A stretch of DNA of 64,000 nt, from the NCBI RefSeq assembly GCF_000023445.1, contig NC_012881.1, positions 873,501-937,500 on the forward strand, read 5' to 3'. Source of the DNA: Maridesulfovibrio salexigens DSM 2638. Lineage in GTDB: Bacteria; Desulfobacterota; Desulfovibrionia; Desulfovibrionales; Desulfovibrionaceae. Both the position numbers and the translations under genes were made by a program. The notes under the pieces were generated by a model that was given only the letters and a program-made list of their open reading frames with translations, made no database searches and was not told the origin of the DNA. Below are positions 1 to 64,000 of this stretch, piece by piece (within the stretch, counting starts at the first letter, position 1; each line of letters opens with the position of its first letter).

Positions 1-234
1 GATTCCGCTAAAGTAGAAATCCTGGACTTCCTCGAGAAGAAAACAGGTGCTAAAAGCAAATTTTACTTCAATGACTTCACCAAGCTCTTTCCGGATGCAA
101 AGGGTCGCGAAGTTAAGAAAGTTCTGACCGCTCTCGTTAAAGAAGAGAAGATTGAGTACTGGTCCTCCGGTTCTACCACTATGTATGGTCTGACCGGTGC
201 CGGTAAGCAGAGTGGTGCTGAACACGAAGATTAA
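1..234 (+). CDS. dsrD: DsrD, dissimilatory sulfite reductase-associated protein (5' end missing)
   Basis: The reading frame is open from base 1 to a TAA at 232-234, giving 77 residues of a small basic winged-helix-like protein. Segments such as FYFNDFTKLFP and IEYWSSGSTTMYGL are those of DsrD, encoded directly after dsrAB in sulfate reducers. DsrD is a cytoplasmic protein reported to stimulate sulfite reduction by DsrAB. Only the first residue or two should be missing, since the family is about 78 residues long. A perfect terminator follows, so dsrD closes its transcription unit, with dsrN next downstream as in other Desulfovibrio. The identification is by recalled family sequence and local gene order. 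Confidence 0.9.
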   Translation, partial: DSAKVEILDFLEKKTGAKSKFYFNDFTKLFPDAKGREVKKVLTALVKEEKIEYWSSGSTTMYGLTGAGKQSGAEHED

Positions 235-258
235 TTTTTCGTTTAGTTCGACTCTTAA

Positions 259-290
259 ATGCCTTGTCCCTTGGGACAAGGCATTTTTTT
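259..290 (+). terminator. Rho-independent terminator after dsrD
   Basis: A perfect 12-bp stem (ATGCCTTGTCCC with GGGACAAGGCAT, two-base loop) is followed by seven T residues. It lies 25 bp after the dsrD stop and separates the dsr operon from dsrN. Confidence 0.92.
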
Positions 291-415
291 ATGCTTCAGC
301 CCTTATTTGCACAGGAAGGAAAGGTGATTTTCCTTGTCTTTTTTGCGTTGAAACACTACTGAATCCATTGTGCAGACGAGCATTATTTAGAATTTTTAAG
401 GGCGTGAGCAGCGAA

Positions 416-1801
416 ATGAATTTTCCACGTATTGTTTTGGCCGGACTCAGCGGCGGCACAGGTAAGACCATTGTCACACTCGGGCTCTGCCGGGCCTTCC
501 GCAATCAGGGCAGGGCGGTTAAACCGTTCAAAAAAGGTCCCGATTATATTGACGCCCGCTGGCTGGGACTGGCTTCAGGCCAGTATGCCACCAATCTTGA
601 TCCTTTCCTCATGCCCAACGATAAGCTCATCTCCCTTTTTCTGGAAAAAGGGCAGGGGGCCGATATTTCCATTGTAGAAGGTAACCGTGGTCTTTTTGAC
701 GGCAAAGATGTGGACGGATCTTGCTCCACAGCGGAACTTGCCAGAATTATCAAAGCACCGGTTCTCCTGACTATAGACTGCACAAAGATGACCCGTACTG
801 TGGCTGCCATTGTAGCTGGTTGCAAAGCTTTTGAAGATGGTTTTAACCTTGCCGGGGTAATCCTCAACCGAACAGCAGGGGAGCGCCATCGCAACATTCT
901 CAAAAATTCCATTGAAGCCTATACTGATATTCCCGTGCTGGGCATGCTTCCCAAATTGAAGGAAAATCCCATTCCCGAGCGGCATATGGGTCTTGTTTCA
1001 AATACCGAATATGGCGCAGTGGATAAGGCTCTGGATACACTTGGCCAGATGGCTGAGGATTGTCTTGATCTGGAAGCAATCCGCAAAATTGCTGAGAATT
1101 CCTCTTCTGAACTTAAAACAGAAGAGTCTGCATGGTCTGGTATAGAGCTTTCTAGTGAGTCCAAGCCCGTCATCGGTGTTGTGCGTGATGAAGCACTCTG
1201 GTTTTATTATGAAGAAAACTTGGAAGCATTGCGCAGGGCCGGAGCCGAGGTAAAAGAGGTTTCTATTTTTTCATCTGAACCTTGGCCTGAAATCCACGGG
1301 CTTTACTTGGGTGGAGGATTCCCTGAGACCCTTGCCCCGGAAATTTCTCGTAATAGCGTTATCCGTGAATATGTGCGGAGCCTTGCTGAATCAGGTTTGC
1401 CCATTTTTGCCGAATGTGGCGGATTTATGTATCTCGGGCGTGATGTTGAGTATGAAGGGCAGAAATACGCTATGTCCGGTGTGCTAGATCTTTCTACCCG
1501 CCTTTGCCCCCGACCGCAGGGGTTAGGCTATACATCCGGTAAAATAGTCCACGACAATCCCTTCCTGCCTGTAGGGACCGAAGTCATCGGTCATGAATTC
1601 CATTATTCACTCTGTGTTGATAACAACGAAACAGCGCCCAAATACGCCCTTGATATGTCACGCGGTAAAGGTATGGCTGACGGACACGACGGACTAATCC
1701 GAGACAATATCTATGCCGGTTACAACCACATCCACGCCCTGAGCATGCCATGCTGGGCCAATAATTTCGTTAAGGCTGCTGAAAAATTCAAGAATAAATA
1801 G
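416..1801 (+). CDS. dsrN: Cobyrinate a,c-diamide synthase family amidase (DsrN/CbiA/CobB)
   Basis: This ATP- and glutamine-dependent amidotransferase amidates the a and c acetate side chains of cobyrinate; the dsr-linked version (DsrN) is proposed to amidate sirohaem for sulfite reductase. The 461-residue protein has an N-terminal dethiobiotin-synthetase-like P-loop (SGGTGKT, residues 12-18). Its C-terminal class I glutamine amidotransferase domain has the nucleophile Cys in AECGGF near residue 334 and His in GYNHIHA near 438-440. The ATG at 416 fits the family's N-terminus; an in-frame GTG at 404 is possible, and longer extensions would run through the dsrD terminator. Position after dsrD favours DsrN, but a role in B12 synthesis cannot be excluded. 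Confidence 0.88.
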   Translation: MNFPRIVLAGLSGGTGKTIVTLGLCRAFRNQGRAVKPFKKGPDYIDARWLGLASGQYATNLDPFLMPNDKLISLFLEKGQGADISIVEGNRGLFDGKDVDGSCSTAELARIIKAPVLLTIDCTKMTRTVAAIVAGCKAFEDGFNLAGVILNRTAGERHRNILKNSIEAYTDIPVLGMLPKLKENPIPERHMGLVSNTEYGAVDKALDTLGQMAEDCLDLEAIRKIAENSSSELKTEESAWSGIELSSESKPVIGVVRDEALWFYYEENLEALRRAGAEVKEVSIFSSEPWPEIHGLYLGGGFPETLAPEISRNSVIREYVRSLAESGLPIFAECGGFMYLGRDVEYEGQKYAMSGVLDLSTRLCPRPQGLGYTSGKIVHDNPFLPVGTEVIGHEFHYSLCVDNNETAPKYALDMSRGKGMADGHDGLIRDNIYAGYNHIHALSMPCWANNFVKAAEKFKNK

Positions 1802-1803
1802 GT

Positions 1804-2550
1804 TTATGGCATAAATGCCCTGGCTATGCGGAAGATGTCGTCATAGCTGAGTTTAGCCCGGATACCGAGGCTCATTTCAGAAGCCATATCCATTTTTGTT
1901 TTTGAATAAGCTAAAATTTGTTCGGCCTGAACTTTGAGATTGGACTTAAGTATTCTGTGGTCAAATCCGTCAATGACCTGAGTTATGCCGTTGGCGTAAT
2001 AAGGTGTTTTGATGTGTGGGACCAACTGTTCGAGCTGCTGTTTGCCTTCTTTGCGGCTGAGGATGATGTGGAAGAGCATTTTGACCAGTAAACGGTCCGG
2101 CTGTAATTTGTGGTCAAATTCAAGAAGCAGAGCAGGGTCTGATTGTGTATCCAGCAAACCGTCCAACAGTCCGTGGGCCAAGGTAAAAGCTTTTTTTTCA
2201 GAAATTACAGATACAGGATAGTGCGAAGCCATGCGCACAAAGCTGATACGTGGATTCTCTTGTGATGACATAGCCAGCAGTGCTATTTGCATGGTCTCCA
2301 GCTTGCGTGAGTATTCTTCAGCTAGTGTTGTCCTCTTGGCTTCAGCAAGGCGGCGCACTGTAGTTTCATCGAGTTCGGAAAATGCAGTTTCCAACAAAAA
2401 TTTGATGTAAGGTTCACGCGTATAGCGTATCTCTTCCTCAAGGACTTTTCTGCTACGCTTAACATCAATAAGTTTTTTGATTGATAGCCAGTATGCGGCA
2501 AGCCCCTCGGCGGGCATTTCCAGAATATCAAAATCTTTTTGTTCTTCCAT
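1804..2550 (-). CDS. Conserved hypothetical protein, helix-rich
   Basis: I do not recognise this 248-residue protein. It is soluble, charged, leucine-rich and predicted largely helical, with no signal peptide, membrane segment or obvious catalytic motif. It starts at an ATG with a weak AAGGA upstream and converges on dsrN with only 2 bp between the two stop codons, so no terminator separates them. It lies divergently to lgt across about 110 bp. Base composition matches its neighbours, which argues for a real lineage gene. Confidence 0.65.
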   Translation of the reverse strand: MEEQKDFDILEMPAEGLAAYWLSIKKLIDVKRSRKVLEEEIRYTREPYIKFLLETAFSELDETTVRRLAEAKRTTLAEEYSRKLETMQIALLAMSSQENPRISFVRMASHYPVSVISEKKAFTLAHGLLDGLLDTQSDPALLLEFDHKLQPDRLLVKMLFHIILSRKEGKQQLEQLVPHIKTPYYANGITQVIDGFDHRILKSNLKVQAEQILAYSKTKMDMASEMSLGIRAKLSYDDIFRIARAFMP

Positions 2551-2659
2551 GGGATTTCCTTGTATTTCCTGTGTACAGATTGTAACTGAATTTGTCCGGG
2601 AAACATAGTCCGTCCAGAGTAGTTTTTTGTTTAAGGATTTTTATAAGTAGGTAAAGAAT

Positions 2660-3472
2660 ATGATTGTATTGCCGGAGTTTGATACCGTTGCTTTTAGATT
2701 AGGACCTCTCAAGGCCAATTGGTATGGCCTGATGTATATGATCGGTTTCGCCATAGCGTGGACCTTGGGGCGCTACAGGGCTTCAAAAAAGACAAATAAT
2801 TGGACTGCACAGCAGGTCGATGACCTGATTACATGGCTGGTGGTCGGTCTGGTTGTAGGTGCGCGTCTTGGATACTGTCTGATTTACGAACCTGAATATT
2901 TTGTAGCTAATCCCATGGATATTTTGGCGGTCTGGAAGGGCGGAATGTCTTTTCATGGCGGTGCTGCCGGTGTAGCAATTGTCGCATGGAGATTTGCAAA
3001 ATCCACCAATAGGACAACTCTTGATGTGGGTGATTTCCTTGTTCCTTTAGCTCCGCTAGGTCTACTCTGCGGTCGTTTGGGGAACTTTATTAATGGAGAA
3101 CTCTGGGGCCGGGTAACTGATATGCCTTGGGGTATGGTTTTTCCCAGTCAGCGTGCAGGGAATCTGCCCCGACACCCTTCGCAACTCTATGAGGGAGCAC
3201 TGGAAGGGCTGTTGCTTTTCTTGATTCTCTGGATCTGGTCTGCAAAACCCCGTCAAAGGGGTACCACCACAGGAATATTCCTCATGGGCTATGGATTCTT
3301 CAGAGCCTTTGTAGAGTTTTTCCGTCAGCCTGATCCACAGCTTGGTTTTGTTGCCTTCGGTTGGTTGACAATGGGGCAGTTGCTTTGTGTGCCTATGATT
3401 TTGGCCGGATTGGCTTTGTTTGTCTGGGGGCTGAAGAAAGGACCTATACCCCCTGCTGCCGATACAGCATAA
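2660..3472 (+). CDS. lgt: Prolipoprotein diacylglyceryl transferase
   Basis: Lgt transfers diacylglycerol from phosphatidylglycerol to the lipobox cysteine of prolipoproteins in the inner membrane, the first step of lipoprotein maturation. The 270-residue protein has about seven membrane segments. Family signatures are the N-terminal WYGLMYMIGF helix, the SFHGGAAG segment with the essential His, and the Lgt signature GRLGNFINGELWGR near residues 138-151. HPSQLYE follows, and length is typical. Several lipoproteins in this window (TraT-like, trypsin-like, DUF4136) would be its substrates. A strong terminator follows at once, so it appears to be transcribed alone. Confidence 0.95.
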   Translation: MIVLPEFDTVAFRLGPLKANWYGLMYMIGFAIAWTLGRYRASKKTNNWTAQQVDDLITWLVVGLVVGARLGYCLIYEPEYFVANPMDILAVWKGGMSFHGGAAGVAIVAWRFAKSTNRTTLDVGDFLVPLAPLGLLCGRLGNFINGELWGRVTDMPWGMVFPSQRAGNLPRHPSQLYEGALEGLLLFLILWIWSAKPRQRGTTTGIFLMGYGFFRAFVEFFRQPDPQLGFVAFGWLTMGQLLCVPMILAGLALFVWGLKKGPIPPAADTA

Positions 3473-3496
3473 TTGACCGTTAATAATCATACTGAA

Positions 3497-3536
3497 CAAA
3501 TTCCCCTGTGCGAAAGTGCAGGGGAATTTGTTTTAA
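3497..3536 (+). terminator. Rho-independent terminator after lgt
   Basis: Stem CAAATTCCCCTG pairs with CAGGGGAATTTG around a 10-base loop, followed by TTTTAAAA. It works plausibly in the forward direction. Confidence 0.85.
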
Positions 3537-3591
3537 AAATTAATTGCCACTGTCAAATAATATATTATTCATTAGTTGAGTGGGTTGAATT

Positions 3592-3610
3592 GATAATGAT
3601 TATTATTCTA
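3592..3610 (+). promoter_or_regulatory. Candidate Fur box upstream of the FecR-RTX gene
   Basis: GATAATGATTATTATTCTA matches 15 of 19 positions of the classical Fur consensus (GATAATGATAATCATTATC). It sits about 110 bp before the 3718 start, in AT-rich DNA where a promoter would lie. Binding is inferred from similarity only, and AT-rich sequence raises the chance-match rate. Confidence 0.4.
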
Positions 3611-3717
3611 TGAAAGTGGTCGGTTAGGAGTAATAAAAGAGTGTGTACTTACCTTGCAAAAGTGAAATGAAGACTTATCCTGCCATTAGGGTCTAAATTT
3701 TACCTGCGGGGTGTACC

Positions 3718-6174
3718 ATGTCCCCTGAAACGGTCACTCAAAACGCTATCGGCGTTATTCTCACCGTTAGTGGTGAGGTCTCACTTAAGTCTTCTGAAGG
3801 CTTGAGGTTGGCTGAGTCCGGCTCATCGGTTTTTCGTGGTGATGAGCTTATAACCGGAGTAGACGGGCAGGTCGAAGTCCGTTTTGCTGACGATACCCTC
3901 CTTTCTCAGGGCGCACAGTCCGCCATCTTCCTCGATGATTATGTCTACGATGAGGTAGACGAAGAATCCTCGGATCTTTTCTTTAAAATGGGTACCGGGA
4001 CTTTTCGTATGGTTACCGGAAAAATAGCCGAACAGAACCCTGAGCGGTTCAAGATCGGCTCTCCTCTTGCCACGATCGGTATTCGCGGGACTATTACCGT
4101 TCACGAGATAGGTCCTGATGGCGAAAAGCACGGTGTAGAAGAAATTCACAGTGGTAAGGCGTTACTGGTACAGAGTATTGATGGTTCCATCCGTCAGATT
4201 GCTTCACCTCGTGCCTTGGTTGATATTGCAAGTTCGGGATTGATGAGCAGTGTTCGTGTTATGACTGTCGCTGAATTCAACCAATTTCAGTCCATCGCCC
4301 CTGCCGCAATACAAGAGGAGCAGATAATCGAGGAACAACGTAGGGAAGAACAGCAAGAGCAACAGGATCTGCAAGGAGGCGAAGAACAACAAAACGAAGA
4401 TGGAGCCGAAATCTCAGGACAGCAGGGTGAACAGCAGGTAGAGGGAGAACTTCCTGAAGTCGGTGGTGAAGCTCTGGGATTTGGCGGAGACGGTGTCTTG
4501 TCGGGCGGTGAAGGTGTGTTTGGCGGGCAGGAGCCTGTAGATGCAACCATGCTTGCTGCCGCAGAAGAGATTTTTGGAGCTTTGGCTGAAGACGATGTTG
4601 ATACTGTCGTTGATTTGCTTGGAGGTTTCATAATTGATTCCGCCGGAGATTCAACTTCAGACGACGTTGGTGATGATAGTACTGATGATGAAATCATTGA
4701 GTTAGTAGAAGATACTGCCCCTGTTCCGGTTGAAACTACCAGTGAAACTACCGATGAAACGAGTAATGAAACTTCCGGAGACGGCATTGATTGGGGTGAT
4801 GCCACCGAAAGTGCTGATCGTTGGACGGGAACTGTAAATACGGATTACTACGATGGCCGTGGCGGAGACGATTACATAGATGGAAAGGAAGGAAATGATA
4901 CCCTTAAGGGCGGTGACGGGAACGATATCATTTATGGCAACATTGGAGATGACCTGATCGAAGGTGGTTCCGGTGCTGATACCCTTGATGGGGGAGATGG
5001 GCAGGATATTTTTCGTTATAGTGAAGCTGAAGGTCTGTCTGGTGAAGAACTGCAATCTTTTTCCAGTGCTGATGACACTCTTGACTTTAGTGGTGAAAAT
5101 TTTAGCGAAACCGCTATTTTCGCGGCCATTGAAGCGAACGACTATACTGGTACCAATGTGACTATGGGCACCACCCCTGTCTTTGTTTTCGATGCAGGTG
5201 GTAAGCTCTGGTATGATTCCAACGGTGTAGATGCAGGCGGCCATACTTTGATTACCAAGGTAAGCGGCGACGCTGTTGTCGCTTCTGATCTCACTGTTGA
5301 CGGTGCAGCTATCGAAGAAGCTGTGCAGTGGGAAACTGGTGCAGAGTCCGGTGAAACATGGGTCGGAACTTCCAAGACCGACTATTATAATGGTGCAGGC
5401 GGCGATGACTCCATCAGCGGCAAGCAGGGTGTTGATACTTTGTTCGGTGGTCTCGGTGACGATATTATCGATGGTGGAAACGGTGCGGACAGCATTGATG
5501 GCGGTGGTGGCAATGATACCATTTATGGTGGGCAGAACGCGGATTATATTGATGGTGGAGCCGATAATGACCTGATTTACGGTGGGCAGAACGGTGATAC
5601 CATGATTGGCGGTGAAGGAAATGACACTGTCTCATACGAAGGCGGATCCGCTGTGCAGGTCAATCTTGCAGATGGTACTGTTTCCGGTGGTTCCAATACT
5701 GATACGCTGGTAAGTATAGAAAACGTAATTGGTACTGATAACAATGACGCGCTCAATGGTTGTGATGCTCCCAACTCACTTTCCGGGGGAGCCGGGGACG
5801 ATACGCTGTTCGGTTCAGGTGATGCAGACTACTTGTCCGGTGGAACTGGGGATGATGTTTTTTCCTATACTTCTTCAGCTGAAGGTCGCGATACCATTGC
5901 CGATTTTGTGAGCGCGGATGACAGTTTCTATTTCTCCTCAGAATTCAATTCAAATTACACTTTCATTAATGTGACTCCCGGAGAAGGTGTGCCTTATGAT
6001 GGTCAGACCGGTCCGGCTGACGGTACCGCTTATTTTGTTTTTGATTCAGACAATGGTCAGCTTTGGTATGACCCTGATGGAAGTGCCGCCAGCTCTGATC
6101 ATGCACTTATCGCTACTGTTTTTGGAGATTCTGTAGTGGAAAGTGATATCTCGGTGGAAAGTGGAATGTCTTGA
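3718..6174 (+). CDS. FecR-domain protein with RTX calcium-binding repeats (paralogue 1)
   Basis: This is an 818-residue acidic protein of modular build. Residues about 10-180 form a FecR-like domain with the hallmark LATIGIRGT (about 118-126). Residues 200-245 are a Gln/Glu-rich linker, and 310-355 an acidic Thr/Ser stretch. Three RTX blocks of GGxGxD nonapeptides follow at about 379-430, 557-645 and 676-715. A module ending in FVFD...LWYD occurs twice (about 486-528 and 771-815), the second at the C-terminus. RTX proteins are usually exported by type I secretion through a C-terminal signal; no Sec signal peptide is visible. No type I exporter lies in the window. Adhesin, enzyme or surface-layer roles cannot be separated from sequence. 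A Fur-like site lies upstream. Confidence 0.85.
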   Translation: MSPETVTQNAIGVILTVSGEVSLKSSEGLRLAESGSSVFRGDELITGVDGQVEVRFADDTLLSQGAQSAIFLDDYVYDEVDEESSDLFFKMGTGTFRMVTGKIAEQNPERFKIGSPLATIGIRGTITVHEIGPDGEKHGVEEIHSGKALLVQSIDGSIRQIASPRALVDIASSGLMSSVRVMTVAEFNQFQSIAPAAIQEEQIIEEQRREEQQEQQDLQGGEEQQNEDGAEISGQQGEQQVEGELPEVGGEALGFGGDGVLSGGEGVFGGQEPVDATMLAAAEEIFGALAEDDVDTVVDLLGGFIIDSAGDSTSDDVGDDSTDDEIIELVEDTAPVPVETTSETTDETSNETSGDGIDWGDATESADRWTGTVNTDYYDGRGGDDYIDGKEGNDTLKGGDGNDIIYGNIGDDLIEGGSGADTLDGGDGQDIFRYSEAEGLSGEELQSFSSADDTLDFSGENFSETAIFAAIEANDYTGTNVTMGTTPVFVFDAGGKLWYDSNGVDAGGHTLITKVSGDAVVASDLTVDGAAIEEAVQWETGAESGETWVGTSKTDYYNGAGGDDSISGKQGVDTLFGGLGDDIIDGGNGADSIDGGGGNDTIYGGQNADYIDGGADNDLIYGGQNGDTMIGGEGNDTVSYEGGSAVQVNLADGTVSGGSNTDTLVSIENVIGTDNNDALNGCDAPNSLSGGAGDDTLFGSGDADYLSGGTGDDVFSYTSSAEGRDTIADFVSADDSFYFSSEFNSNYTFINVTPGEGVPYDGQTGPADGTAYFVFDSDNGQLWYDPDGSAASSDHALIATVFGDSVVESDISVESGMS

Positions 6175-6383
6175 TTCTATTTTTGAATTTAATGTGAATT
6201 ACTGCATGAAAATATTGATGTAATTTAGATTGCTTGGTGTGTTTATGTTAGTATTCTATAAGGTGTGAGCGTTACTGTTGTTCTTGTGATTTGTGTCTCG
6301 CTCTTTGGTGTTGTTGACTTGCAAGCTTAAAATCTATTATTGTTTGTTAATGGTGGAGTGCTTATAAAAAGTAGAGGGAATTT

Positions 6384-8417
6384 ATGCCTCCTGAAGGAAG
6401 TCAAAATTCAATCGGTGTTGTCCTTGCTGCAAACGGTGATGTGTTCTTGCGTTCTGAAGCTGGAGTCCGTCAGGTAGAGGCGGGGGCCGAAGTTTTTCGG
6501 GGTGAAGAACTGGTGACCGGATCAGGCAGTACTGCAGAGATCCGTTTTGTGGACGATACCCTGCTTTCTCAGGGTGCTGATTCGGCAATATCCCTTGATG
6601 ATTACGTATTTGACGACTCCGTATCTGAAGCTGAGCTGCTTTTCAAAATGAGTCAGGGAACTTTCCGTTTGGTGACAGGTAAAATTGCTGAGCAGAATCC
6701 TGACCGCTTCCAAGTCGGTACTCCTCTTGCGACCATCGGTATCCGCGGTACCACCATTGTCAGTGAAATCAGTCCCGGCGGCGGGCAGAAGATCGGTGTT
6801 GAAGAAATTCATGCCGGTAAAGCCCTGCTTGTCCAATCCATAAGCGGCGAAATCAGGATGATTGCAAACGCCCGTGAACTGGTTGATATCGCCATGTCCG
6901 GTCAGCTCGGTTCTGTGCGTCCCATGACTGCCAGCGAATTTGATTCATTCCGTGAAATCGCGCCCTCGGCTATCCGGCAGGAGCAGGAAATTCAGCAACA
7001 GCGTCAGGAAGAGGAACAGCAGGAACAGCAAGGCGATCCTCAGGATCAGGGACAGGATGAACAGGGGCAGGATGCTCAGGGCGAAGGAGATCAGCAAGGT
7101 GAAGCCGAAGGCGGCGAAACCGGAGGTCCGGCAATTCCCGGTCAGGGTGTGCTTGATCCGGGGCTGGGTGTTATTTTAGCGGGCGAATTGGGACAAGGTG
7201 ATCCCTTCGGCGGTGGATTAGGGGATTCTCCCTTTGCTGTTGCTGCCGCAGAGATAGAAGATCTAGCTGAGGATATTTTTAGTGCTATTAATTCCAATGA
7301 TATTACTACTGCGCAGAATTTGCTGAATAATCTACAGGGTGAAATTGATGATGTAATTGATGAGTTGCTGGAAAATATCCCCGAGGGCACAGAGGGGCAG
7401 ACTTATACTTCCAGTGATGGGACTAACTTTAGTCAGGGTGCTGAAACTGGTGAATATTGGAAAGGCACAATTAACGTTGATTACTATGATGGTAACGGTG
7501 GCAATGATACCATTTTTGGCGATAAAGGTAATGACGTTCTCTACGGTGGAATCGGAAATGATACAGTTTCCGGTGGTGACGGTTCAGATACGTTAGCCGG
7601 TGGAGATGGTATCGACATTCTTTCTTTCGAGGATAATAGCGCCGGTGTTGATGCATGTCTTAGCAGTGGAACTGCAGTCAGTAATGGTGAAATAGATTAT
7701 TTCACAGGATTTGAAGCTATTAAGGGATCAAGTCACGATGATTTTCTTTACGGCTCCGGCGCAGTCGAAACATTTTATGGAAGTAGCGGCAGCGATGAGA
7801 TGAGCGGTGGCGGCAGTGGAAACTGGCTTTCTTATGTTGATGGTAGTAATGGCGTTTTCATAAATCTTGGTGGTGGATCTGTTACTAAAATAGGAACTTC
7901 TGATTCAGATACCATCTATGATTTTGATCACGCTATCGGAACAAATAATGCCGATACCCTCACTGGTAATTCGTCCAGCAATACCTTAATGGGAGGGGCC
8001 GGAGCAGATAATCTTGATGGTGGTGGCGGGAACGATATCCTCATTGGTGGAACCGGAATAGATAAGCTTACTGGTGGTCTCGGAGCCGATACTCTGACAG
8101 GTGGGTCAGACACTGCTGATTACTTTTTTTACTATAATTCCACTTCAGCATATTTGGGAGATACCATTACTGATTTCCAAACTACGGTAGACAAGATTAA
8201 GGTAAATTCAAGCGCCTTCACAACCACAACTGTTGTTCAGGATCCGGGATATGCCACTGAGAGTTCACCTATTGCCCCCGGTACCGGGGCCGCTTTTGTT
8301 TATGACAGTACTAATAATAAATTGTTTTACGATACTGACGTAACTGACGGAGTGGCTGGTGAACTTGTCGCAATAGTTGATACCGTTGTTGATGGAGATA
8401 TTATAAATACTGTATAA
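6384..8417 (+). CDS. FecR-domain protein with RTX calcium-binding repeats (paralogue 2)
   Basis: This 677-residue tandem paralogue of the 3718 gene shares its order: FecR-like domain (about 10-175, LATIGIRGT present), Gln/Glu-rich linker (about 200-245), a helical segment (about 270-350), RTX repeats, and a C-terminal FVYD...LFYD module. It has only one copy of the C-terminal module and fewer RTX units, so it is the shorter member of the pair. The N-terminal domains align nearly residue for residue, which indicates duplication. It has its own 209-bp upstream region and a terminator after it, so it may be transcribed separately. Secretion by a type I system is inferred from the RTX repeats. 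Confidence 0.84.
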   Translation: MPPEGSQNSIGVVLAANGDVFLRSEAGVRQVEAGAEVFRGEELVTGSGSTAEIRFVDDTLLSQGADSAISLDDYVFDDSVSEAELLFKMSQGTFRLVTGKIAEQNPDRFQVGTPLATIGIRGTTIVSEISPGGGQKIGVEEIHAGKALLVQSISGEIRMIANARELVDIAMSGQLGSVRPMTASEFDSFREIAPSAIRQEQEIQQQRQEEEQQEQQGDPQDQGQDEQGQDAQGEGDQQGEAEGGETGGPAIPGQGVLDPGLGVILAGELGQGDPFGGGLGDSPFAVAAAEIEDLAEDIFSAINSNDITTAQNLLNNLQGEIDDVIDELLENIPEGTEGQTYTSSDGTNFSQGAETGEYWKGTINVDYYDGNGGNDTIFGDKGNDVLYGGIGNDTVSGGDGSDTLAGGDGIDILSFEDNSAGVDACLSSGTAVSNGEIDYFTGFEAIKGSSHDDFLYGSGAVETFYGSSGSDEMSGGGSGNWLSYVDGSNGVFINLGGGSVTKIGTSDSDTIYDFDHAIGTNNADTLTGNSSSNTLMGGAGADNLDGGGGNDILIGGTGIDKLTGGLGADTLTGGSDTADYFFYYNSTSAYLGDTITDFQTTVDKIKVNSSAFTTTTVVQDPGYATESSPIAPGTGAAFVYDSTNNKLFYDTDVTDGVAGELVAIVDTVVDGDIINTV

Positions 8418-8438
8418 TTTCTGTTTTGACCCAGATTT

Positions 8439-8478
8439 AAGCCGCTTGGAGCCATAGGTCCCGGGCGGCTTTTCTTTT
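8439..8478 (+). terminator. Probable terminator after FecR-RTX paralogue 2
   Basis: AAGCCGC pairs with GCGGCTT around a 19-base loop, followed by a T-rich run (TTTTCTTTT). The stem is 7 bp and the loop large, so efficiency is uncertain. Confidence 0.6.
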
Positions 8479-8602
8479 GCCGTCCATCCGAAAAATCTTG
8501 CCAATCTCATCAATTTTTTATCAACTATAAAGAATGACACCTGAAATCGGGGCTCGCCCCGAATACTGTATCTGAACCTGTGACTGAAAAGGAAGGTGCC
8601 AC

Positions 8603-9184
8603 ATGAGCAGAATTGATGAAATCCTCGGCAGAATGGATGCTTTGGAAAAAGAACTGCGTGTAGAACTTAGGGATATGAAAAGTGAGTTCCTCTACACCGT
8701 GCAGAAAAAGAAAGTCCGCTTCAGCGCGGAGGTGCGTGCAGCGCACCGTGAGCTGGCTGCTAAGTGGAGCGACTATGTTTATGACTCCGGCGTCTGGGTT
8801 ATGCTTACGCTGCCCTTTATCTTTATGCCGCTTATCCCGGCCCTGATGATTGATGTATCTGTCTGGCTCTATCAGCTGATGTGTTTCCCGGTTTACGGCA
8901 TTCCCCGGGTAAAGAGACGCGATTACGTGGTCATAGACCGCCATAGCCTTAAATATCTGAACCTGATTGAAAAGGTAAACTGCTACTATTGCGGTTATTT
9001 TAACGGCTTGATTGGATTTGTGCGTGAGGTGGCTGCCCGTACAGAACAGTACTGGTGTCCGATTCGGCATGCCCGTCCGGTAAAGTCTGTGCATAGCCGT
9101 TACCGTCATTTCTTCCCCTATGGCGATGCAAAAGGGTATCGTGAAGGGCTGAATGAAGTTCGTACCCGTTTTGACGATGTGTAG
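8603..9184 (+). CDS. Conserved hypothetical membrane protein with N-terminal coiled coil
   Basis: I do not recognise this 193-residue protein. An N-terminal charged heptad-like region (about 1-55, MDALEKEL) suggests a coiled coil. It is followed by a hydrophobic hairpin at about 70-100 (VWVMLTLPFIFMPLIPALMIDV) that should be membrane-embedded. A Cys motif CYYCGYF lies near residue 127 and a further Cys near 150. The C-terminus is basic and soluble. The start is supported by AAGGAAGG seven bases upstream. Paired cysteines could bind metal or form a disulfide, but nothing identifies a function. Confidence 0.7.
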   Translation: MSRIDEILGRMDALEKELRVELRDMKSEFLYTVQKKKVRFSAEVRAAHRELAAKWSDYVYDSGVWVMLTLPFIFMPLIPALMIDVSVWLYQLMCFPVYGIPRVKRRDYVVIDRHSLKYLNLIEKVNCYYCGYFNGLIGFVREVAARTEQYWCPIRHARPVKSVHSRYRHFFPYGDAKGYREGLNEVRTRFDDV

Positions 9185-9193
9185 TTAAAAAAA

Positions 9194-9280
9194 CGGCGAA
9201 GCCCTATTGAAAGTTTTTGGGAGAGTCCAGAGAACCCTTTTGCAAAAGGGTTCTTTGGTCCCCGAAGGGCCGCCGGAGGC
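9194..9280. repeat. Intergenic repeat, copy A (GCCGCCGGAGGC family)
   Basis: An 87-bp element has CGGCGAAGCC at one end and GCCGCCGGAGGC at the other, with a central perfect hairpin GAACCCTTTTGCAAAAGGGTTC. Related copies lie at 19230-19299, 26728-26810, 44019-44056 and, divergently, 20771-20855. The GGAGGC end stops five bases from the stop codon of the TraT-like gene. The central hairpin probably works as a bidirectional terminator between two convergent genes. Confidence 0.75.
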
Positions 9281-9285
9281 ATGCT

Positions 9286-10026
9286 TTAAATAATGTCCTG
9301 CAGAATTCTCTTAAATCTTAAAGTAACCCCGCGCACGATTTTACTTTGCGCGGTGTTATCCCCGCCTGCATAAACTGCCGCCTTGATGCGTTCGCGAGAA
9401 CGGTAGGAAGTGAAACCGTCGTCCTCGTCTTCCCATTTTATCTGGGTGTCATCGAACTGGATGATCGCTTTACGCTTTTTGGCGTATTTGTCCACGACTC
9501 CAAGTATCACGTCAGCAACCATGATGTAGGTGTCCTGCGTTGTGTACTGTCCGATAATGGCCCCGATAGCCGCACCGGAGGCGGAACCAAGTATCATTGA
9601 ATCGAGGGTCTGCCCCAAAGTGGCTCCTAAATAGGCACCGCCTGTTCCACCCCAAAGGCTGATTTCATCGACCATGTTCTGTGAAATCTGACCTGAATAG
9701 CGCAGGTTGATATCCAGATGTGCGGAATACTTGCCTGTTTTTACTACTTTGTAGCCCTTATCGATATATGATTTTTCGATGCTATTGCGCAGGGCCTTGA
9801 GATTTATCGCCGGGTCACCGGAAGTGTTGCGGATGGTCAGTTTCAGTATTGGAGTATCGAACTGGGAGGGATCTACCATAAAGTTACCGCTGGTCATGGA
9901 GCCGTAGAGTAGGCCGGTATTCTGCTCGCGGACCATACCCATACGCTGCTTGCTGCGGCATCCGCTCATGAGTACCAGCGCTGAGAGCATTGCCACTGCT
10001 ATTAATATGAGAATGCGTTTTTTCAA
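9286..10026 (-). CDS. TraT-family outer-membrane lipoprotein
   Basis: This 246-residue lipoprotein has a signal peptide ending in a lipobox with Cys23 (LMSGC). The body resembles TraT, the plasmid surface-exclusion and serum-resistance lipoprotein. Shared features are ILKLTIRNTSGDP early, then SIEKSYIDKGYKVV, then a Gly/Ala-rich hydrophobic stretch (about 128-165), and a basic C-terminus. Length equals that of TraT (about 243). No conjugation genes are nearby, so a role in surface exclusion is doubtful; it may act in envelope shielding. It is downstream of, and probably co-transcribed with, the trypsin-like lipoprotein gene, 11 bp apart. The family call is from recalled sequence similarity. 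Confidence 0.75.
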   Translation of the reverse strand: MKKRILILIAVAMLSALVLMSGCRSKQRMGMVREQNTGLLYGSMTSGNFMVDPSQFDTPILKLTIRNTSGDPAINLKALRNSIEKSYIDKGYKVVKTGKYSAHLDINLRYSGQISQNMVDEISLWGGTGGAYLGATLGQTLDSMILGSASGAAIGAIIGQYTTQDTYIMVADVILGVVDKYAKKRKAIIQFDDTQIKWEDEDDGFTSYRSRERIKAAVYAGGDNTAQSKIVRGVTLRFKRILQDII

Positions 10027-10037
10027 TTCAAGGCTCC

Positions 10038-12272
10038 TTATTTGCGGTATTTTATGCCGTATTGTTCAAGAAATTTGATTACTTCAGCGTAGTGAACAGC
10101 AAAGGCTAGGTTGTCTATGTCATCTCCAATCCTTTTCCAGGTGTTAACCCCTACAACTTTATTTTTGTAAAACAAAGGGCCGCCGGAATTGCCGGAGTTA
10201 ATGGCTGCATCAGTCTGGATGTAGCGAACCATACGGCGTGAGTTTAGAAATTTACTCGGCCTTTTCCTGTATGCGCTGAAAACACCTCTGGTTATAGTGA
10301 AAGGAAAGCCTTTGGGGTGTCCGATTGCTTCAAGTGTTACTCCTGCCGGAAGGCTGTTTTTGGAGTATAATCGAACAGGTTTACCGTGGGCATTTATCTT
10401 GACCAGAGCTAGATCACGATAGAGATCGTAAGCCATGACCTTGCCGAAGGTTTCCATGTTGTTGTGCAATTTTATTTCCACAAACTCATTTTTTTCCACA
10501 ACATGGTAGTTGGTAAGGATAATGTTGTCGGTGACAAAGAAACCGCTGCCAGTTCCTCTGCGATCCGGGCTCAGAACCATGACTGTGGAATCATAGCGAG
10601 GATCATTTCCTGTGTCGGAATCGTATTCATTGCTATAGAATTCAGCCAGAGCCTTGTTGCGGTTATTGATTATAATGTTTTGTATCCGGGCCATGCTCCT
10701 GTATTTTTTGTCTTTTTCTTTGTGGTCCAGATAATAGTTGAGCATGTCAGATAGGCGAACTGCAACAGGCTGTCTTTCCCATCCCCGTAATTCTTTTTCC
10801 GTGTTGAAGTTGATTTCATGTTTTTTGCGGTCCGGGTCGGTGATTTGTATGCCATATGCAATTTTAAAGTTCTTCTCCTGAACAATATCAAAAAAATCGG
10901 TGAAGTATGTGCGAGATTTGCGGTCGATGATTACATATTGAACCGAGGCAACTTTAGTTGTCCGCAGCGGCACAACGCTGAAGCTGTAGTTTTTATAAAT
11001 GGGCTTGTCGATCATGCGTGGAATGTTGGTGGCGTTGGCAACTGCCTCATTGTATTTTTTTTCTTCCTGCGCCGCCATATGAGCCGCTGAAGTGATGTCA
11101 TTCGCTCCGAACCAGCCCAGAATGTGGGAGTTGTTGCGGTTGTTGAGTTCCTGTCGTTTCAGCCGCAACTGTTCCAGCCGTAGCTGGGCCTGATCGTAGG
11201 CGTGGTTGTATCCTTCGGTGTATCCGACAATGTTTTTGCTGCTGTATGCCTTAGGACGGAAAGTTTTGCGGTCAATTCTGGAGACCACCTCGTTGATGAG
11301 GATGACGATGTCCGCATCCTTGGCGGTATTGGAATTGAACATGTGCGTCTTGGCCAATGTTTCGGTTTGCATAGGCAGATCAACATCAAAACCCAGCCCG
11401 AATTCGATACCACGCTCTTTCATCAGGCTTTTACTGGTCACGCGTACAAAGGCGATTTTGCAGTCAGGCACTTCGGTCACAGGGAAGCCTAATCTATTGG
11501 TCTCATTCATGGCCTTAAGAACAGTGCGGAATGAAGGCTTCTTGCCTTTTGCTTCTTTTTTGAGCAGGTCCCGAAAGTACTGTCCTTCCAAGTTGCGCAT
11601 GGTTTCGGCAGGTATGACGTTACCGTATTCCTTAATCATATGCGGCACGCCTTTTCCGTTAGCTGATGCTACTGCCTGTTCCAACAGGGCGGCTTGAGAT
11701 TTAAGGAATTCTTCTTCGTCAAGTTTTACGGGATAAATGGAAAAAAAGTTCGGTCCGGTTTGAATAGGGTAATTCTTGAACTGCGCCTGCGCATCAGCTT
11801 TTATCTGTAATTCTTTGTCGTTAAATTTATTCTTCAGCTTATCAAGGCCGTGGGGGATTTGGCCCAAGTCATTGAGAATGCAGCTGGATTCAATTTCGTC
11901 GATTAAATTACGGGCATTATCCAGTTTAAGACGGATCAAAGTCCATTTTGCGGATTTCTCGGGCCAGTGGATGGAAAGAAGATTGGTAGTGGCAGCGGAA
12001 ATTTTCGGACGGTAACGTTTTTTGAGATCAGAGGCGGCTCTAGTTATTTCGTCCATGGCCTTCGGTTTTTCAAGAAAATAATCCTGATTATCGAGCCAAA
12101 TTTGTTCCGCTTCTGAAAATTTATTCCGGTCCAGTGCCCGGGAAAATTTATCTTCCGGTTGGGAGGTGATTACTGTTTCTTTGATATTGTTTTTTATTGA
12201 CCTGACTGTCCTGCATCCACAGATTGTAATCAGCAGTATCAATAAAACTAAACCGACAATTCTTCTATCCAA
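10038..12272 (-). CDS. Large lipoprotein with C-terminal trypsin-like (S1C/DegP-type) protease domain
   Basis: This 744-residue protein starts with a hydrophobic signal and probable lipobox Cys20 (ITICGC). Residues about 30-540 have no family I recognise. The last ~180 residues are a chymotrypsin-fold protease with the full triad: His590 (TNYHVV), Asp620 (YRDLALVK) and Ser696 (NSGNSGGPL). No PDZ domain follows, unlike DegP. The start is TTG, supported by GGGGGAG eight bases upstream. The gene forms an operon with the TraT-like lipoprotein. Periplasmic or outer-membrane anchoring is inferred from the lipobox. It may process envelope or surface proteins; substrate unknown. Confidence 0.82.
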   Translation of the reverse strand: MDRRIVGLVLLILLITICGCRTVRSIKNNIKETVITSQPEDKFSRALDRNKFSEAEQIWLDNQDYFLEKPKAMDEITRAASDLKKRYRPKISAATTNLLSIHWPEKSAKWTLIRLKLDNARNLIDEIESSCILNDLGQIPHGLDKLKNKFNDKELQIKADAQAQFKNYPIQTGPNFFSIYPVKLDEEEFLKSQAALLEQAVASANGKGVPHMIKEYGNVIPAETMRNLEGQYFRDLLKKEAKGKKPSFRTVLKAMNETNRLGFPVTEVPDCKIAFVRVTSKSLMKERGIEFGLGFDVDLPMQTETLAKTHMFNSNTAKDADIVILINEVVSRIDRKTFRPKAYSSKNIVGYTEGYNHAYDQAQLRLEQLRLKRQELNNRNNSHILGWFGANDITSAAHMAAQEEKKYNEAVANATNIPRMIDKPIYKNYSFSVVPLRTTKVASVQYVIIDRKSRTYFTDFFDIVQEKNFKIAYGIQITDPDRKKHEINFNTEKELRGWERQPVAVRLSDMLNYYLDHKEKDKKYRSMARIQNIIINNRNKALAEFYSNEYDSDTGNDPRYDSTVMVLSPDRRGTGSGFFVTDNIILTNYHVVEKNEFVEIKLHNNMETFGKVMAYDLYRDLALVKINAHGKPVRLYSKNSLPAGVTLEAIGHPKGFPFTITRGVFSAYRKRPSKFLNSRRMVRYIQTDAAINSGNSGGPLFYKNKVVGVNTWKRIGDDIDNLAFAVHYAEVIKFLEQYGIKYRK

Positions 12273-12372
12273 AGCTATTCTCCCCCAGACAAGCGTTTCC
12301 GCTTAAATTTACCCTGAGGGGTGGTACCATGACAGCTTGTGCTATATCAAGAAGAACTGATCTGGTGTTATT

Positions 12373-15300
12373 TTAAGACCTTCCAGTCTGGGACATGCGT
12401 TTATGGAGGCGTTTGGCCTGTAAACAGAATGCTTCCAGCCGTGCTTCGATCAGTTGCGGAAATGGATTGCCGTCAGTTTCAATGGCTAGGAATGGCAGCC
12501 GCGAATCTTCTTCAAGCACTGAAGTTGCCTTTTTGCCAGCTGATCCGGCTCGGAATTTTTCACTAAGCACAGCTTCAGCAACCCGCGAGGGCATGCATCC
12601 GAATGGCCCTATGGAGATCACTCCGCAGGACGGAGACATAATTTCATGCAGCGATGCACCCACGGTCAGAATTGCCTCCCCGGTCAACTGTTCGGAAATG
12701 TGCGGCTTGCCGTGGCTGACCACTTGGCGCACATTCGGTCCCGGATAGAAGAGCAGCCCGCTGTCAGCAAGGATATGACGGATGCGACGTTCAAAATAAG
12801 ATTTCACACCTTGGGTGATCAGGGTCTTGACCCCGGCCTTGCCTTCAATGCTGTTGCGGTTCAGCCAGTCTGTGTATTTCATCCACTCCAGCACCGGGGC
12901 CACACGGACAATAAAACCTTGCTCAGTAAGGTGTTCCGGCAGGTTGCGCCGAGCCAAGGGATCATGGCGGACATAAATTTCGCCTAGCAGGGAAATGACC
13001 GGATATTCCTGCACAGGCTTAGCCAGCTTGATGGTGGAAAGATCGATAGCTGCTTTGCGTAGGGCTTTGGAAAATTGTTTCCAACTGGCCATGCTGTCCA
13101 ACAATTCCTGCCGTACCTGCCAGAAAAGATTCAGGGCCGCATCTTTTTCAGCTGCTGCCGTGCAGATTGTGGCGTAGATGTCTTCAAGAATGGAACCGGC
13201 GACAATACCCTGCCACATGCCGAGGGTGACACCTGTGCTTAATCCACCGTACCCGTCAGTGGAGCTGGGTGCGAAAATAGCAAGATTCGGGATTTCCAAG
13301 CGTTCTATGAGATCGTTCATGAACACAGAATACTGACCGAAACGGCACGGACCTTTAGCTTTGGGCATCAGGAAGAGGGCTATTTCGTTTTCATCACGGT
13401 TTTCCAGATGTTCCAGCAAAGCCCCGGCTGTAAGCTGCAAGGGCAGGCATTCTTTGCAGGATGAATTGTTGCGGCCCATTTTCAGAGCGGCTTCACTGGC
13501 ATGGGATAGCACCTTGTAGCGGATGTTGTCGCGCTGCATGGAAGCTGCCAGAAAATCAGTACTGATTTCGCCAAGACTGGGAATGATCAAGGTCACAGCC
13601 GGATCATTCACCGCATACCACTTGCCGTTGGAGTCCGTGATTCCGGTAATTCCGTCACGCACTTCGCAGCGTGCGGCTCGGAAAGGGCGAGCTACGGAGT
13701 CCTGTGACTTTTTCATGCGTCTGAAACCACCCACAATATCAAGATAGGCTTCGATTCGGGTTTCTATTCCTGCGTCAGCAGTATGGCTGTCTAATTCAAG
13801 GGTCAGCGATGGCTTGCGGCCCATGACCTTGCGGAAATGACCGAGCAGGAATGAATCCGGTCCGCAGGAGAAATTGGTGATGTATGTGCCGAAGAGTCTG
13901 GGATGTTCCGCCACCAGTTTGGCTGCATCCATGATCAGTTCCCCGGTAGCCCAGTACATGTTTAGCTCATTGCCGCATTTTTCGCTGCGCGGGAGCATAT
14001 CACAGGGAATGATTTCAACACCACGGGTGGCAAATTTAGCAGGGATTGATTTGTTGGCCCATGAGCTGAAAGCATTGTAAGGCCTGCCGAATAAGACCAT
14101 GGCTTGACTGCTGTTAGCATCAAGTCCGGCCATAAATTCTTCCCCCTTAAGGCGCAGATCGGTGAAGAATTGTTCTTGTTCGGCGATTGCCGCTTCGAGA
14201 GCATCCAGAGCTTGCTGAACACCTACTTTCAGCTTGGCTGCGGTCTGGAGCAGGGCTTTGCGCAATTGTTCTTCCCCATCCTGCATGTGGATGACCGGGG
14301 TGAGCAGTGAACGCTTTTCCAGTTCCGGAAAGGCTGACTTTAAATAATAAGGCTCACCTTGAACCAGCACGCAGGTGCAGGAACGGTCACCGCTTTTAAG
14401 CGGCATGGAACGCAGGTGGGGCAGGAAAATATGATCAGTCTTAAGATTAAGCAGCTCACCAAGACCGCCATGAGCGAGTTCCACCGGATGGCAGAAAGGT
14501 GCGCCTTTTTGTTCTATGGCATCGGGATCGAACTTTTCGGGTAGGCGAACTCCGAAGCCCATCTCTTTGAAAAATGTGTTGAAGAGCGGGAACCATGTGT
14601 TCATGAGCAGGGAGCGGTTCATGCCAATGACCGGCTGGCCTTCTTCCGGCTCACTCAAATCACGGAAAACCCGTTTCTCACGCCAGAGTACAAGGTCCTC
14701 TCCGGGGTTGGTGTCCTTGGCTACCTTTGAATTATCAAAACGGTTGCATATACCGCCAAAAGGAAAGGTTTTCCCCTCAACTTCAATGCGGGCAATGGTA
14801 CAGCCGAGGTCACAATCCCGTCCGGCTCCTTTGCATGTGAAAGGGGATTTGTAGTTTACTTCGCGCTTGGCGAGTTCTGCGGGATCGAATTTTCCTGTTG
14901 CAATGCTACCCTGTTCGACTCGTTTAGCCGCTTCAAGGGCGACTCCGAAGGCTCCGGTCAATCCCGGATGAGGAGGAACGATGATTTCCTGTCCGGTAAG
15001 TGCAGCCATGGCAGTGGGAACGGCTTTATTGTAGCAGACCCCGCCCTGCATGAAAATTTTCTGCCCCACGGTGCGGCTGCCTTTAACGCGGTTGGAGTAG
15101 TTGATGCAGATGGAGTAGACCAGTCCGGCAACCATATCTTCCAGCGCAACACCTTCCTGCGCCGCAAGCTTCAGGTCCGAGCCGATAAATGCAGCGCACT
15201 GGTCGTTGAAGTTGGGCGGATTCGTCCCCTTGAAGGCGATTTCAGCAATGTCAGTTACATCAATGCCGAGCGTTTCCTTGGCACTTTCTTCGAGAAATGA

Positions 15301-16593
15301 TCCTGTCCCGGCGCTACAGGCTTCGTTCATGGCATAGTCACATGGCACCGAGTTTTTCAGCCATGTGTACTTTGCGTCCTGCCCGCCGATTTCGAAAATT
15401 GTATCTACTTCAGGGTCGTAATGAACGGCGGCGGTGGCGTGGGCAGTAATTTCATTGATAATTCCGTCCGTACCCGCATGCAGTCCGGCTATGTTGCGGC
15501 CCGATCCGGTTACTCCCATAATTTCGGCGGTGGTTCCGGCTGGGACCTGACTTGCCAGTTCAGCGTAAACCCTTCGTGATGCTCCGATTGGGTCGCCGTC
15601 TGTGCGTAAATAGCAGGAAGCAACAATCTCTGATTGTTCCAGATCAAGAAGCACGCCTTTGGTGGTGGTTGAACCTACATCAAGACCCAGGGCCAGCCTG
15701 TTGCCGGATATGAATTCCGCTTTGGAACTTTCATGAAATTTTACGGACTCTGTATAGTCCTTAAGCGGCTGTAGAAAAGTAAATGCTGTGTCACCTTTGC
15801 GAATAATTGTGCGGCAATCTTCGGGAAGGTCAGCCCCGTTTTCAGCCGCCCAGATTGCTGCGCCGAGGGCTTCGAAGCAATGTCCGTTCTCGGGCAGAAG
15901 CAAGTCCGGTATTTCGCGGCGCAGCTCACTGACCATGAATTTGTTTTGGGAGCAATTGCCGATCAGGACTACTTTCTCAGCGGGTAGCTTACGCAGAAGT
16001 TCAATGCATTTTCCGGCCATCATGCGGGCTAGTCCGGCAACAACCGCTTCTTTTTCGACTCCCTTGTTCAGGGCGTGTGTACAGTCGCTTTTACAGAAAA
16101 CAGAACAGCGACCGGAGACTTTGTGCGGTTCGCTCATCTCCATGCCTGACATATCATTCAGGCTCAGACCCATGCGGCCCAGTTGCTGGACCAGAAATTC
16201 CCCGGTTCCGGAAGCGCATTTGTTGCCTGTGTGAACGGTTTCCACCTTGCCGTCATTATCAAGCAGGTAGGCCATGAAGGTTTCCCCTCCGGCGCTGAGG
16301 ACCGTACGGTAACCGTCTTTAACGAAATTTTGATGCGCAAGGGCAGTTTCAAGGGCCTGCGGTTCGGAGATGGTCGGCAGGTCCAGCAGATGGCGGAATT
16401 TGCGTCCGGTCACTGCCGCATGGATGTTTTCAGGTAGATCCAGTTCCTGCAAAGCTGTGATCACGGTCTGCGCGGGATTACCTTCGTGGTTCAGTGAAAT
16501 TGATTTGAGTATTTCAATCCTGCCGTTATCGTTTCCGGTCAGGACCATGCTGACTGAGGAAGCTCCGGCGCAAATGCCCAGCGAGATTGTCAT
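12373..16593 (-). CDS. Giant 2-hydroxyacyl-CoA dehydratase activase-related ATPase (BadF/BcrA family, fused)
   Basis: The 1406-residue protein has two tandem ASKHA-fold activase domains. The first opens with LGICAGASSVSMVL and carries NKCASGTGEF; the second has GLDVGSTTTKG (about 300) and EACSAGTGSFLEE. The cysteines before SGTG or AGTG are those that hold the bridging [4Fe-4S] cluster in HgdC-type activators. The remaining ~800 residues match the DUF2229/HgdB-like region found in fused activases. Such proteins use ATP hydrolysis to push a low-potential electron into a radical dehydratase or reductase; the partner and substrate are unknown. ATG at 16593 avoids overlap with the upstream gene; a TTG at 16644 is the alternative. 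It lies 4 bp after the cyclotransferase gene, in one operon. Confidence 0.82.
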   Translation of the reverse strand: MTISLGICAGASSVSMVLTGNDNGRIEILKSISLNHEGNPAQTVITALQELDLPENIHAAVTGRKFRHLLDLPTISEPQALETALAHQNFVKDGYRTVLSAGGETFMAYLLDNDGKVETVHTGNKCASGTGEFLVQQLGRMGLSLNDMSGMEMSEPHKVSGRCSVFCKSDCTHALNKGVEKEAVVAGLARMMAGKCIELLRKLPAEKVVLIGNCSQNKFMVSELRREIPDLLLPENGHCFEALGAAIWAAENGADLPEDCRTIIRKGDTAFTFLQPLKDYTESVKFHESSKAEFISGNRLALGLDVGSTTTKGVLLDLEQSEIVASCYLRTDGDPIGASRRVYAELASQVPAGTTAEIMGVTGSGRNIAGLHAGTDGIINEITAHATAAVHYDPEVDTIFEIGGQDAKYTWLKNSVPCDYAMNEACSAGTGSFLEESAKETLGIDVTDIAEIAFKGTNPPNFNDQCAAFIGSDLKLAAQEGVALEDMVAGLVYSICINYSNRVKGSRTVGQKIFMQGGVCYNKAVPTAMAALTGQEIIVPPHPGLTGAFGVALEAAKRVEQGSIATGKFDPAELAKREVNYKSPFTCKGAGRDCDLGCTIARIEVEGKTFPFGGICNRFDNSKVAKDTNPGEDLVLWREKRVFRDLSEPEEGQPVIGMNRSLLMNTWFPLFNTFFKEMGFGVRLPEKFDPDAIEQKGAPFCHPVELAHGGLGELLNLKTDHIFLPHLRSMPLKSGDRSCTCVLVQGEPYYLKSAFPELEKRSLLTPVIHMQDGEEQLRKALLQTAAKLKVGVQQALDALEAAIAEQEQFFTDLRLKGEEFMAGLDANSSQAMVLFGRPYNAFSSWANKSIPAKFATRGVEIIPCDMLPRSEKCGNELNMYWATGELIMDAAKLVAEHPRLFGTYITNFSCGPDSFLLGHFRKVMGRKPSLTLELDSHTADAGIETRIEAYLDIVGGFRRMKKSQDSVARPFRAARCEVRDGITGITDSNGKWYAVNDPAVTLIIPSLGEISTDFLAASMQRDNIRYKVLSHASEAALKMGRNNSSCKECLPLQLTAGALLEHLENRDENEIALFLMPKAKGPCRFGQYSVFMNDLIERLEIPNLAIFAPSSTDGYGGLSTGVTLGMWQGIVAGSILEDIYATICTAAAEKDAALNLFWQVRQELLDSMASWKQFSKALRKAAIDLSTIKLAKPVQEYPVISLLGEIYVRHDPLARRNLPEHLTEQGFIVRVAPVLEWMKYTDWLNRNSIEGKAGVKTLITQGVKSYFERRIRHILADSGLLFYPGPNVRQVVSHGKPHISEQLTGEAILTVGASLHEIMSPSCGVISIGPFGCMPSRVAEAVLSEKFRAGSAGKKATSVLEEDSRLPFLAIETDGNPFPQLIEARLEAFCLQAKRLHKRMSQTGRS

Positions 16594-16597
16594 CTGA

Positions 16598-17401
16598 TCA
16601 GTTTGAAGCGGGCTGATTTTCAAGTGCGGGTAGTTCAATTTCAAAAACCTTATTCCAGAATTTTCCGGTCACGAAGAGTCTTTTTCCAGCAGTGTCCCAT
16701 GCGATACCGTTGGCGGCTTCGGCATTCTTCCCGGCAAGGGGACGTAGCGAGGATATATCAAGCCAGAATTTGACCTTACCTTGCTTAGGGTCAATGGCTG
16801 CAATGCGGTCCTGCTTCCAGATATTGCTGAAAATAAGGCCGTTTATATATTCAAGTTCATTAAGACGATGGATGTTGGCAATGCCGTCAGTTATCCGCTG
16901 TCTTTTGATGCGTGCGAAATCATACGGGTCCCTGAAGGTAATCACTGAGGAACCATCGCTTTGGTATAAGAACTGCCCGTCTGTGGTCAGTCCCCATCCC
17001 TGCCCTTTGTATTTGAAGAAGCCCTTGGGAGCAAGGGAAGCTGCGTCATATATGAAACATTTACCGGAATGCCATGTGAGCTGGTAAATTATATTGTTCC
17101 AGAAACAAATACCCTCGCTGAAAACTTCTTTGTCGTTTTTAATCATTATGCGCACTATGCCGCTTTCCAGCTCCACCTTGCGCAGGGAAGAACGTCCACG
17201 CTTACCGGTGCTTTCGTATAAGTACCCGTCGTGATATAATAATCCCTGTGTGAAAGCCGTATCATCATGCGGAAACTGATTGAGCAGTTTGCATTCGATG
17301 ACAGGTGCGCCTGTTCTTTCGCGGGCGTAGCTTTTTAGCCCGAAAAAGTGCAATATAAAGATGGCGGTAATTAGAATTAATATTGGGCGGTGTTTGTTCA
17401 T
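16598..17401 (-). CDS. Glutaminyl-peptide cyclotransferase (plant/bacterial beta-propeller type)
   Basis: This enzyme cyclises N-terminal glutamine to pyroglutamate on peptides or proteins. The 267-residue protein has an N-terminal hydrophobic segment (about 7-25), suggesting export or membrane anchoring. The body is typical of the five-bladed propeller family: FPHDDTAFTQGLLYHDGYLYESTG at the start, then WGLTTDGQFLYQSDGS, LNELEYINGLIFSNIW and NGIAWD. These Asp, Glu and Trp positions are conserved in the family. It precedes the giant activase gene by 4 bp, an odd pairing that suggests co-transcription without shared pathway. Confidence is high for the family, moderate for location. Confidence 0.85.
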   Translation of the reverse strand: MNKHRPILILITAIFILHFFGLKSYARERTGAPVIECKLLNQFPHDDTAFTQGLLYHDGYLYESTGKRGRSSLRKVELESGIVRIMIKNDKEVFSEGICFWNNIIYQLTWHSGKCFIYDAASLAPKGFFKYKGQGWGLTTDGQFLYQSDGSSVITFRDPYDFARIKRQRITDGIANIHRLNELEYINGLIFSNIWKQDRIAAIDPKQGKVKFWLDISSLRPLAGKNAEAANGIAWDTAGKRLFVTGKFWNKVFEIELPALENQPASN

Positions 17402-17580
17402 TGATGTGAAGCCTAGCTAATTTCCCTGTTAAGTTCCAGATACAGAAAGCTTCATTTTTGTTTAGGCACTGGAACTCTAAATGGAAATGGATTAAATGCC
17501 GATCAAGCTGGTGTAGATGAGGGGTCTGCAACAATTTCAAGCCCGATCCTGTTTTCTTTGGATCTCCGGAGGCTTACTTC

Positions 17581-18561
17581 ATGAGTGGTGAATCCTCATT
17601 ATTTAATTATACTCCTCCTGTCGAGCAGGAAAATGGAGAGGAAACCGAATTCATTACGGTGGTTTCACTGCGTTCTGACTCGCATAAGATAAAAGGCAAG
17701 CAGTATTGGTTGGCCAGCAAATTGGATGACGAAAGCTTTGAGCTGCTGCTTTTGAATGAAAACAGGGTTCCTTCAGGCGACCCCAAAGTGATCAGTAACG
17801 GGGAGTTTGCCGCCCATTACACTCTTGAGCTGGATTATTATCAGCAGCATGTTCGCCCAGCTATGGAACAGCAGGACAACCGATTAAGCAGAGGTGAGTC
17901 TCATCGTGAGCAGGGTGAATTCTATAGCGCCGAGATGGAGTACGCCGAAGCTCTGGCTGTGGATGAAAAGAATGTCCGCGCTACTTTCGGTCTCGGCCTG
18001 ACTTACCTTGAGAAAGGTGATGTGGAACGGGCGCAGGAAGTGTTTGCGAAAGTTTTGCAGCTTAAATCTGCTTTTCAGACCGAGCACAAACATATGTTTA
18101 ATGATTTCGGCATATCAATGCGTAAGAACGGCATGTATCGCGAGGCCTTGCAGTATTATAACCGAGGCGTAGATCTTGATAGTGCCGATGAAAACCTTTT
18201 CTTCAATATCGCCCGTACTCATTACGAAGCAGGAGACTGGGAAAATTGTTTCCGTTACCTGACCATGTGTCTTGAAAAGAACCGTGGTGTTCAGGAAGCC
18301 CAAAAATTCTGCCATTATCTGATAAAGAAAACCGAAGAAGATGACTCCATGCTTCGTGAAATGGGAAAAGGGGATAATGGTAAGACCCTGCGCAGCGACA
18401 TCCTGAACCTGCTACGCAAGATGCAGGTTGCCGCCGGTGTGGAGCTTGATGATGCCATTGAAAAGACCCACGAAATCCGTGACCGCATGATCGCCCTTGA
18501 AGAGGAGGATATGCAGATGAAGGAGATCGAAAAAGACCTCTACAATGTGGATGGAGATTAG
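17581..18561 (+). CDS. TPR-repeat protein
   Basis: The 326-residue cytoplasmic protein has no signal peptide. Residues about 1-95 form an unrecognised N-terminal region. Tetratricopeptide repeats follow at about 100-245; examples are GEFYSAEMEYAEALAVDEKN, VRATFGLGLTYLEKGDVERA and FNIARTHYEAGDWEN. The C-terminal ~80 residues are charged and helical. TPR arrays bind other proteins, so this is probably an adaptor or assembly factor; the partner is unknown. The stop codon overlaps the convergent ktrA stop by 4 bp, so the two genes share no terminator. It is divergent from the cyclotransferase operon across 179 bp. Confidence 0.8.
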   Translation: MSGESSLFNYTPPVEQENGEETEFITVVSLRSDSHKIKGKQYWLASKLDDESFELLLLNENRVPSGDPKVISNGEFAAHYTLELDYYQQHVRPAMEQQDNRLSRGESHREQGEFYSAEMEYAEALAVDEKNVRATFGLGLTYLEKGDVERAQEVFAKVLQLKSAFQTEHKHMFNDFGISMRKNGMYREALQYYNRGVDLDSADENLFFNIARTHYEAGDWENCFRYLTMCLEKNRGVQEAQKFCHYLIKKTEEDDSMLREMGKGDNGKTLRSDILNLLRKMQVAAGVELDDAIEKTHEIRDRMIALEEEDMQMKEIEKDLYNVDGD

Positions 18562-19220
18562 TTTTCCGGCAGTTTAAGCAGGTTTTCCCGCGCTCCGATC
18601 ATAATCAGCACATCATTTTCACCCAAAGACTCATTGGCTTTGGGGACGAAGTTCAGTTCTTCAGATCCGTTTTTGCGGATGGCGATGACCTGTACTTGAT
18701 AATTATTGGTCAGATCAAGGTCGATAAGAGTCTTGCCTGCCCAGTCTGAGGCCTGACGTTCTTTGATCAGGATGTCGTTCCCCATGGAGAGGTATTCGAT
18801 CATGCCCGGAGTGGACAGCTTATGGGCCAGCTGTTTGGCCGCGAAATGCTCAGGGAAAACGACATAATCCACACCCATTCTGCTGAGCACTTTCTTATGT
18901 GCCACACTGATGGCTTTAACCCAGATTTTGTTGACTCCGATCTCCTGTAAGTTGAGCACTACCAGCACACTTGCTTCCAGCGAGTCGCCAGTGGAAACCA
19001 CCACGTAGTTGAAATCCTGAAAGCTTAGCTGTTCAAGTGTTTTGGGATCGGTGCCGTCAGCCTGAAATACCTGTGCAAGGTAAGGCTTGGCTGCTTTAAC
19101 ACGCTCTTCACTGGTATCAACGCCAACAACATTATGGCCTAGCTTGCGCAGGTTCAAGGCCAGCTCCAGACCGAATTTACCAAGGCCGATGACGCCTACT
19201 TCTATTTTTTCTTTTGCCAT
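18558..19220 (-). CDS. ktrA: K+ uptake regulatory subunit KtrA/TrkA (RCK protein)
   Basis: KtrA is the cytoplasmic gating ring of a Ktr K+ channel-transporter. The 220-residue length fits single-RCK KtrA rather than two-domain TrkA (about 458). The N-terminal Rossmann fold has GVIGLGKFGLELA (residues 9-21) and the acidic GVDTSEERVK ending beta2, which together bind nucleotide. A TrkA_C domain fills about 135-220. The ktrB gene lies just upstream on the same strand, about 100 bp away, with a repeat element between them. K+ accumulation with betaine uptake (36.7-39.8 kb) fits a salt-adapted cell. Confidence 0.92.
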   Translation of the reverse strand: MAKEKIEVGVIGLGKFGLELALNLRKLGHNVVGVDTSEERVKAAKPYLAQVFQADGTDPKTLEQLSFQDFNYVVVSTGDSLEASVLVVLNLQEIGVNKIWVKAISVAHKKVLSRMGVDYVVFPEHFAAKQLAHKLSTPGMIEYLSMGNDILIKERQASDWAGKTLIDLDLTNNYQVQVIAIRKNGSEELNFVPKANESLGENDVLIMIGARENLLKLPEN

Positions 19221-19229
19221 ATTTTTATT

Positions 19230-19299
19230 GCCTCCGGCGGCTTAAAACCTTTTGTAAAAAGGGTTTAAGAATCCCAAAAATTTTTATTAGGCTTCGCCG
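19230..19299. repeat. Intergenic repeat, copy B, between ktrB and ktrA
   Basis: The element begins GCCTCCGGCGGC and ends GGCTTCGCCG, the reverse orientation of copy A. Its centre holds AACCTTTTGTAAAAAGGGTT, a hairpin like that of copy A. It sits inside a likely operon, which is unusual if it terminates transcription. It may reduce ktrA expression relative to ktrB. Confidence 0.7.
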
Positions 19300-19319
19300 A
19301 GTTGTATGTGAAATTTGTT

Positions 19320-20681
19320 TTATCCCAACGGTAAATCGTCTTCCGGCAATCTGTAGCGCGGCTCTTTCTGCCAGCTGTTGATTGCTGTCAGCAGCCATAC
19401 CGGTCCCAATCTTCCTACGAACATCAGGGCTATTATGATTGATTTGCCGGGTCCGCTCAAGTCCGGTGTTACTCCGGTGGAGAGCCCTACTGTGGCAAAG
19501 GCTGAGATTGCTTCGAAAGTAATTTCGATGAAGTGTCCGCGCACTTCGCTGTGCGGCAGGTGGCTTCCTTCTGTTATGCTCAGCATGATGATTGCCGAAC
19601 CGAGGATCACGCTAGCAATGGTCAGCAGGGTCAGAGCGCGGTTAACGCTTTCTTCAGTCAGGGCGTACCAGCCCACTTTGACCTGTGAATGGCCCTTGAC
19701 CTTGGAGATAATGAATCCAACCCAAGTTCGAAAGGTGGTCGTCTTCAAGCCGCCTGCGCATGATCCCGGTGAGCCGCCGATAAGCATCAGACCGATCATA
19801 ACCAGCAGGGAAATGTTGGTCAGGCCGGAAATATCCACGGTATTAAAGCCTGCGGTACGGCAGGTTACGGACTGGAACAGGGCAGCAATTTCATTGACCA
19901 CAGCACCTTCCACCACATGAACTTTGAAGCTTTCGGCAAAAAAGATAGCCAGCCCGCCGACTACGATCAGGAAAAGGCTTGTCTCCAGAACAATGCGGGT
20001 ATGCCAGCTTAAAGTATGGGCTGAAATTTCACCTTTGCGTCTACGCACGAAGTTCATGAATTTATGCCACAGCTCGGTCATGACGTAGAAACCCAGCCCG
20101 CCCATGATAATCAGGGCCATGAAAACGGTGTTGATTCCCAGATGGTTTTTCCATGTTGTCAGACTGTCTGAGTAGAGCGAGAAACCCGCGTTGCAGAATG
20201 CTGAAATGGAATGAAAGACCGCCGAAAACGGATAGAATCCGTCTGGGTCCATGCGGTTAAGCAGCAAAGCTCCCAGTGCTTCAATAGACAGCACCGCCGT
20301 GACCACGCCGACAATAAATTTGCCGATATTAAACGAAGGGTCATGGATTAAAGTTTGACTGACAGCTATCCGGTCCGAGGCACTGACTTTTTTCCCCAGC
20401 AGGTAAATTACCAGACTGGCATAGGTCATAATTCCCAGTCCTCCCAGCTGGATCAGGAAAAGAATTACGCTCTGTCCGGTCCGGCTGAAAAAGGTTCCGG
20501 TGTCCACAACAGCAAGGCCGGTAACGCAGACCGCCGAGGTTGCCGTAAAAATAGCATCAAGAAATGAAAGTTCCTTTCCCGGATGGCAAATGTCTAATTT
20601 CAGCAGCATCCCGCCAATCAAAATAGTAGCGAGAAATGCGTAAATGGGCACCCAGAAAGGAGAAGTCGCTTTGGAATTCAT
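19320..20681 (-). CDS. ktrB: K+ transporter membrane subunit KtrB/TrkH
   Basis: This is the ion-conducting subunit of a Ktr/Trk K+ uptake system in the inner membrane. The 453-residue protein has the four pseudo-repeats of the superfamily, each with a filter loop: TSAVCVTGLAV, ISAFCNAGFSL, SVTCRTAGFNT and ISAFATVGLST. Each carries the conserved glycine. Length is that of KtrB (about 450). It is the first gene of the ktrBA pair, followed by repeat copy B and ktrA. Coupling ion (Na+ in several KtrB proteins) cannot be read from sequence. Confidence 0.93.
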   Translation of the reverse strand: MNSKATSPFWVPIYAFLATILIGGMLLKLDICHPGKELSFLDAIFTATSAVCVTGLAVVDTGTFFSRTGQSVILFLIQLGGLGIMTYASLVIYLLGKKVSASDRIAVSQTLIHDPSFNIGKFIVGVVTAVLSIEALGALLLNRMDPDGFYPFSAVFHSISAFCNAGFSLYSDSLTTWKNHLGINTVFMALIIMGGLGFYVMTELWHKFMNFVRRRKGEISAHTLSWHTRIVLETSLFLIVVGGLAIFFAESFKVHVVEGAVVNEIAALFQSVTCRTAGFNTVDISGLTNISLLVMIGLMLIGGSPGSCAGGLKTTTFRTWVGFIISKVKGHSQVKVGWYALTEESVNRALTLLTIASVILGSAIIMLSITEGSHLPHSEVRGHFIEITFEAISAFATVGLSTGVTPDLSGPGKSIIIALMFVGRLGPVWLLTAINSWQKEPRYRLPEDDLPLG

Positions 20682-20770
20682 ATAGTTCTATTTACGCTTG
20701 AGCGTTAAAGATGGCAAGTTTTGAAGCTATGGAGGGCTAGGTTTGGAAGTGAGCCTTGTGATCTATTTGT

Positions 20771-20855
20771 GAAGCTTATTAAAAAGTTTTGAGGGGATGG
20801 GGTCTGGGGAAGGGGGACTTTTTCAAAAGTCTCCCTTCCCCAGACCCCAGAGGCA
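20771..20855 (-). terminator. Long hairpin terminator after uup (divergent member of the GCCTCCGG repeat family)
   Basis: GGGGTCTGGGGAAGGGGGACTTTT pairs with AAAGTCTCCCTTCCCCAGACCCC as an imperfect stem of over 20 bp. The AGGCAT end abuts the uup stop codon and GAAGCTTATTAAAAAGTTTT lies at the far end, mirroring repeat copy A. It is very likely the uup terminator on the minus strand. Confidence 0.75.
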
Positions 20856-20856
20856 T

Positions 20857-22782
20857 TTAAATCTGTCCTGTTCTTTTTCTGTATTCTTCTAACTTTTCTT
20901 CCACTTCTTCCCAGCGCATGAAGGTGGTTTCGTGCTCAGCTTCGAGGTTTTCGAGCTTGGCTTGTGCGGCGGCCATTTCTTCACCGGACTTTTTGTAGAA
21001 TTCCGGGTCGGCCATGAGATTCTGCATTTCTTCGATTGCCCCTTCCAGCTCTTCGATTTTACCGGGAAGTTCGGTGATTTCAACTTCAAGGGCTTCGAAT
21101 TCTCGCTGTTCCTTGTAGCTGAGCTTTTCCGGACGCGCGTCCGGTGTTTTCTTCGGCTTGGACTTGGGAGCCTTGGGTTTAACATCCTCTTCAGGCTGCT
21201 GACGCTGGCGTACCCAGTCATCATAACCGCCTACGTAATCGTTAACCTGCGCATTGCCTTCAAAGGCGAGGGTTCCGCTGACCACGTTGTTCAGGAATGC
21301 ACGGTCGTGGCTGACGATAATTACTGTGCCGGGATATTCCATGATCCGGTCCTCGAGCAGTTCAAGGGTCTCGGCATCAAGATCGTTTGTAGGTTCGTCC
21401 ATTACCAGCAGGTTGGAAGGGCGGGTGAACAAACGGGCTAAAAGAAGACGGTTGCGTTCCCCGCCGGAAAGCACGCTTACCGGGGAGTTGGCACGATCCG
21501 GTGAGAACAGAAAATCCTTGAGATAACCCATGACATGCTTGTTGCGGCCATTGATGGTTACGGTATCGTTGCCGTCAGCAACGGAGTCGCGCACGGATTT
21601 CTCCGGGTCGAGCTGTTCGCGATGCTGGTCAAAGTAGGAAATTTCGAGCTTGGTACCAAGCTTCACACTACCGGAATCAGGCTTGAGATTGCCCAGCAGA
21701 ACTTGGATCAGGGTTGTTTTACCCGCACCGTTGGGTCCGATAATCCCGACCCTGTCTCCACGCATGATGGTAGTGGAAAGATTCTTAAAGATCGGGTTGC
21801 CGTCCCATGCATAGGATGCGTTTACTGTTTCAGCCACAACCTTACCTGATCGTGCTGCTTCCTGAATTTCGATGGTAGCTTTTCCGGTTCGTTCACGGCG
21901 CTGCTTGCGTTCATCGCGCAGCTTTTTCAGCGCACGCACACGGCCTTCGTTACGGGTGCGGCGGGCTTTGATGCCCTGTCTGATCCATACTTCTTCGCGG
22001 GCAAGTTTTTTATCGAATTCGGACCAGTTCTTTTCTTCGGCATCAAGCAGTTCTTCCTTGCGCTTAAGGAAGGTGTCGTAATCACATGACCAGTCTGCAA
22101 GGTTGCCGCGGTCCAGTTCAATGATTCGGGTGGCGATCTTGCGCAGGAACATGCGGTCGTGAGTGATGAAGATCAGGGTGCGGATGTTCTTGACCAGAAA
22201 TTCTTCAAGCCATGCGATTGAATCAATATCAAGATGGTTGGTAGGTTCGTCCAGAAGCAGTACGTCCGGTTTGGAAGCCAGTGCCCGGGCCAGCAGTGCG
22301 CGTCTTTTCAAACCGCCGGAAAGAGTCTCAAAGCGCATTTCAGCACTGAGTGACAGGCGGGAGATGACCATTTCAATTGTGGTCAGCGCTTCCCATCCGC
22401 CGTGTTTTTCCATGATTTCTTCCACTTCGGAAAGCTTGCAAACATCCCCGCCATTGGCAACTTCAAGGCTGACTGTATGGTAGCGGGTCAGGGCATCTCC
22501 AAGTTCACCGAGTCCCCCGGCAACCACTTCGAAGATAGAACCTTTCAGTACTTCGGGAACTTTCTGGGAAAGTCGGGCAACACTGACCCCTTTCTGATAA
22601 GAGATGTTTCCGCCGTCAGGAACGAGGTCTCCACTCATGAGCCGGAGCAGGGTGGATTTACCTTCCCCGTTACGACCTACAATACAGATTCGTTGACCTT
22701 CTTCCACTTGAAAAGAAACTTTATCCAGCAACTGGGGGCCGCCGAAGGTCATGGAAACATCATTTACACTCATCAAAGCCAT
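20857..22782 (-). CDS. uup: ABC-F family ATPase, Uup-type
   Basis: ABC-F proteins are soluble twin-ATPase proteins that act on the ribosome; Uup is also linked to stability of repeated DNA. The 641-residue protein has two ABC domains. The first has Walker A GRNGEGKST, signature LSGGLKRRAL and Walker B LLLDEPTNHLD. The second has GPNGAGKTT, LSGGERNRLL and LVMDEPTNDLD. Between them is the basic interdomain linker rich in Arg/Lys (about 240-320). A C-terminal extension of about 110 residues, first Pro/Lys-rich and then a long coiled coil, is what separates Uup from EttA and other subfamilies. No transmembrane segments are present, so it is not a transporter. Confidence 0.9.
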   Translation of the reverse strand: MALMSVNDVSMTFGGPQLLDKVSFQVEEGQRICIVGRNGEGKSTLLRLMSGDLVPDGGNISYQKGVSVARLSQKVPEVLKGSIFEVVAGGLGELGDALTRYHTVSLEVANGGDVCKLSEVEEIMEKHGGWEALTTIEMVISRLSLSAEMRFETLSGGLKRRALLARALASKPDVLLLDEPTNHLDIDSIAWLEEFLVKNIRTLIFITHDRMFLRKIATRIIELDRGNLADWSCDYDTFLKRKEELLDAEEKNWSEFDKKLAREEVWIRQGIKARRTRNEGRVRALKKLRDERKQRRERTGKATIEIQEAARSGKVVAETVNASYAWDGNPIFKNLSTTIMRGDRVGIIGPNGAGKTTLIQVLLGNLKPDSGSVKLGTKLEISYFDQHREQLDPEKSVRDSVADGNDTVTINGRNKHVMGYLKDFLFSPDRANSPVSVLSGGERNRLLLARLFTRPSNLLVMDEPTNDLDAETLELLEDRIMEYPGTVIIVSHDRAFLNNVVSGTLAFEGNAQVNDYVGGYDDWVRQRQQPEEDVKPKAPKSKPKKTPDARPEKLSYKEQREFEALEVEITELPGKIEELEGAIEEMQNLMADPEFYKKSGEEMAAAQAKLENLEAEHETTFMRWEEVEEKLEEYRKRTGQI

Positions 22783-22988
22783 TAGTTTAACTCCGCACTA
22801 TACTTGATTAAAAATATAATATAATTAAAGATATGTATTATTAATTTCATTAGTATTCCAAACTTGAGGGCGGCAGTGTAGAATTTTGCCGCCAAAAAGG
22901 GAAGTCCGTTCCTAGGTCCTTAAATGTAGTGCTTTGAGTTACAATCTGTTGACGAAAGCTTTCGCTTAGGGCAGATAACCCATAACGT

Positions 22989-23008
22989 AGCTCCTGCGGA
23001 GTTTTTTT
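22989..23008 (+). terminator. Possible leader terminator upstream of the Hpt gene
   Basis: AGCTCC-TGC-GGAGTT is a short stem (one wobble pair) directly followed by seven T residues, 47 bp before the Hpt start. Further upstream lie a GGCGGCA/TGCCGCC hairpin (22870-22894) and the palindrome CGAAAGCTTTCG. The arrangement resembles an attenuated leader, but no known riboswitch is recognised. Confidence 0.35.
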
Positions 23009-23054
23009 ATTTTGATTTTCAACCCCTGCTTTAAAAGCGGGCGGGATATATAAT

Positions 23055-23456
23055 ATGAGTACCGGCGATAGATTACTGGACATCTTTCAAGATGAGACAC
23101 TGGAACGGCTTGATAATATTGAGACCGGGCTTTTGCAGTTGGAAAACAGCCCTTCAGACCTTACCCCGGAATTGATCAACTCAATTTTCCGTGATGCGCA
23201 TTCTATTAAGGCAGGATCAAATCTACTAAAACTTACAGTTATTGAGGAACTATCCCATAAGCTTGAGAATGTTTTGGAAATGATCCGTTCTGAAGGTCTG
23301 ATCCCAACAGAGCTTATCATTACCGCCTCATTGGAGTCAGTGGATAAATTACGCTCCCTGACCGAAGATGTGCTCAACAGCAATACAAAAAGTATCCGCT
23401 TGCAGAAAACCATGCTTGAGGTTTCAGTGCAACGGGCACTGGCTGGTGAAAGCTAG
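23055..23456 (+). CDS. Stand-alone histidine phosphotransfer (Hpt) domain protein
   Basis: The 133-residue protein is a single four-helix Hpt domain. FRDAHSIKAGS places the phosphoacceptor His at residue 49, and the following LSHKLENVLEMIRSEG helix is typical of CheA P1 domains. Hpt proteins relay phosphate between a sensor and response regulator. No kinase or receiver gene is adjacent, so its partners are encoded elsewhere. A leader of about 270 bp with a possible terminator precedes it, and a clear terminator follows, so it is monocistronic. Confidence 0.88.
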   Translation: MSTGDRLLDIFQDETLERLDNIETGLLQLENSPSDLTPELINSIFRDAHSIKAGSNLLKLTVIEELSHKLENVLEMIRSEGLIPTELIITASLESVDKLRSLTEDVLNSNTKSIRLQKTMLEVSVQRALAGES

Positions 23457-23481
23457 CTCGAACGTGCACAAATAAAATTTT

Positions 23482-23520
23482 AAGCCCCCGTACTGAATTC
23501 AGTGCGGGGGCTTCTTCGTA
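23482..23520 (+). terminator. Terminator after the Hpt gene
   Basis: AAGCCCCCGTACTGAAT pairs with ATTCAGTGCGGGGGCTT as a near-perfect stem, followed by a weak CTTCTTCG tail. It could serve both the Hpt gene and the convergent flavodoxin gene. Confidence 0.8.
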
Positions 23521-23542
23521 AGGATACCTGAGCTGTATTAAT

Positions 23543-23983
23543 TTAAATTTTGTCCGCTATTCCTGAACCCCAGCTTACAATCTCATCGCGTTCCGGGTCG
23601 CCATCGATCTTGAGGCTGTCACCTATGACGACGGCCCCCATTTTTTCGAGTTTTTCTTCGATGGCATCTACTGCACCGCAAAAATAAGTGTAATCGGAGT
23701 CACCGCATCCGAAGACAGATACTTTCTTGCCCTTCAGGTCTGCGTTTTCGAGGGAATCGTAGAGGGGGATGAAGTCGTCCTGCAATTCAATTTCTTCTTC
23801 GCCCCAGGTAGAGCAGCCGAATAGCACGATGTCGTATCCGTTGCCGAGATCGGCAACACTGACATCAGTAACATTTTTAAGTTCCACATCAATTTCTTTG
23901 TTTTCAAACGCTTCAGCCACGTATTCGGCGGCTGTTTCAGTATTTCCGGTAGTAGAGCCGTAAACGATCAGTGATTTGGACAT
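23543..23983 (-). CDS. Flavodoxin
   Basis: This is a short-chain flavodoxin of 146 residues carrying one FMN, a soluble low-potential electron carrier. The phosphate-binding loop is YGSTTGNTE (residues 8-16). The two FMN-flanking loops are [12 protein letters not shown], with the stacking Trp, and [14 protein letters not shown], with the stacking Tyr, exactly as in Desulfovibrio flavodoxins. The start is supported by AAGGAGG. It may supply electrons to low-potential enzymes such as activases or hydrogen metabolism. Divergent from the aroF-type gene. Confidence 0.95.
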
Positions 23984-24543
23984 AGTGTCCTCCTTATAAA
24001 TCTGTAATCGGTTTGATAACGTTGTGTTAGTTTGTAGTGAGAGTGAAATTCAAAGTCAATATCAATTTATAAAAATATTAAGAAAATGTGAAAATGTCAG
24101 CCAATCGGTAATTGAGTGTTTACGCCGCGCCTGAGTGGTGTTATGCACTCCTTAAGACTGACCGATATATCGCGGCTCGGCCCGCGCCATTAAATGGTCT
24201 GGCCAGTGCAGCGTTCTCAAAATGTTAGTTTTGAGAGAAATAAAATTTTATTGTTATCGTTAAATTCTTATGTGTGAATTTAACGTGCGCTGAGCCTGCT
24301 TTATCGGGTTCTGCCTCCCCGGCAGGATGTAAGGTCCAACTTCATTTTAAATTGATATTGATTGCGTGAGATTGACACAATCTTTCGTGTTCGGTTCTTT
24401 CCTTTTTATCCCGGCCGATTTTTCCTGCTGTTTTCTGCATAGTCTGTTATATTCAGATTTCATCTTTGCAGTATTTTTCTATCTAGCGCCATCAAACCGG
24501 CCCGGACTTCTTTTCAACTTCAAATATTATGGAGGTCACTACC
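23984..24543. other. 560-bp intergenic region with several hairpins, no gene found
   Basis: This divergent gap between flavodoxin and DAHP synthase has no supportable coding sequence. It contains stable inverted repeats: CTCAAAA/TTTTGAG (about 24214-24233), a perfect 9-bp GTTAAATTC/GAATTTAAC (about 24260-24286) and TCTGCC/GGCAGGA (about 24313-24330). GAGTG/CACTC and CGCGG/CCGCG stems precede them. This could be an aro leader, an unannotated small RNA or both. None of the ncRNA families I know (6S, SRP, RNase P, tmRNA) fits. Confidence 0.4.
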
Positions 24544-25635
24544 ATGAGTGTACAACTTGATGTAACCGGTTTGGATTCCTGGGGTTTCAATAACGACGGT
24601 CCGTTGATCATTGCTGGTCCCTGCAGCGCGGAATCCCGCGAACAGCTGCTTGAAACTGCCCGTGGTATTAAGGACAAAGGCGTGCATATACTGCGCGCTG
24701 GTATCTGGAAGCCTCGTACTCGTCCCGGCTGTTTTGAAGGTATGGGCGAGGAGGGCCTCAAATGGCTGGTTGAAGCCAAAGAGGAAACCGGACTGCCTAT
24801 TTCCTGCGAAACTGCTACTCCTGAGCACGTTGAGCTTTGCCTCAAGTACGGTGTAGACATGATTTGGGTCGGCGCCAGAACCACTGTTAACCCTTTTGCG
24901 GTGCAGGCTTTAGCTGACTCTCTCAAGGGAACCGACATTCCCGTACTGGTTAAAAACCCCATCAACCCTGATGTGGAACTCTGGCTCGGTGCTCTTGAGC
25001 GTATCAACAAAGCCGGTGTTACTAAGCTCGGTGCTATCCATCGCGGTTTTTCCTCCGCCCGTCCCAGTGAATACCGCAATGCGCCCAACTGGAGAATTTT
25101 TATTGAACTGCGCCGACGCACTGACGGCATGCCTATTATCTGTGACCCCAGCCATCTTTGCGGTAAGCGTGAACTTATTCCCGCAGTGGCTCAGAAGTCT
25201 CTTGATCTCCTTTTCGATGGTCTCATGATCGAATCTCACATTAATCCTGATGTGGCTCTTAGTGACAGCAAGCAGCAGTTTACTCCTGAAGATCTCGGCA
25301 AAGTGCTGGACGCCCTTGAAGTAAAGTACTCTGTTGCAGAAGACAAAGAATTTGCTTTGCAGATGGAAAGCAAACGTGCCCGTCTTGAAGAAATTGACGA
25401 TTCCATTGTTGAGCTTCTTGCCGAGCGTATGGCTCTGGGCCGCAAGATCGGTAAAATGAAATGTGAGCGCGGTATTGCTCTCTTGCAGCCTGACCAGTGG
25501 AAGAAAACCGTTGAAAAGCGCACCCGCGAAGGTGTTGCACGCGGTATGGATGAGCACTTCATGCTCCGCATTTTCCAGTACATCCATGAAGAATCTCTGC
25601 GTCAGCAGGAATGCGTGCTGGTCGGGGAAGAATAA
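24544..25635 (+). CDS. Bifunctional DAHP synthase / chorismate mutase
   Basis: The N-terminal ~265 residues are a type I-beta (KDO8PS-like) DAHP synthase, condensing PEP and erythrose 4-phosphate, the first step of aromatic synthesis. Motifs are IAGPCSAES, RAGIWKPRTRPG, PISCETATPEH, PVLVKNP, IHRGFSS and CDPSHLCGKR. The C-terminal ~90 residues (RLEEIDDSIVELLAERMALGRKIGKMK) are an AroQ-type chorismate mutase, giving prephenate. ATG 24544 follows GGAGGT by seven bases; an upstream in-frame ATG would overlap that site. The stop overlaps the aroB start (TAATG), showing tight coupling. Fusion permits feedback control by prephenate-derived products, as known for related fusions. Confidence 0.92.
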   Translation: MSVQLDVTGLDSWGFNNDGPLIIAGPCSAESREQLLETARGIKDKGVHILRAGIWKPRTRPGCFEGMGEEGLKWLVEAKEETGLPISCETATPEHVELCLKYGVDMIWVGARTTVNPFAVQALADSLKGTDIPVLVKNPINPDVELWLGALERINKAGVTKLGAIHRGFSSARPSEYRNAPNWRIFIELRRRTDGMPIICDPSHLCGKRELIPAVAQKSLDLLFDGLMIESHINPDVALSDSKQQFTPEDLGKVLDALEVKYSVAEDKEFALQMESKRARLEEIDDSIVELLAERMALGRKIGKMKCERGIALLQPDQWKKTVEKRTREGVARGMDEHFMLRIFQYIHEESLRQQECVLVGEE

Positions 25636-26723
25636 TGCCCAAGGTCAATGTTGAACTGCGTGGAGAGTTCGATAATTCCTATGAGATCAGCGTGGACTAC
25701 TCTGTAATGGATGAAGTGGTCGCAGATCTCAAGGCGAGGAAATACGGACATACTCCAGTAGTTATCTGCGATGAAAATACTCGTGAGCTTTTCGGTCATG
25801 CCTTGGTCGAAAAGCTCGCTCTTGCAGATGTTGATCCGCTGCTGCTCACTGTTCCCGCCGGAGAAAACAGCAAGTCCCTTGATGTTTTTGGGTCTCTGCT
25901 CGAAGCCATGCTCGAAGCCGGGATCACTCGTCAGGATGTTGTGGTAGCCCTTGGCGGCGGAGTGGTCGGTGATTTGTCCGGTTATGTTGCTGGAAGTTAC
26001 ATGCGCGGCATTAATTTCGTGCAGGTGCCTACAACTCTGCTTTCACAGGTGGATTCCTCTGTGGGCGGCAAAGTTGCGGTGAACATCAAGCATTGGAAGA
26101 ATTATTGCGGCATGTTCTATCAGCCAAAGCGGGTATACACCAATATCTCAGCTCTTGAATCCCTGCCTGAAAGGGAAATTCTCAGCGGGCTGGGCGAAGT
26201 GGTTAAGACTGCTTTCATTGCCGACCGTGAGCTGGTTGATTACCTTGCAGCAAATGCGGACAAAGTCCGTTCCCTTGATCGCGAGGTAATGGCCAAGGTC
26301 GTGTCTCGTTGCTGCGAGATCAAGGCTGATGTTGTTATCCGTGACGAGAAGGAGGGCGGTGTTCGTCGCATCCTTAACTACGGTCACACCGTAGGTCATG
26401 CCATTGAAACATTCGCCGGATATAAGATCTCACACGGTGAGTGCGTTGCATGGGGCATGCGCATTGTCGCTCGGGCCTGCCATAAGGCCGGGATGCTCAG
26501 CGCTGAGGACCTAGCGTTGCATGAAGAACTCATGGACAAACTCGGCCTTGCCACCGGAAAGCTCGACATTCAGTCAGCCAAGATCATGGAACTCATGAAG
26601 AAGGATAAGAAGGTCAAGCAGGGACAGGTTGTGATTGTCGGTCTTGATAGACTGGGTAATGCTGTTGTGCGTGAGGACTTTCCGCTTGAATTGATTGAAG
26701 CTGAACTTGATAAGATGGCTTAA
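25635..26723 (+). CDS. aroB: 3-dehydroquinate synthase
   Basis: AroB converts DAHP to 3-dehydroquinate using NAD+ and a divalent metal, the second shikimate step. The 362-residue protein has the nucleotide loop VVALGGGVVGDLSGYVAG, PTTLLSQVDSSVGGKVAVN, the SGLGEVVKTAF segment with a metal ligand, and the metal-binding LNYGHTVGHAIE and SHGECVAWGM histidines. It starts at the ATG that overlaps the previous stop. Pairing with the DAHP synthase makes a two-step entry cassette. It is the canonical AroB, not the archaeal-type AroB' reported for D. vulgaris. Confidence 0.94.
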   Translation: MPKVNVELRGEFDNSYEISVDYSVMDEVVADLKARKYGHTPVVICDENTRELFGHALVEKLALADVDPLLLTVPAGENSKSLDVFGSLLEAMLEAGITRQDVVVALGGGVVGDLSGYVAGSYMRGINFVQVPTTLLSQVDSSVGGKVAVNIKHWKNYCGMFYQPKRVYTNISALESLPEREILSGLGEVVKTAFIADRELVDYLAANADKVRSLDREVMAKVVSRCCEIKADVVIRDEKEGGVRRILNYGHTVGHAIETFAGYKISHGECVAWGMRIVARACHKAGMLSAEDLALHEELMDKLGLATGKLDIQSAKIMELMKKDKKVKQGQVVIVGLDRLGNAVVREDFPLELIEAELDKMA

Positions 26724-26727
26724 GAAT

Positions 26728-26810
26728 GCCTCCGGCGGCCCTTCGGGGGCCAAAGAAACTTTTTGAAAAAAGTTTCTCTGGACTCTTCAAAAACTTCTAT
26801 TAAGCTTCGC
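26728..26810. repeat. Intergenic repeat, copy C, after aroB
   Basis: GCCTCCGGCGGCCC starts four bases after the aroB stop, followed by a hairpin AGAAACTTTTTGAAAAAAGTTTCT and ending near AAGCTTCGC. It has the same order as copy B and is the inverse of copy A. The hairpin probably terminates aroB transcription. Confidence 0.75.
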
Positions 26811-26914
26811 TCTTTGGTTTAAGAGGCTGTTAAAGAATAATATATTTGCGGGGAACTGGTTGTTTTTCCAGTTTCCCGCTTTATATTTGGGGCTAGAAAC
26901 AACAAGGAGTTCCC

Positions 26915-28075
26915 ATGAAAAATATTTCCACCAAGCTGATCAATTCGGGCAAAGATGAGGCACTGAAAACTATAAATACTATTAATCCGCCTCTGCATCG
27001 CGCATCTACTGTGCTGTTTGATTCTTACGCTGATATGCTCAAGGCGAATAAGGGTGAATTCGAGGGTGTTGAGTATGGCACCTGCGGCATGGCTGCGCAG
27101 AAAGCTTTCGAAGCTGCCATGGTTGAACTTGAAGGTGCGCACGGCTGTAAAACTTTTCAGTCCGGCATCGCCGCTATTGCTATGGTGCTCATGGCCTACA
27201 CAAAGCAGGGTGACCATATCCTGATTTGCGATAACGTCTACGGACCTACCCGACATTTCTGCGATGGTTTCCTTTCCAAGTACGGCGTTGAAGCTGAGTA
27301 TCTGCCCTCTGATGCCGGGGCCGGGGTAGCCGAATATATCCGCGAGAATACTACTCTGCTTTTCATGGAATCTCCCGGTTCGAATACCCTTGAGATTCAG
27401 GATGTACCTGCTATCACCGAAATCTGCCGTGAAAAGGGTGTCGTTTCGGTTATCGATAATACTTGGGCCACTCCTTTATATTTTAATCCATTTGAGCATG
27501 GAGTGGACGTTTCTATCCAATCCTGCACCAAATACATCACCGGTCACTCCGATATTCTGCTCGGTTCGGTTTCTACTAACGAGCAAAGCTGGGCTGCTTT
27601 CGCAAAATGTTGCGGTCTTTTTGAAGTCTTTGCTGCTCAGGAAGATTGCTATCAGGCTTTGCGCGGGCTGCGGACCTTGAAAGTTCGTCTCAAGGCACAT
27701 GAAGAAGCTGCCCTTGAGATCGCAAAATGGCTGGAAGGTCATGAAATGGTGGAATCCGTCATTCATCCGGCTCTTGAAAGCCATCCGCAGCATGATCTTT
27801 GGAAACGGTACTTCAAAGGTTCAAGCGGACTGTTCGCATTTACGCTCAAGAATAAATATGAAGATATCGATCATTCCCCGTTTGTGGATAACCTTGAGCT
27901 TTTCGGCCTTGGTTACAGCTGGGGAGGATATAAGAGTCTGATCACCGGTGGTAAATTCAGGCGCACCAACCATTTCGGTTACGAGGGCAAAACAATCTTC
28001 CGCTTGAATATCGGGCTGGAAGATGTGGAAGACCTCAAGGCTGATCTGGCGCAGGGGCTAGATCGTTTAAAATAA
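26915..28075 (+). CDS. metC: Cystathionine beta-lyase (PLP-dependent, Cys/Met metabolism family)
   Basis: The enzyme cleaves cystathionine to homocysteine, pyruvate and ammonia. The 386-residue protein shows the fold-type I PLP signature: DNTWATPLYFNPFEHGVDVS and SCTKYITGHSD with the Schiff-base lysine at 206. Other family segments are FQSGIAAIAMVLMAY and the C-terminal GYSWGGYKSL that points to cystathionine beta-lyase rather than gamma-synthase. It starts at ATG after AAGGAG. Its product would feed metE at 32.6 kb. Methionine gamma-lyase activity cannot be excluded by sequence alone. Confidence 0.87.
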   Translation: MKNISTKLINSGKDEALKTINTINPPLHRASTVLFDSYADMLKANKGEFEGVEYGTCGMAAQKAFEAAMVELEGAHGCKTFQSGIAAIAMVLMAYTKQGDHILICDNVYGPTRHFCDGFLSKYGVEAEYLPSDAGAGVAEYIRENTTLLFMESPGSNTLEIQDVPAITEICREKGVVSVIDNTWATPLYFNPFEHGVDVSIQSCTKYITGHSDILLGSVSTNEQSWAAFAKCCGLFEVFAAQEDCYQALRGLRTLKVRLKAHEEAALEIAKWLEGHEMVESVIHPALESHPQHDLWKRYFKGSSGLFAFTLKNKYEDIDHSPFVDNLELFGLGYSWGGYKSLITGGKFRRTNHFGYEGKTIFRLNIGLEDVEDLKADLAQGLDRLK

Positions 28076-28085
28076 AGAACTGAGT

Positions 28086-28126
28086 CCCTCTACCTAGTTA
28101 TTTTTCAGAGTAATTAGGTAGAGGAT
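28086..28126. terminator. Bidirectional terminator between metC and the glycosyltransferase gene
   Basis: CCTCTACCTA pairs with TAGGTAGAGG, with TTA/TAA extending the stem inside. The forward side is followed by ATTTCATTTTT. The stop codon of the convergent gene lies within the stem. Confidence 0.7.
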
Positions 28127-29956
28127 TTCATTTTTCCATTCATGACCAAGGCCTTTTACAGCAACAAATTCTGTTTTAGATTTGAATGTATTGAGTGACG
28201 GTAATGATCTATAAAGCAGACTGACTTCAATGTTGTTAAGGATCAGTGCAGTTTTCTCAAATTTGTTTGTGTTGAGAAAACCATAAAGCGGGGTTTGAAT
28301 ATTCCCATTTTTTTCTGTTCTGAGAATGCTGGATGCAGAAGCCGGATCCTTTAGTATTCTGGTGAAATGATGTGTCTGAAAGGGCAGAGTCGTCAGATAG
28401 CTTTTGCCTTTCCGGTTAATTGTATTGTGCAGGAAAAAGTGCAACTCAGGGTGAATCCGCAAGGATCTTCTGGAAGCTATAAATATGTAATTGTCTTGAG
28501 TGGCGATTGATTTGTCTATCGTATCTGCCATATTTTTAGCTAACAGGGTGTCTGGCTTAAGTTGGCCATTGGTATCAACGTCCGGTGTGGCATTGAAATA
28601 GAACGGATAAAACAGCAGCATGCCTCCAAATGCTATTGCGAGGAATTTTGCCGGTTTTTTATATAGTTTCAGCCCGGCCAGACCTAGGGTCAGTGATAGG
28701 GCAAAAGCCGCAATAGCAAAAGGAACGGCCTGTGTTTGGAAATCGCTGATCTGTGCATTGCGCCAAAGGTTCACAGAGATTTTACCGCTGTAGAGCACTA
28801 TCGCTCCGATTGCGGTGGGGATAAGAGCCACCAGAACAGTGCAGACTGAAAACATTTTTTTGAAAAGTCCTTCCCGCTTGGCAGTAAGTATCCAGTCTAC
28901 TGCTATTATTGAGAGAATTGGCATTAGCGGTAGAAAATAGCGGTGTGCTCTGAGCCTGAAGACAAACATATTCAGCAGCAGGTAGAATAGCCCGCTCCAG
29001 AGCAGATAACTTGTATCCCCGTTCCGGTCTTCCTTGTTGCGTAAAAGGAAATATACTGCGCACAGTCCGAAAATTCCCAGTGGGAAGAAAACTATGCCTG
29101 CATCATAAAGATAAAAGCCGATGCTCTGTAGGTGATGAAGCAGGACAGGGGTTTTGTATGTCGTGTTCTGCGAAACATCATTGAGCATGCCGGACAGGTA
29201 ATCCATACCGGATGAACTGGCTGCGGCGAGCCAGAGTATGAACGGCAGACAGGCCGTTAGTCCCAGCAGAATAGGTGCGGCTTCTTTTTTGAGAGTCTCC
29301 GGTATAGCTCGGTAGAATGGTATTTCCCTGCGGGATTTATTCCTGAATGTTTCCGCCATTAAATATCCGGCCAGTGGAGGCAGGGCGAAAGGTCCTTTGC
29401 TTAGGACTCCAAGAGCTAAGGCAACACTAGCTCCGGAAAGATTAAATAGCCCGCGTTGGCCCTGTAATCGGCGCAAATAGAAAAAACTGCTCCACGTAAC
29501 AGCTGCTGTATAGATTATATCTGCCTTCAGCAGCATTCCTTCGATTTTAAACGGCGGGGCAACTGCCAGCAGTAAGCCTGCAAACAAGCCGCATTTTTCA
29601 CCGCCAAGTCTTCTGCCTATCAGGTACGTGGCGGCTACAGCCATAACAGAACCCAGCATTGCCGGAATCCGGGCAATGAATAGCTGGGTTCCCGTGCTGA
29701 AACCGGTGCCGAATAAATCAATCACAGCTGCCGTCAACCAGTAAGGCAGGGGCGGCTTTTGCATTCGGGGCAAACCGCCGAACATTGGGTGCAGCCAATC
29801 TCCGCTGCGGACCATTTCCATGGCGGCAGTGATATATTTGGGTTCATCAATGTCAAAGAAAAAAGGGCGCCACTCTCCTATGCAGGCAAAGCAGAAGGCG
29901 AAAATTATCAGACATGTAAAAGCAAGCGGCTGCTGAAATGTAGATTTTGAATCCAT
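28094..29956 (-). CDS. GT39/ArnT-like membrane glycosyltransferase
   Basis: The 620-residue protein has about 11-12 membrane segments and the N-terminal DIDEPKYITAAMEMVRSGDWLHP motif typical of ArnT/PMT-type (GT-C) enzymes, with the catalytic acidic residues in the first periplasmic loop. MFGGLPRMQKPPLPYWL follows, also characteristic. These enzymes transfer a sugar from a polyprenyl-phosphate carrier to lipid A, protein or another acceptor on the periplasmic side. The acceptor is unknown here. It is 3 bp downstream of a second glycosyltransferase gene, so the two form an operon, probably for surface glycan modification. Confidence 0.85.
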   Translation of the reverse strand: MDSKSTFQQPLAFTCLIIFAFCFACIGEWRPFFFDIDEPKYITAAMEMVRSGDWLHPMFGGLPRMQKPPLPYWLTAAVIDLFGTGFSTGTQLFIARIPAMLGSVMAVAATYLIGRRLGGEKCGLFAGLLLAVAPPFKIEGMLLKADIIYTAAVTWSSFFYLRRLQGQRGLFNLSGASVALALGVLSKGPFALPPLAGYLMAETFRNKSRREIPFYRAIPETLKKEAAPILLGLTACLPFILWLAAASSSGMDYLSGMLNDVSQNTTYKTPVLLHHLQSIGFYLYDAGIVFFPLGIFGLCAVYFLLRNKEDRNGDTSYLLWSGLFYLLLNMFVFRLRAHRYFLPLMPILSIIAVDWILTAKREGLFKKMFSVCTVLVALIPTAIGAIVLYSGKISVNLWRNAQISDFQTQAVPFAIAAFALSLTLGLAGLKLYKKPAKFLAIAFGGMLLFYPFYFNATPDVDTNGQLKPDTLLAKNMADTIDKSIATQDNYIFIASRRSLRIHPELHFFLHNTINRKGKSYLTTLPFQTHHFTRILKDPASASSILRTEKNGNIQTPLYGFLNTNKFEKTALILNNIEVSLLYRSLPSLNTFKSKTEFVAVKGLGHEWKNEILYLITLKNN

Positions 29957-29959
29957 TAG

Positions 29960-30955
29960 TTAATTCTTTGCTGCTTCCAGATAAATCTTCTGAAATTCGG
30001 GTATACCCACTTCCTCGGCCCAGTGCAGGTAGAGCGATTTGAGGAAATTACGGCGCAACTGGGGTGCTGCGGCGATACGGTTACTAATAGCCGTTTCAAC
30101 ATCCATCTCAGTAATTACGTTGTGCAGGGTTTGTGCCCTGTGGATGATGCGGTGTGAGCTTTCGATCAATTCATTGCCATTCCTAGCAAGTCGTTCCCGT
30201 AATTCTTCGTCAGTCATCAGAAGATTAAATTTTTCAAGAAGGTCTTCAACGTTGTTGGGTTCATAGGTCAGCAGATGAACTCCATCTTCAAAAATATCAA
30301 AGAATCCGTTTTCGATTTTGGGAGTCAGCAGACATGCGCCGCAGGCTAGTGCTTCAAAGACCCGGAAGTTGAGGTCGCCGCGTTCTGCAATGTTGAGCAC
30401 TATTTTTGCTTTGGGAAAAAGTTTGCTGAAATCTCCTTTGGTAATGTGCAGTCCGGGCACATGTTCAGCTACTTTATCGAGAAAAATTTTTCTTTCCGGC
30501 GTCAATTCCGCACTTACATTACCTACAAATAGCAGGTCCCATTCTTTCTCTGTTTCGGATGGAACATGGTAGTCCATAACAATAGGCGGAAACCAGAGCA
30601 GGCGTGAGTCCTTCAATCTTGGGGTGAAACGGTCCAAGTGGTCTTTCAGGCTGACCAGACAGATATCGAACCCTTGCGCATAAAAAGGATACCAGCTGTG
30701 AATGTGGGTATCGATACAGTGAAAAATGGTCAGGCAGGGATAGTTTTCCACCCCGGCCAGCGGCGGGGCAATGGACCGGTCGGCATAAACCACGGCAAAG
30801 GGTTCTGTTCCGGTTTTTTCAAGGATGTCCTGCCATGTGAATACCTGTTGCCCCCGGATTGGAATATGGACTGTCTTGTAGCCCAGTTCATCCATTCCGG
30901 TCCGGAAAAAGGTATTACCGATCCATGCAATTATTTGGGGTTCTTGCTTACTCAC
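29960..30955 (-). CDS. Glycosyltransferase (GT-B fold, CgeB-like)
   Basis: This 331-residue cytoplasmic protein has the C-terminal half of a GT-B enzyme: WDLLFVGNVS, ILHITKGDFSK-like segments, NIAERGDLNFRVFEALACGACLLTPKIENGF and DGVHLLTYEPNNVEDLLEK. The RVFEALACG region binds the nucleotide sugar in related enzymes. The apparent start is GTG with a weak ribosome site, so the true start may differ. It is the first gene of a pair with the GT39-type enzyme, 3 bp apart. Sugar donor and acceptor are unknown. Confidence 0.8.
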   Translation of the reverse strand: MSKQEPQIIAWIGNTFFRTGMDELGYKTVHIPIRGQQVFTWQDILEKTGTEPFAVVYADRSIAPPLAGVENYPCLTIFHCIDTHIHSWYPFYAQGFDICLVSLKDHLDRFTPRLKDSRLLWFPPIVMDYHVPSETEKEWDLLFVGNVSAELTPERKIFLDKVAEHVPGLHITKGDFSKLFPKAKIVLNIAERGDLNFRVFEALACGACLLTPKIENGFFDIFEDGVHLLTYEPNNVEDLLEKFNLLMTDEELRERLARNGNELIESSHRIIHRAQTLHNVITEMDVETAISNRIAAAPQLRRNFLKSLYLHWAEEVGIPEFQKIYLEAAKN

Positions 30956-31015
30956 AAGCCGAAAGTAGCAATTTATTCTGTTCTTTGAAAGAGGGGGAAA
31001 TCAGCAATAGGCGGT

Positions 31016-31363
31016 TTATTTGAGCATGTTGAACAATGAAGGTTCATCGAGGTCGAGGGATGGGGTGAATTCTACTCCGAAGACTGTGTTATCCTGCCAA
31101 ACAGTTACGGCTTTCTGGCTGCTGAGAAATCCAATTCTGTCGTTGAAAATACAGCCGCGAATGAAGAGCTCGTCATCCAGTTTTATTTTGTCGGAATCAT
31201 TTTTCGAATTAATTTTGAATTTCATTCCCTTCTTAGAAATATTGAGGATAGTGATATCGAAATCCCCACCGGAAGTTGCAGCAACGTCACATTGCCGGAA
31301 GAAGCTGTTGATGGAGTTCAGCTCAATCCTTGCGTGCTTTCGTCTATCTGATAATGTGTTCAT
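31016..31363 (-). CDS. PilZ-domain protein (putative c-di-GMP receptor)
   Basis: The 115-residue protein is a single PilZ domain. DRRKHARIEL gives the RxxxR half of the c-di-GMP site (residues about 6-12), and DITILNISKKGMKF gives the (D/N)xSxxG half with Asn, Ser and Gly in place. The C-terminal strand TVFGVEF is typical. ATG 31363 follows AAGAGG by five bases; a GTG two codons upstream is a worse candidate. As a lone PilZ domain it is likely to bind c-di-GMP and act on an unknown partner. It stands apart from neighbours. Confidence 0.88.
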   Translation of the reverse strand: MNTLSDRRKHARIELNSINSFFRQCDVAATSGGDFDITILNISKKGMKFKINSKNDSDKIKLDDELFIRGCIFNDRIGFLSSQKAVTVWQDNTVFGVEFTPSLDLDEPSLFNMLK

Positions 31364-31646
31364 ATTCACCTCTTGTGCGGGGGATGCTAAATTTTTAATA
31401 ACTGCAAGTGAATTATTTTTTTTGTATGGCGGTTTTGAGATGTATTAGGCCTTTTAATCAGCATCCGGGGTTGCTTTTGCGATTAACATTTACAATTCAG
31501 AACTATTTTCCCCATTGAAATTGTTTTTACTCTTGGCTAAAGCCGTTAAAAAAGTTAAATGGTTATGCTATAGGAAAGTGTAATAATGCTTTTAATGCGG
31601 CCTGAATTTAAGGGGAGGCCGTAACTAATAAAGTCAGGAGAATAAG

Positions 31647-32219
31647 GTGAGGAAGTTACTCGTTGTTTTTGCATTGATCGGAATGATGCTTTCCGGGTGC
31701 GTATACGTAAATATGGATGTTGAGAATAAACCTGTTCCGGGTGCTGATTTCAATGGTTTGAAGACTTTTGCTTTTAAGCAGAAAAGTGACTCAAAGAAGG
31801 ATCTGGAAGCTATTCTGCTTAATACTGCCAAACTGGAGCTTGAAGCAAAAGGGTTCAGCTATGATCCTGAATCACCGGACTTCATGGTTGTGGTTAATTT
31901 CGGTTCCAAGGCTTTCATGGAGCGGGGCGTAACTTACAAACGTGAGACTTACGAGTACGATTACATCAGTAAAACCAATACCGACATCGGGGTGGTTAAA
32001 ACAGCTGATGCTCCTCGTGTAGACAACACTGTCCGCATCTACCTGATGACTCCCGAGAATGAAGGAATGAAAACTTACCTCTGGCGCGGTATGGCTACAA
32101 GTCAGGATCGTGAAGGTCTCGATATTGTAGGTAGATGTCTGGTTAAGGGTGCATTCTCTCAGTTCCCTGCTGCCAGTGGAAAGTTTCGCGAAAAATTAAA
32201 TGTTAGAGATTGCGAATAG
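31647..32219 (+). CDS. DUF4136 lipoprotein
   Basis: The 190-residue protein has a lipoprotein signal with Cys18 (MMLSGC). The mature part fits the DUF4136 family of outer-membrane-associated lipoproteins: an N-terminal FNGLKTFAFK strand, alternating helix LLNTAKLELEAKGF, PDFMVVVNFGS, and a late TYLWRGMA strand. Function of the family is unknown. The start is GTG, supported by AGGAGAATAAG. A strong terminator follows, so it is monocistronic. Upstream DNA from 31364 is AT-rich with no other gene. Confidence 0.85.
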   Translation: MRKLLVVFALIGMMLSGCVYVNMDVENKPVPGADFNGLKTFAFKQKSDSKKDLEAILLNTAKLELEAKGFSYDPESPDFMVVVNFGSKAFMERGVTYKRETYEYDYISKTNTDIGVVKTADAPRVDNTVRIYLMTPENEGMKTYLWRGMATSQDREGLDIVGRCLVKGAFSQFPAASGKFREKLNVRDCE

Positions 32220-32246
32220 CATAAATCAATAGCACAGATTTTATCC

Positions 32247-32280
32247 AAGGCCCCCGGAGTTTTTTCGGGGGCCTTTTTGT
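32247..32280 (+). terminator. Terminator after the DUF4136 gene
   Basis: AAGGCCCCCG pairs with CGGGGGCCTT around GAGTTTTTT-type loop bases, followed by TTTTTG. Clear forward terminator. Confidence 0.9.
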
Positions 32281-32380
32281 TTGACTCAACAAAATCTTGT
32301 AGCAACCCTTGACTTTGGGGGGGAAGAATGTCATTTCTTCATCACTATATAACAATATTTTTATATATTGAATTTGATTT

Positions 32381-32545
32381 GTATGCGCCCGCAGGAAACG
32401 GAAGACGGTGAGAATCCGTCGCAGGCGCGCTGCTGTAACCGGGTAAATCAAGAAGGATATGGTGTCGGCCCACTGTTGGAAAAACGGGAAGGAGCGGCAC
32501 TGTGCGTCGAACAGGCCCGGAAGCCAGAAGACGTCCTGCAGGAGC
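32381..32545 (+). promoter_or_regulatory. Cobalamin riboswitch upstream of metE
   Basis: The sequence has the conserved order of the B12 aptamer: GCAGGAAACGG, GGTGAGAATCCG, GCAGGCGCGCTGCTGTAACC, a CCACTG segment, GGGAAGG, and the 3' B12 box AAGCCAGAAGACGTCCTGC at about 32521-32539. It lies about 85 nt before metE. In known cases B12 binding shuts off the B12-independent methionine synthase, which fits this location. Expression would be high when cobalamin is scarce. Confidence 0.93.
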
Positions 32546-32610
32546 AAGTGTCGGACCTCGCGAACAGGTCTGAAAAGAGGGACAGTAGTCCCGCCGCTAA
32601 GCGGACACTT
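32546..32610 (+). promoter_or_regulatory. Cloverleaf-like expression platform between the riboswitch and metE
   Basis: AAGTGTC (32546-32552) pairs with GACACTT (32604-32610) and encloses three hairpins: ACCT/AGGT, GGGAC/GTCCC and CCGC/GCGG. The ribosome site GGAG lies just after. It could sequester or present the translation start, or act as an anti-terminator, but the mechanism is not shown by sequence. Confidence 0.5.
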
Positions 32611-32628
32611 TTAATATGGAGAACTGCA

Positions 32629-34902
32629 ATGCTGACGCACACACTAGGCTACCCAAGAATGGGCAGCAATCGCGAGCTTAAACGAAAGCTTGAATCCTAC
32701 TGGAGAGGTGAAGCCGGGGCGGATGACCTAGCTTTGACCGCTAGAAAACTCCGTGAAGAGCACTGGGAAAACCAGAAGCAGGCCGGAGTTGATTTGCTGC
32801 CGGTGGGGGATTTCTCTTACTACGACCATATGCTTGATAATGCTGTAAGATTCGGCGTTATCCCTGCCAGATACAATGCGGAAGGCGCTAAAGCTTCCCT
32901 TGATGATTATTTTAGGATGGCACGTGGCGAAGCTGGAGAAAACGGCGTGGCCGCCATGGAAATGACTAAATGGTTTGATACCAACTACCATTACATAGTG
33001 CCGGAATTCAGTAAGGATCAGGATTTTTTTCTTGCGGACGAAACCCTTCTTGGACAGGTGGAAGAAGCATCTCAGCTGGGACATAGAGTAAAGGCTGTTC
33101 TGCCCGGACCGCTGACTTTCCTGCTGCTGGGCAAATGCTCAGATCAGGAATTCGATCGCCTGGACCTGCTGGAAAAGCTTTTGCCTGCCTATGCGAAACT
33201 CATTGAGAAGCTTTCCGCTAAATGCGAATGGATTCAGTTTGATGAGCCTGTTTTGGCTCTTGATCTTGAAGAGTCTACACGCAAACTTTTCAATCCTGTT
33301 TATCGCACCCTCAAAGAAGTTGTATCAGATACAAAAATTTTGGTCGCTGCTTACTTCGGCGGTCTTGGAAGCAACCTTGAAACGGCAGCATCTCTGCCTG
33401 TTGATGGTTTGCATGTGGACCTTGTGCGTGGAGCGCAGGATCTTGAGCCACTGTTAGCTAATATATCAGATAACTTGAGCCTTTCCCTCGGCGTAGTAGA
33501 CGGCAGAAATATCTGGCGCGCTGATCTTGAACGGGCTGTGGCTGCGGTTAAGTCCGCACATGTCATACTTGGCAAGGAACGTGTGCTGGTGGCTCCATCC
33601 TGCTCACTTCTGCATGTTCCCTTTGATCTTGATCTGGAAACAAAGCTGGACCCCGATATCAAATCATGGATGGCTTTTGCCCGCCAGAAATGTGCTGAAA
33701 TCAGGATTATTGCAGATGCTGTAGAAGGGAAGGATGTAGAAGCTGTTCTTGCTGAGAATCGCAGGGTTCTAGAATCCCGCAAGATTAGTCCTAGAGTGCA
33801 CAATCCAGAGGTTGCCCTGCGGCTGGCAGCGCTTCAGCCTGAAGATTACCGCCGTAATTCAGTTTATGAAAAACGTGCTGAAATTCAGCGAGATCTTGGC
33901 TTGCCCGCTCTGCCTACTACCACCATCGGTTCATTTCCTCAGACACCGGAAGTGCGGTCCACCAGAAGCGGTTTCAAGAACGGGCGTATTGAACGTGCTG
34001 AATATGAAAGATTTATGCGCGAATACATTGAGGATTGCATCCGCCATCAGGAGGACGTCGGTCTTGATGTGCTGGTTCATGGTGAACCGGAACGTAACGA
34101 CATGGTTGAGTATTTTGGGGAAAATTTTGACGGATACTGCTTCACTTCGAACGGTTGGGTTCAGAGTTACGGTTCCCGTTGCGTAAAGCCTCCGGTTATT
34201 TTCGGGGACGTTTCCCGTCCCGCTCCCATAACTGTGGAATGGATCAATTATGCCCGTTCTCTTTCTGATCGTGAGGTCAAGGGTATGCTTACCGGTCCGG
34301 TCACCATCCTTTGCTGGAGTTTCGTTCGTGATGACCAGCCGCGCAGTGAAACCTGCCGTCAGATAGCACTGGCAGTACGTGACGAAGTCGCAGACCTTGA
34401 AAAGAGCGGGGTCAAAGTCATTCAGATTGATGAACCTGCCCTGCGAGAAGGTCTGCCCCTGCGTAAGGGGGAGCAGCCGGAATATCTGAGATGGGCCGAA
34501 GAGTGCTTTCGTCTTTCCGCATCCTGCGTGGAGGATTCAACCCAGATTCACACCCACATGTGCTACTGCGAATTCGATGAAATCATCGATTCTATTGCAG
34601 CCCTTGATGCTGACGTTATCAGCATTGAGGCCAGCCGCAGCCGCATGGAACTTTTAGGAAGCTTTAAACGGTTCAGCTATCCCAATGAAGTTGGTCCCGG
34701 TGTTTATGACATTCATAGCCCTGCCATTCCAGCGGCCGATGATATGGCTCAGCTGCTTGAAAAAGCATTGGAAGTCATCCCCGCAGAACGGCTCTGGGTA
34801 AACCCGGATTGCGGACTCAAGACCCGCAAATGGGATGAAGTTGTCCCGGCGCTTAAAAATATGGTTCAGGCGGCGGAAATTGTTCGCCGCAAGATTCAGT
34901 AA
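32629..34902 (+). CDS. metE: Cobalamin-independent methionine synthase
   Basis: MetE methylates homocysteine with 5-methyl-tetrahydropteroyltriglutamate, with zinc as cofactor. The 757-residue length is typical. Motifs include LGYPRMGSNRELK at the start, LPTTTIGSFPQTPEVR, HGEPERNDMVEYFGE, LTGPVTILCWSFVR, IQIDEPALREGLP and the zinc-binding HTHMCYCEF with a later WVNPDCGLKTRKW. The ATG at 32629 follows GGAG by seven bases; any longer frame would lie in the riboswitch. The upstream B12 riboswitch represses it when cobalamin is present. metF lies 66 bp downstream and supplies the methyl-folate substrate. Confidence 0.96.
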   Translation: MLTHTLGYPRMGSNRELKRKLESYWRGEAGADDLALTARKLREEHWENQKQAGVDLLPVGDFSYYDHMLDNAVRFGVIPARYNAEGAKASLDDYFRMARGEAGENGVAAMEMTKWFDTNYHYIVPEFSKDQDFFLADETLLGQVEEASQLGHRVKAVLPGPLTFLLLGKCSDQEFDRLDLLEKLLPAYAKLIEKLSAKCEWIQFDEPVLALDLEESTRKLFNPVYRTLKEVVSDTKILVAAYFGGLGSNLETAASLPVDGLHVDLVRGAQDLEPLLANISDNLSLSLGVVDGRNIWRADLERAVAAVKSAHVILGKERVLVAPSCSLLHVPFDLDLETKLDPDIKSWMAFARQKCAEIRIIADAVEGKDVEAVLAENRRVLESRKISPRVHNPEVALRLAALQPEDYRRNSVYEKRAEIQRDLGLPALPTTTIGSFPQTPEVRSTRSGFKNGRIERAEYERFMREYIEDCIRHQEDVGLDVLVHGEPERNDMVEYFGENFDGYCFTSNGWVQSYGSRCVKPPVIFGDVSRPAPITVEWINYARSLSDREVKGMLTGPVTILCWSFVRDDQPRSETCRQIALAVRDEVADLEKSGVKVIQIDEPALREGLPLRKGEQPEYLRWAEECFRLSASCVEDSTQIHTHMCYCEFDEIIDSIAALDADVISIEASRSRMELLGSFKRFSYPNEVGPGVYDIHSPAIPAADDMAQLLEKALEVIPAERLWVNPDCGLKTRKWDEVVPALKNMVQAAEIVRRKIQ

Positions 34903-34912
34903 CAACAATAAA

Positions 34913-34942
34913 TTTCCCGGACCGTGTCTGCGGTCCGGGAAT
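34913..34942 (+). other. Intercistronic hairpin between metE and metF
   Basis: TTCCCGGACCG pairs perfectly with CGGTCCGGGAA around a six-base loop. No T-run follows, so it is more likely an mRNA-processing or stability element than a terminator. It could reduce metF relative to metE expression. Confidence 0.6.
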
Positions 34943-34968
34943 CAAGAAGATAAAAATGGAGAATTAAA

Positions 34969-35850
34969 ATGCAGGTGGCACAGAATATCAATGAAGCTGG
35001 ACAGTTTTTTTCTTTTGAATTTTTTCCTCCCAAGGATAAATCCACATGGCCCGTATTTATGGAAAGGGCCGCAAGACTGGCCGCACTCAAACCTCTTTTT
35101 GCTTCAGTCACATACGGAGCAGGGGGGACCAGCCATGATAACTCTCTTGAGATATGCTCCCTGCTTAAAAAAGATATGGGTATTGATATTCTTGCCCATT
35201 TGACCTGTGTCGGTGCCAGTGAACAGTCCATTGACGAGTTTGTCTCCCGTCTGTGTGAAACCGGGGTTTCGGATATTCTGGCTCTCGGCGGTGACGGGGT
35301 TAAGGATGCAAATGGTGAAGGACAGAGCCGTTTCTTTCATGCTTCTGACCTTGTGGAATATGTTGATGATAAATTTTCTGAAGTTGGGATTGCTGTTGCC
35401 GGCTATCCGGGAGGTCATCCTGAATCTCCATCCATTGCCAAGGATATTGAAATCCATAACTCCAAGTTGTCCAAGGGAGCGGATTTCACCATGACCCAGC
35501 TTTTCTTCGATAACAGGCTTTACTTCGATTACGTGGACAGGCTGGCAGAACTTGGCAGTACAGCTCCGGTGATTCCCGGTGTTCTGCCCATCCAGTCTTT
35601 AAGTTCTTTGCGCCGGATTATGTCTCTTTGCGGCGCAGGCATTCCCGGTGATCTTTATTGCGGTGTGGAAAAGGCTTTTGAAAAGGGCGGTGATGAAGCG
35701 GTCATGGAATTCGGTTTTGACTTCGCCCGTAAACAGATCTCAGACTTGTTGGATAGAGGGGCGCCGGGTGTTCATATTTATAGTCTGAACCGTGCAGCAA
35801 TGTGCGAGAGATTGATTACTGACCTTAAAGGTGACGGATATTTTAATTAA
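34969..35850 (+). CDS. metF: 5,10-Methylenetetrahydrofolate reductase
   Basis: MetF reduces methylene-THF to 5-methyl-THF, the methyl donor for methionine synthase; it is an FAD TIM-barrel enzyme. The 293-residue protein has FSFEFFPPKD with the active-site Glu, FASVTYGAGGTSHD, AHLTCVGAS, DILALGGDG, AGYPGGHPES and ADFTMTQLFFDN, all in family order. It starts at ATG after a GGAG. It is placed after metE, likely on the same transcript, so it too may respond to the B12 riboswitch. A strong terminator follows. Confidence 0.95.
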   Translation: MQVAQNINEAGQFFSFEFFPPKDKSTWPVFMERAARLAALKPLFASVTYGAGGTSHDNSLEICSLLKKDMGIDILAHLTCVGASEQSIDEFVSRLCETGVSDILALGGDGVKDANGEGQSRFFHASDLVEYVDDKFSEVGIAVAGYPGGHPESPSIAKDIEIHNSKLSKGADFTMTQLFFDNRLYFDYVDRLAELGSTAPVIPGVLPIQSLSSLRRIMSLCGAGIPGDLYCGVEKAFEKGGDEAVMEFGFDFARKQISDLLDRGAPGVHIYSLNRAAMCERLITDLKGDGYFN

Positions 35851-35869
35851 ACACCTTCCTCCCCTGCTT

Positions 35870-35914
35870 GGAAGCCCTGTGCGACTAACTCCCGCACAGG
35901 GCTTCTTTGTTTTT
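35870..35914 (+). terminator. Terminator after metF
   Basis: GGAAGCCCTGTGCG pairs with CGCACAGGGCTTC, followed by TTTGTTTTT. It also faces the convergent gene at 35913. Confidence 0.9.
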
Positions 35915-36575
35915 AGAGAAATCCCTTGAATGCATCGGCGATCTGGGCGGCTGTTTTTACCCGCGCCGGACCGTTTTCAATGATGAAGGGTAGAATTTTA
36001 TCGGAATAGTTTCCCAACCCGGAAAGCAGGGTTTCGCTGAGGCCCTTAGAGGAAGGGGAGGCGATAAAGTCTTTGATCTCTGTGTAGAGGGTTTTGGCTT
36101 CGCTTACGGAATTGTTGCCGGATGTGTAGGCGGTGGAGGCATGATCGTATACTTGCTTAGCCTTATCAAAGCTGCCGGGAGTAGTGATTATTTTGGTAAG
36201 TTTGGAGGTCAGGGAAGAGTCTGTTGTTCCGGCATCCATGCTTTCGGAAAATCCTACCAGCTTGGCAAGTCTGGTGAAGGTGGAGCCGGAGTTGATGTCG
36301 CCGAGCTGTGAAGTCAGGGCCGCGCCTTCATCAGGATTAATCAGGCTCATGGTCACGGTCTGGGCATCCACAAGGTTTTCTGTGGAATCGTAGAAACCGC
36401 TGTAGACGCTCTTTGCCCGGTCAAGCAGGCTAGCACCTTCTGCTGCGCTTTTTGCTGTTTCAGCGGAAGAAGACAGATCGTTCAGGCTGAATGCCAACAC
36501 AGTAGAGGCCTGAAAAAGCATACATGCAACGGCCAACAGGGAAACAGTTATCATACGGGAACGGTAATTTTTCAT
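35913..36575 (-). CDS. Exported hypothetical protein
   Basis: This 220-residue protein has a clear Sec signal peptide (about 1-28, ending STVLAFS) and a mature part rich in Ser, Thr, Ala and Lys, with predicted amphipathic helices. No cysteine remains in the mature part and no family is recognised. The region DAFKGFL at the C-terminus is hydrophobic but too short for an anchor. It is probably a periplasmic or secreted protein. It is monocistronic, with a strong terminator of metF overlapping its end. Confidence 0.7.
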   Translation of the reverse strand: MKNYRSRMITVSLLAVACMLFQASTVLAFSLNDLSSSAETAKSAAEGASLLDRAKSVYSGFYDSTENLVDAQTVTMSLINPDEGAALTSQLGDINSGSTFTRLAKLVGFSESMDAGTTDSSLTSKLTKIITTPGSFDKAKQVYDHASTAYTSGNNSVSEAKTLYTEIKDFIASPSSKGLSETLLSGLGNYSDKILPFIIENGPARVKTAAQIADAFKGFL

Positions 36576-36642
36576 TTTTATTTCTCCATGTTCATTTGGT
36601 TTAGGTCTGCAGTATACTTTATTGTTGGGATATTTCCATTAG

Positions 36643-36680
36643 AAAAGCCGCAACTTCTTCAGAAGTTGCGGCTTTTTTTT
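36643..36680. terminator. GCCGCAAC-family bidirectional terminator, copy 1
   Basis: A perfect 16-bp stem, AAAAGCCGCAACTTCT with AGAAGTTGCGGCTTTT, is followed by more T on the forward side and preceded by A on the other. It ends the proVXW operon on the minus strand. It belongs to a family of eight closely similar hairpins. Confidence 0.92.
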
Positions 36681-36695
36681 GTAAACTTATTGGAG

Positions 36696-37553
36696 TTACT
36701 GGGCGTCATGAGTATTGCGGACTGCCATGGCGTGGGTCAGGCGGTCAATGATGATCGCCAGAAATACGATGGAAAGTCCGGCCTCAAAGCCCATGCCGAT
36801 ATCAATGCGGTTGATTGCTACCAGTACTTCCATACCCAGCCCTTTAGCTCCGATCATGGAGGCTACAACAACCATTGCCAGTGCCATCATGGTGGTCTGG
36901 TTGATGCCGACAACTATGGTCGGCCTTGCCAAAGGCAGCTGCACCTTGAACAAAGTCTGCATGGGAGTCGCACCAAAGGCCCGGGCCGCTTCGATTACGT
37001 CCTTGGGAACCTCGCGGATACCTACATTGGTGAGGCGGATAATCGGAGGCATTGAGTAAATGATCGTTGCGAAAAGCGCTGGAACCTTTCCAAGGCCGAA
37101 GAGCATCATTACCGGGATAAGGTAAACAAAGCTCGGCATAGTCTGCATGGCATCGAGAATCGGTTTGATGATGGTTTCCACGCGGTCACTTCTTGCCATC
37201 CAGATTCCGACGGGAATCCCTACTAAAAGTGATATGGCAACCGCACCGGTGACCAGTGCCAGAGTCATCATGGTCAGCTTCCAGTATCCGAAGCAACCGA
37301 TGACAAAAAGCATGGCTGACATGCCCAGTCCTCTTTTCCAACTGCCGAGCAGCCACCATCCGACTGCGCCGACACCGATTATCATTACAAACCACGGGAT
37401 CATGAGGAAGAATTGCTGCAAAGCAATAAGCATTTGCAAAAGAACATGGCCCAGAGCATCAAAAAAAGATCCCCAGTTATCCATGACCCATGTCATAGCT
37501 GTGTTTACCCAGTCAGCCAGTGGTATTTCCAGAGTCTTTGGAAATTTATACAT
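36696..37553 (-). CDS. proW: Glycine betaine/proline ABC transporter, permease
   Basis: ProW is the membrane subunit of a compatible-solute uptake system. The 285-residue protein has about six membrane segments and the ABC coupling motif EAARAFGATPMQTLFKVQLPLA (residues about 170-190), with FVYLIPVMMLFGLGKVPAL before it as in ProW/OpuAB. It is the last gene of proV-proX-proW. Uptake of betaine protects the cell in salt water. Substrate is inferred from family and the ProX-type partner. Confidence 0.92.
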   Translation of the reverse strand: MYKFPKTLEIPLADWVNTAMTWVMDNWGSFFDALGHVLLQMLIALQQFFLMIPWFVMIIGVGAVGWWLLGSWKRGLGMSAMLFVIGCFGYWKLTMMTLALVTGAVAISLLVGIPVGIWMARSDRVETIIKPILDAMQTMPSFVYLIPVMMLFGLGKVPALFATIIYSMPPIIRLTNVGIREVPKDVIEAARAFGATPMQTLFKVQLPLARPTIVVGINQTTMMALAMVVVASMIGAKGLGMEVLVAINRIDIGMGFEAGLSIVFLAIIIDRLTHAMAVRNTHDAQ

Positions 37554-37576
37554 TATTAAAATCCAGTTGTTGTGTT

Positions 37577-38587
37577 TTAATTCAGTGCGGCCTTGATCTT
37601 GGCAGCTCTATCAGCGGAAACCCACTTGGTCCAAACGTCTTCCTTGGTTTTCAGGAACCACTCAGCAACCTCTTCAAGGCTCGCATTCTCATTTTTCATG
37701 TATGCGAGACACTCGTTGGTCATGGCCATGGTTGTTTCGTATTTTTTGAACATTTCAATAATTTCAGGAGCACGTTCCATCAAGGATTTGCCGACGATGA
37801 TGTTAACATCGGAGTTGGGGTACAGGCAGAGTCTGGTATCATTCCATACTTTGGGATCATAAGGGGCTTCTTCAAGGAAAGTCATGTCGATCATGCCCAT
37901 TACCCAAGTGGGGCCCCAGTAATAACCAACCCAGCCTTTACCGCGTTTGTAAGCGGAAACCATGGAGCCGGCCAGTGCGGCATCTGAACCGGGGGCGAGA
38001 AAGTTAAAATTATCATCCAGGCCGTAGTTTTTAAGCTTTTGCTCTGTTTTTTGGGTGGCGGTCCATCCGGTAACGCCGGAATATATGAGCCCCATGGAAG
38101 GATCTTCGGGATCTTTGAAATATTCAGGGTACTTGGCGAGGTCGGCAACGGTTTTGAGATCCGGTGTCATGGGCTTGATGCCGCGCTTAGGGTCACCCTT
38201 GATCATGTATGTGGGAACCATCAGTCCTTCACGGGCATCCTTGAAGTTCGGGCCAAGGTCAAAAAGTGTTCCGGCCTTGATGCCTTTATCGTAAAGGTGC
38301 TGGGAGTTTGATGTCCATGATTCCATGTCTACGTCCATGTCGTCACGCATGATTGCTTCATATGCAATAGCGGTTCCGGCCGGTATGTATTCAACTTCAG
38401 TGCCGTATCCATGCTCAATGATGAATCCGGCAATGCGGTTATGGATCTGGATGCTGTCCCAGTTGAGGTCGGCGAAGATGACCGGCTTGTCAGCTGCCTG
38501 TGCAGAATTAACGGGCATAATGCTTATGATTGCAGCAAAAACAAAGCCTGCAACCCAAAGCATTGCGTGTGATTTAATTGTATTCAT
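37577..38587 (-). CDS. proX: Glycine betaine/proline ABC transporter, periplasmic binding protein
   Basis: The 336-residue protein has a Sec signal peptide (about 1-31, ending AQA) and a mature body of OpuAC type: FADLNWDSIQIHNRIAGFIIEHGYG, DMDVDMESWTSN, WVGYYWGPTWVMG with aromatic residues that make the betaine cage, and EAPYD. The ATG at 38587 is preceded by GGAGG nine bases upstream; a longer frame to 38650 lacks support and would overlap proV. It lies between proV and proW, order V-X-W. Confidence 0.92.
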   Translation of the reverse strand: MNTIKSHAMLWVAGFVFAAIISIMPVNSAQAADKPVIFADLNWDSIQIHNRIAGFIIEHGYGTEVEYIPAGTAIAYEAIMRDDMDVDMESWTSNSQHLYDKGIKAGTLFDLGPNFKDAREGLMVPTYMIKGDPKRGIKPMTPDLKTVADLAKYPEYFKDPEDPSMGLIYSGVTGWTATQKTEQKLKNYGLDDNFNFLAPGSDAALAGSMVSAYKRGKGWVGYYWGPTWVMGMIDMTFLEEAPYDPKVWNDTRLCLYPNSDVNIIVGKSLMERAPEIIEMFKKYETTMAMTNECLAYMKNENASLEEVAEWFLKTKEDVWTKWVSADRAAKIKAALN

Positions 38588-38609
38588 AACTAAAAATCCT
38601 CCAAAAATA

Positions 38610-39806
38610 TTAAATTGACGGGTCCGGTCCATATTCAGCCACAGCAGCAATCAGGTTGCCGCTGACCACAACGCCGATGAACTCATTGTTGGTGTCTATT
38701 ACGGCAAGGGGCCAATCGGATTCGGACATCATGGGATATAATTCAAGTGCGGGGGTCTCAGCGGAGACACTGCGGGCAGGTTTAATTATATCTTCAAGTT
38801 TCTTATCACCGCTTTCGACTGCTTTGGCTGCATCGGCGGCATGGACAATGCCGAGCAGGTTGTCGTCGGCATTAAGTGCAAATATGGAAGAAATGCTGTT
38901 CTTGCGCATCTTACGCAGGGCCGCACGCGGTCCGTCAGCGGCAACGTAAACAACAGCTTCCGCTTTTTTCATGACATTTTCAGCGGTGAGCACCTTTGTG
39001 GCGTCCACGTCTTCTACAAAACGTCTGACATAGTCGTTGGCGGGTTCTGTGAGGATTTCTTCAGGGGTGCCGGTCTGGACGATTATGCCGTCCTTCATGA
39101 GTACAATACGGTCACCCAACTTCAGGGCTTCATCGAGGTCATGGCTGATGAATATGATTGTTTTGTGCATCCGCTTTTGCAGCTTGATCAATTCATCCTG
39201 CATGTCGCGGCGGATGAGCGGGTCGAGAGCGGAGAATGCTTCGTCCATGAGCAGTATGTCCGGGTCAAGGGCGAGGGCTCTTGCGAGTCCTACTCTCTGC
39301 TGCATACCGCCGGATAATTGTGAGGGGTAACTGTTTCCCCAGCCATCAAGACCGACCTGAGCCAGCATTGCTTCGGAAACTTTCCGTTTCTCGTCAGCCG
39401 GTTTGCCCATCAGGTCCAGACCGAATTCCACATTTTCATAAATTGTTTTGTGGGGGAGCAGGGCAAAGTTCTGGAAGACCATGCCAAGTTTTTTTTGACT
39501 TAATTTCCGCATTTCCGGTGCATCAAGTGTTGTAATGTCTACACCGTCCACAAGAATTCTGCCGTCTGTCGGTTCGATGAGGCGGTTTATGCAGCGCACC
39601 AGTGTTGACTTACCGCTGCCGGAAAGTCCCATGATAACGAGGAGTTCTCCTTCATTGGCAGAAAAGGAAGCCTGATTGACTCCTACGCTGAGCCCCGTTT
39701 GATTAAAAATTGTTTCTTTATCCAGTCCTTCGCGGACTAATTTTAAACCCTTCTGTGGATTTGTTCCGAAGATTTTTGTGACGTTCTCAACAACTAATTT
39801 TTTCAT
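38610..39806 (-). CDS. proV: Glycine betaine/proline ABC transporter, ATPase with CBS domains
   Basis: The 398-residue protein has an ABC domain with Walker A GLSGSGKST, signature LSGGMQQRVGLARAL and Walker B ILLMDEAFSALDP, then two CBS domains (about 285-390: VVYVAADGPRAALRKMRKN and DDNLLGIVHAADA). In OpuA the CBS pair senses ionic strength and c-di-AMP and gates transport. It is the first gene of the operon, and the upstream 320 bp to 40126 is AT-rich and likely carries its promoter. Length is typical of ProV/OpuAA. Confidence 0.94.
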   Translation of the reverse strand: MKKLVVENVTKIFGTNPQKGLKLVREGLDKETIFNQTGLSVGVNQASFSANEGELLVIMGLSGSGKSTLVRCINRLIEPTDGRILVDGVDITTLDAPEMRKLSQKKLGMVFQNFALLPHKTIYENVEFGLDLMGKPADEKRKVSEAMLAQVGLDGWGNSYPSQLSGGMQQRVGLARALALDPDILLMDEAFSALDPLIRRDMQDELIKLQKRMHKTIIFISHDLDEALKLGDRIVLMKDGIIVQTGTPEEILTEPANDYVRRFVEDVDATKVLTAENVMKKAEAVVYVAADGPRAALRKMRKNSISSIFALNADDNLLGIVHAADAAKAVESGDKKLEDIIKPARSVSAETPALELYPMMSESDWPLAVIDTNNEFIGVVVSGNLIAAVAEYGPDPSI

Positions 39807-40126
39807 TTAATAACGATGCCCGTAGGCCTTGTTTGAATTTACAAAGAAGGCAAAAGGGTAACATAAGGAAAGTATATGTCAAATTAGCTTAAGATAGTAT
39901 TGCTAATGTATTTTGTGATGTTGTTTTTACTGTTTTTAAAGTTGTATCTGTTTGTGGTATAGTTGTGTTTGCTGATGAATAAAAAAATAAAAAATACAAC
40001 ATGATTTTGGCTGTATTGTCTAAGAGTAACATTATGAATGTACTGTTTCTGCTTTGAAAAATGCAGTTTGAGTAGAAAAATAAAGAAAGGCGTGCGTTTT
40101 GCGTAAGGAAGGGCTTAAAAACGAAA
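39807..40126. other. AT-rich intergenic region upstream of proV, no gene found
   Basis: This 320-bp stretch is strongly AT-rich and has no supportable coding sequence. It probably holds the proV promoter (minus strand). No clear operator could be picked out by eye. Confidence 0.5.
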
Positions 40127-40152
40127 AAAGCCGCAACTTTCGTTGCGGCTTT
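40127..40152. terminator. GCCGCAAC-family terminator, copy 2, after tRNA-Leu
   Basis: AAAGCCGCAAC pairs with GTTGCGGCTTT around TTTC, with T-rich flanks in both directions. It lies 13 bp beyond the 3' end of the tRNA gene on the minus strand and terminates it. Confidence 0.88.
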
Positions 40153-40165
40153 CTTTGTTTACGAG

Positions 40166-40252
40166 TGGTGCCGAAGAGAAGACTCGAACTTCCACGGAGA
40201 AACCTCCACTAGACCCTGAACCTAGCGTGTCTACCAATTCCACCACTTCGGC
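40166..40252 (-). tRNA. tRNA-Leu (anticodon CAG), copy 1
   Basis: An 87-nt gene on the minus strand includes the encoded CCA. The acceptor arm is GCCGAAG/CTTCGGC, the D-arm has GGAATTGGTAGACACGC, the anticodon loop is TTCAGGG (CAG, reads CUG), a long class II variable arm follows, and the T-loop is TTCGAGT. Two identical copies lie at 53357 and 53599. Confidence 0.95.
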
Positions 40253-40443
40253 ACTCGGTAGAGAAGTGTTTATTGATTTCGACCTGCTTTGGCAAGAACT
40301 TTTTTTGTTAAATTGTAAATAAATTGTAAAAAAGCTGCTCTCGATAAAAAAGTGTCACTCAAAAAGTAATAGTTTTCTAATTGTGGCCCCCGTTTTCTCT
40401 TGTTATAGAAAGCCTAGTAAGAAAATTAATAAGGGGGATATTC

Positions 40444-41484
40444 ATGGACCCGTCCACGCTGGTTCCGGCTGCTATTGGTATTTCAGTTCACCCTATCTGG
40501 CCGGTAACTCTTTCAATCATTACTTTTTCCGTTCACCTGTTGCTTATGAATGCGGTTTTCGGGGGAGCGGCGATCGTCTTTGTTCACTCTCTTTCCGGAG
40601 GAACAGCGATTTCCAAAAATATTTCCAAGAAATTGCCGACACTGCTGGCTCTGGCAATTAATGCCGGAGTGCCGCCGCTCTTGTTTCTGCAAGCAGTGTA
40701 CGGTCAGTTCAGCTATGTTTCCTCAATTCTCATGGCTGTTTTCTGGCTGGCGGTGATTGCTGCCCTCATCTGCGGCTATTATGGTTTGTATTTTCATAAC
40801 TACCGCTATGAAAAACTGGGTGTCTCAGGACGCAGTCTGACCATGCTGGCAGTGCTCTGTATGATTGTCTACATCGGCTTCATGCTTTCCAATAAAATGA
40901 CCCTGATGCTGCGCCCGGAGGTCTGGTCTGAATATTTTACTGATCCGCACGGATTCAACCTCAACCTGAGTGATCCGGTTCTTTACCCGCGCTTTATGCA
41001 TTTTGCCATATCCGCGTTGGCTGTGGGCGGACTCTTTGTTGCCTTAGTGGGCAAGCGGAAAGGTTATTCAGACTTTGTTGATACGGGAATGAAATGGTTC
41101 TCACGGTCAACATTAGTGAATGTACTTATGGGGTTCTGGTTTCTGGTGGCCCTGCCCAAAGAAATAATGCTTATCTTTATGGGCGGTGATATTCTTGCCA
41201 CGGTTTTGCTTTGTGTGGGATTGCTCGCAACTTTTGCCATGCTTCACGCCGGATTCACCAAGAACGTTTACTGGGGCGTAGCTGCAACGGTTTTTATTGT
41301 GCCGGTCATGGCTGTTATGCGTCATCTTGTCCGCCAGAAATATCTGGAACCGTATTTTACACTTGATACCGCCCCCGTGTCAGGGCAGTGGTCTCCCTTC
41401 ATACTTTTTGTTGTCTCCCTTATTGCAGGCGGATTTTGCATCGTCTACATGCTGAAACTCATGCGCAAGGCTGAAAGGAGTTAA
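40444..41484 (+). CDS. Membrane subunit paired with a cytochrome bd-superfamily protein
   Basis: The 346-residue protein has about eight to nine membrane segments, no CXXCH and no signal peptide. Its N-terminus (PIWPVTLSIITFSVHLLLMNAVFGGAAI) resembles the first helix of CydA-like proteins, with a histidine in the same place, more than it resembles CydB. The ATG at 40444 follows AAGGGGGA. It overlaps the next gene by one base (TAATG), so the two subunits are translationally coupled. I infer it is the second membrane subunit of a bd-like complex in the poorly characterised cytochrome-c-linked branch. Quinone or haem sites cannot be assigned with confidence. Confidence 0.65.
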   Translation: MDPSTLVPAAIGISVHPIWPVTLSIITFSVHLLLMNAVFGGAAIVFVHSLSGGTAISKNISKKLPTLLALAINAGVPPLLFLQAVYGQFSYVSSILMAVFWLAVIAALICGYYGLYFHNYRYEKLGVSGRSLTMLAVLCMIVYIGFMLSNKMTLMLRPEVWSEYFTDPHGFNLNLSDPVLYPRFMHFAISALAVGGLFVALVGKRKGYSDFVDTGMKWFSRSTLVNVLMGFWFLVALPKEIMLIFMGGDILATVLLCVGLLATFAMLHAGFTKNVYWGVAATVFIVPVMAVMRHLVRQKYLEPYFTLDTAPVSGQWSPFILFVVSLIAGGFCIVYMLKLMRKAERS

Positions 41485-43952
41485 TGATGGAATATCCAAT
41501 CTGGCATTTAACTACTTTCGGCGGTGGGTTCTGGATCGCGGTCATTGCTACAATCCATGTTTTCGTGGCTCAGTTTGCCGTTGGTGGCGGGCTGTTTTTA
41601 GTCGTCACAGAAAAACTGGCCTACAAGACTGAATCAGGCGAGTTGCTTGATTACGTTAAAAAACATTCTAAATTCTTTCTGCTTCTTACGATGGTTTTCG
41701 GGGGCGGGACCGGGGTTGCTCTCTGGTTTACCATGGCTCTTCTCAGTCCGCAGGGAACCCTTGTGCTGGTCCGCGAGTTTCTCTTTGCATGGGCTACGGA
41801 ATGGGTCTGGTTCGTGGGTGAGATCGTTGCCCTGCTTATCTATTATTACTATTGGGATAAGATGAACCGCAGGGATCATCTGATTATCGGCTGGTTCTAT
41901 TTCATTTTTGCTTTCCTGTCTCTTTTTACCATCAACGGTGTGGTTTCCTTCATGCTCACCCCCGGAGTCTGGGAGGAAACCAGAAGTTTCTGGGATGCCA
42001 TTTTCAACCCCACTTTCTGGCCCGCACTCTTTTTCCGTACCGCACTTTGCGGCATGCTTGCCGGACTGTTCGGTTTTGTGACTGCGGCACGGATCAAGGA
42101 TAAGGACCTGCGTTGCATGCTGGTCCGTTTTTGCGGCATCTGGACCCTGACCGGATTGGTTCTGACCGTATTTTCCGGTTACTGGTATATGGGCAGTATC
42201 CCCGCGGAGCAGATTATGCTGGTGGTCCATAAGTCACATCGCGTGGCTTATTTCATGGAAGTATTTAAGTACACTGCTCCGGTTCTCCTTTTCGGTGGTC
42301 TGTTCATGGCTATCTGTGCCCCGCGCCGGGTTAATTTCAGCTCGGCAATGGTAATGCTGGTGGTGGCTTTGATGTTTTACGGTTCCTTCGAGTTCATGCG
42401 CGAGGCCGGCCGTAAGCCCTATGTTGTCTGGGGTGAGGTCTATTCCACCAACATCACCGTGGAGCAGGCAAAGAAGCTGCACGGTGAGTCCATTCTGCAA
42501 AATGCTAAATGGATTCCGCAGGACCTGCGCGAGATTACTGATCAGAACCGCTTGAAAGCCGGATCATGGCTTTATCAGATGGAGTGCGGTCCGTGTCATG
42601 CTATTAACGGCCCCATGAATGATATTGTGCCCCGTACATCAAAATACACTACTGCTGGGCTGGATGCTTTTATCTCCGGCATGGGCAAGGTTAATAAGTA
42701 TATGTCGGAATTTATGGGTAATGCTGAAGAACGCAGAGTTCTTGCCGAATATATCCATTCTGTCGGTTCGGGATACGATCCTGTTCTGCCGGAAACTGAA
42801 GAAGCAGAGCTGAGTCCCGGGCCCTTCAAAGCTGAGCAGGAATATGTGCTCATGGCTTGGTCGCTGGAAGGATTGCGTTTGATCATCGATAAAGATCGCG
42901 CCATGTCCATCTCAGACAAGGGCAGCACAGTACGCGCTCAGCTCTTGCTGCGTGGAGATCCACCCGAAGTTGTCACTGATGATGTAAAAATCGTCTGCAA
43001 GCCGCAGGGTATGGATAAGAGTTTTGAACTTGCGGTTAAGGACGGTTATTTTCAGTCCGGTCCCATAGAAATACTGCCTTACACCAAGGAAGCCTATCAG
43101 CCCTTGCCCCCGGTGGAAGTTCAGGCTTTTGATGCGAATGGAAATGTTCTCGCAAGTACAACTATCGTGCTTCCGGTCTCTACCCGTCCGGGCTGCAACA
43201 ATTGTCACGGCGGAGGTTGGGATATACCGGAGCAGGGTGGATTTTCCGCTCGCACAGCGATGGATATCGCCGGGGTGCATGACCGCGATAACAAAACCAA
43301 CTTTAGGCAGCGGTTAAAGGATAACGAGATCATTGACTGCATGGGATGCCACGACGGTGAATTGCAGCTTAATCTGTCCACCGCTCTGCACGGTTTTCAT
43401 GCTGTTTATCTTTCAGGCAGGGAGAACGATGCGTGCATGATGTGCCATCCGCAGGAAAGTCTGCGCGGTGTTCATGTTGATGCCGGAATGGAATGCGTGA
43501 ATTGCCACGGCTCTATGGAGAATCATTCTCTAGCTCTGCTTAAAGGTGAAGAACAGAAGCCTGCAGCCAAGGAACTTATTAAACTGATTACTCCGGTTGA
43601 TTATGAGCTTGAAGAAATCAATGCACGTCAGCCTAATGAGCAGCAGCCTGATTGTCTGACCTGTCACGTTGAATTCGCTGACCCTGATTCGGATTCTGCC
43701 TTTAACAAGTGGACTGAGGACAGCTCCGGCTTGTTCCGCAATCGCAAGGATGAAATGGATGCCGTGATGTGTGCTGCATGTCATAACGCACCGCATGCAA
43801 TCTTCCCGGCAGCAAACGAGCGCGACAATCTGCGTCCGCTACAATATATGGGTGAAGCGCAGCCCATAGGAGCAGCCGGAACATGTACGGTCTGCCATGA
43901 GGACGATATGGGCTATCCGGCCCACCACCCCGGAATGGGATTGGAAGAGTAA
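41484..43952 (+). CDS. CydA-like membrane protein fused to a multihaem cytochrome c
   Basis: Residues 1-310 form about seven to eight membrane helices of the cytochrome bd superfamily: His25 (TIHVFVAQ) sits where the high-spin haem ligand is, and Glu98 and Glu106 keep the eight-residue spacing of E. coli CydA Glu99/Glu107. REAGRKPYVVWG (about 306-317) matches the CydA EYGRQPWAIGE loop. The His and Met ligands of haem b558 are not visible. Residues 360-822 are extracytoplasmic with eight CXXCH motifs starting at 368, 571, 619, 651, 671, 724, 763 and 801. I infer electron exchange between a membrane b-haem core and periplasmic c-haems. Direction and partner are unknown. Confidence 0.8.
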   Translation: MMEYPIWHLTTFGGGFWIAVIATIHVFVAQFAVGGGLFLVVTEKLAYKTESGELLDYVKKHSKFFLLLTMVFGGGTGVALWFTMALLSPQGTLVLVREFLFAWATEWVWFVGEIVALLIYYYYWDKMNRRDHLIIGWFYFIFAFLSLFTINGVVSFMLTPGVWEETRSFWDAIFNPTFWPALFFRTALCGMLAGLFGFVTAARIKDKDLRCMLVRFCGIWTLTGLVLTVFSGYWYMGSIPAEQIMLVVHKSHRVAYFMEVFKYTAPVLLFGGLFMAICAPRRVNFSSAMVMLVVALMFYGSFEFMREAGRKPYVVWGEVYSTNITVEQAKKLHGESILQNAKWIPQDLREITDQNRLKAGSWLYQMECGPCHAINGPMNDIVPRTSKYTTAGLDAFISGMGKVNKYMSEFMGNAEERRVLAEYIHSVGSGYDPVLPETEEAELSPGPFKAEQEYVLMAWSLEGLRLIIDKDRAMSISDKGSTVRAQLLLRGDPPEVVTDDVKIVCKPQGMDKSFELAVKDGYFQSGPIEILPYTKEAYQPLPPVEVQAFDANGNVLASTTIVLPVSTRPGCNNCHGGGWDIPEQGGFSARTAMDIAGVHDRDNKTNFRQRLKDNEIIDCMGCHDGELQLNLSTALHGFHAVYLSGRENDACMMCHPQESLRGVHVDAGMECVNCHGSMENHSLALLKGEEQKPAAKELIKLITPVDYELEEINARQPNEQQPDCLTCHVEFADPDSDSAFNKWTEDSSGLFRNRKDEMDAVMCAACHNAPHAIFPAANERDNLRPLQYMGEAQPIGAAGTCTVCHEDDMGYPAHHPGMGLEE

Positions 43953-43957
43953 ACAAA

Positions 43958-43996
43958 TAAAGCCCGGTTCGAACATAGTTCGAACCGGGCTTTTAA
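43958..43996 (+). terminator. Terminator after the bd-like/multihaem operon
   Basis: AAAGCCCGGTTCGAAC pairs with GTTCGAACCGGGCTTT around ATA(G), followed by T. It ends the two-gene operon. Confidence 0.9.
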
Positions 43997-44018
43997 ATGG
44001 TATTTTCTAGGTGCGAAA

Positions 44019-44056
44019 CGGCGAAGCCCAATAAAAGGGGTTAAGCCGCCGGAGGC
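44019..44056. repeat. Intergenic repeat, copy D (short), after deaD
   Basis: CGGCGAAGCCCAATAAAAGG to GCCGCCGGAGGC, the two ends of the repeat family without the central hairpin. The GGAGGC end lies three bases from the deaD stop codon. Confidence 0.65.
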
Positions 44057-44059
44057 AAA

Positions 44060-45625
44060 CTAGCCGCGTTTGAGCAAAGGTCTTTCGTTTTTGGAAGCCC
44101 TGTTCACAGCGCGCATTACGTTATCGGAATCACCTGCGGGTACGGTGAAGGTGGACTGGCGTCCCTGAATCTTCACGTGCTGGATGCGCACGGGGTTGAT
44201 GCGTGCGCGGCGGCAGATCATGTCTACCAGTTTACGCGGGGTCATGCCGTGTGCACGGCCGATGTGCGCGGTGAAGCGTACACGACCACGGTTTGCTGCG
44301 GGTCCGCCGCACTCTTCGATTTTACGGTAGCTGCGTTTGTCGAGAACGCCGCCCTGAGAATGCTTGAGCAGTGCTGCAACAGCTTCAATAGGATCAACGC
44401 CTTCGAGCAATTCGTGGGCGAGATCAAGGTATGAAAGATGCTTGCCGGCTTCAACGATTTCGCTAAGCTCTGCACCCATGCGGGATTTTTTCACATCGAT
44501 AACCTGATCGATGGTCGGCAGGGGTTTCTTGTCTACGCGGAGCTTGGTGATCTTGGTGATGTAGCGCAGTTTACCGAATTCGCGGGGGGTAATCAGGGTT
44601 ACAGCAACACCTTTTTTACCAGCACGACCGGTACGGCCTACGCGGTGCACAAAGCTCTGCGGATCCTGCGGCAGGGCGAAGTTAACAACGTGTGAAAGGT
44701 CGGGAACGTCGATACCACGGGCGGCAACGTCGGTAGCCACGAGGATTTTACAGCGGCGTTTGCGGAAACGCATGAGGATATCTTCGCGGCGGGCCTGAGA
44801 AAGATCACCGTGAATGGGTTCGGCAGGGTAGCCGCGCTCAGCAAGAGTTCCTGCTACGCGGTCTGCATCTGCACGGGTGCGGCAGAAGACCAGACCGTAA
44901 AATTCGGGCTGCGCATCAACAACACGGCAGAGTGCTTCAAAACGGTCACGCTCGTTTACTTCGTGAAAAATGAGTTCGGTCAGCGGTGCTTCGTCTTTTT
45001 CGCGCTTTACAGAAACCACATCGTAATCGCCCATAAATTTCTTGGCGATGTTCATTACTTCGCGGGGCATGGTAGCGGAGAAAAGCAGGGTACGGCGATC
45101 TTCACCGGCATTTTCCATGATCTCGGATACTTCTTCAAGGAAGCCCATGTTGCACATTTCGTCAGCTTCATCGAGTACGAAGTTGTTGATCTGGGAAAGG
45201 TCGAGGGTCTTTCTGCGGATGTGGTCCAGAACACGGCCTGGAGTACCGACAACGATGTCCGCGCCGCGTTTGAGTGCTTTCAGCTGCGGAAGCATGGGCT
45301 GTCCACCATAAACAGTGGCTACGAAAACTTTGCGTGAGCCGCGGAAAGAAATGATTTCATCCGCAACCTGCATAGCCAGTTCGCGGGTGGGGGTCAGGAC
45401 GATGGCCTGAACGTGTCCTGCGCCTTCGCGGACATTTTCAATGATAGGCAGGCCGAAAGCTGCGGTCTTACCGGTACCAGTCTGAGCCTGACCTACGATG
45501 TCCTTTTCACCGGAAAGGAGCATGGGAATGGTTTTTTCCTGAATAGGGGTGGGCGCGGTGAAGCCTTTTTTCTCAAGTGCTTCAATAATGGCATCGGAAA
45601 GGCCGAGGTTTCTAAATTTTTCCAT
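44060..45625 (-). CDS. deaD: DEAD-box RNA helicase (DeaD/CsdA type)
   Basis: This ATP-dependent RNA helicase unwinds structured RNA in cold adaptation and ribosome assembly. The 521-residue protein has Q motif FTAPTPIQEKTIP, Walker A AQTGTGKT, PTRELA, GTPGR, DEAD in LDEADEM, SAT, TDVAARGID and HRVGRTGRAG. A C-terminal DbpA-type RNA-binding domain (about 430-510, RVRFTAHIGRAHGMTPRKLVDMI) follows. The upstream region to ~46200 is a long AT-poor leader with hairpins, typical of cold-shock mRNA autoregulation, though the mechanism is not proven here. Confidence 0.94.
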   Translation of the reverse strand: MEKFRNLGLSDAIIEALEKKGFTAPTPIQEKTIPMLLSGEKDIVGQAQTGTGKTAAFGLPIIENVREGAGHVQAIVLTPTRELAMQVADEIISFRGSRKVFVATVYGGQPMLPQLKALKRGADIVVGTPGRVLDHIRRKTLDLSQINNFVLDEADEMCNMGFLEEVSEIMENAGEDRRTLLFSATMPREVMNIAKKFMGDYDVVSVKREKDEAPLTELIFHEVNERDRFEALCRVVDAQPEFYGLVFCRTRADADRVAGTLAERGYPAEPIHGDLSQARREDILMRFRKRRCKILVATDVAARGIDVPDLSHVVNFALPQDPQSFVHRVGRTGRAGKKGVAVTLITPREFGKLRYITKITKLRVDKKPLPTIDQVIDVKKSRMGAELSEIVEAGKHLSYLDLAHELLEGVDPIEAVAALLKHSQGGVLDKRSYRKIEECGGPAANRGRVRFTAHIGRAHGMTPRKLVDMICRRARINPVRIQHVKIQGRQSTFTVPAGDSDNVMRAVNRASKNERPLLKRG

Positions 45626-46200
45626 GATGTATGTATCTCTCTAAAATGTAGTGAAAATAAAAGTTGTATTTAAAAGGGCAATAAAACATGAGCGCGTCTC
45701 AGTTCTCAACTGGGCGCGTGTTAATTCCCGTTTCAGCTGGGCCGGATTTATTAAATCGGGTCGTTTGTTATCACTGGCAAAAGTACAGCAACACGAATCA
45801 GCAAACCGCACGTGCGGCCTGATCCGGGGATGTTCCGGTCTTGCGGAAATGGGGGTGAAAAACAAAGCAAGGCCCGCCCCTTAAATGCAGGGGAGGCTTC
45901 TAGCTACCGTAATTAATGTCCGGTATTTTTGGAGGGACCGTCCGGTTATCTCGATCTACAAAAGGTGGGTAAAAAAACTCACAAAGGCAGATCGTACTTT
46001 TTCCTGAAACAGCGAGGCGAACTGCCTGCATAACTGGTCCCAATCTCTTAATTAGGTTTCAGGAAAATCGTCACATAAGGACGATGTACGAAGCAAGTAC
46101 ACTGCCCTTGTCTTAAAACTCGGGTCTCTCTGGACCCAAAACAACCGGATATGGACGGACGCGAGGAGCTTTAAGCACCGAATTGATGTTGGGTCAAGGG
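45626..46200 (-). promoter_or_regulatory. Long structured 5' leader of deaD, possible attenuator or ncRNA
   Basis: No gene is supportable in this 575-bp stretch. Read on the minus strand it holds hairpins GGGTCC/GGACCC-type (46117-46136), GTACTTGC/GTAC (46085-46103), a 12-bp long-range stem TTTTCCTGAAAC with GTTTCAGGAAAA (45999-46067), and a G+C-rich stem GCCTCCCCT/AGGGGCGGGC (45868-45900) followed by a T-rich tail that looks like a terminator. This suggests an attenuated leader for deaD. It matches no ncRNA family I know. Confidence 0.5.
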
Positions 46201-46304
46201 TTTTCTTTAGGAAGTAATGTTGACTTTGATTATATACTGATTAAATATTCTTCTATAATTTTTGGGTTGTTAAATATAGTTTGTTCTAAAAAAGGAGATT
46301 CGCT

Positions 46305-46727
46305 ATGGGCGATAAAATTGTAGCTGGTATGTATTTGTCCGGCAATTCGTGCAGAATTGTTGCAGTGGGTGGGAATAAGGAATCTCATGAGGTTTTAGAT
46401 GTTAAAACCAATAAGATATCGATTAATAAAAACCCCTCAAGTTCTGATGCTGTAAATTTTGCAAATTCTATTCAGGATTATTGTGATGAAAATGGTGTTG
46501 ATAAGATTGTTTATAATAAAAGAATCTCAAAAGGTAAAATGGCTAGTAGTGAAGAATCATTTATTATGGAAGGGGTAATCTTGGCTTCTGTCTCTGTTGA
46601 GGCTGAGCGTGTACATTCGAAAACACTGAAAGCAACGCAGGACAAGTTTGGAGATTTGAAGACAGAAAAGCCCTCCACTGCAGATTTAGGAAGGGCATAT
46701 GATTTTGCCTTTGAGGGACTTGATTAA
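46305..46727 (+). CDS. DUF3010 family protein
   Basis: The 140-residue protein fits DUF3010: an N-terminal strand MYLSGNSCRIVAV, then VDKIVYNKRISKGKMASSEESFIMEGVIL with the conserved Arg/Lys-rich turn, and a C-terminal helical part. The fold is probably RuvC/RNase H-like, but no function is established. The start has AAAAGGAG upstream. Third codon positions are clearly more A/T than in flanking genes, which hints at recent transfer. It is monocistronic with a GCCGCAAC terminator after it. Confidence 0.75.
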   Translation: MGDKIVAGMYLSGNSCRIVAVGGNKESHEVLDVKTNKISINKNPSSSDAVNFANSIQDYCDENGVDKIVYNKRISKGKMASSEESFIMEGVILASVSVEAERVHSKTLKATQDKFGDLKTEKPSTADLGRAYDFAFEGLD

Positions 46728-46738
46728 CTTATAAAGAG

Positions 46739-46766
46739 AAAGCCGCAACCAAGGTTGCGGCTTTTT
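46739..46766 (+). terminator. GCCGCAAC-family terminator, copy 3
   Basis: AAAGCCGCAACC pairs perfectly with GGTTGCGGCTTT, loop AA, followed by T residues, 12 bp after the DUF3010 stop. Confidence 0.92.
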
Positions 46767-46885
46767 CGTTCCTCTTACCCCTCCCCCCCCAATTACCTAC
46801 CAACCAACTTCCCACAAAATTCTATTGAAATTAAATTCCCTCTCACATAGATTCCCGTCAGGACTCTTAACAGTTTGGAGGCATT

Positions 46886-47872
46886 ATGAAACTGTTGAAA
46901 ACTGGTGAAATACGCGGAGCGGTTGAGCGTTGCGAGCCTGAGAGGATCGCTGTTGCGTATGTTGGGTTGGACTGGGAGAAATTTATCGACAAAGAGAAAG
47001 TTAAAGAAGTCGTGGTTTCTCCCACTGAAGGGTCAAATCCAAAGGGGATTCAGTCCCTTGTGGATTGCCTTTCATGGGAAAACGTACACTTTTTGGATAA
47101 CCTTCATTGCAAATTTTATATTGGCGAACAGTCCGCCGTACTTGGAAGCCCCAACTTAAGTAGAAACGGAATCGCGGAAACGGGGTTGGAAGAAGCTGCT
47201 GTGGAAATTACTGATCTGCGGGAAATTGAAAATCTCAGCTCCTATTTTTCTGAAATCAAGCAGAGCGCCATGGAGAAATATCCTGCGGAGGAAATGAAAA
47301 AGCAGGCCCTTTCTGATCTTTATAATATATGGCGTGAACGCGAGAGAAGCAGAGGTGCTGAGGAAATTGAGGAGGACGGCGAGGAACTTCTTGATTTTGC
47401 GGTGCTTAGCGAAACTGACTTTTATATTGCATGGTACGGTGACAGCGACAACGTTGAATACAGCGGCGACATTGAAAACTACGAAAGTCTTATTGATGAT
47501 GAAATGCATCTGGCTGCCGGCGATAAGATCAGAAAAGGAAAGTGGGTTCTTTGCTGGAAGATCAATGAGAATAATCAGCCGAATATGCAGGTGAAGCCGC
47601 ACTGGTTGTTTATTGATGAGCTGTTTGAAAATGCCGCCTATCTCAAAGATGAAAAGTACGACTATACTACTGTCGCGGTAATGCGCTCGGACAAGGAACC
47701 GGTCAAACCGCCGTTTGAACTTACCCCCAATGTTATTCGTGCTTTTAAGGAACTGATCAGTTCAGATAAGTACTTGAGCACATTTGTCGGCGGAGAAGGC
47801 GTTTTTTATATTAAGGATACATTTCCGGTGTTCAAGCAGTTTATGGCTGACTGGAAAAAGATGGTTTCCTGA
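46886..47872 (+). CDS. PLD-like nuclease-type domain protein
   Basis: The 328-residue protein has a phospholipase D-like half in its first ~125 residues: LHCKFYIGEQSAVLGSPNLS carries the H-x-K and the downstream G-S-x-N of the HKD superfamily, with Glu in place of the usual Asp. AVAYVGLDW at residues 23-31 resembles the first strand. The rest (about 140-328) is acidic, without a recognised family. Such proteins are often restriction-like nucleases and occur in mobile or defence loci, but no partner genes are seen. It starts at ATG after GGAGG-like sequence. The single HKD half would require a dimer. Confidence 0.7.
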   Translation: MKLLKTGEIRGAVERCEPERIAVAYVGLDWEKFIDKEKVKEVVVSPTEGSNPKGIQSLVDCLSWENVHFLDNLHCKFYIGEQSAVLGSPNLSRNGIAETGLEEAAVEITDLREIENLSSYFSEIKQSAMEKYPAEEMKKQALSDLYNIWRERERSRGAEEIEEDGEELLDFAVLSETDFYIAWYGDSDNVEYSGDIENYESLIDDEMHLAAGDKIRKGKWVLCWKINENNQPNMQVKPHWLFIDELFENAAYLKDEKYDYTTVAVMRSDKEPVKPPFELTPNVIRAFKELISSDKYLSTFVGGEGVFYIKDTFPVFKQFMADWKKMVS

Positions 47873-47896
47873 TCTTAAAGTAAAACTGTGGAACGC

Positions 47897-47928
47897 AAAA
47901 AAGCCGCAACATTTGTTGCGGCTTTTTG
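47897..47928. terminator. GCCGCAAC-family terminator, copy 4
   Basis: AAAAGCCGCAACA pairs with TGTTGCGGCTTTT, loop TT, with A-run before and T-run after. It lies between the PLD-like gene and the convergent binding-protein gene. Confidence 0.92.
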
Positions 47929-47947
47929 ATTTTATTGAAGCGTTGAG

Positions 47948-48847
47948 TCAGTTCATCCCTGCCTTCATCTTCTCAGCATTTAAAATCGTCCATGAATCAG
48001 CGTTCGGATTAAACATCCCCGCTTGAGTTAGTATCTTATGGATGAAACCTTGTTTGCGCAGTTCTTTAATTCCTTTTTGTAAAGCCTCATATATTTTTTC
48101 ACCTTCGGGATGGGTTTTGGAAATAAAGAAATGCCTGCTTTCTAATAGTGAAAACTTTATCTCCGGAATTGGGACAAGATGTACTCCGTAGAGGGTCATG
48201 CTGGAATCCTTGGCGTTTGATATCTCTAACGGAATCCAGTCAGCACGTCCTGCTCTAATCATTTTGATCATGCATTCGAAGGTTGGTGCATCTATTAAGT
48301 TTGTGATGCCCATGTCCCTAAGGACCTTTTTATCATTGTGCCAATGTTGTCCCACAATTCCTTTGCCGTTTAAGTTGATTTCTTTTGCATTGGTGCAAGA
48401 TAGTAGAGCTGCATTAGATGCAAGGCAGTAGAAGGCTTTTTGAAATTCTCCAAATCTTGTGATCGGATCGCTAACTAGAAAATTTTTTTTATATCTTGGA
48501 ACATTCAAAGTATTCAGGTTTAGTTGATGGGGGTAAAAAACCACCAGACCATTTGCCGCGTCTTCGGTGGCTCGTCTGCTGTTGGGGATAGCTTTAAAAA
48601 TAAATACCGGTTCTATTCCGCCAAGTTTAATGGCTTTCTGAGCAATTATAACATCTGCGAGAGACCTGCTGATCTTAGAAGTCGGTAATTCTTCCAGAAG
48701 GTAAGGGTGTTTTCCTGTGTGCAAAAGTAATTCATTGTAGCTATCGAGTGTGTCTTGCTGGATAGTAACAGGTATTAGCGTCTTTCCTTGGCTTGGATAC
48801 GGAAAAGAAAGGAGTATGATAAATAGTAAAAAAAGTGTTTTTTTCAT
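47948..48847 (-). CDS. Periplasmic solute-binding-like protein
   Basis: The 299-residue protein has a Sec signal peptide (about 1-21, ending SQG) and a two-lobe body like the family 3 amino-acid or ligand-binding proteins: TFECMIKMIRAGRADWIPLE and the C-terminal EKIYEALQKGIKELRKQGFIHKIL. No transporter permease or ATPase gene is nearby. It could be a free ligand receptor or a sensor partner. The gene is flanked on both sides by near-identical GCCGCAAC hairpins (47897 and 48947). Confidence 0.7.
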   Translation of the reverse strand: MKKTLFLLFIILLSFPYPSQGKTLIPVTIQQDTLDSYNELLLHTGKHPYLLEELPTSKISRSLADVIIAQKAIKLGGIEPVFIFKAIPNSRRATEDAANGLVVFYPHQLNLNTLNVPRYKKNFLVSDPITRFGEFQKAFYCLASNAALLSCTNAKEINLNGKGIVGQHWHNDKKVLRDMGITNLIDAPTFECMIKMIRAGRADWIPLEISNAKDSSMTLYGVHLVPIPEIKFSLLESRHFFISKTHPEGEKIYEALQKGIKELRKQGFIHKILTQAGMFNPNADSWTILNAEKMKAGMN

Positions 48848-48946
48848 ATATAAGTGATCTTAGTTATAATTGTCATAAGCTTAGGGTGGTGTGGCACGAA
48901 AGTGGGATGATGTAAAGAGGGCCGCGGGAGTATGAGGATAAAACGC

Positions 48947-48979
48947 AAAAAAGCCACAACATTTGTTGCGGCTTTTTTG
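48947..48979. terminator. GCCGCAAC-family terminator, copy 5
   Basis: AAAAAGCCACAACA/TGTTGCGGCTTTTT has one mismatch (A for G). It matches copy 4 over about 40 bp, including the preceding ACGCAAAA, and lies between two minus-strand genes. Confidence 0.85.
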
Positions 48980-49001
48980 ATTCTTCTTGCTAGACCGAAT
49001 C

Positions 49002-49949
49002 CTATAAAACCAATTCCTGATTAGGCTTGAATGATCCGGGGCTTTTGATCAGTGCTATCATGTGTTGAAAAGCAGGGCTCTGCATATCCTCGCTGTCCAT
49101 GAAATAGGTATGCCCCTTGAGATCAAGCTTATTGTTGAAGCTGTCGCAATTGGCGGCGATTACCTTTTTCTTTAAAATATCATCCCATTCTTCCGGGCCG
49201 GTGTGTCCCATGCGTCTGCTGAAGACCATATTCTTTACGTTGGCAGCCTTACTTGCGGGCATGGCGATGTCATCGTTGGCGTAGTAACAGACAATATTAC
49301 GGGACGCGCTGCAAATGTAATGGCCTTCCTCGCCCTTGCCGAGACTTTCATTGGGAATGTCAGAGGCCATCAGGAAGGTGTTGGTGAAAAGGAAAGGCAC
49401 ATCAGCTCTTGCAATGTTTTTGGCAAAGAAGGGCAGTGACTTCAAGAGTACCCTTCCGCCCATTGAGTGAGCCATTATGTGTATACGCTTGCGGCAGGGA
49501 TCATCACGGTTGGCCATCTGCCATTCCATGAGCTTGCCTATGGCGCGGGCAAAAAACTTCCCGCTGAATTCTGCGGATTCCTGATCATCCCAGTAATCCT
49601 TCAATACTCCGAAATCGTCGTCACAGGGCCAGATCAACGGCAGTACCTTTACTTTGCTGCATCCCGCCTCATTTAATTGCTTTTGCATGCGGGCGGCATT
49701 GGGAAAAATGTCCGGCCACGGCTGGTTATTGAAGCCGTGGAGATAGATGAGGAACTCTTCGTAACCTTGTTCATTCTTCAATTCCTTGAACATGGTTGCG
49801 CTTTTGATCAGTTCAATAGTGCGGTCAGGGCCAGTCTTGCAGAAGGACAGGTCCGGGGAGCAGAGGTTGCTTTTTTGAAATTTTTTGTTCTCATCTGATC
49901 CACTTAAGAATCTGTTGGTAATGAAATAAATGTTGCTTAAGTCTGTCAT
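49002..49949 (-). CDS. DUF900-type alpha/beta hydrolase
   Basis: The 315-residue protein has the alpha/beta-hydrolase nucleophile motif AHSMGGRVL (Ser in GHSxG-like context) and LIYLHGFNNQPWPD with the oxyanion segment typical of DUF900. The catalytic Asp is probably in YYANDDIAMPASK and the His in GHTYF or GHTGPEE. No signal peptide. ATG 49949 follows AAGGAGG by seven bases; an upstream frame to 50096 lacks a ribosome site. Substrate unknown. It is monocistronic, between two GCCGCAAC terminators. Confidence 0.78.
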   Translation of the reverse strand: MTDLSNIYFITNRFLSGSDENKKFQKSNLCSPDLSFCKTGPDRTIELIKSATMFKELKNEQGYEEFLIYLHGFNNQPWPDIFPNAARMQKQLNEAGCSKVKVLPLIWPCDDDFGVLKDYWDDQESAEFSGKFFARAIGKLMEWQMANRDDPCRKRIHIMAHSMGGRVLLKSLPFFAKNIARADVPFLFTNTFLMASDIPNESLGKGEEGHYICSASRNIVCYYANDDIAMPASKAANVKNMVFSRRMGHTGPEEWDDILKKKVIAANCDSFNNKLDLKGHTYFMDSEDMQSPAFQHMIALIKSPGSFKPNQELVL

Positions 49950-50052
49950 CCTATCCTCCTTGAAATGGATTAGGAGAATAATATATTCAGGTGTGGTTAT
50001 TTTGTAAATAATGTTTTTGAGGTAGAGCGATTTGATTTTGTAATTTAAATAT

Positions 50053-50085
50053 AAAAAAGGCCGCAACAAATGTTGCAGCCTTTTT
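50053..50085 (-). terminator. GCCGCAAC-family terminator, copy 6
   Basis: AAAAAGGCCGCAACA pairs with TGTTGCAGCCTTTTT, loop AA, one mismatch. It ends the nrdJ transcript on the minus strand. Confidence 0.88.
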
Positions 50086-50126
50086 GAAATGGTCAATATT
50101 ACAGGATTATTATGGACTAATTTGAT

Positions 50127-52811
50127 CTACCCGCAGGTGGTGTACCCGCAAGCCTTGCAGATCTTGCAGCCGCCCTCGGGAACGTATGCCTTCTTACTGC
50201 ATTCGGGGCAGGGATCGCCGAGACCTTTAGAGACAATCGTCTGATCATCCATGTCCAGTGAGATGTACTGACGCAGGATGCGGGAGATTATCGCCGCCGC
50301 ATCGATGATGTTGTAGCTGGAGCGATCCAGCTGGGTCAGGATGCGGTCAATTGGCATACCTACGCGCAGAAGCATGCTGGTTAGGCGGGTGATGGTTTCC
50401 CAGAGGGAGTATTTCTCCTGAAATACCTGCTCATTGTAGAAGCCGTCTCCGGTTACACCAGCCTCTTTGGGCAGCTTGACGAATATTTCAATAGGATTGC
50501 CTGTTTCATCCAAGGATACGATTATGTACATCTTGGAGCCTTTCCACATAACACGGTGCCGCTCGGCACGCTCAATATCGCCAAGTTCCCTTTCAATCAA
50601 AGTCGGGTTCTGGCCCTTCATGGTCGGATCAGCTTCTTTGGAGTCCTCTTTCTTGCTCAGCACACCTTTTTTGCAGCCGTTGCGGAAAACAGTCACACCC
50701 TTGAGGCCGTGTTTCCAAGATTCGAGATAGATTTCGAAAATGGTTTCCTTGGGTGTTTCCTCGGCAAGGTTGATGGTCGAGGAAATGGAGCTGTCAGTAT
50801 ACTGCTGAATTGCGGCCTGCATGCGGATGCGGTCCATATAATCCAGCTCGTCTGCCTGCACGTAGTTCAGCTTTTCCTTGAGCTGCAAGGCAGTATATTT
50901 GCCGAACAGGTGCTCCTGATTTGTTTCCAGCATCCATTTCAGCGGAGGCATGTGAATGAATTCAAAAACCTTCCCGGCCTCAAGTCTTGTTTCACGTGCA
51001 TAGCTGAACATGAAAACGGGCTCGATGCCGGAGGTGCAGTTGTCGGACATAATGGAGATGGAACCGGAAGGTCCGACAGTGTTGAATGCAGTGTGGCGCA
51101 GTCCTGTTTTCAGGATTTTCTTTTGCAGCTTATTGGGAAGTCCAAGTTTACTGATGTAGGGGCAGTCCAGAAAACGCTGGCGTGCATCCTTAGTTTTCAG
51201 GGCTTCGACTTCTCCGAAACGTTCGGCAATGTTGGCACTTACTGAAATTTCAGTAATGGCCTTATCGCGCATAATTTCTTTGATGAATTCGATAGACTCT
51301 TCGCTGCCGTAGCGCATGCCGAGCATTGCAAGCATGTCGCCAAGACCGGTGAATTCAATACCGATCCTTTTGCCGTACTTGTCAGCATCCCTGTGTTTCT
51401 GCAGGGGATGCTTGTTCTGGTTAAGGTCGGACATGGTATCCATAAAAGCCATGGTCCGGGTCAGGTCATCGTGGAAAAGATCACTGTCGAAACGTGCTTC
51501 CTTGGTGAAGGGGTTGACCACGTAACGGTACAGAACCATCGCTCCGAGCAGGCAGTTGCTCCAGTAGCCGAGGGCCTGTTCACCGCAGGGGTTGGTGGAC
51601 ATGGGCTTCAGGCGCAGGGGATCGATATATGTGCCGGGGGTATTGCGCTGGGTGGTGTCCTGATAAAGAATGCCCGGATCACCGGATTTCCAAGCGGATT
51701 CACTGATTTCTTCCAGCAGGTCCCGTGCTTTAACTGTGTCGTATTTTCTGAGGGGGAGTCCAAGCTCCTGCCAACGGCTGTAATCACCGTCCCAGAGAGT
51801 ATTGTAAACGGACTTTACCGGATCAAAAATGTCAGATGTCTCGTTGCGTTTTCTGGAGAGAATGAAGGTCAGGTTTTCCTCGGAAAGGGCAGTGCTGTCT
51901 TCATTGATCGGCAGGTCCGGCTGCACTTTGATCTGGTGTTTTTTGGAATCAATCCCGATAACCTTGTAGGTGATCTCCGCTTCTATGCGGTCACCAACCT
52001 GAGGGCTCAGGGCTTCATATACTTCGGGTAGCAGTTGCAGGGTAGACTCATTGATGATTTTACCGCTGATTTTGAATCTGTCGGGGAAAATAAAGGTCCA
52101 GTCCTTATCCTCTTCCACTGCCTGCATGAATTCATCAGTTACCTTAAGGCTGATATTGGCCCCGAAAACATCCTGAACTTTACCTGTCAGGGAATCTACT
52201 CCGAAAATTTCTTCCGGTTTGCTCTTGCACCAGATGAAGCGGCGGGTTTCAGGATGTCTGATATCTATGGAGATCATCAGTGCACCGCGCCTGCCGTTCT
52301 GACCGATGGTATTGGTCAGTTCGCTGAAAAGAGGCATGAAGCTGACGGCACCGGACGAGGTTACCGCAGCATTGTTTACCGGGTCCCCGGAAGGACGCAG
52401 GATGGTGATGTCGATGCCGCTTCCACCGCGATAGGAGTATGTACGGGCAAGCTTTTTCTGGGCTTCGAAAATTCCTTCAAGGGAATCTGATTCGATTTTG
52501 GCAAGGTAGCAGTTGCTGAGCGAGCATTTAGCGTGCTCATTGCCGAGGCCGGAAAGAATGGATCCTGCCGGGATGAAACGTCCGGACTGGAGCAGTTCGC
52601 AGACCTGTTCATTCTCATTTTTTTCGAATTGGGAATTCTTCAAGAATTCACGGCAGAGTCTGTTTTTGACGTCGTTAAATGAGTGTTCCTGAAGACGTCC
52701 TTTGCGGTCACGGATCTGATATTTTTTGGAACTGACGGTTTCTTGAAAACGGGTGTGTTCTTCCAGGGCCATTTTAGCTGATTCGCGGGTGATAACAGTA
52801 TGTTCAGTCAT
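50127..52811 (-). CDS. nrdJ: Class II (adenosylcobalamin-dependent) ribonucleotide reductase
   Basis: NrdJ makes deoxyribonucleotides using a thiyl radical generated from adenosylcobalamin. The 894-residue protein has GRFIPAGSILSGLG, RGGSGIDITILRPSG, the active-site NPCGEQ, TGLGDMLAMLG, and the C-terminal zinc-ribbon CPEC...CKICKACGYTTCG with the reductant cysteines. A TSCPD-like domain precedes the ribbon (about 790-860). An insertion of roughly 75 residues follows FIFPDRF (about 255-335) compared with usual class II enzymes. It is preceded by a cobalamin riboswitch, see below. Start at ATG is supported by AAAGGA. Confidence 0.95.
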   Translation of the reverse strand: MTEHTVITRESAKMALEEHTRFQETVSSKKYQIRDRKGRLQEHSFNDVKNRLCREFLKNSQFEKNENEQVCELLQSGRFIPAGSILSGLGNEHAKCSLSNCYLAKIESDSLEGIFEAQKKLARTYSYRGGSGIDITILRPSGDPVNNAAVTSSGAVSFMPLFSELTNTIGQNGRRGALMISIDIRHPETRRFIWCKSKPEEIFGVDSLTGKVQDVFGANISLKVTDEFMQAVEEDKDWTFIFPDRFKISGKIINESTLQLLPEVYEALSPQVGDRIEAEITYKVIGIDSKKHQIKVQPDLPINEDSTALSEENLTFILSRKRNETSDIFDPVKSVYNTLWDGDYSRWQELGLPLRKYDTVKARDLLEEISESAWKSGDPGILYQDTTQRNTPGTYIDPLRLKPMSTNPCGEQALGYWSNCLLGAMVLYRYVVNPFTKEARFDSDLFHDDLTRTMAFMDTMSDLNQNKHPLQKHRDADKYGKRIGIEFTGLGDMLAMLGMRYGSEESIEFIKEIMRDKAITEISVSANIAERFGEVEALKTKDARQRFLDCPYISKLGLPNKLQKKILKTGLRHTAFNTVGPSGSISIMSDNCTSGIEPVFMFSYARETRLEAGKVFEFIHMPPLKWMLETNQEHLFGKYTALQLKEKLNYVQADELDYMDRIRMQAAIQQYTDSSISSTINLAEETPKETIFEIYLESWKHGLKGVTVFRNGCKKGVLSKKEDSKEADPTMKGQNPTLIERELGDIERAERHRVMWKGSKMYIIVSLDETGNPIEIFVKLPKEAGVTGDGFYNEQVFQEKYSLWETITRLTSMLLRVGMPIDRILTQLDRSSYNIIDAAAIISRILRQYISLDMDDQTIVSKGLGDPCPECSKKAYVPEGGCKICKACGYTTCG

Positions 52812-53077
52812 TATGATGAAGTTCCTTTAGAGGGCTTTTATTACCTTGAGTCAATAATTAGCTGCTTTCCAAGCAGGGCGCATGTATCTCGTTTAGTTGT
52901 TTTGACTTACACAGAGCAAAACACAGCCATTGAACAAATGGTATCTCACTAAAATACATTTGTCGGCGATAATACTCCTATAGCGGAGTCGTAATTCTTG
53001 ATTTGTGTTGCAGGAAGCCCAGAAGGCGTAATCTGCTTTTTCGAAGAGATGAGGTTACTGATCTGCTTTGTGCAGAT

Positions 53078-53193
53078 ATGCTTCAGGCAGGGTTGCTGGC
53101 TTTTCCTGATCCATGAAATGGAGGAATCACAGCGGCAGAACCGCCCCGCACTTTAAACGGGTTCCCTGATTAATTTAAATGGTCCTGAAGTGA
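53078..53193 (-). promoter_or_regulatory. Cobalamin riboswitch upstream of nrdJ
   Basis: Read on the minus strand, the order is CAGGGAACCCG, GGGGCGGTTCTGCCGCTGTG, then the B12 box GCCAGCAACCCTGCC. The helix CTTCAGG with CCTGAAG closes the domain at both ends (53184-53190 and 53081-53087). At about 115 nt it is a compact, class II-like aptamer. It lies about 270 nt upstream of nrdJ with no gene between. The intervening leader has ACTCC/GGAGT, ACAAATG/CATTTGT and CTGCTT/AAGCAG hairpins. Confidence 0.85.
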
Positions 53194-53316
53194 AAACACA
53201 ACGAACCGAAGCTTAACAAACCATGCTCTGCGGTCAATAATTTTTTCTGGTTTTTGTTTAGAAATCTTCTCAGCCCTACTCCCCATTGGGTTGATGGATT
53301 ATCTAAGTCTCGAAAA

Positions 53317-53349
53317 CAAAAAAGCCGCAACATTTGTTGCGGCTTTTTC
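53317..53349 (-). terminator. GCCGCAAC-family terminator, copy 7, after tRNA-Leu
   Basis: AAAAGCCGCAACA pairs with TGTTGCGGCTTTT, loop TT. It lies just past the 3' end of tRNA-Leu copy 2 on the minus strand. Confidence 0.92.
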
Positions 53350-53356
53350 AGAAATA

Positions 53357-53443
53357 TGGTGCCGAAGAGAAGACTCGAACTTCCACGGAGAAACCTCCAC
53401 TAGACCCTGAACCTAGCGTGTCTACCAATTCCACCACTTCGGC
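53357..53443 (-). tRNA. tRNA-Leu (anticodon CAG), copy 2
   Basis: Sequence identical to the copy at 40166-40252, including encoded CCA and the TTCAGGG anticodon loop. It is tandem with copy 3, separated by 155 bp. Confidence 0.95.
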
Positions 53444-53557
53444 ACGGCGAAGAACCTGTATAGAGATATGGAGTTAGTTTGGCAAGAACTTTTTTTGGGT
53501 TTAGGGTTATATCTTGAGTTTAAATTATAAGGTGGTGTCGATTTCAGAGCGTGAAAA

Positions 53558-53590
53558 CAAAAAAGCCGCAACATTCGTTGCGGCTTTTTC
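53558..53590 (-). terminator. GCCGCAAC-family terminator, copy 8, after tRNA-Leu
   Basis: AAAAGCCGCAAC pairs with GTTGCGGCTTTT around ATTC. It differs from copy 7 by about one base in the loop and ends tRNA-Leu copy 3. Confidence 0.92.
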
Positions 53591-53598
53591 TAGAAATA

Positions 53599-53685
53599 TG
53601 GTGCCGAAGAGAAGACTCGAACTTCCACGGAGAAACCTCCACTAGACCCTGAACCTAGCGTGTCTACCAATTCCACCACTTCGGC
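53599..53685 (-). tRNA. tRNA-Leu (anticodon CAG), copy 3
   Basis: Third identical copy. The flanking ATATGG and the GCCGCAAC terminator are also shared with copy 2, showing that the tRNA-terminator unit was duplicated as a whole. Confidence 0.95.
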
Positions 53686-53790
53686 ACGGCGAAGAACTGT
53701 TTATAAATATCGCTTGTGAATTGCAAGTTCTTTCGTAAGAAAAGCTGAATTTTTTTGAAAATAATTTAAATTACAACCTCTTGAAAAAGT

Positions 53791-53834
53791 ATTGCCCGTA
53801 ATCTCACCCCTTGTGTGGAGCGGGATTACGGGCA
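53791..53834. terminator. Hairpin after gltA
   Basis: TGCCCGTAATC pairs with GATTACGGGCA around 20 bases that contain CCCC...GGGG-like partial pairing. It lies about 64 bp from the gltA stop on the minus strand and probably terminates it, though no strong T-run follows. Confidence 0.6.
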
Positions 53835-53897
53835 TATCCGGGTAGGTATATCCATCGTTCCGAAGCCGGATAAGCCTCGAACCGATATTGACTAGAT

Positions 53898-55187
53898 TTA
53901 CTTCCTAAAATCTATAGGTACGTAATTTCTCGGAGTTTCGCCAGTGTAAATCTGTCTCGGGCGGTTAATTCTTGATGTCGGGTTGGTATAATCCTCGTAC
54001 CAGTGTGCGATCCAACCGGGCATACGGCCGATTGCGAACATAACCGGGAACATGGCAACCGGGATACCCAGCGCGCGCAGGATGATGCCGGAATAGAAGT
54101 CTACGTTGGGGTAGAGCTTACGTTCGATGAAGAAATCATCGGAAAGGGCACGTTCTTCAAGCTGCATGGCGATGTCCAGCAGTTCATCGCTGAAACCGTG
54201 CTGAAGCAGGTCATGGGTCGCTTTTTTGAGGATTTTCGCGCGGGGGTCAAAGCTCTTGTAAATGCGATGACCGAAACCCATGAGGCGGCATTCCCTCTTT
54301 TTAACTTTCTCGATGTATTCATCGATGGTGTAATCGCCGTTGTTGATGGTTTCGAGCATGTCGATAACCGCAGCGTTCGCGCCACCATGCAGACGACCCC
54401 AGAGGGCGCAGATACCGGATGATACAGAGGCAAAGATGTTTGCCTGAGTGGAACCGACCATTCTTACAGTGGATGTGGAGCAGTTCTGTTCGTGGTCCGC
54501 ATGCAGCTGGAAGATCAGCGAAAGAGCTTTAACAGCTTCCTCCGGCGGATCGTACTGCTTGTAGGGGATGGAGAACATCATATGCAGAAAGTTGTGGCAG
54601 TAGCTCAGATCCGGGTCCGGGTAAACAAAGGGTCGACCGATTGATTTACGGTATGAAAAGGCCGCGATGGTTCTTACCTTGGAGATGATCTTACCAACTG
54701 CGAGGAAAAATTCGGACTTGTCGTTAATGTCGTAGAGGTCAGGGTGATAGCTGCCCAGAGCGTTGATAACTGCGGACAGGATAGCCATAGGCTGGTTCTT
54801 GTGGGACGGGAATCCCTCAAAGTGGTGCCGCAGGTCTTCGTGGATGAGCTCTTCCGCAGTGAGCAGAGCTGAAAAACGGGCAAGATCTTCCTTGAGCGGA
54901 AGTTCACCGAAGATGAGCAGCCATGCGGTTTCAATGAACTTGCCATGCTCGGCAAGGTCTTCGATGGGATAGCCGCGGTAACGCAGAATTCCTTTTTCAC
55001 CATCTACAAAGGTGATGTTACTGGTACATGCGCCGGTGTTTCCGTAGCCCGGATCATAGGTAATAAGGCCGCTTTGCGCTCGAAGCTGAGTGATGTCGAT
55101 ACCGGTTTCGCCCTCTGTTCCATGAATTACGGGCAGTTCGTATTCTTTGCCGTCATACTTAAGGATCGCAATGTCATTATCGCTCAT
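53898..55187 (-). CDS. gltA: Citrate synthase (Si type, GltA)
   Basis: It condenses acetyl-CoA and oxaloacetate to citrate. The 429-residue protein is typical GltA: TYDPGYGNTGACTSNITFVDG near the N-terminus, then HADHEQNCSTSTVRMVGS, WGRLHGGANAAV and MGFGHRIYKSFDPRA with the catalytic His, and a late NVDFYSGI with the catalytic Asp. Sulfate reducers related to D. vulgaris have been reported with Re-citrate synthase, an unrelated enzyme, so presence of a Si-type gene is noteworthy. A long upstream region with a strong inverted repeat precedes it. Confidence 0.95.
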   Translation of the reverse strand: MSDNDIAILKYDGKEYELPVIHGTEGETGIDITQLRAQSGLITYDPGYGNTGACTSNITFVDGEKGILRYRGYPIEDLAEHGKFIETAWLLIFGELPLKEDLARFSALLTAEELIHEDLRHHFEGFPSHKNQPMAILSAVINALGSYHPDLYDINDKSEFFLAVGKIISKVRTIAAFSYRKSIGRPFVYPDPDLSYCHNFLHMMFSIPYKQYDPPEEAVKALSLIFQLHADHEQNCSTSTVRMVGSTQANIFASVSSGICALWGRLHGGANAAVIDMLETINNGDYTIDEYIEKVKKRECRLMGFGHRIYKSFDPRAKILKKATHDLLQHGFSDELLDIAMQLEERALSDDFFIERKLYPNVDFYSGIILRALGIPVAMFPVMFAIGRMPGWIAHWYEDYTNPTSRINRPRQIYTGETPRNYVPIDFRK

Positions 55188-55598
55188 GTCGTGTCCTCCG
55201 GTTAAGTGTCTGTGCCGCTATTATGAAGTTCTGTTTCTTGGCAAAATCAAGCACCACTCAAATGCAGGATTTGCATACTGTGATTCAGTTAAATGCAAAC
55301 CTGCCTGATGCCGGGTCTTGCGGTCCGGGTGCAGGGGCTGAAGCCATGCTGGTCCGGATATGTAAGCGGGCAGAAATGTGATTTCTTTCGGACTGGCGCA
55401 GGGTGGGATTCACTGCCTACCAGTGTAAATGGTTGTACGGCGCTTTGTAGGGAATCAGCGGATGCTTTTTCCCGATGTTGGAAAAGTATTTAATCAAAAA
55501 CAGCCGAAAAGTCCAGTGCTGCCAGCAGTATAATCTTTCTATAACACACAAATGGTCCGTATAAAATTCAGCTTCAGGGTTGATTCTCAGGTATGTAA
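55188..55598. other. 411-bp intergenic region upstream of gltA with a strong inverted repeat, no gene found
   Basis: No coding sequence is supportable; a 66-codon frame on the plus strand lacks a ribosome site and family. The main feature is an inverted repeat at 55264-55304: GCAGG, then TTTGCAT, then ACTG, mirrored by CAGT, ATGCAAA and CCTGC. It is 60-80 bp upstream of the gltA start and may be an operator or leader hairpin. The region also has to contain the gltA promoter. Confidence 0.5.
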
Positions 55599-56975
55599 TT
55601 ACCCCTCCAGCCGATATTGAACCGAATGTTTGCGCATGCGGTTGTGAATCGTTCCCCGGCTGACTCCGAGGAGCTTTGCGGCTTTACTTTTGTTGCCTCC
55701 GGCCTGATTCAGGGCATTGATCAATTCCTGCTTTTCGTCTGGTTCTGCGGCAGGGACAGGAGGCTCGATACATGGGCAACAATCGGCTGTAACGGAGTTT
55801 ATCTGCGGCGGCAGATGTTCGGGCTGAATGGGGCCGCTGTCCTTGACTACTGCGGCATATTCCAGCGCACTTTTCAGTTCTCGCACATTTCCGGGCCACT
55901 GGTATTCCATTAGTTTGCGCATGGTTTCAGGAGTTGGGCCTTCGCTATGGTCGAGGTGGTCAATGACACTAATGAAATGATCCACCAGCAGGGGCAGGTC
56001 TTCTTTTCGCGCGCGCAGGGGCGGCAGGTGTACCGGGATTACATTAATACGGAAGAAGAAATCTTCCCGGAATTGTTTGTCCTGCACCAACTGGTTGAGG
56101 TCCTGATTGGTGGCTGTGATCAGTCTGGCTTCCATAGACAGGTTGATGTTCTCTCCTACCCGTTCAAAGGAACGGGTTTCCAGAACCCGCAGCAGCTTTA
56201 CTTGGATGGGCAACGGAACGTCTCCGATCTCATCAAGAAATATGGAGCCGTCAGCAGCTTCCTCAAAACGGCCTTGCCTATGGCGATATGCTCCGGTGAA
56301 GGCTCCTTTTACATGTCCGAACAGTTCACTTTCCAGCAGGGATTCATTTAGCGCGGCGCAGTTGAGCTGTACAAAAGGTTTATCCGCGCGCGGACTCATC
56401 TCATGGATGGCCTGTGCAGCCAGTTCCTTACCTGTGCCTGATTCACCGTAAATTATGACCGGAGCATCGGAACGGGCGGCTTTGCCCAGCAGAGTGTAAA
56501 CTTTTTGCATTGCCGGGGAATGGCCCACGAATCCGCAGAATCCGTTTTCTTCATGTTGCAGCTTCCGGGAGAGTTCCCTGATTTTCAGCTCCTTGCGGTC
56601 CAGTTCGCTGATGTCGGTGACTGTTTCCACCGCGCCGAGGATATTATCTTCGTCATCCCGGAGCAGGGATGCGTTTTTCAGTACATGCAGGTAGTTTCCG
56701 TTCTTGCCGATGATATGGCAGTTCTTTCGGCTTTCCTTCTTTCTTTCAAACAATCCGCACCAGTGCCCGTCAGATTGCTCACGCACAATCCGGCAGGCAT
56801 CGCAACCCAGCACTGAGCAAGGCTTGTTCAGCAATTCATCTTTGGAAAATCCGGTCATGCGCAGCAGGGCATCATTAACCTTCATGATGATGCCGTCAGG
56901 ACTCACAATGATCAGCCCATCGTTCATAGTGTCGATTACTTCCCGCAGATAAAGATCGATATCCTGTTCGGTCAT
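55599..56975 (-). CDS. Sigma-54-dependent regulator with Cys-rich PAS domain
   Basis: The 458-residue protein is a bacterial enhancer-binding protein. Residues about 10-125 form a PAS domain with an unusual set of cysteines: [16 protein letters not shown] and KNC. The AAA+ domain (about 150-385) has Walker A GESGTGKE, the sigma-54 contact GAFTGA and Walker B-type DEIGD. A Fis-type helix-turn-helix (about 415-455, [20 protein letters not shown]) ends the protein. It is divergent from the Fe-S/octahaem operon and probably activates it; a sigma-54 promoter lies between. The cysteines suggest sensing of redox state, metal or Fe-S cluster, which is inference. Confidence 0.9.
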
Positions 56976-56999
56976 TGAATGGATCCGGTGTTTAAAAAG

Positions 57000-57060
57000 T
57001 GTTCAATTGTTCAAGTGTGTGTGTTTGATTGTACATGTGTTTAATCATGTGTGCAATGTC
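57000..57060. promoter_or_regulatory. Candidate upstream activator sites for the sigma-54 regulator
   Basis: TTTGATTGTACATGTG and TTTAATCATGTGTGCA are imperfect repeats, and TGATT and AATCA face each other across 12 bases. They are 100-150 bp upstream of the sigma-54 promoter, as expected for enhancer sites. Assignment is by position and symmetry only. Confidence 0.35.
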
Positions 57061-57155
57061 TTGGTGGCTGCTGCAAATTATAAAGAAGTCGAAATTGTCG
57101 GATAACTAGCCATTTTCAGTGTAAATGTGGTAGTTATTATCAGAATATTAAAAGT

Positions 57156-57171
57156 AGGTACGGATTCTGCT
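57156..57171 (+). promoter_or_regulatory. Sigma-54 (-24/-12) promoter of the octahaem operon
   Basis: AGGTACGGATTCTGCT keeps the invariant GG and GC exactly 10 bases apart (57157-57158 and 57169-57170) and agrees at most other consensus positions (TGGCACGRNNNTTGC). Start of transcription would be near 57182, 50 bp before the first gene. The divergent sigma-54 activator supports the call. Confidence 0.7.
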
Positions 57172-57233
57172 TTGCTTTGATCAAATCGTTTCAGGATGAA
57201 GTTGAAAATATCGCAGTTAATAAAGGATAATAT

Positions 57234-58217
57234 ATGACAGACAAGAAGAATGGAATTTCCCGCAGAAATTTCTTGAAGGGGCTGGGAGCCGGAAGTGCTG
57301 CCATGCTCCTGCCTGCGCGTGATGTTGCGGCAGCAGGAAACAGCGAAGAAGAACTCTGTACCCTGCTGGATCTTTCAAAGTGTATTGCATGCGGTGAATG
57401 TGTTTCTGCATGCCGCGAAGCTAATGCCCCCAAGTTTCCCGAACCCAAGAAGCCTTATCCGGAAATGTATCCCACCTCACGGGTAAAGGTTGAGGACTGG
57501 TCGGATCGAAAAGATGTAGATGACCGTCTGACTCCCTACAACTGGCTCTATATCCAGAGTGCAGAAGTTGAATTCGAAGGCGAGGTCCATGAAATCAATA
57601 TTCCCCGCCGTTGTCTGCACTGTCGCAATGCTCCTTGCGCAAATCTCTGTCCCTGGGGGGCAGCGGGGAAGCAGAAGAACGGCATTGTGCGCATCAATGA
57701 AGATGTCTGTCTTGGTGGTGCCAAGTGCCGCACGGTTTGTCCGTGGCACATTCCCCAGCGCCAGACCGGGGTGGGCCTGTATCTGAGGCTTATGCCGAAT
57801 CTGGCCGGGAACGGGGTCATGTACAAGTGTGACCGCTGTTACAATCGTATAGATCAAGGCAAGCTGCCTGCCTGCATCGAAGCATGCCCTGAGAATGTTC
57901 AGACTATCGGTCCGCGCAGTGAAATTCTCAAGAAGGCCCATGAACTGGCGGAGAAGAACAACTGGTTCATCTACGGCGAGGATGAGAACGGCGGAACCAA
58001 TACCATCTATCTTTCTCCTGTTCCTTTTGAGCTGCTCAATGAAGCTGTGGACAAGGGGCCCGGAAAGCCCGGACTTTCTCAAGTGGAAGACTCTATGGCT
58101 GATGAGGAGAAGCTGGCGTATGCAGTGGGGATAGCCCCCTTTGCAGGGATCGCAGCCGGAGTAATAAAGGCCGGAAGATTCCTTGCTTCCGCAGTAGGAG
58201 GAAAGGACAATGACTAG
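57234..58217 (+). CDS. Tat-exported four-cluster [4Fe-4S] protein, membrane anchored
   Basis: The 327-residue protein has a twin-arginine signal (SRRNFLKG, Arg10-Arg11) and binds four [4Fe-4S] clusters. The cysteine groups are CIACGECVSAC (50-60), CLHCRNAPCANLC (127-139), CLGGAKC...C (159-169) and CDRC...CIEAC (199-218), typical of HmcB/NrfC-type subunits. Residues about 296-321 are hydrophobic and may anchor it. It transfers electrons on the periplasmic face between the cytochromes and membrane subunits. It is the first gene of a four-gene operon and overlaps the next gene by 8 bp. Confidence 0.88.
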   Translation: MTDKKNGISRRNFLKGLGAGSAAMLLPARDVAAAGNSEEELCTLLDLSKCIACGECVSACREANAPKFPEPKKPYPEMYPTSRVKVEDWSDRKDVDDRLTPYNWLYIQSAEVEFEGEVHEINIPRRCLHCRNAPCANLCPWGAAGKQKNGIVRINEDVCLGGAKCRTVCPWHIPQRQTGVGLYLRLMPNLAGNGVMYKCDRCYNRIDQGKLPACIEACPENVQTIGPRSEILKKAHELAEKNNWFIYGEDENGGTNTIYLSPVPFELLNEAVDKGPGKPGLSQVEDSMADEEKLAYAVGIAPFAGIAAGVIKAGRFLASAVGGKDND

Positions 58218-58680
58218 CCCGCTCTTTAAGCGTATTTTCAAGCTGACTATTTTCGCTATGGCTCTGACCGGGGCAGCCCAGATGCCCATATTCAAGCGTT
58301 ACTATATCTCGGATATTCCGGGGTTGGGGTGGCTGAACGACTTTTACCTGACCAATAAGCTTCATTACATATTCGGGGCCGTACTTCTTTTCATGACCCT
58401 GTATTTGCTGACCATGTTCGTTATGGCGGGAAAGCAGTATTTCAAAATGTCTTCTTCGGGTCTGCTGCGTGTTGTCCTTTACGGAGCAGTAATCGGCACC
58501 GGAGTTATGCGGGTGATTAAGAATCTGCACTCGGTGACTCTCGATCCGTTTACGGTCATGCTTATTGACTGGACTCATCTTGGTTTTGCAATGCTTCTGG
58601 GGATGGTGGCTATGTATGCTTTTTTCATGGGCCGGAAACCGTATCTGGAAAAGGTGTCTGGGCTTGGATTTATGAAGTAA
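58210..58680 (+). CDS. Small membrane protein of the octahaem operon, probable cytochrome b-like
   Basis: The 156-residue protein has four hydrophobic segments (about 8-24, 50-70, 88-105, 118-140). Histidines in LTNKLHYIFGA, IKNLHSVTL and DWTHLGFA lie near membrane segments and could ligate haem b, but this is inference. No known family was recalled beyond FeS-protein-linked membrane subunits. It overlaps the preceding Fe-S gene by 8 bp, indicating translational coupling. It probably links the Fe-S protein to the quinone pool. Confidence 0.65.
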   Translation: MTSPLFKRIFKLTIFAMALTGAAQMPIFKRYYISDIPGLGWLNDFYLTNKLHYIFGAVLLFMTLYLLTMFVMAGKQYFKMSSSGLLRVVLYGAVIGTGVMRVIKNLHSVTLDPFTVMLIDWTHLGFAMLLGMVAMYAFFMGRKPYLEKVSGLGFMK

Positions 58681-58730
58681 ATAAACCGGGGCCTTTGTTC
58701 CGGTAGTTCATAAACTAACGGAGGGTGGAC

Positions 58731-60359
58731 ATGAGATTCATGCGGAACTCAGTACTGCTGCTGTCGGCGGTGGTCTTTCTGGGCGCAAGTGCATTTGCCG
58801 CCGGGGATACTGCTCCCGGCAGGGAAATGGCCCGTCAGGCTACCAAGGGCAAGGAGTTGTGGATCACGGCAGATCATTCCAAGTTCGATGCGCTGAAGCA
58901 ACCATTCAAGAGCGGCCCGGAAGTGACCAAGGCTTGCCTGACCTGTCATACCGAAGCCGGACACCAGTTCCACAAGACCATTCACTGGACATGGCTTGAT
59001 CCCAAGGCGGAAAAGGAGCTGAAGGTCGGTAAGGGCGGTCTGGTGGTCAACAACTTCTGTATCAATATCCAGTCCAACGAACCCCGCTGTACCTCCTGTC
59101 ATGCTGGGTACGGTTGGAAGGATAAGGATTTTGATTTTACCTCCCAGGAAAAGATCGACTGTCTGGTCTGTCATGAGCAGACCGGAACTTATAAGAAGTT
59201 TCCCGCAGGCGCCGGAAACCCTGCTCCTCCGCCGGGTAAGAAGTTCAAGGGGAACGGTAAGTTCTATGCTGCTCCCCAATGGAATAAGGTTGCCCAGTCC
59301 GTAGGTCGTCCGACCCGCAAGAATTGCGGAACCTGCCATTTTTACGGTGGCGGTGGTGATGGCGTGAAGCACGGTGACCTTGATTCATCCATGCTTAAGC
59401 CTTCCAAGGCTCTTGACGTACATATGGGCATGGACGGGCAGAATTTTACTTGTGTCCGTTGCCATACCACTGTGAAGCACGACATTGCAGGACGAATCTA
59501 TTCAACTCCAGCTGCCACCGAGCGTAAGTCACTGCTGGAAGATGACCTCGGTTCCAAGATCATGTGTGAATCCTGCCACAGTGACCGTCCTCATAAGTCT
59601 GAGCTGGGCATGAAGCTCAACGATCATACTGATAAGCTTGCTTGTCAGAGCTGTCATATTCCGACTTTTGCACGTGAACTGCCTACCAAGATGTGGTGGG
59701 ACTGGTCTGCCGCAGGTAAGAAGAAGGACGGCAAGCCTTATGTTGAAAAGGGCGAATGGGGCAAGCCTGTCTACATGACCAAGAAGGGCGATATGCGTTG
59801 GGAAAAGAACGTTGTACCTGAATATTACTGGTTCAACGGAACCATCGATACCATTACCGCCCAGACCACCATTGATCCAACCAAGCCAGTGCTGGTTTCA
59901 AAGCCAGTCGGCTCAATTGAAGACAGGAATTCCCGGATTATGCCTTTCAAGGTGCATCGCGGTATGACTCCTTACGATAAGATCAACAAGAACATGGTTA
60001 TCCCGCACCTGTTCGGTAAGGATAATGATGCCTACTGGAAGGGCTTTAATTGGGAGAAGTCCGTAACAGCGGGGATGAAGTATGCCGGATTGCCGTTTAG
60101 CGGCGAAGTGGGCTTTGTGGAAACCGAATTCGTTTATCCGACCACCCATATGGTTGCGCCCAAGGAAAATGCGGTAGCTTGTGAGGAATGCCATAGCAAG
60201 CAGGGCCGTCTTGAAAAGCTGACCTGTTTTTACATGCCCGGACGTGATGCTTCCGCCGTTGTGGATGCTGGGGGCTGGTCCATCGTGCTTGCCTCGGCAG
60301 TAGGTGTAATCCTGCATGCCCTTGGTCGCATTTTCATGTCAGGACGTAAGGAGGACTAG
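58731..60359 (+). CDS. Octahaem c-type cytochrome (octahaem tetrathionate reductase-like)
   Basis: The 542-residue protein has a Sec signal peptide (about 1-24, ending FAA), eight CXXCH motifs starting at residues 69, 120, 144, 199, 241, 279, 305 and 484, and a C-terminal membrane anchor (about 515-533). The wide gap before the last motif, and KKHG-type lysine and histidine patterns such as WITADHSKFDAL, fit the octahaem tetrathionate reductase family (OTR, TIGR04315-like). OTR reduces tetrathionate and in vitro also nitrite or hydroxylamine. The substrate here is unknown. ATG 58731 follows GGAGGG; the GTG at 58725 overlaps that site. Confidence 0.87.
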   Translation: MRFMRNSVLLLSAVVFLGASAFAAGDTAPGREMARQATKGKELWITADHSKFDALKQPFKSGPEVTKACLTCHTEAGHQFHKTIHWTWLDPKAEKELKVGKGGLVVNNFCINIQSNEPRCTSCHAGYGWKDKDFDFTSQEKIDCLVCHEQTGTYKKFPAGAGNPAPPPGKKFKGNGKFYAAPQWNKVAQSVGRPTRKNCGTCHFYGGGGDGVKHGDLDSSMLKPSKALDVHMGMDGQNFTCVRCHTTVKHDIAGRIYSTPAATERKSLLEDDLGSKIMCESCHSDRPHKSELGMKLNDHTDKLACQSCHIPTFARELPTKMWWDWSAAGKKKDGKPYVEKGEWGKPVYMTKKGDMRWEKNVVPEYYWFNGTIDTITAQTTIDPTKPVLVSKPVGSIEDRNSRIMPFKVHRGMTPYDKINKNMVIPHLFGKDNDAYWKGFNWEKSVTAGMKYAGLPFSGEVGFVETEFVYPTTHMVAPKENAVACEECHSKQGRLEKLTCFYMPGRDASAVVDAGGWSIVLASAVGVILHALGRIFMSGRKED

Positions 60360-60361
60360 CC

Positions 60362-61009
60362 ATGAGCGGACATAACATGAAGAAGATTTACCTCTATTCG
60401 AAGTTCGAGCGTTTCTGGCACTGGACCCAAGCAATCCTAATTATGCTGCTCATGCTTACCGGGCTTGAAGTGCATGGAGTATTCTCCCTTTTCGGTTTTG
60501 AAAAGGCCGTGGAACTGCATAACACTCTGGGCATCAGCTGGCTGATTCTGTTCGTATTCATCATCTTCTGGCTGCTGACCACAGGGGAGTGGAAGCAGTA
60601 CATACCCACATCCAAGAAGCTCTTCGATGTAGCCATGTATTATGCTTCCGGTATCTTTAAGGGTGAAGAGCATCCGGTACAGAAGAGCAGGGATGCCAAG
60701 CACAACCCCTTGCAGCGTCTGGTCTACTTAGGGCTCTCGGCGATCCTGCTGCCTTTGCAGATGATCACGGGATTGCTTTATTGGACCTACAACGACTGGG
60801 CTGCCTACGGCTTGGATTTCCTGAGTCTGAATGTAGTAGCTAACGTGCACATGGCCTGCGCCTACGCACTGCTGGCTTTTCTTATAGTTCATATCTACAT
60901 GACCACTACCGGACACAACATCACCGCCCACATCGCCGCCATGTTCTCCGGCTGGGAAGAAGTTCCCGCAGATTACAAGGCTGAGGAATGGGAGGTTCAT
61001 AAGAAGTAG
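60362..61009 (+). CDS. Membrane cytochrome b561-type subunit
   Basis: The 215-residue protein has four main membrane helices and histidines placed for two b haems: FERFWHWTQA (helix 1), VELHNTLGIS, NVHMACAYA and LIVHIYMTTTGH. This pattern matches thiosulfate reductase/HupC/formate dehydrogenase gamma-type cytochrome b subunits. It should exchange electrons between menaquinone and the periplasmic octahaem and Fe-S subunits. It begins two bases after the octahaem stop, with GGAGG inside the previous gene. Operon end is a strong terminator. Confidence 0.88.
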   Translation: MSGHNMKKIYLYSKFERFWHWTQAILIMLLMLTGLEVHGVFSLFGFEKAVELHNTLGISWLILFVFIIFWLLTTGEWKQYIPTSKKLFDVAMYYASGIFKGEEHPVQKSRDAKHNPLQRLVYLGLSAILLPLQMITGLLYWTYNDWAAYGLDFLSLNVVANVHMACAYALLAFLIVHIYMTTTGHNITAHIAAMFSGWEEVPADYKAEEWEVHKK

Positions 61010-61032
61010 GGTGTGGTTAGGAGAACTGACAA

Positions 61033-61074
61033 AAATAAGCCCCGGCGGGATTATCCTGCCGGGGCTTTGTTGTT
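61033..61074. terminator. Bidirectional terminator between cytochrome b and methyltransferase genes
   Basis: AGCCCCGGCGGGAT/ATCCTGCCGGGGCT form a near-perfect stem followed by TTGTTGTTGGAATT. A diverged copy of this 50-bp sequence lies at 62324-62376. Confidence 0.9.
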
Positions 61075-61093
61075 GGAATTGAGTGGGGAATGT

Positions 61094-62125
61094 TTAACGG
61101 TTGCGAATTTTGCTGCGAACAGCAGCCAGATACATAGCATATTTTCTTGCTTCCGCTTTAGTTCGTACTCCTAAATCGTCAAGAGAATCAGGGGAATCCC
61201 AACACAGGTTTATTGGAAAGTAGTCATTTGATTTCAGGTAGTCTGAAATAAGATCGTGGTATGATGAGGGAACATATCCATCATATGCGAATGTTTCACC
61301 ATTTGTAATTTGAAGAATTACATCCAGATAATCTTTCCATAATTGACTAGAGAACAGTGAGCGGACAGCCAGATCAATTTTAGCTGGATTTAAGCCTTGT
61401 GCTAAGAAATCTTGCAGTTCCGAAGAACAAGACTGTTTCTTAGAGCCAATATCCAGGATCAACTTGTCTCCAGATATGACTTTTTGATCTTGAAATAAGG
61501 CCTTGCGGGTGGTTGTTTTGCCCGCTCCCGGTTTTTGCATCAGTAGGAAAGCATACGGCTTTTTTCTACGGATATGATAAACGTAGCGGGGGATTGGATC
61601 GCCGATCTGCGGTGAACTTTCTCCCATATATTTGTATGCGTAGTCGGAAAGAATGCTGTTCACTTTATTTTGTGTCGGGAAATAGCGGGTGTCGATACTC
61701 CGTTTTACTTCAACCCAATCAGAACCGTTACCGTCAGCTATTCCTACTTCAAGGATGAGAACTCCATTTCGGGAAAGCTTATCCATGAGCATGTGTATTA
61801 ATTTTTCTTGATCATCTGCATAATGCAGCGCTGAAGAACAGAGGATAACGTCATATTTTTCGTCGGAAGGAAGATCATTCCAGCTCTGAACCCGGAAATC
61901 GCAACCGGGAAAATTCTGTTTTGCGCTCTGAATAAATTGCTCATTGATGTCAATTCCGACAACTTTTCTGGCCCCGTCAAACAAAGCGTATCCGCAAAAG
62001 AATCCTTCATTGCAACCGACGTCGAGGAAGGTCTTGGCTGTAAGAGGCAGGATTTTTAATTGAGTGAGTTTGTTAAGTGAGTCTGAAGCACCCGGGCGAT
62101 AAGGGAATGTTTGATAACCGATCAT
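61094..62125 (-). CDS. SAM methyltransferase fused to a P-loop (kinase-like) domain
   Basis: This 343-residue cytoplasmic protein has an N-terminal class I methyltransferase fold: FLDVGCNEGFF (SAM-binding motif I, residues 33-43), VVGIDINEQF (motif II), VILCSSALHYADD (motif IV) and GVLILEVG. A second domain starts near residue 190 with AFLLMQKPGAGKTTTRKALF, a Walker A loop, as in nucleotide or sugar kinases. The fusion is not one I recall. Flanking terminators at 61033 and 62324 are direct repeats. Codon use is somewhat more A/T than flanking genes. Substrate is unknown. Confidence 0.78.
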   Translation of the reverse strand: MIGYQTFPYRPGASDSLNKLTQLKILPLTAKTFLDVGCNEGFFCGYALFDGARKVVGIDINEQFIQSAKQNFPGCDFRVQSWNDLPSDEKYDVILCSSALHYADDQEKLIHMLMDKLSRNGVLILEVGIADGNGSDWVEVKRSIDTRYFPTQNKVNSILSDYAYKYMGESSPQIGDPIPRYVYHIRRKKPYAFLLMQKPGAGKTTTRKALFQDQKVISGDKLILDIGSKKQSCSSELQDFLAQGLNPAKIDLAVRSLFSSQLWKDYLDVILQITNGETFAYDGYVPSSYHDLISDYLKSNDYFPINLCWDSPDSLDDLGVRTKAEARKYAMYLAAVRSKIRNR

Positions 62126-62323
62126 GTCCTCTCCAAGATAAGCTGGCTATAGTAAGAATATGTTTCAATATATTGATATGTTGAGTTTTTATGTGTAGTT
62201 TCTTTATCGTAAAATATGAATGTAATTTATGTCAATCATGGTTGCGTTTTGAGGTGTGTATTTACGAATAGGCGCTTGAAGAGCATGAATGATAGATTCT
62301 ATTGGATAGTGGGATTGGTAAAG

Positions 62324-62376
62324 AAATAATCCCCAGCTGGATAATCTTGCCGGGGATATGTTGTTGGAATTATATG
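62324..62376 (-). terminator. Terminator-like hairpin after the tautomerase gene, diverged copy of 61033
   Basis: AATAATCCCC and GGGGATA flank a decayed stem, and TGTTGTTGGAATT matches the 61033 copy exactly. About three quarters of the aligned bases agree. It still probably terminates the tautomerase transcript on the minus strand. Confidence 0.6.
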
Positions 62377-62381
62377 GAATT

Positions 62382-62576
62382 TTAATCCGGATACTTGTCA
62401 GAACAAAGCTTCCCGCCTGCCCCCCAGTTCTCCTTTTTCACTTCATCAATGACAACATATATTGATTCCACGCTGCATCCGGTGATGCGGGCGGTTTCTT
62501 TGGAGAGCACTTCTACAAGTTCTCTTTTCTGTTCGATGGTTCTGCCTTCGAACATTTCTACTTTAATTACGGGCAT
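62382..62576 (-). CDS. 4-Oxalocrotonate tautomerase-family protein
   Basis: This 64-residue protein has the family hallmark: after Met removal the N-terminal Pro1 (MPVIKVEMFEGRT) is the catalytic base, followed by EQKRELVEVLSKETARITGCS and the IYVVIDEVKKENWGAGG motif. Small tautomerases act as hexamers on enol/keto isomers of dicarbonyl compounds. No degradation genes are nearby, so the physiological substrate is unknown. It sits 18 bp downstream of the next gene on the same strand, probably co-transcribed. Confidence 0.9.
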   Translation of the reverse strand: MPVIKVEMFEGRTIEQKRELVEVLSKETARITGCSVESIYVVIDEVKKENWGAGGKLCSDKYPD

Positions 62577-62594
62577 TATTTTTCTCCTGAAAAT

Positions 62595-63080
62595 TTACCA
62601 TTTAAAGTGATCTTTAACCCTGCAAAACAACCCCTTAATCTTTTCATCTTCCATCCATTCAACTTCCCCGATACGCATATAAAGGTGGTCGAGAAAGAAG
62701 GGGATGAAACAATGATTAATCAACTTGGGGATGTCGGCAGGCATTTTGTCAAAATAAAAGCTGAATTCGTGCATGGCGAAATTTTCGTTCTGCTCGAATT
62801 CAGCTGAATTTCGTAATGCAGTCAGCAATCCTTTGCGGGTTATGGGGCTGAAATCGAGTCGTCCCATGCGGTCGAGGATATCGTTGTCCGTTTCAATGGT
62901 ATCGGAATCGAAGATGAAGGTCAGCACCAAATGTCCGCCTTCCTTGTCATCAAATATACCGATATTGAGTAGACCTTCACGGATGAAGCTTCCTTTGCCG
63001 AAGCGGTAGCGGAACGGGGCAAATCCGATCACGTTTTCATGGCATTTCTGCCTGATGATGTGCTCTTTGTCCTTGTTCAT
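62595..63080 (-). CDS. Conserved hypothetical protein
   Basis: I do not recognise this 161-residue soluble protein. It has no signal peptide or membrane helix. The sequence shows alternating strand-like segments (VLTFIFDSDT, FAMHEFSFYFD) and an acidic middle. Two cysteines (near 13 and 125) are not in a known motif. It is preceded by a minus-strand gene at 63104 with a 23-bp gap and followed by the tautomerase gene, so the three may form one operon. Confidence 0.65.
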   Translation of the reverse strand: MNKDKEHIIRQKCHENVIGFAPFRYRFGKGSFIREGLLNIGIFDDKEGGHLVLTFIFDSDTIETDNDILDRMGRLDFSPITRKGLLTALRNSAEFEQNENFAMHEFSFYFDKMPADIPKLINHCFIPFFLDHLYMRIGEVEWMEDEKIKGLFCRVKDHFKW

Positions 63081-63103
63081 ACCCCCTCCGGCAAGATGTT
63101 GTA

Positions 63104-64000
63104 TTAGTATCCCAGACTTACTCCCGGTTTCATTCTCTGTCCGGTAAGGTCTGTGTCATAACCGCCCAGTTTGCTGATATCCTGTTTGACCTTATCAGAT
63201 TTTATTAACGCGAGCAGTGTTTTTATCCTGCGGTCTTCCATATGTTTTTGCGGAATGATCAGATCGTACCTTTCATGGGCCAGCGGCACGAAATCGAGAT
63301 CCAATGCCTTTGCTGCCGCAAAAATACCCAGCCCGCAATCAGCGGCTCCGGTAAGTACGTTGGCAGCCACGGCCATGTGGGTGAATTCTTCACGGTCATA
63401 ACCGAGAATGTCTATCGGTTTCAGGCCAGCTTTCTTCATGTGGTAGTCAAAGAGAATTCTGGTGCCGGCCCCGCGCTGACGGTTGATGAAATTAATATCA
63501 AGACCGTCCAGAGATTCAATGCCTTTGATGTTTTTGGGGTTGCCCTTGGGGACGATGAATCCCTGATGGCGGATGGCGAGGTTAACAACAGTTACATCCA
63601 TTCCGGGCAGGTATCTTTCGATGAATGGGAAGTTGAAGTCATTTGTTTCGGGGTCGAATAAATGTGTTCCGGCAAAAAGCGCCATATCATTTTTGAGTGC
63701 AGTAAGTCCGCCCATGGAACCGGCATGAGTCGAGACCAGACGCAGCGGATTATTTCCGTCCATGAGTATGTCGGCAAGCAGGTCGATGGTATTGTCGTGG
63801 CTGCCGACATGCATGAGCACCTTGTCCAGCTCGGAACGGCTGGAGAAAAGTTCTACATCCACGGTCTCATTAAGCTCAACACCTTCACTGTCCGCAGGAA
63901 CACGGGTGAAGCCCTGTGCTTTGGTCAGCGTGGTGATCATACCTGCACCTCGGGAAAGGGGGACACCGATATATTCATCGCCAACCTGTCCCACTGCCAG
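63104..64000 (-). CDS. MoeA-type molybdopterin protein with PBP-like C-terminal domain (5' end outside window)
   Basis: The frame is open to the window edge, so at least the N-terminal part is missing. The visible 298 residues start inside a MoeA-like segment (VGDEYIGVPLSRGAGMITTL), and the rest is a periplasmic-binding-type domain of the kind fused to MoeA in some bacteria (VSTHAGSMGGLTALKNDMAL, FINRQRGAGTRILFDYHM, AADCGLGIFAAAKALDLDF). In MoeA, molybdate is inserted into molybdopterin. The binding-type domain may sense or bind molybdate or tungstate, which is inference. Molybdopterin enzymes such as formate dehydrogenases are common in this group. Confidence 0.8.
   Translation of the reverse strand: MAVGQVGDEYIGVPLSRGAGMITTLTKAQGFTRVPADSEGVELNETVDVELFSSRSELDKVLMHVGSHDNTIDLLADILMDGNNPLRLVSTHAGSMGGLTALKNDMALFAGTHLFDPETNDFNFPFIERYLPGMDVTVVNLAIRHQGFIVPKGNPKNIKGIESLDGLDINFINRQRGAGTRILFDYHMKKAGLKPIDILGYDREEFTHMAVAANVLTGAADCGLGIFAAAKALDLDFVPLAHERYDLIIPQKHMEDRRIKTLLALIKSDKVKQDISKLGGYDTDLTGQRMKPGVSLGY

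Follow-up and report, generated by a model that had tools for sequence, protein, structure and literature searches.

A conserved cytochrome bd-type core fused to eight c-haem sites in Maridesulfovibrio salexigens: a candidate c-haem-fed oxygen reductase

The window, the whole 64,000-nucleotide stretch analysed here, corresponds to bases 873501-937500 of the single-contig genome of Maridesulfovibrio salexigens DSM 2638 (4,289,847 bases). It holds an operon of two genes that stand alone (Table 1). Upstream lie a tRNA-Leu gene and, on the minus strand, a set of ABC-transporter-like genes, and downstream a DEAD-box-like helicase gene, the protein-coding neighbours being named by eye. The tRNA-Leu gene (40166-40252) is one of three in the 64 kb window with the same CAG anticodon, all on the minus strand (the others at 53357-53443 and 53599-53685). 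The two operon genes overlap by one base, as the first-pass annotation had it: the TAA of gene 1 ends and the ATG of gene 2 starts at base 41484. An in-frame ATG at 41487 is an equally possible start for gene 2.

Table 1. Features of the operon, in window coordinates
Feature	Position	Strand	Description
Promoter-like site	40381-40409	+	TTGTGG-17-TATAGA, by eye
Subunit 1 gene (gene 1)	40444-41484	+	346 aa, nine-helix bd-fold membrane protein
Subunit 2 gene (gene 2)	41484-43952	+	822 aa, CydA-like core with a fused part bearing eight c-haem sites
bd core of subunit 2	41484-42458	+	residues 1-325, with eight long helices in the membrane
Class I-like monohaem cytochrome c domain	42546-42764	+	residues 355-427, CXXCH 368-372, PF13442
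Beta-strand domain	42837-43178	+	about residues 452-565; travels with the multihaem part in split forms
Heptahaem domain	43191-43949	+	residues 570-822, seven CXXCH

The promoter-like site is partly conserved in the genus, judging by eye from an alignment of nine upstream regions. Comparison of seven regulator patterns with 59 upstream regions revealed no shared regulator site; the hits are scattered and loose, and include one sigma-54-like site as well as hits to a loose NsrR-like pattern. Likewise, no conserved accessory gene was recognised beside the operon in the window and the loci of 23 relatives, which lie on contigs of unequal length. The 25 largest gene groups shared in this set consist of the two operon genes, frames overlapping them (most confirmed by position), groups found at two loci only and an Rrf2-like gene. 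One shared-frame group (L014, L016, L020, L026, L027) lies partly upstream of gene 1. The Rrf2-like regulator gene, named by eye, is found near the operon in three of the 23 relatives (L012, L015, L022).

The membrane part of gene 2 is matched by the Cyt_bd_oxida_I profile (PF01654) over residues 18-232 with an E value of 2.9e-11 and 43 bits, over the cut-off of 26.2, confirming the CydA-like core proposed in the first-pass annotation. In E. coli CydA, His19, Glu99, Glu107 and Glu445 are the ligands of the haem d/b595 pair. His25 of gene 2, which aligns with His19, is found in 82/82 rows, and so are two carboxylates, Glu106 and Glu113, which align with Glu99 and Glu107 and also with two Glu residues of the Geobacillus chain 5doq_A. 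Glu307 is kept in all 79 rows that reach its position. In the profile alignment all four residues match canonical haem d/b595 ligand positions, and the catalytic ligands are the same in the fused, split, minimal and dihaem types described below. The first-pass annotation had pointed to His25, Glu98 and Glu106 as rightly spaced for CydA. His25 and Glu106 stand; Glu98 is present but is Glu in only 16/82 rows and was rejected as an active-site residue, the true pair being Glu106 and Glu113. L002, the gene of the window itself (L040) and duplicate rows were left out of these alignments.

The quinol side of the core has fared differently. The haem b558 ligands of E. coli CydA are His186 and Met393. 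Canonical CydA sequences have the b558 His and Met in 31/31 cases and the Q-loop residues Lys252 and Glu257 in 31/31. In gene 2, by contrast, the place of His186 is occupied by Arg185 (82/82 rows), that of Met393 falls in an alignment gap, and the Q-loop corresponds to a long gap in the profile alignment. The helix 6-7 loops are short in both subunits, and no Q-loop is seen in either. Read in this way, the alignments say that the b595/d pair is kept and that electrons now come in differently, with b558 and the quinol site both lost from the catalytic subunit. Because gene 2 lacks the b558 ligands and the Q-loop, the quinol oxidase feeding periplasmic c-haems, one of the functions suggested in the first-pass annotation, is disfavoured. 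By inspection, together with the structure model, the presumed cytoplasmic loops carry the positive charges and the C-terminal part comes after helix 8; on both grounds this part would be placed in the periplasm.

The second membrane subunit seen in the first pass proved to be conserved, and is a bd-fold divergent paralogue of the gene 2 core. Its kinship to the bd family rests on its match to gene 2 and on its fold. No CydB match was obtained in Pfam at E 1, the sequence comparison with canonical CydA is not significant (E 0.1), and only four Foldseek rows reach E 1e-3. His31 of subunit 1 is kept in all rows seen. His186 and Met289 occur as a pair in 70 of 77 rows, and the other 7 have neither, a pattern that suggests a further haem, for which the proposed electron path does not account.

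In the non-significant alignment with canonical CydA, His186 of subunit 1 falls on a b558 ligand. This placement, the joint occurrence of His186 and Met289 and the CydA fold of the subunit are what a menaquinol:cytochrome c oxidoreductase or a dual-input enzyme would call for, with a b558-like haem at these residues taking electrons from menaquinol and handing them on either to c-haems in the periplasm or to the b595/d site. We nevertheless regard this alternative as unlikely: no Q-loop is seen in either subunit, and the complete oxygen-reducing ligand set would be idle. Furthermore, the gene 2 tree puts six of the seven rows lacking the pair into a single group (the seventh, L037, is outside the tree sampling), so that the covariation may be a single event. 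A dual-input respiratory enzyme in which subunit 1 is a relocated b558 half whose His186/Met289 haem can exchange electrons with menaquinol, and subunit 2 the O2-reducing half on an eight-haem wire, also appears rather improbable. If it were true, a single machine would connect oxygen with both the quinone pool and the pool of periplasmic cytochrome c3, which would explain periplasmic H2-dependent O2 reduction in sulfate reducers without a haem-copper oxidase.

Beyond the core, gene 2 carries CXXCH motifs at residues 368, 571, 619, 651, 671, 724, 763 and 801. Shuffling residues 331-822 20,000 times gave 0.02 such motifs on average and never more than 2, bearing out the annotated fusion with an eight-CXXCH part. 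PF13442 matches the monohaem domain with an E value of 0.0031, below its cut-off. The CXXCH motif of this domain and Met407 are found in 78/78 rows that reach it, and Met407 is the likely sixth ligand of the monohaem c. For the fold of the beta-strand domain there are middling VIA matches only. The heptahaem domain scores over the cut-offs of both PF22113 (MtrC/MtrF II-IV; E 2.3e-10) and PF14522 (E 3.8e-10); its structure model is poor, with pLDDT below 50 over most of residues 771-822, and no structural match is claimed. Its seven CXXCH motifs are kept in 38 fused and 5 split rows, and eight additional His residues are conserved in at least 34/38 fused and in 5/5 split rows. This is enough for seven bis-His haems, and the seven haems are probably of that kind; the additional His residues fit such haems and do not prove their potentials. 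Bis-His haems generally have low potentials, and His/Met c-haems generally high ones. No second copy of residues 440-822 was found in the same genome at E 1e-3.

The c-haem part takes several forms among relatives. Across 64 ORFs the motif occurs eight times in 38, seven times in 11, six times in 1, once in 10 and not at all in 4; all twelve ORFs with six or seven motifs run into the end of the available DNA, and several of the others are fragments. Five related genomes (L105-L109) have a gene 2 that ends a little past the monohaem domain and is directly followed by a separate multihaem gene with 7-10 CXXCH, homologous to the C-terminal part of the window protein (E 2.7e-40 to 5.7e-85). A frameshift was ruled out for these loci, every multihaem protein having its own N-terminal hydrophobic stretch, and we regard the split forms as fission or fusion inside one family. 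A minimal form (L030-L036, L111, L112, L115, L117) consists of a monohaem gene 2 and subunit 1, and no homologous multihaem gene was found in the stretch around each locus. L110 (G332:C6), with a core 53% identical to the window's and close to the window type, has one CXXCH, and no multihaem gene was found within 8.7 kb.

Other multihaem ORFs lie near some of the operons. At L115 an unrelated, divergent ORF with eight CXXCH (1269-2543) adjoins the operon, and at L036 an unrelated ORF with eleven (18198-20366) lies about 5.6 kb away; near-operon ORFs with 8-11 CXXCH at L009 (8803-10395) and L021 (1-1767) are not recognisable as the window multihaem part. These ORFs are possible electron partners. 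The dihaem type (L100-L103, L114, L118) is a second, distant c-linked kind: beside a dihaem protein it has a gene 2 in monohaem form, and its subunit 1 bears two CXXCH. It shows about 29-34% identity to the window core and in some genomes occurs beside the fused type, with extra ORFs nearby at L118 (7 CXXCH) and L114 (4 CXXCH). Salidesulfovibrio brasiliensis JCM 12178 has two copies (L005, L028) with gene 2 spread over several frames, through decay or assembly error; both were entered only as pieces.

A quick tree, built without 15 near-copies or fragments and rows shorter than 400 aa, separates 69 c-linked rows from 9 canonical CydA rows, with very long branches between them (L117 is missing owing to a wrong start; L005 and L021 are labelled unsure). 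A single origin of the fusion is not supported, as the tree needs 5 changes of the fused label, and long branches meet. Free variation of the c-haem module through minimal, split and fused forms is what might be expected of an electron-transfer or sensing relic, in which a non-catalytic bd-like core anchors a multihaem conduit in the membrane. However, the catalytic ligands are unchanged in all types (82/82 for three, 79/79 for Glu307) and the split multihaem proteins have an anchor of their own, making a relic highly improbable. Fused, split and minimal forms round one unchanging core are instead, in our reading of the sequences, the best evidence that the c-haems feed the core.

At E 1e-3 the core is matched in 62 of the 98 genomes searched, among them the window's own: 53 have an open frame of at least 822 aa, 5 are split, 3 are cut by contig ends and 1 has just the dihaem type. 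When the phylum is sampled evenly, the core occurs in 36/198 genomes, 8 of them with a frame of at least 825 aa. PF00115 (haem-copper oxidase/NOR) matches 19 of the 98 genomes, 16 of which also have the core, and none of the 17 genomes of the genus. The cc(o/b)o3 oxidase of Desulfovibrio vulgaris is of the haem-copper type, in contrast to the window genome, which lacks a PF00115 match. Canonical CydA was identified by PF01654 in 143 of 149 sampled genomes of the class (best match E 2e-151 or lower), and the window genome has one copy.

Haem sites of the bd kind bind NO, and Rrf2 proteins are often sensors of redox state or NO; an Rrf2-like gene lies near the operon in 3/23 relatives. Together with a genome devoid of PF00115 (NOR or haem-copper) matches, this would be compatible with a detoxifying reductase of NO or other small nitrogen or peroxide species that uses the same haem pair and c-haem feed. 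Yet the ligands are those of O2-reducing bd, no other conserved neighbour gene was recognised and the upstream regions have no regulator site in common; we therefore give this function little credence.

We consider the operon likely to encode a two-subunit, c-haem-fed O2 reductase, a real, conserved and probably catalytic variant of the bd superfamily. Electrons would be drawn from the periplasmic c-haem pool, with tetrahaem cytochrome c3 or c553 as candidate donors and cytochrome c3, charged by hydrogenases or formate dehydrogenases, as the obvious one. They would enter the heptahaem domain first and pass to the His/Met haem c, which would sit on the periplasmic side after the last membrane helix, at the place of haem b558 and the Q-loop in ordinary cytochrome bd. 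From there they would reach the b595/d-type haem pair of the core, where O2 would be reduced to water. Given low-potential bis-His and high-potential His/Met haems, electrons would run downhill from the c pool of the periplasm to O2, and the reaction would be electrogenic provided that the enzyme keeps the usual proton path from the cytoplasm. The fold, the ligand set, the lost quinol side, the partner subunit and the linked multihaem genes lend support to the O2 reductase fed from c-haems that the first-pass annotation had offered as an option. Several points count against it: 143/149 genomes of the class have a canonical-strength PF01654 match, so such cells already own an O2 reductase; NO or peroxide could be ligands of bd-like sites; the His/Met pair of subunit 1 suggests a further haem for which this path does not account; and there are minimal forms without a homologous multihaem gene, L110 having none within 8.7 kb.

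In the bd superfamily, OR-C enzymes have no quinol site and carry a fused C-terminal haem c on the CydA subunit. The window enzyme likewise appears to lack the quinol site and has a C-terminal haem c on its CydA-like subunit, and is likely an OR-C member. The OR-C and OR-N families were reportedly defined by Murali et al. 2021. According to the available portions of three summaries, the bd superfamily comprises qOR, which has the quinol site, OR-C and OR-N, the last having a pair of CydA-type subunits (CydAA') and probably taking electrons from cytochrome c (PMC10839748, PMC12342949, PMC13189123); the fused heptahaem form is not mentioned in these portions. The variant is nonetheless already in print, though set aside: the available text of a 2015 study notes such proteins and discards them as not proper bd oxidases for want of cydB (PMC5322542). 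The partner subunit and intact catalytic ligands of the window enzyme argue otherwise, and call that reason into question. Apart from this study, we found no description of the fused architecture in the accessible parts of the open-licence literature, nor one of the partner subunit.

Among sulfate reducers, D. vulgaris has two membrane oxygen reductases, and its cc(o/b)o3 cytochrome c oxidase is, like the enzyme proposed here, a c-haem-fed membrane O2 reductase (PMC4383621, available sections). For a double mutant at 0.02% O2, and with regard to the protection of one enzyme, the same sections suggest that the absence of the reductases would be offset by one or more mechanisms as yet unknown. 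A widespread c-haem-fed bd-type oxidase (core in 62/98 genomes) would be a concrete, testable candidate (cf. PMC4383621). The case also illustrates how a bd oxidase could change its donor, with the quinol side lost and c-haems added in minimal, split and fused versions. In cable bacteria, a cytochrome bd subunit A homologue is listed among candidate O2-transfer proteins in the available text of PMC11247825, and may belong to the c-linked type.

The heptahaem part resembles MtrC/OmcA in scoring over the PF22113 cut-off; it differs in being tethered to an inner-membrane bd core, and the whole-protein model TIGR03507 (NCBIfam) gives 10.5 bits against a cut-off of 209.3. The first-pass annotation was right that the operon is not canonical CydAB, from which the window enzyme departs in the Arg at the b558 His, the missing Q-loop, the eight c-haem sites and a partner that is not CydB by Pfam. 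What it has in common with canonical CydAB is the CydA fold, the ligands of the O2-reducing haem pair and a build of two bd-fold subunits.
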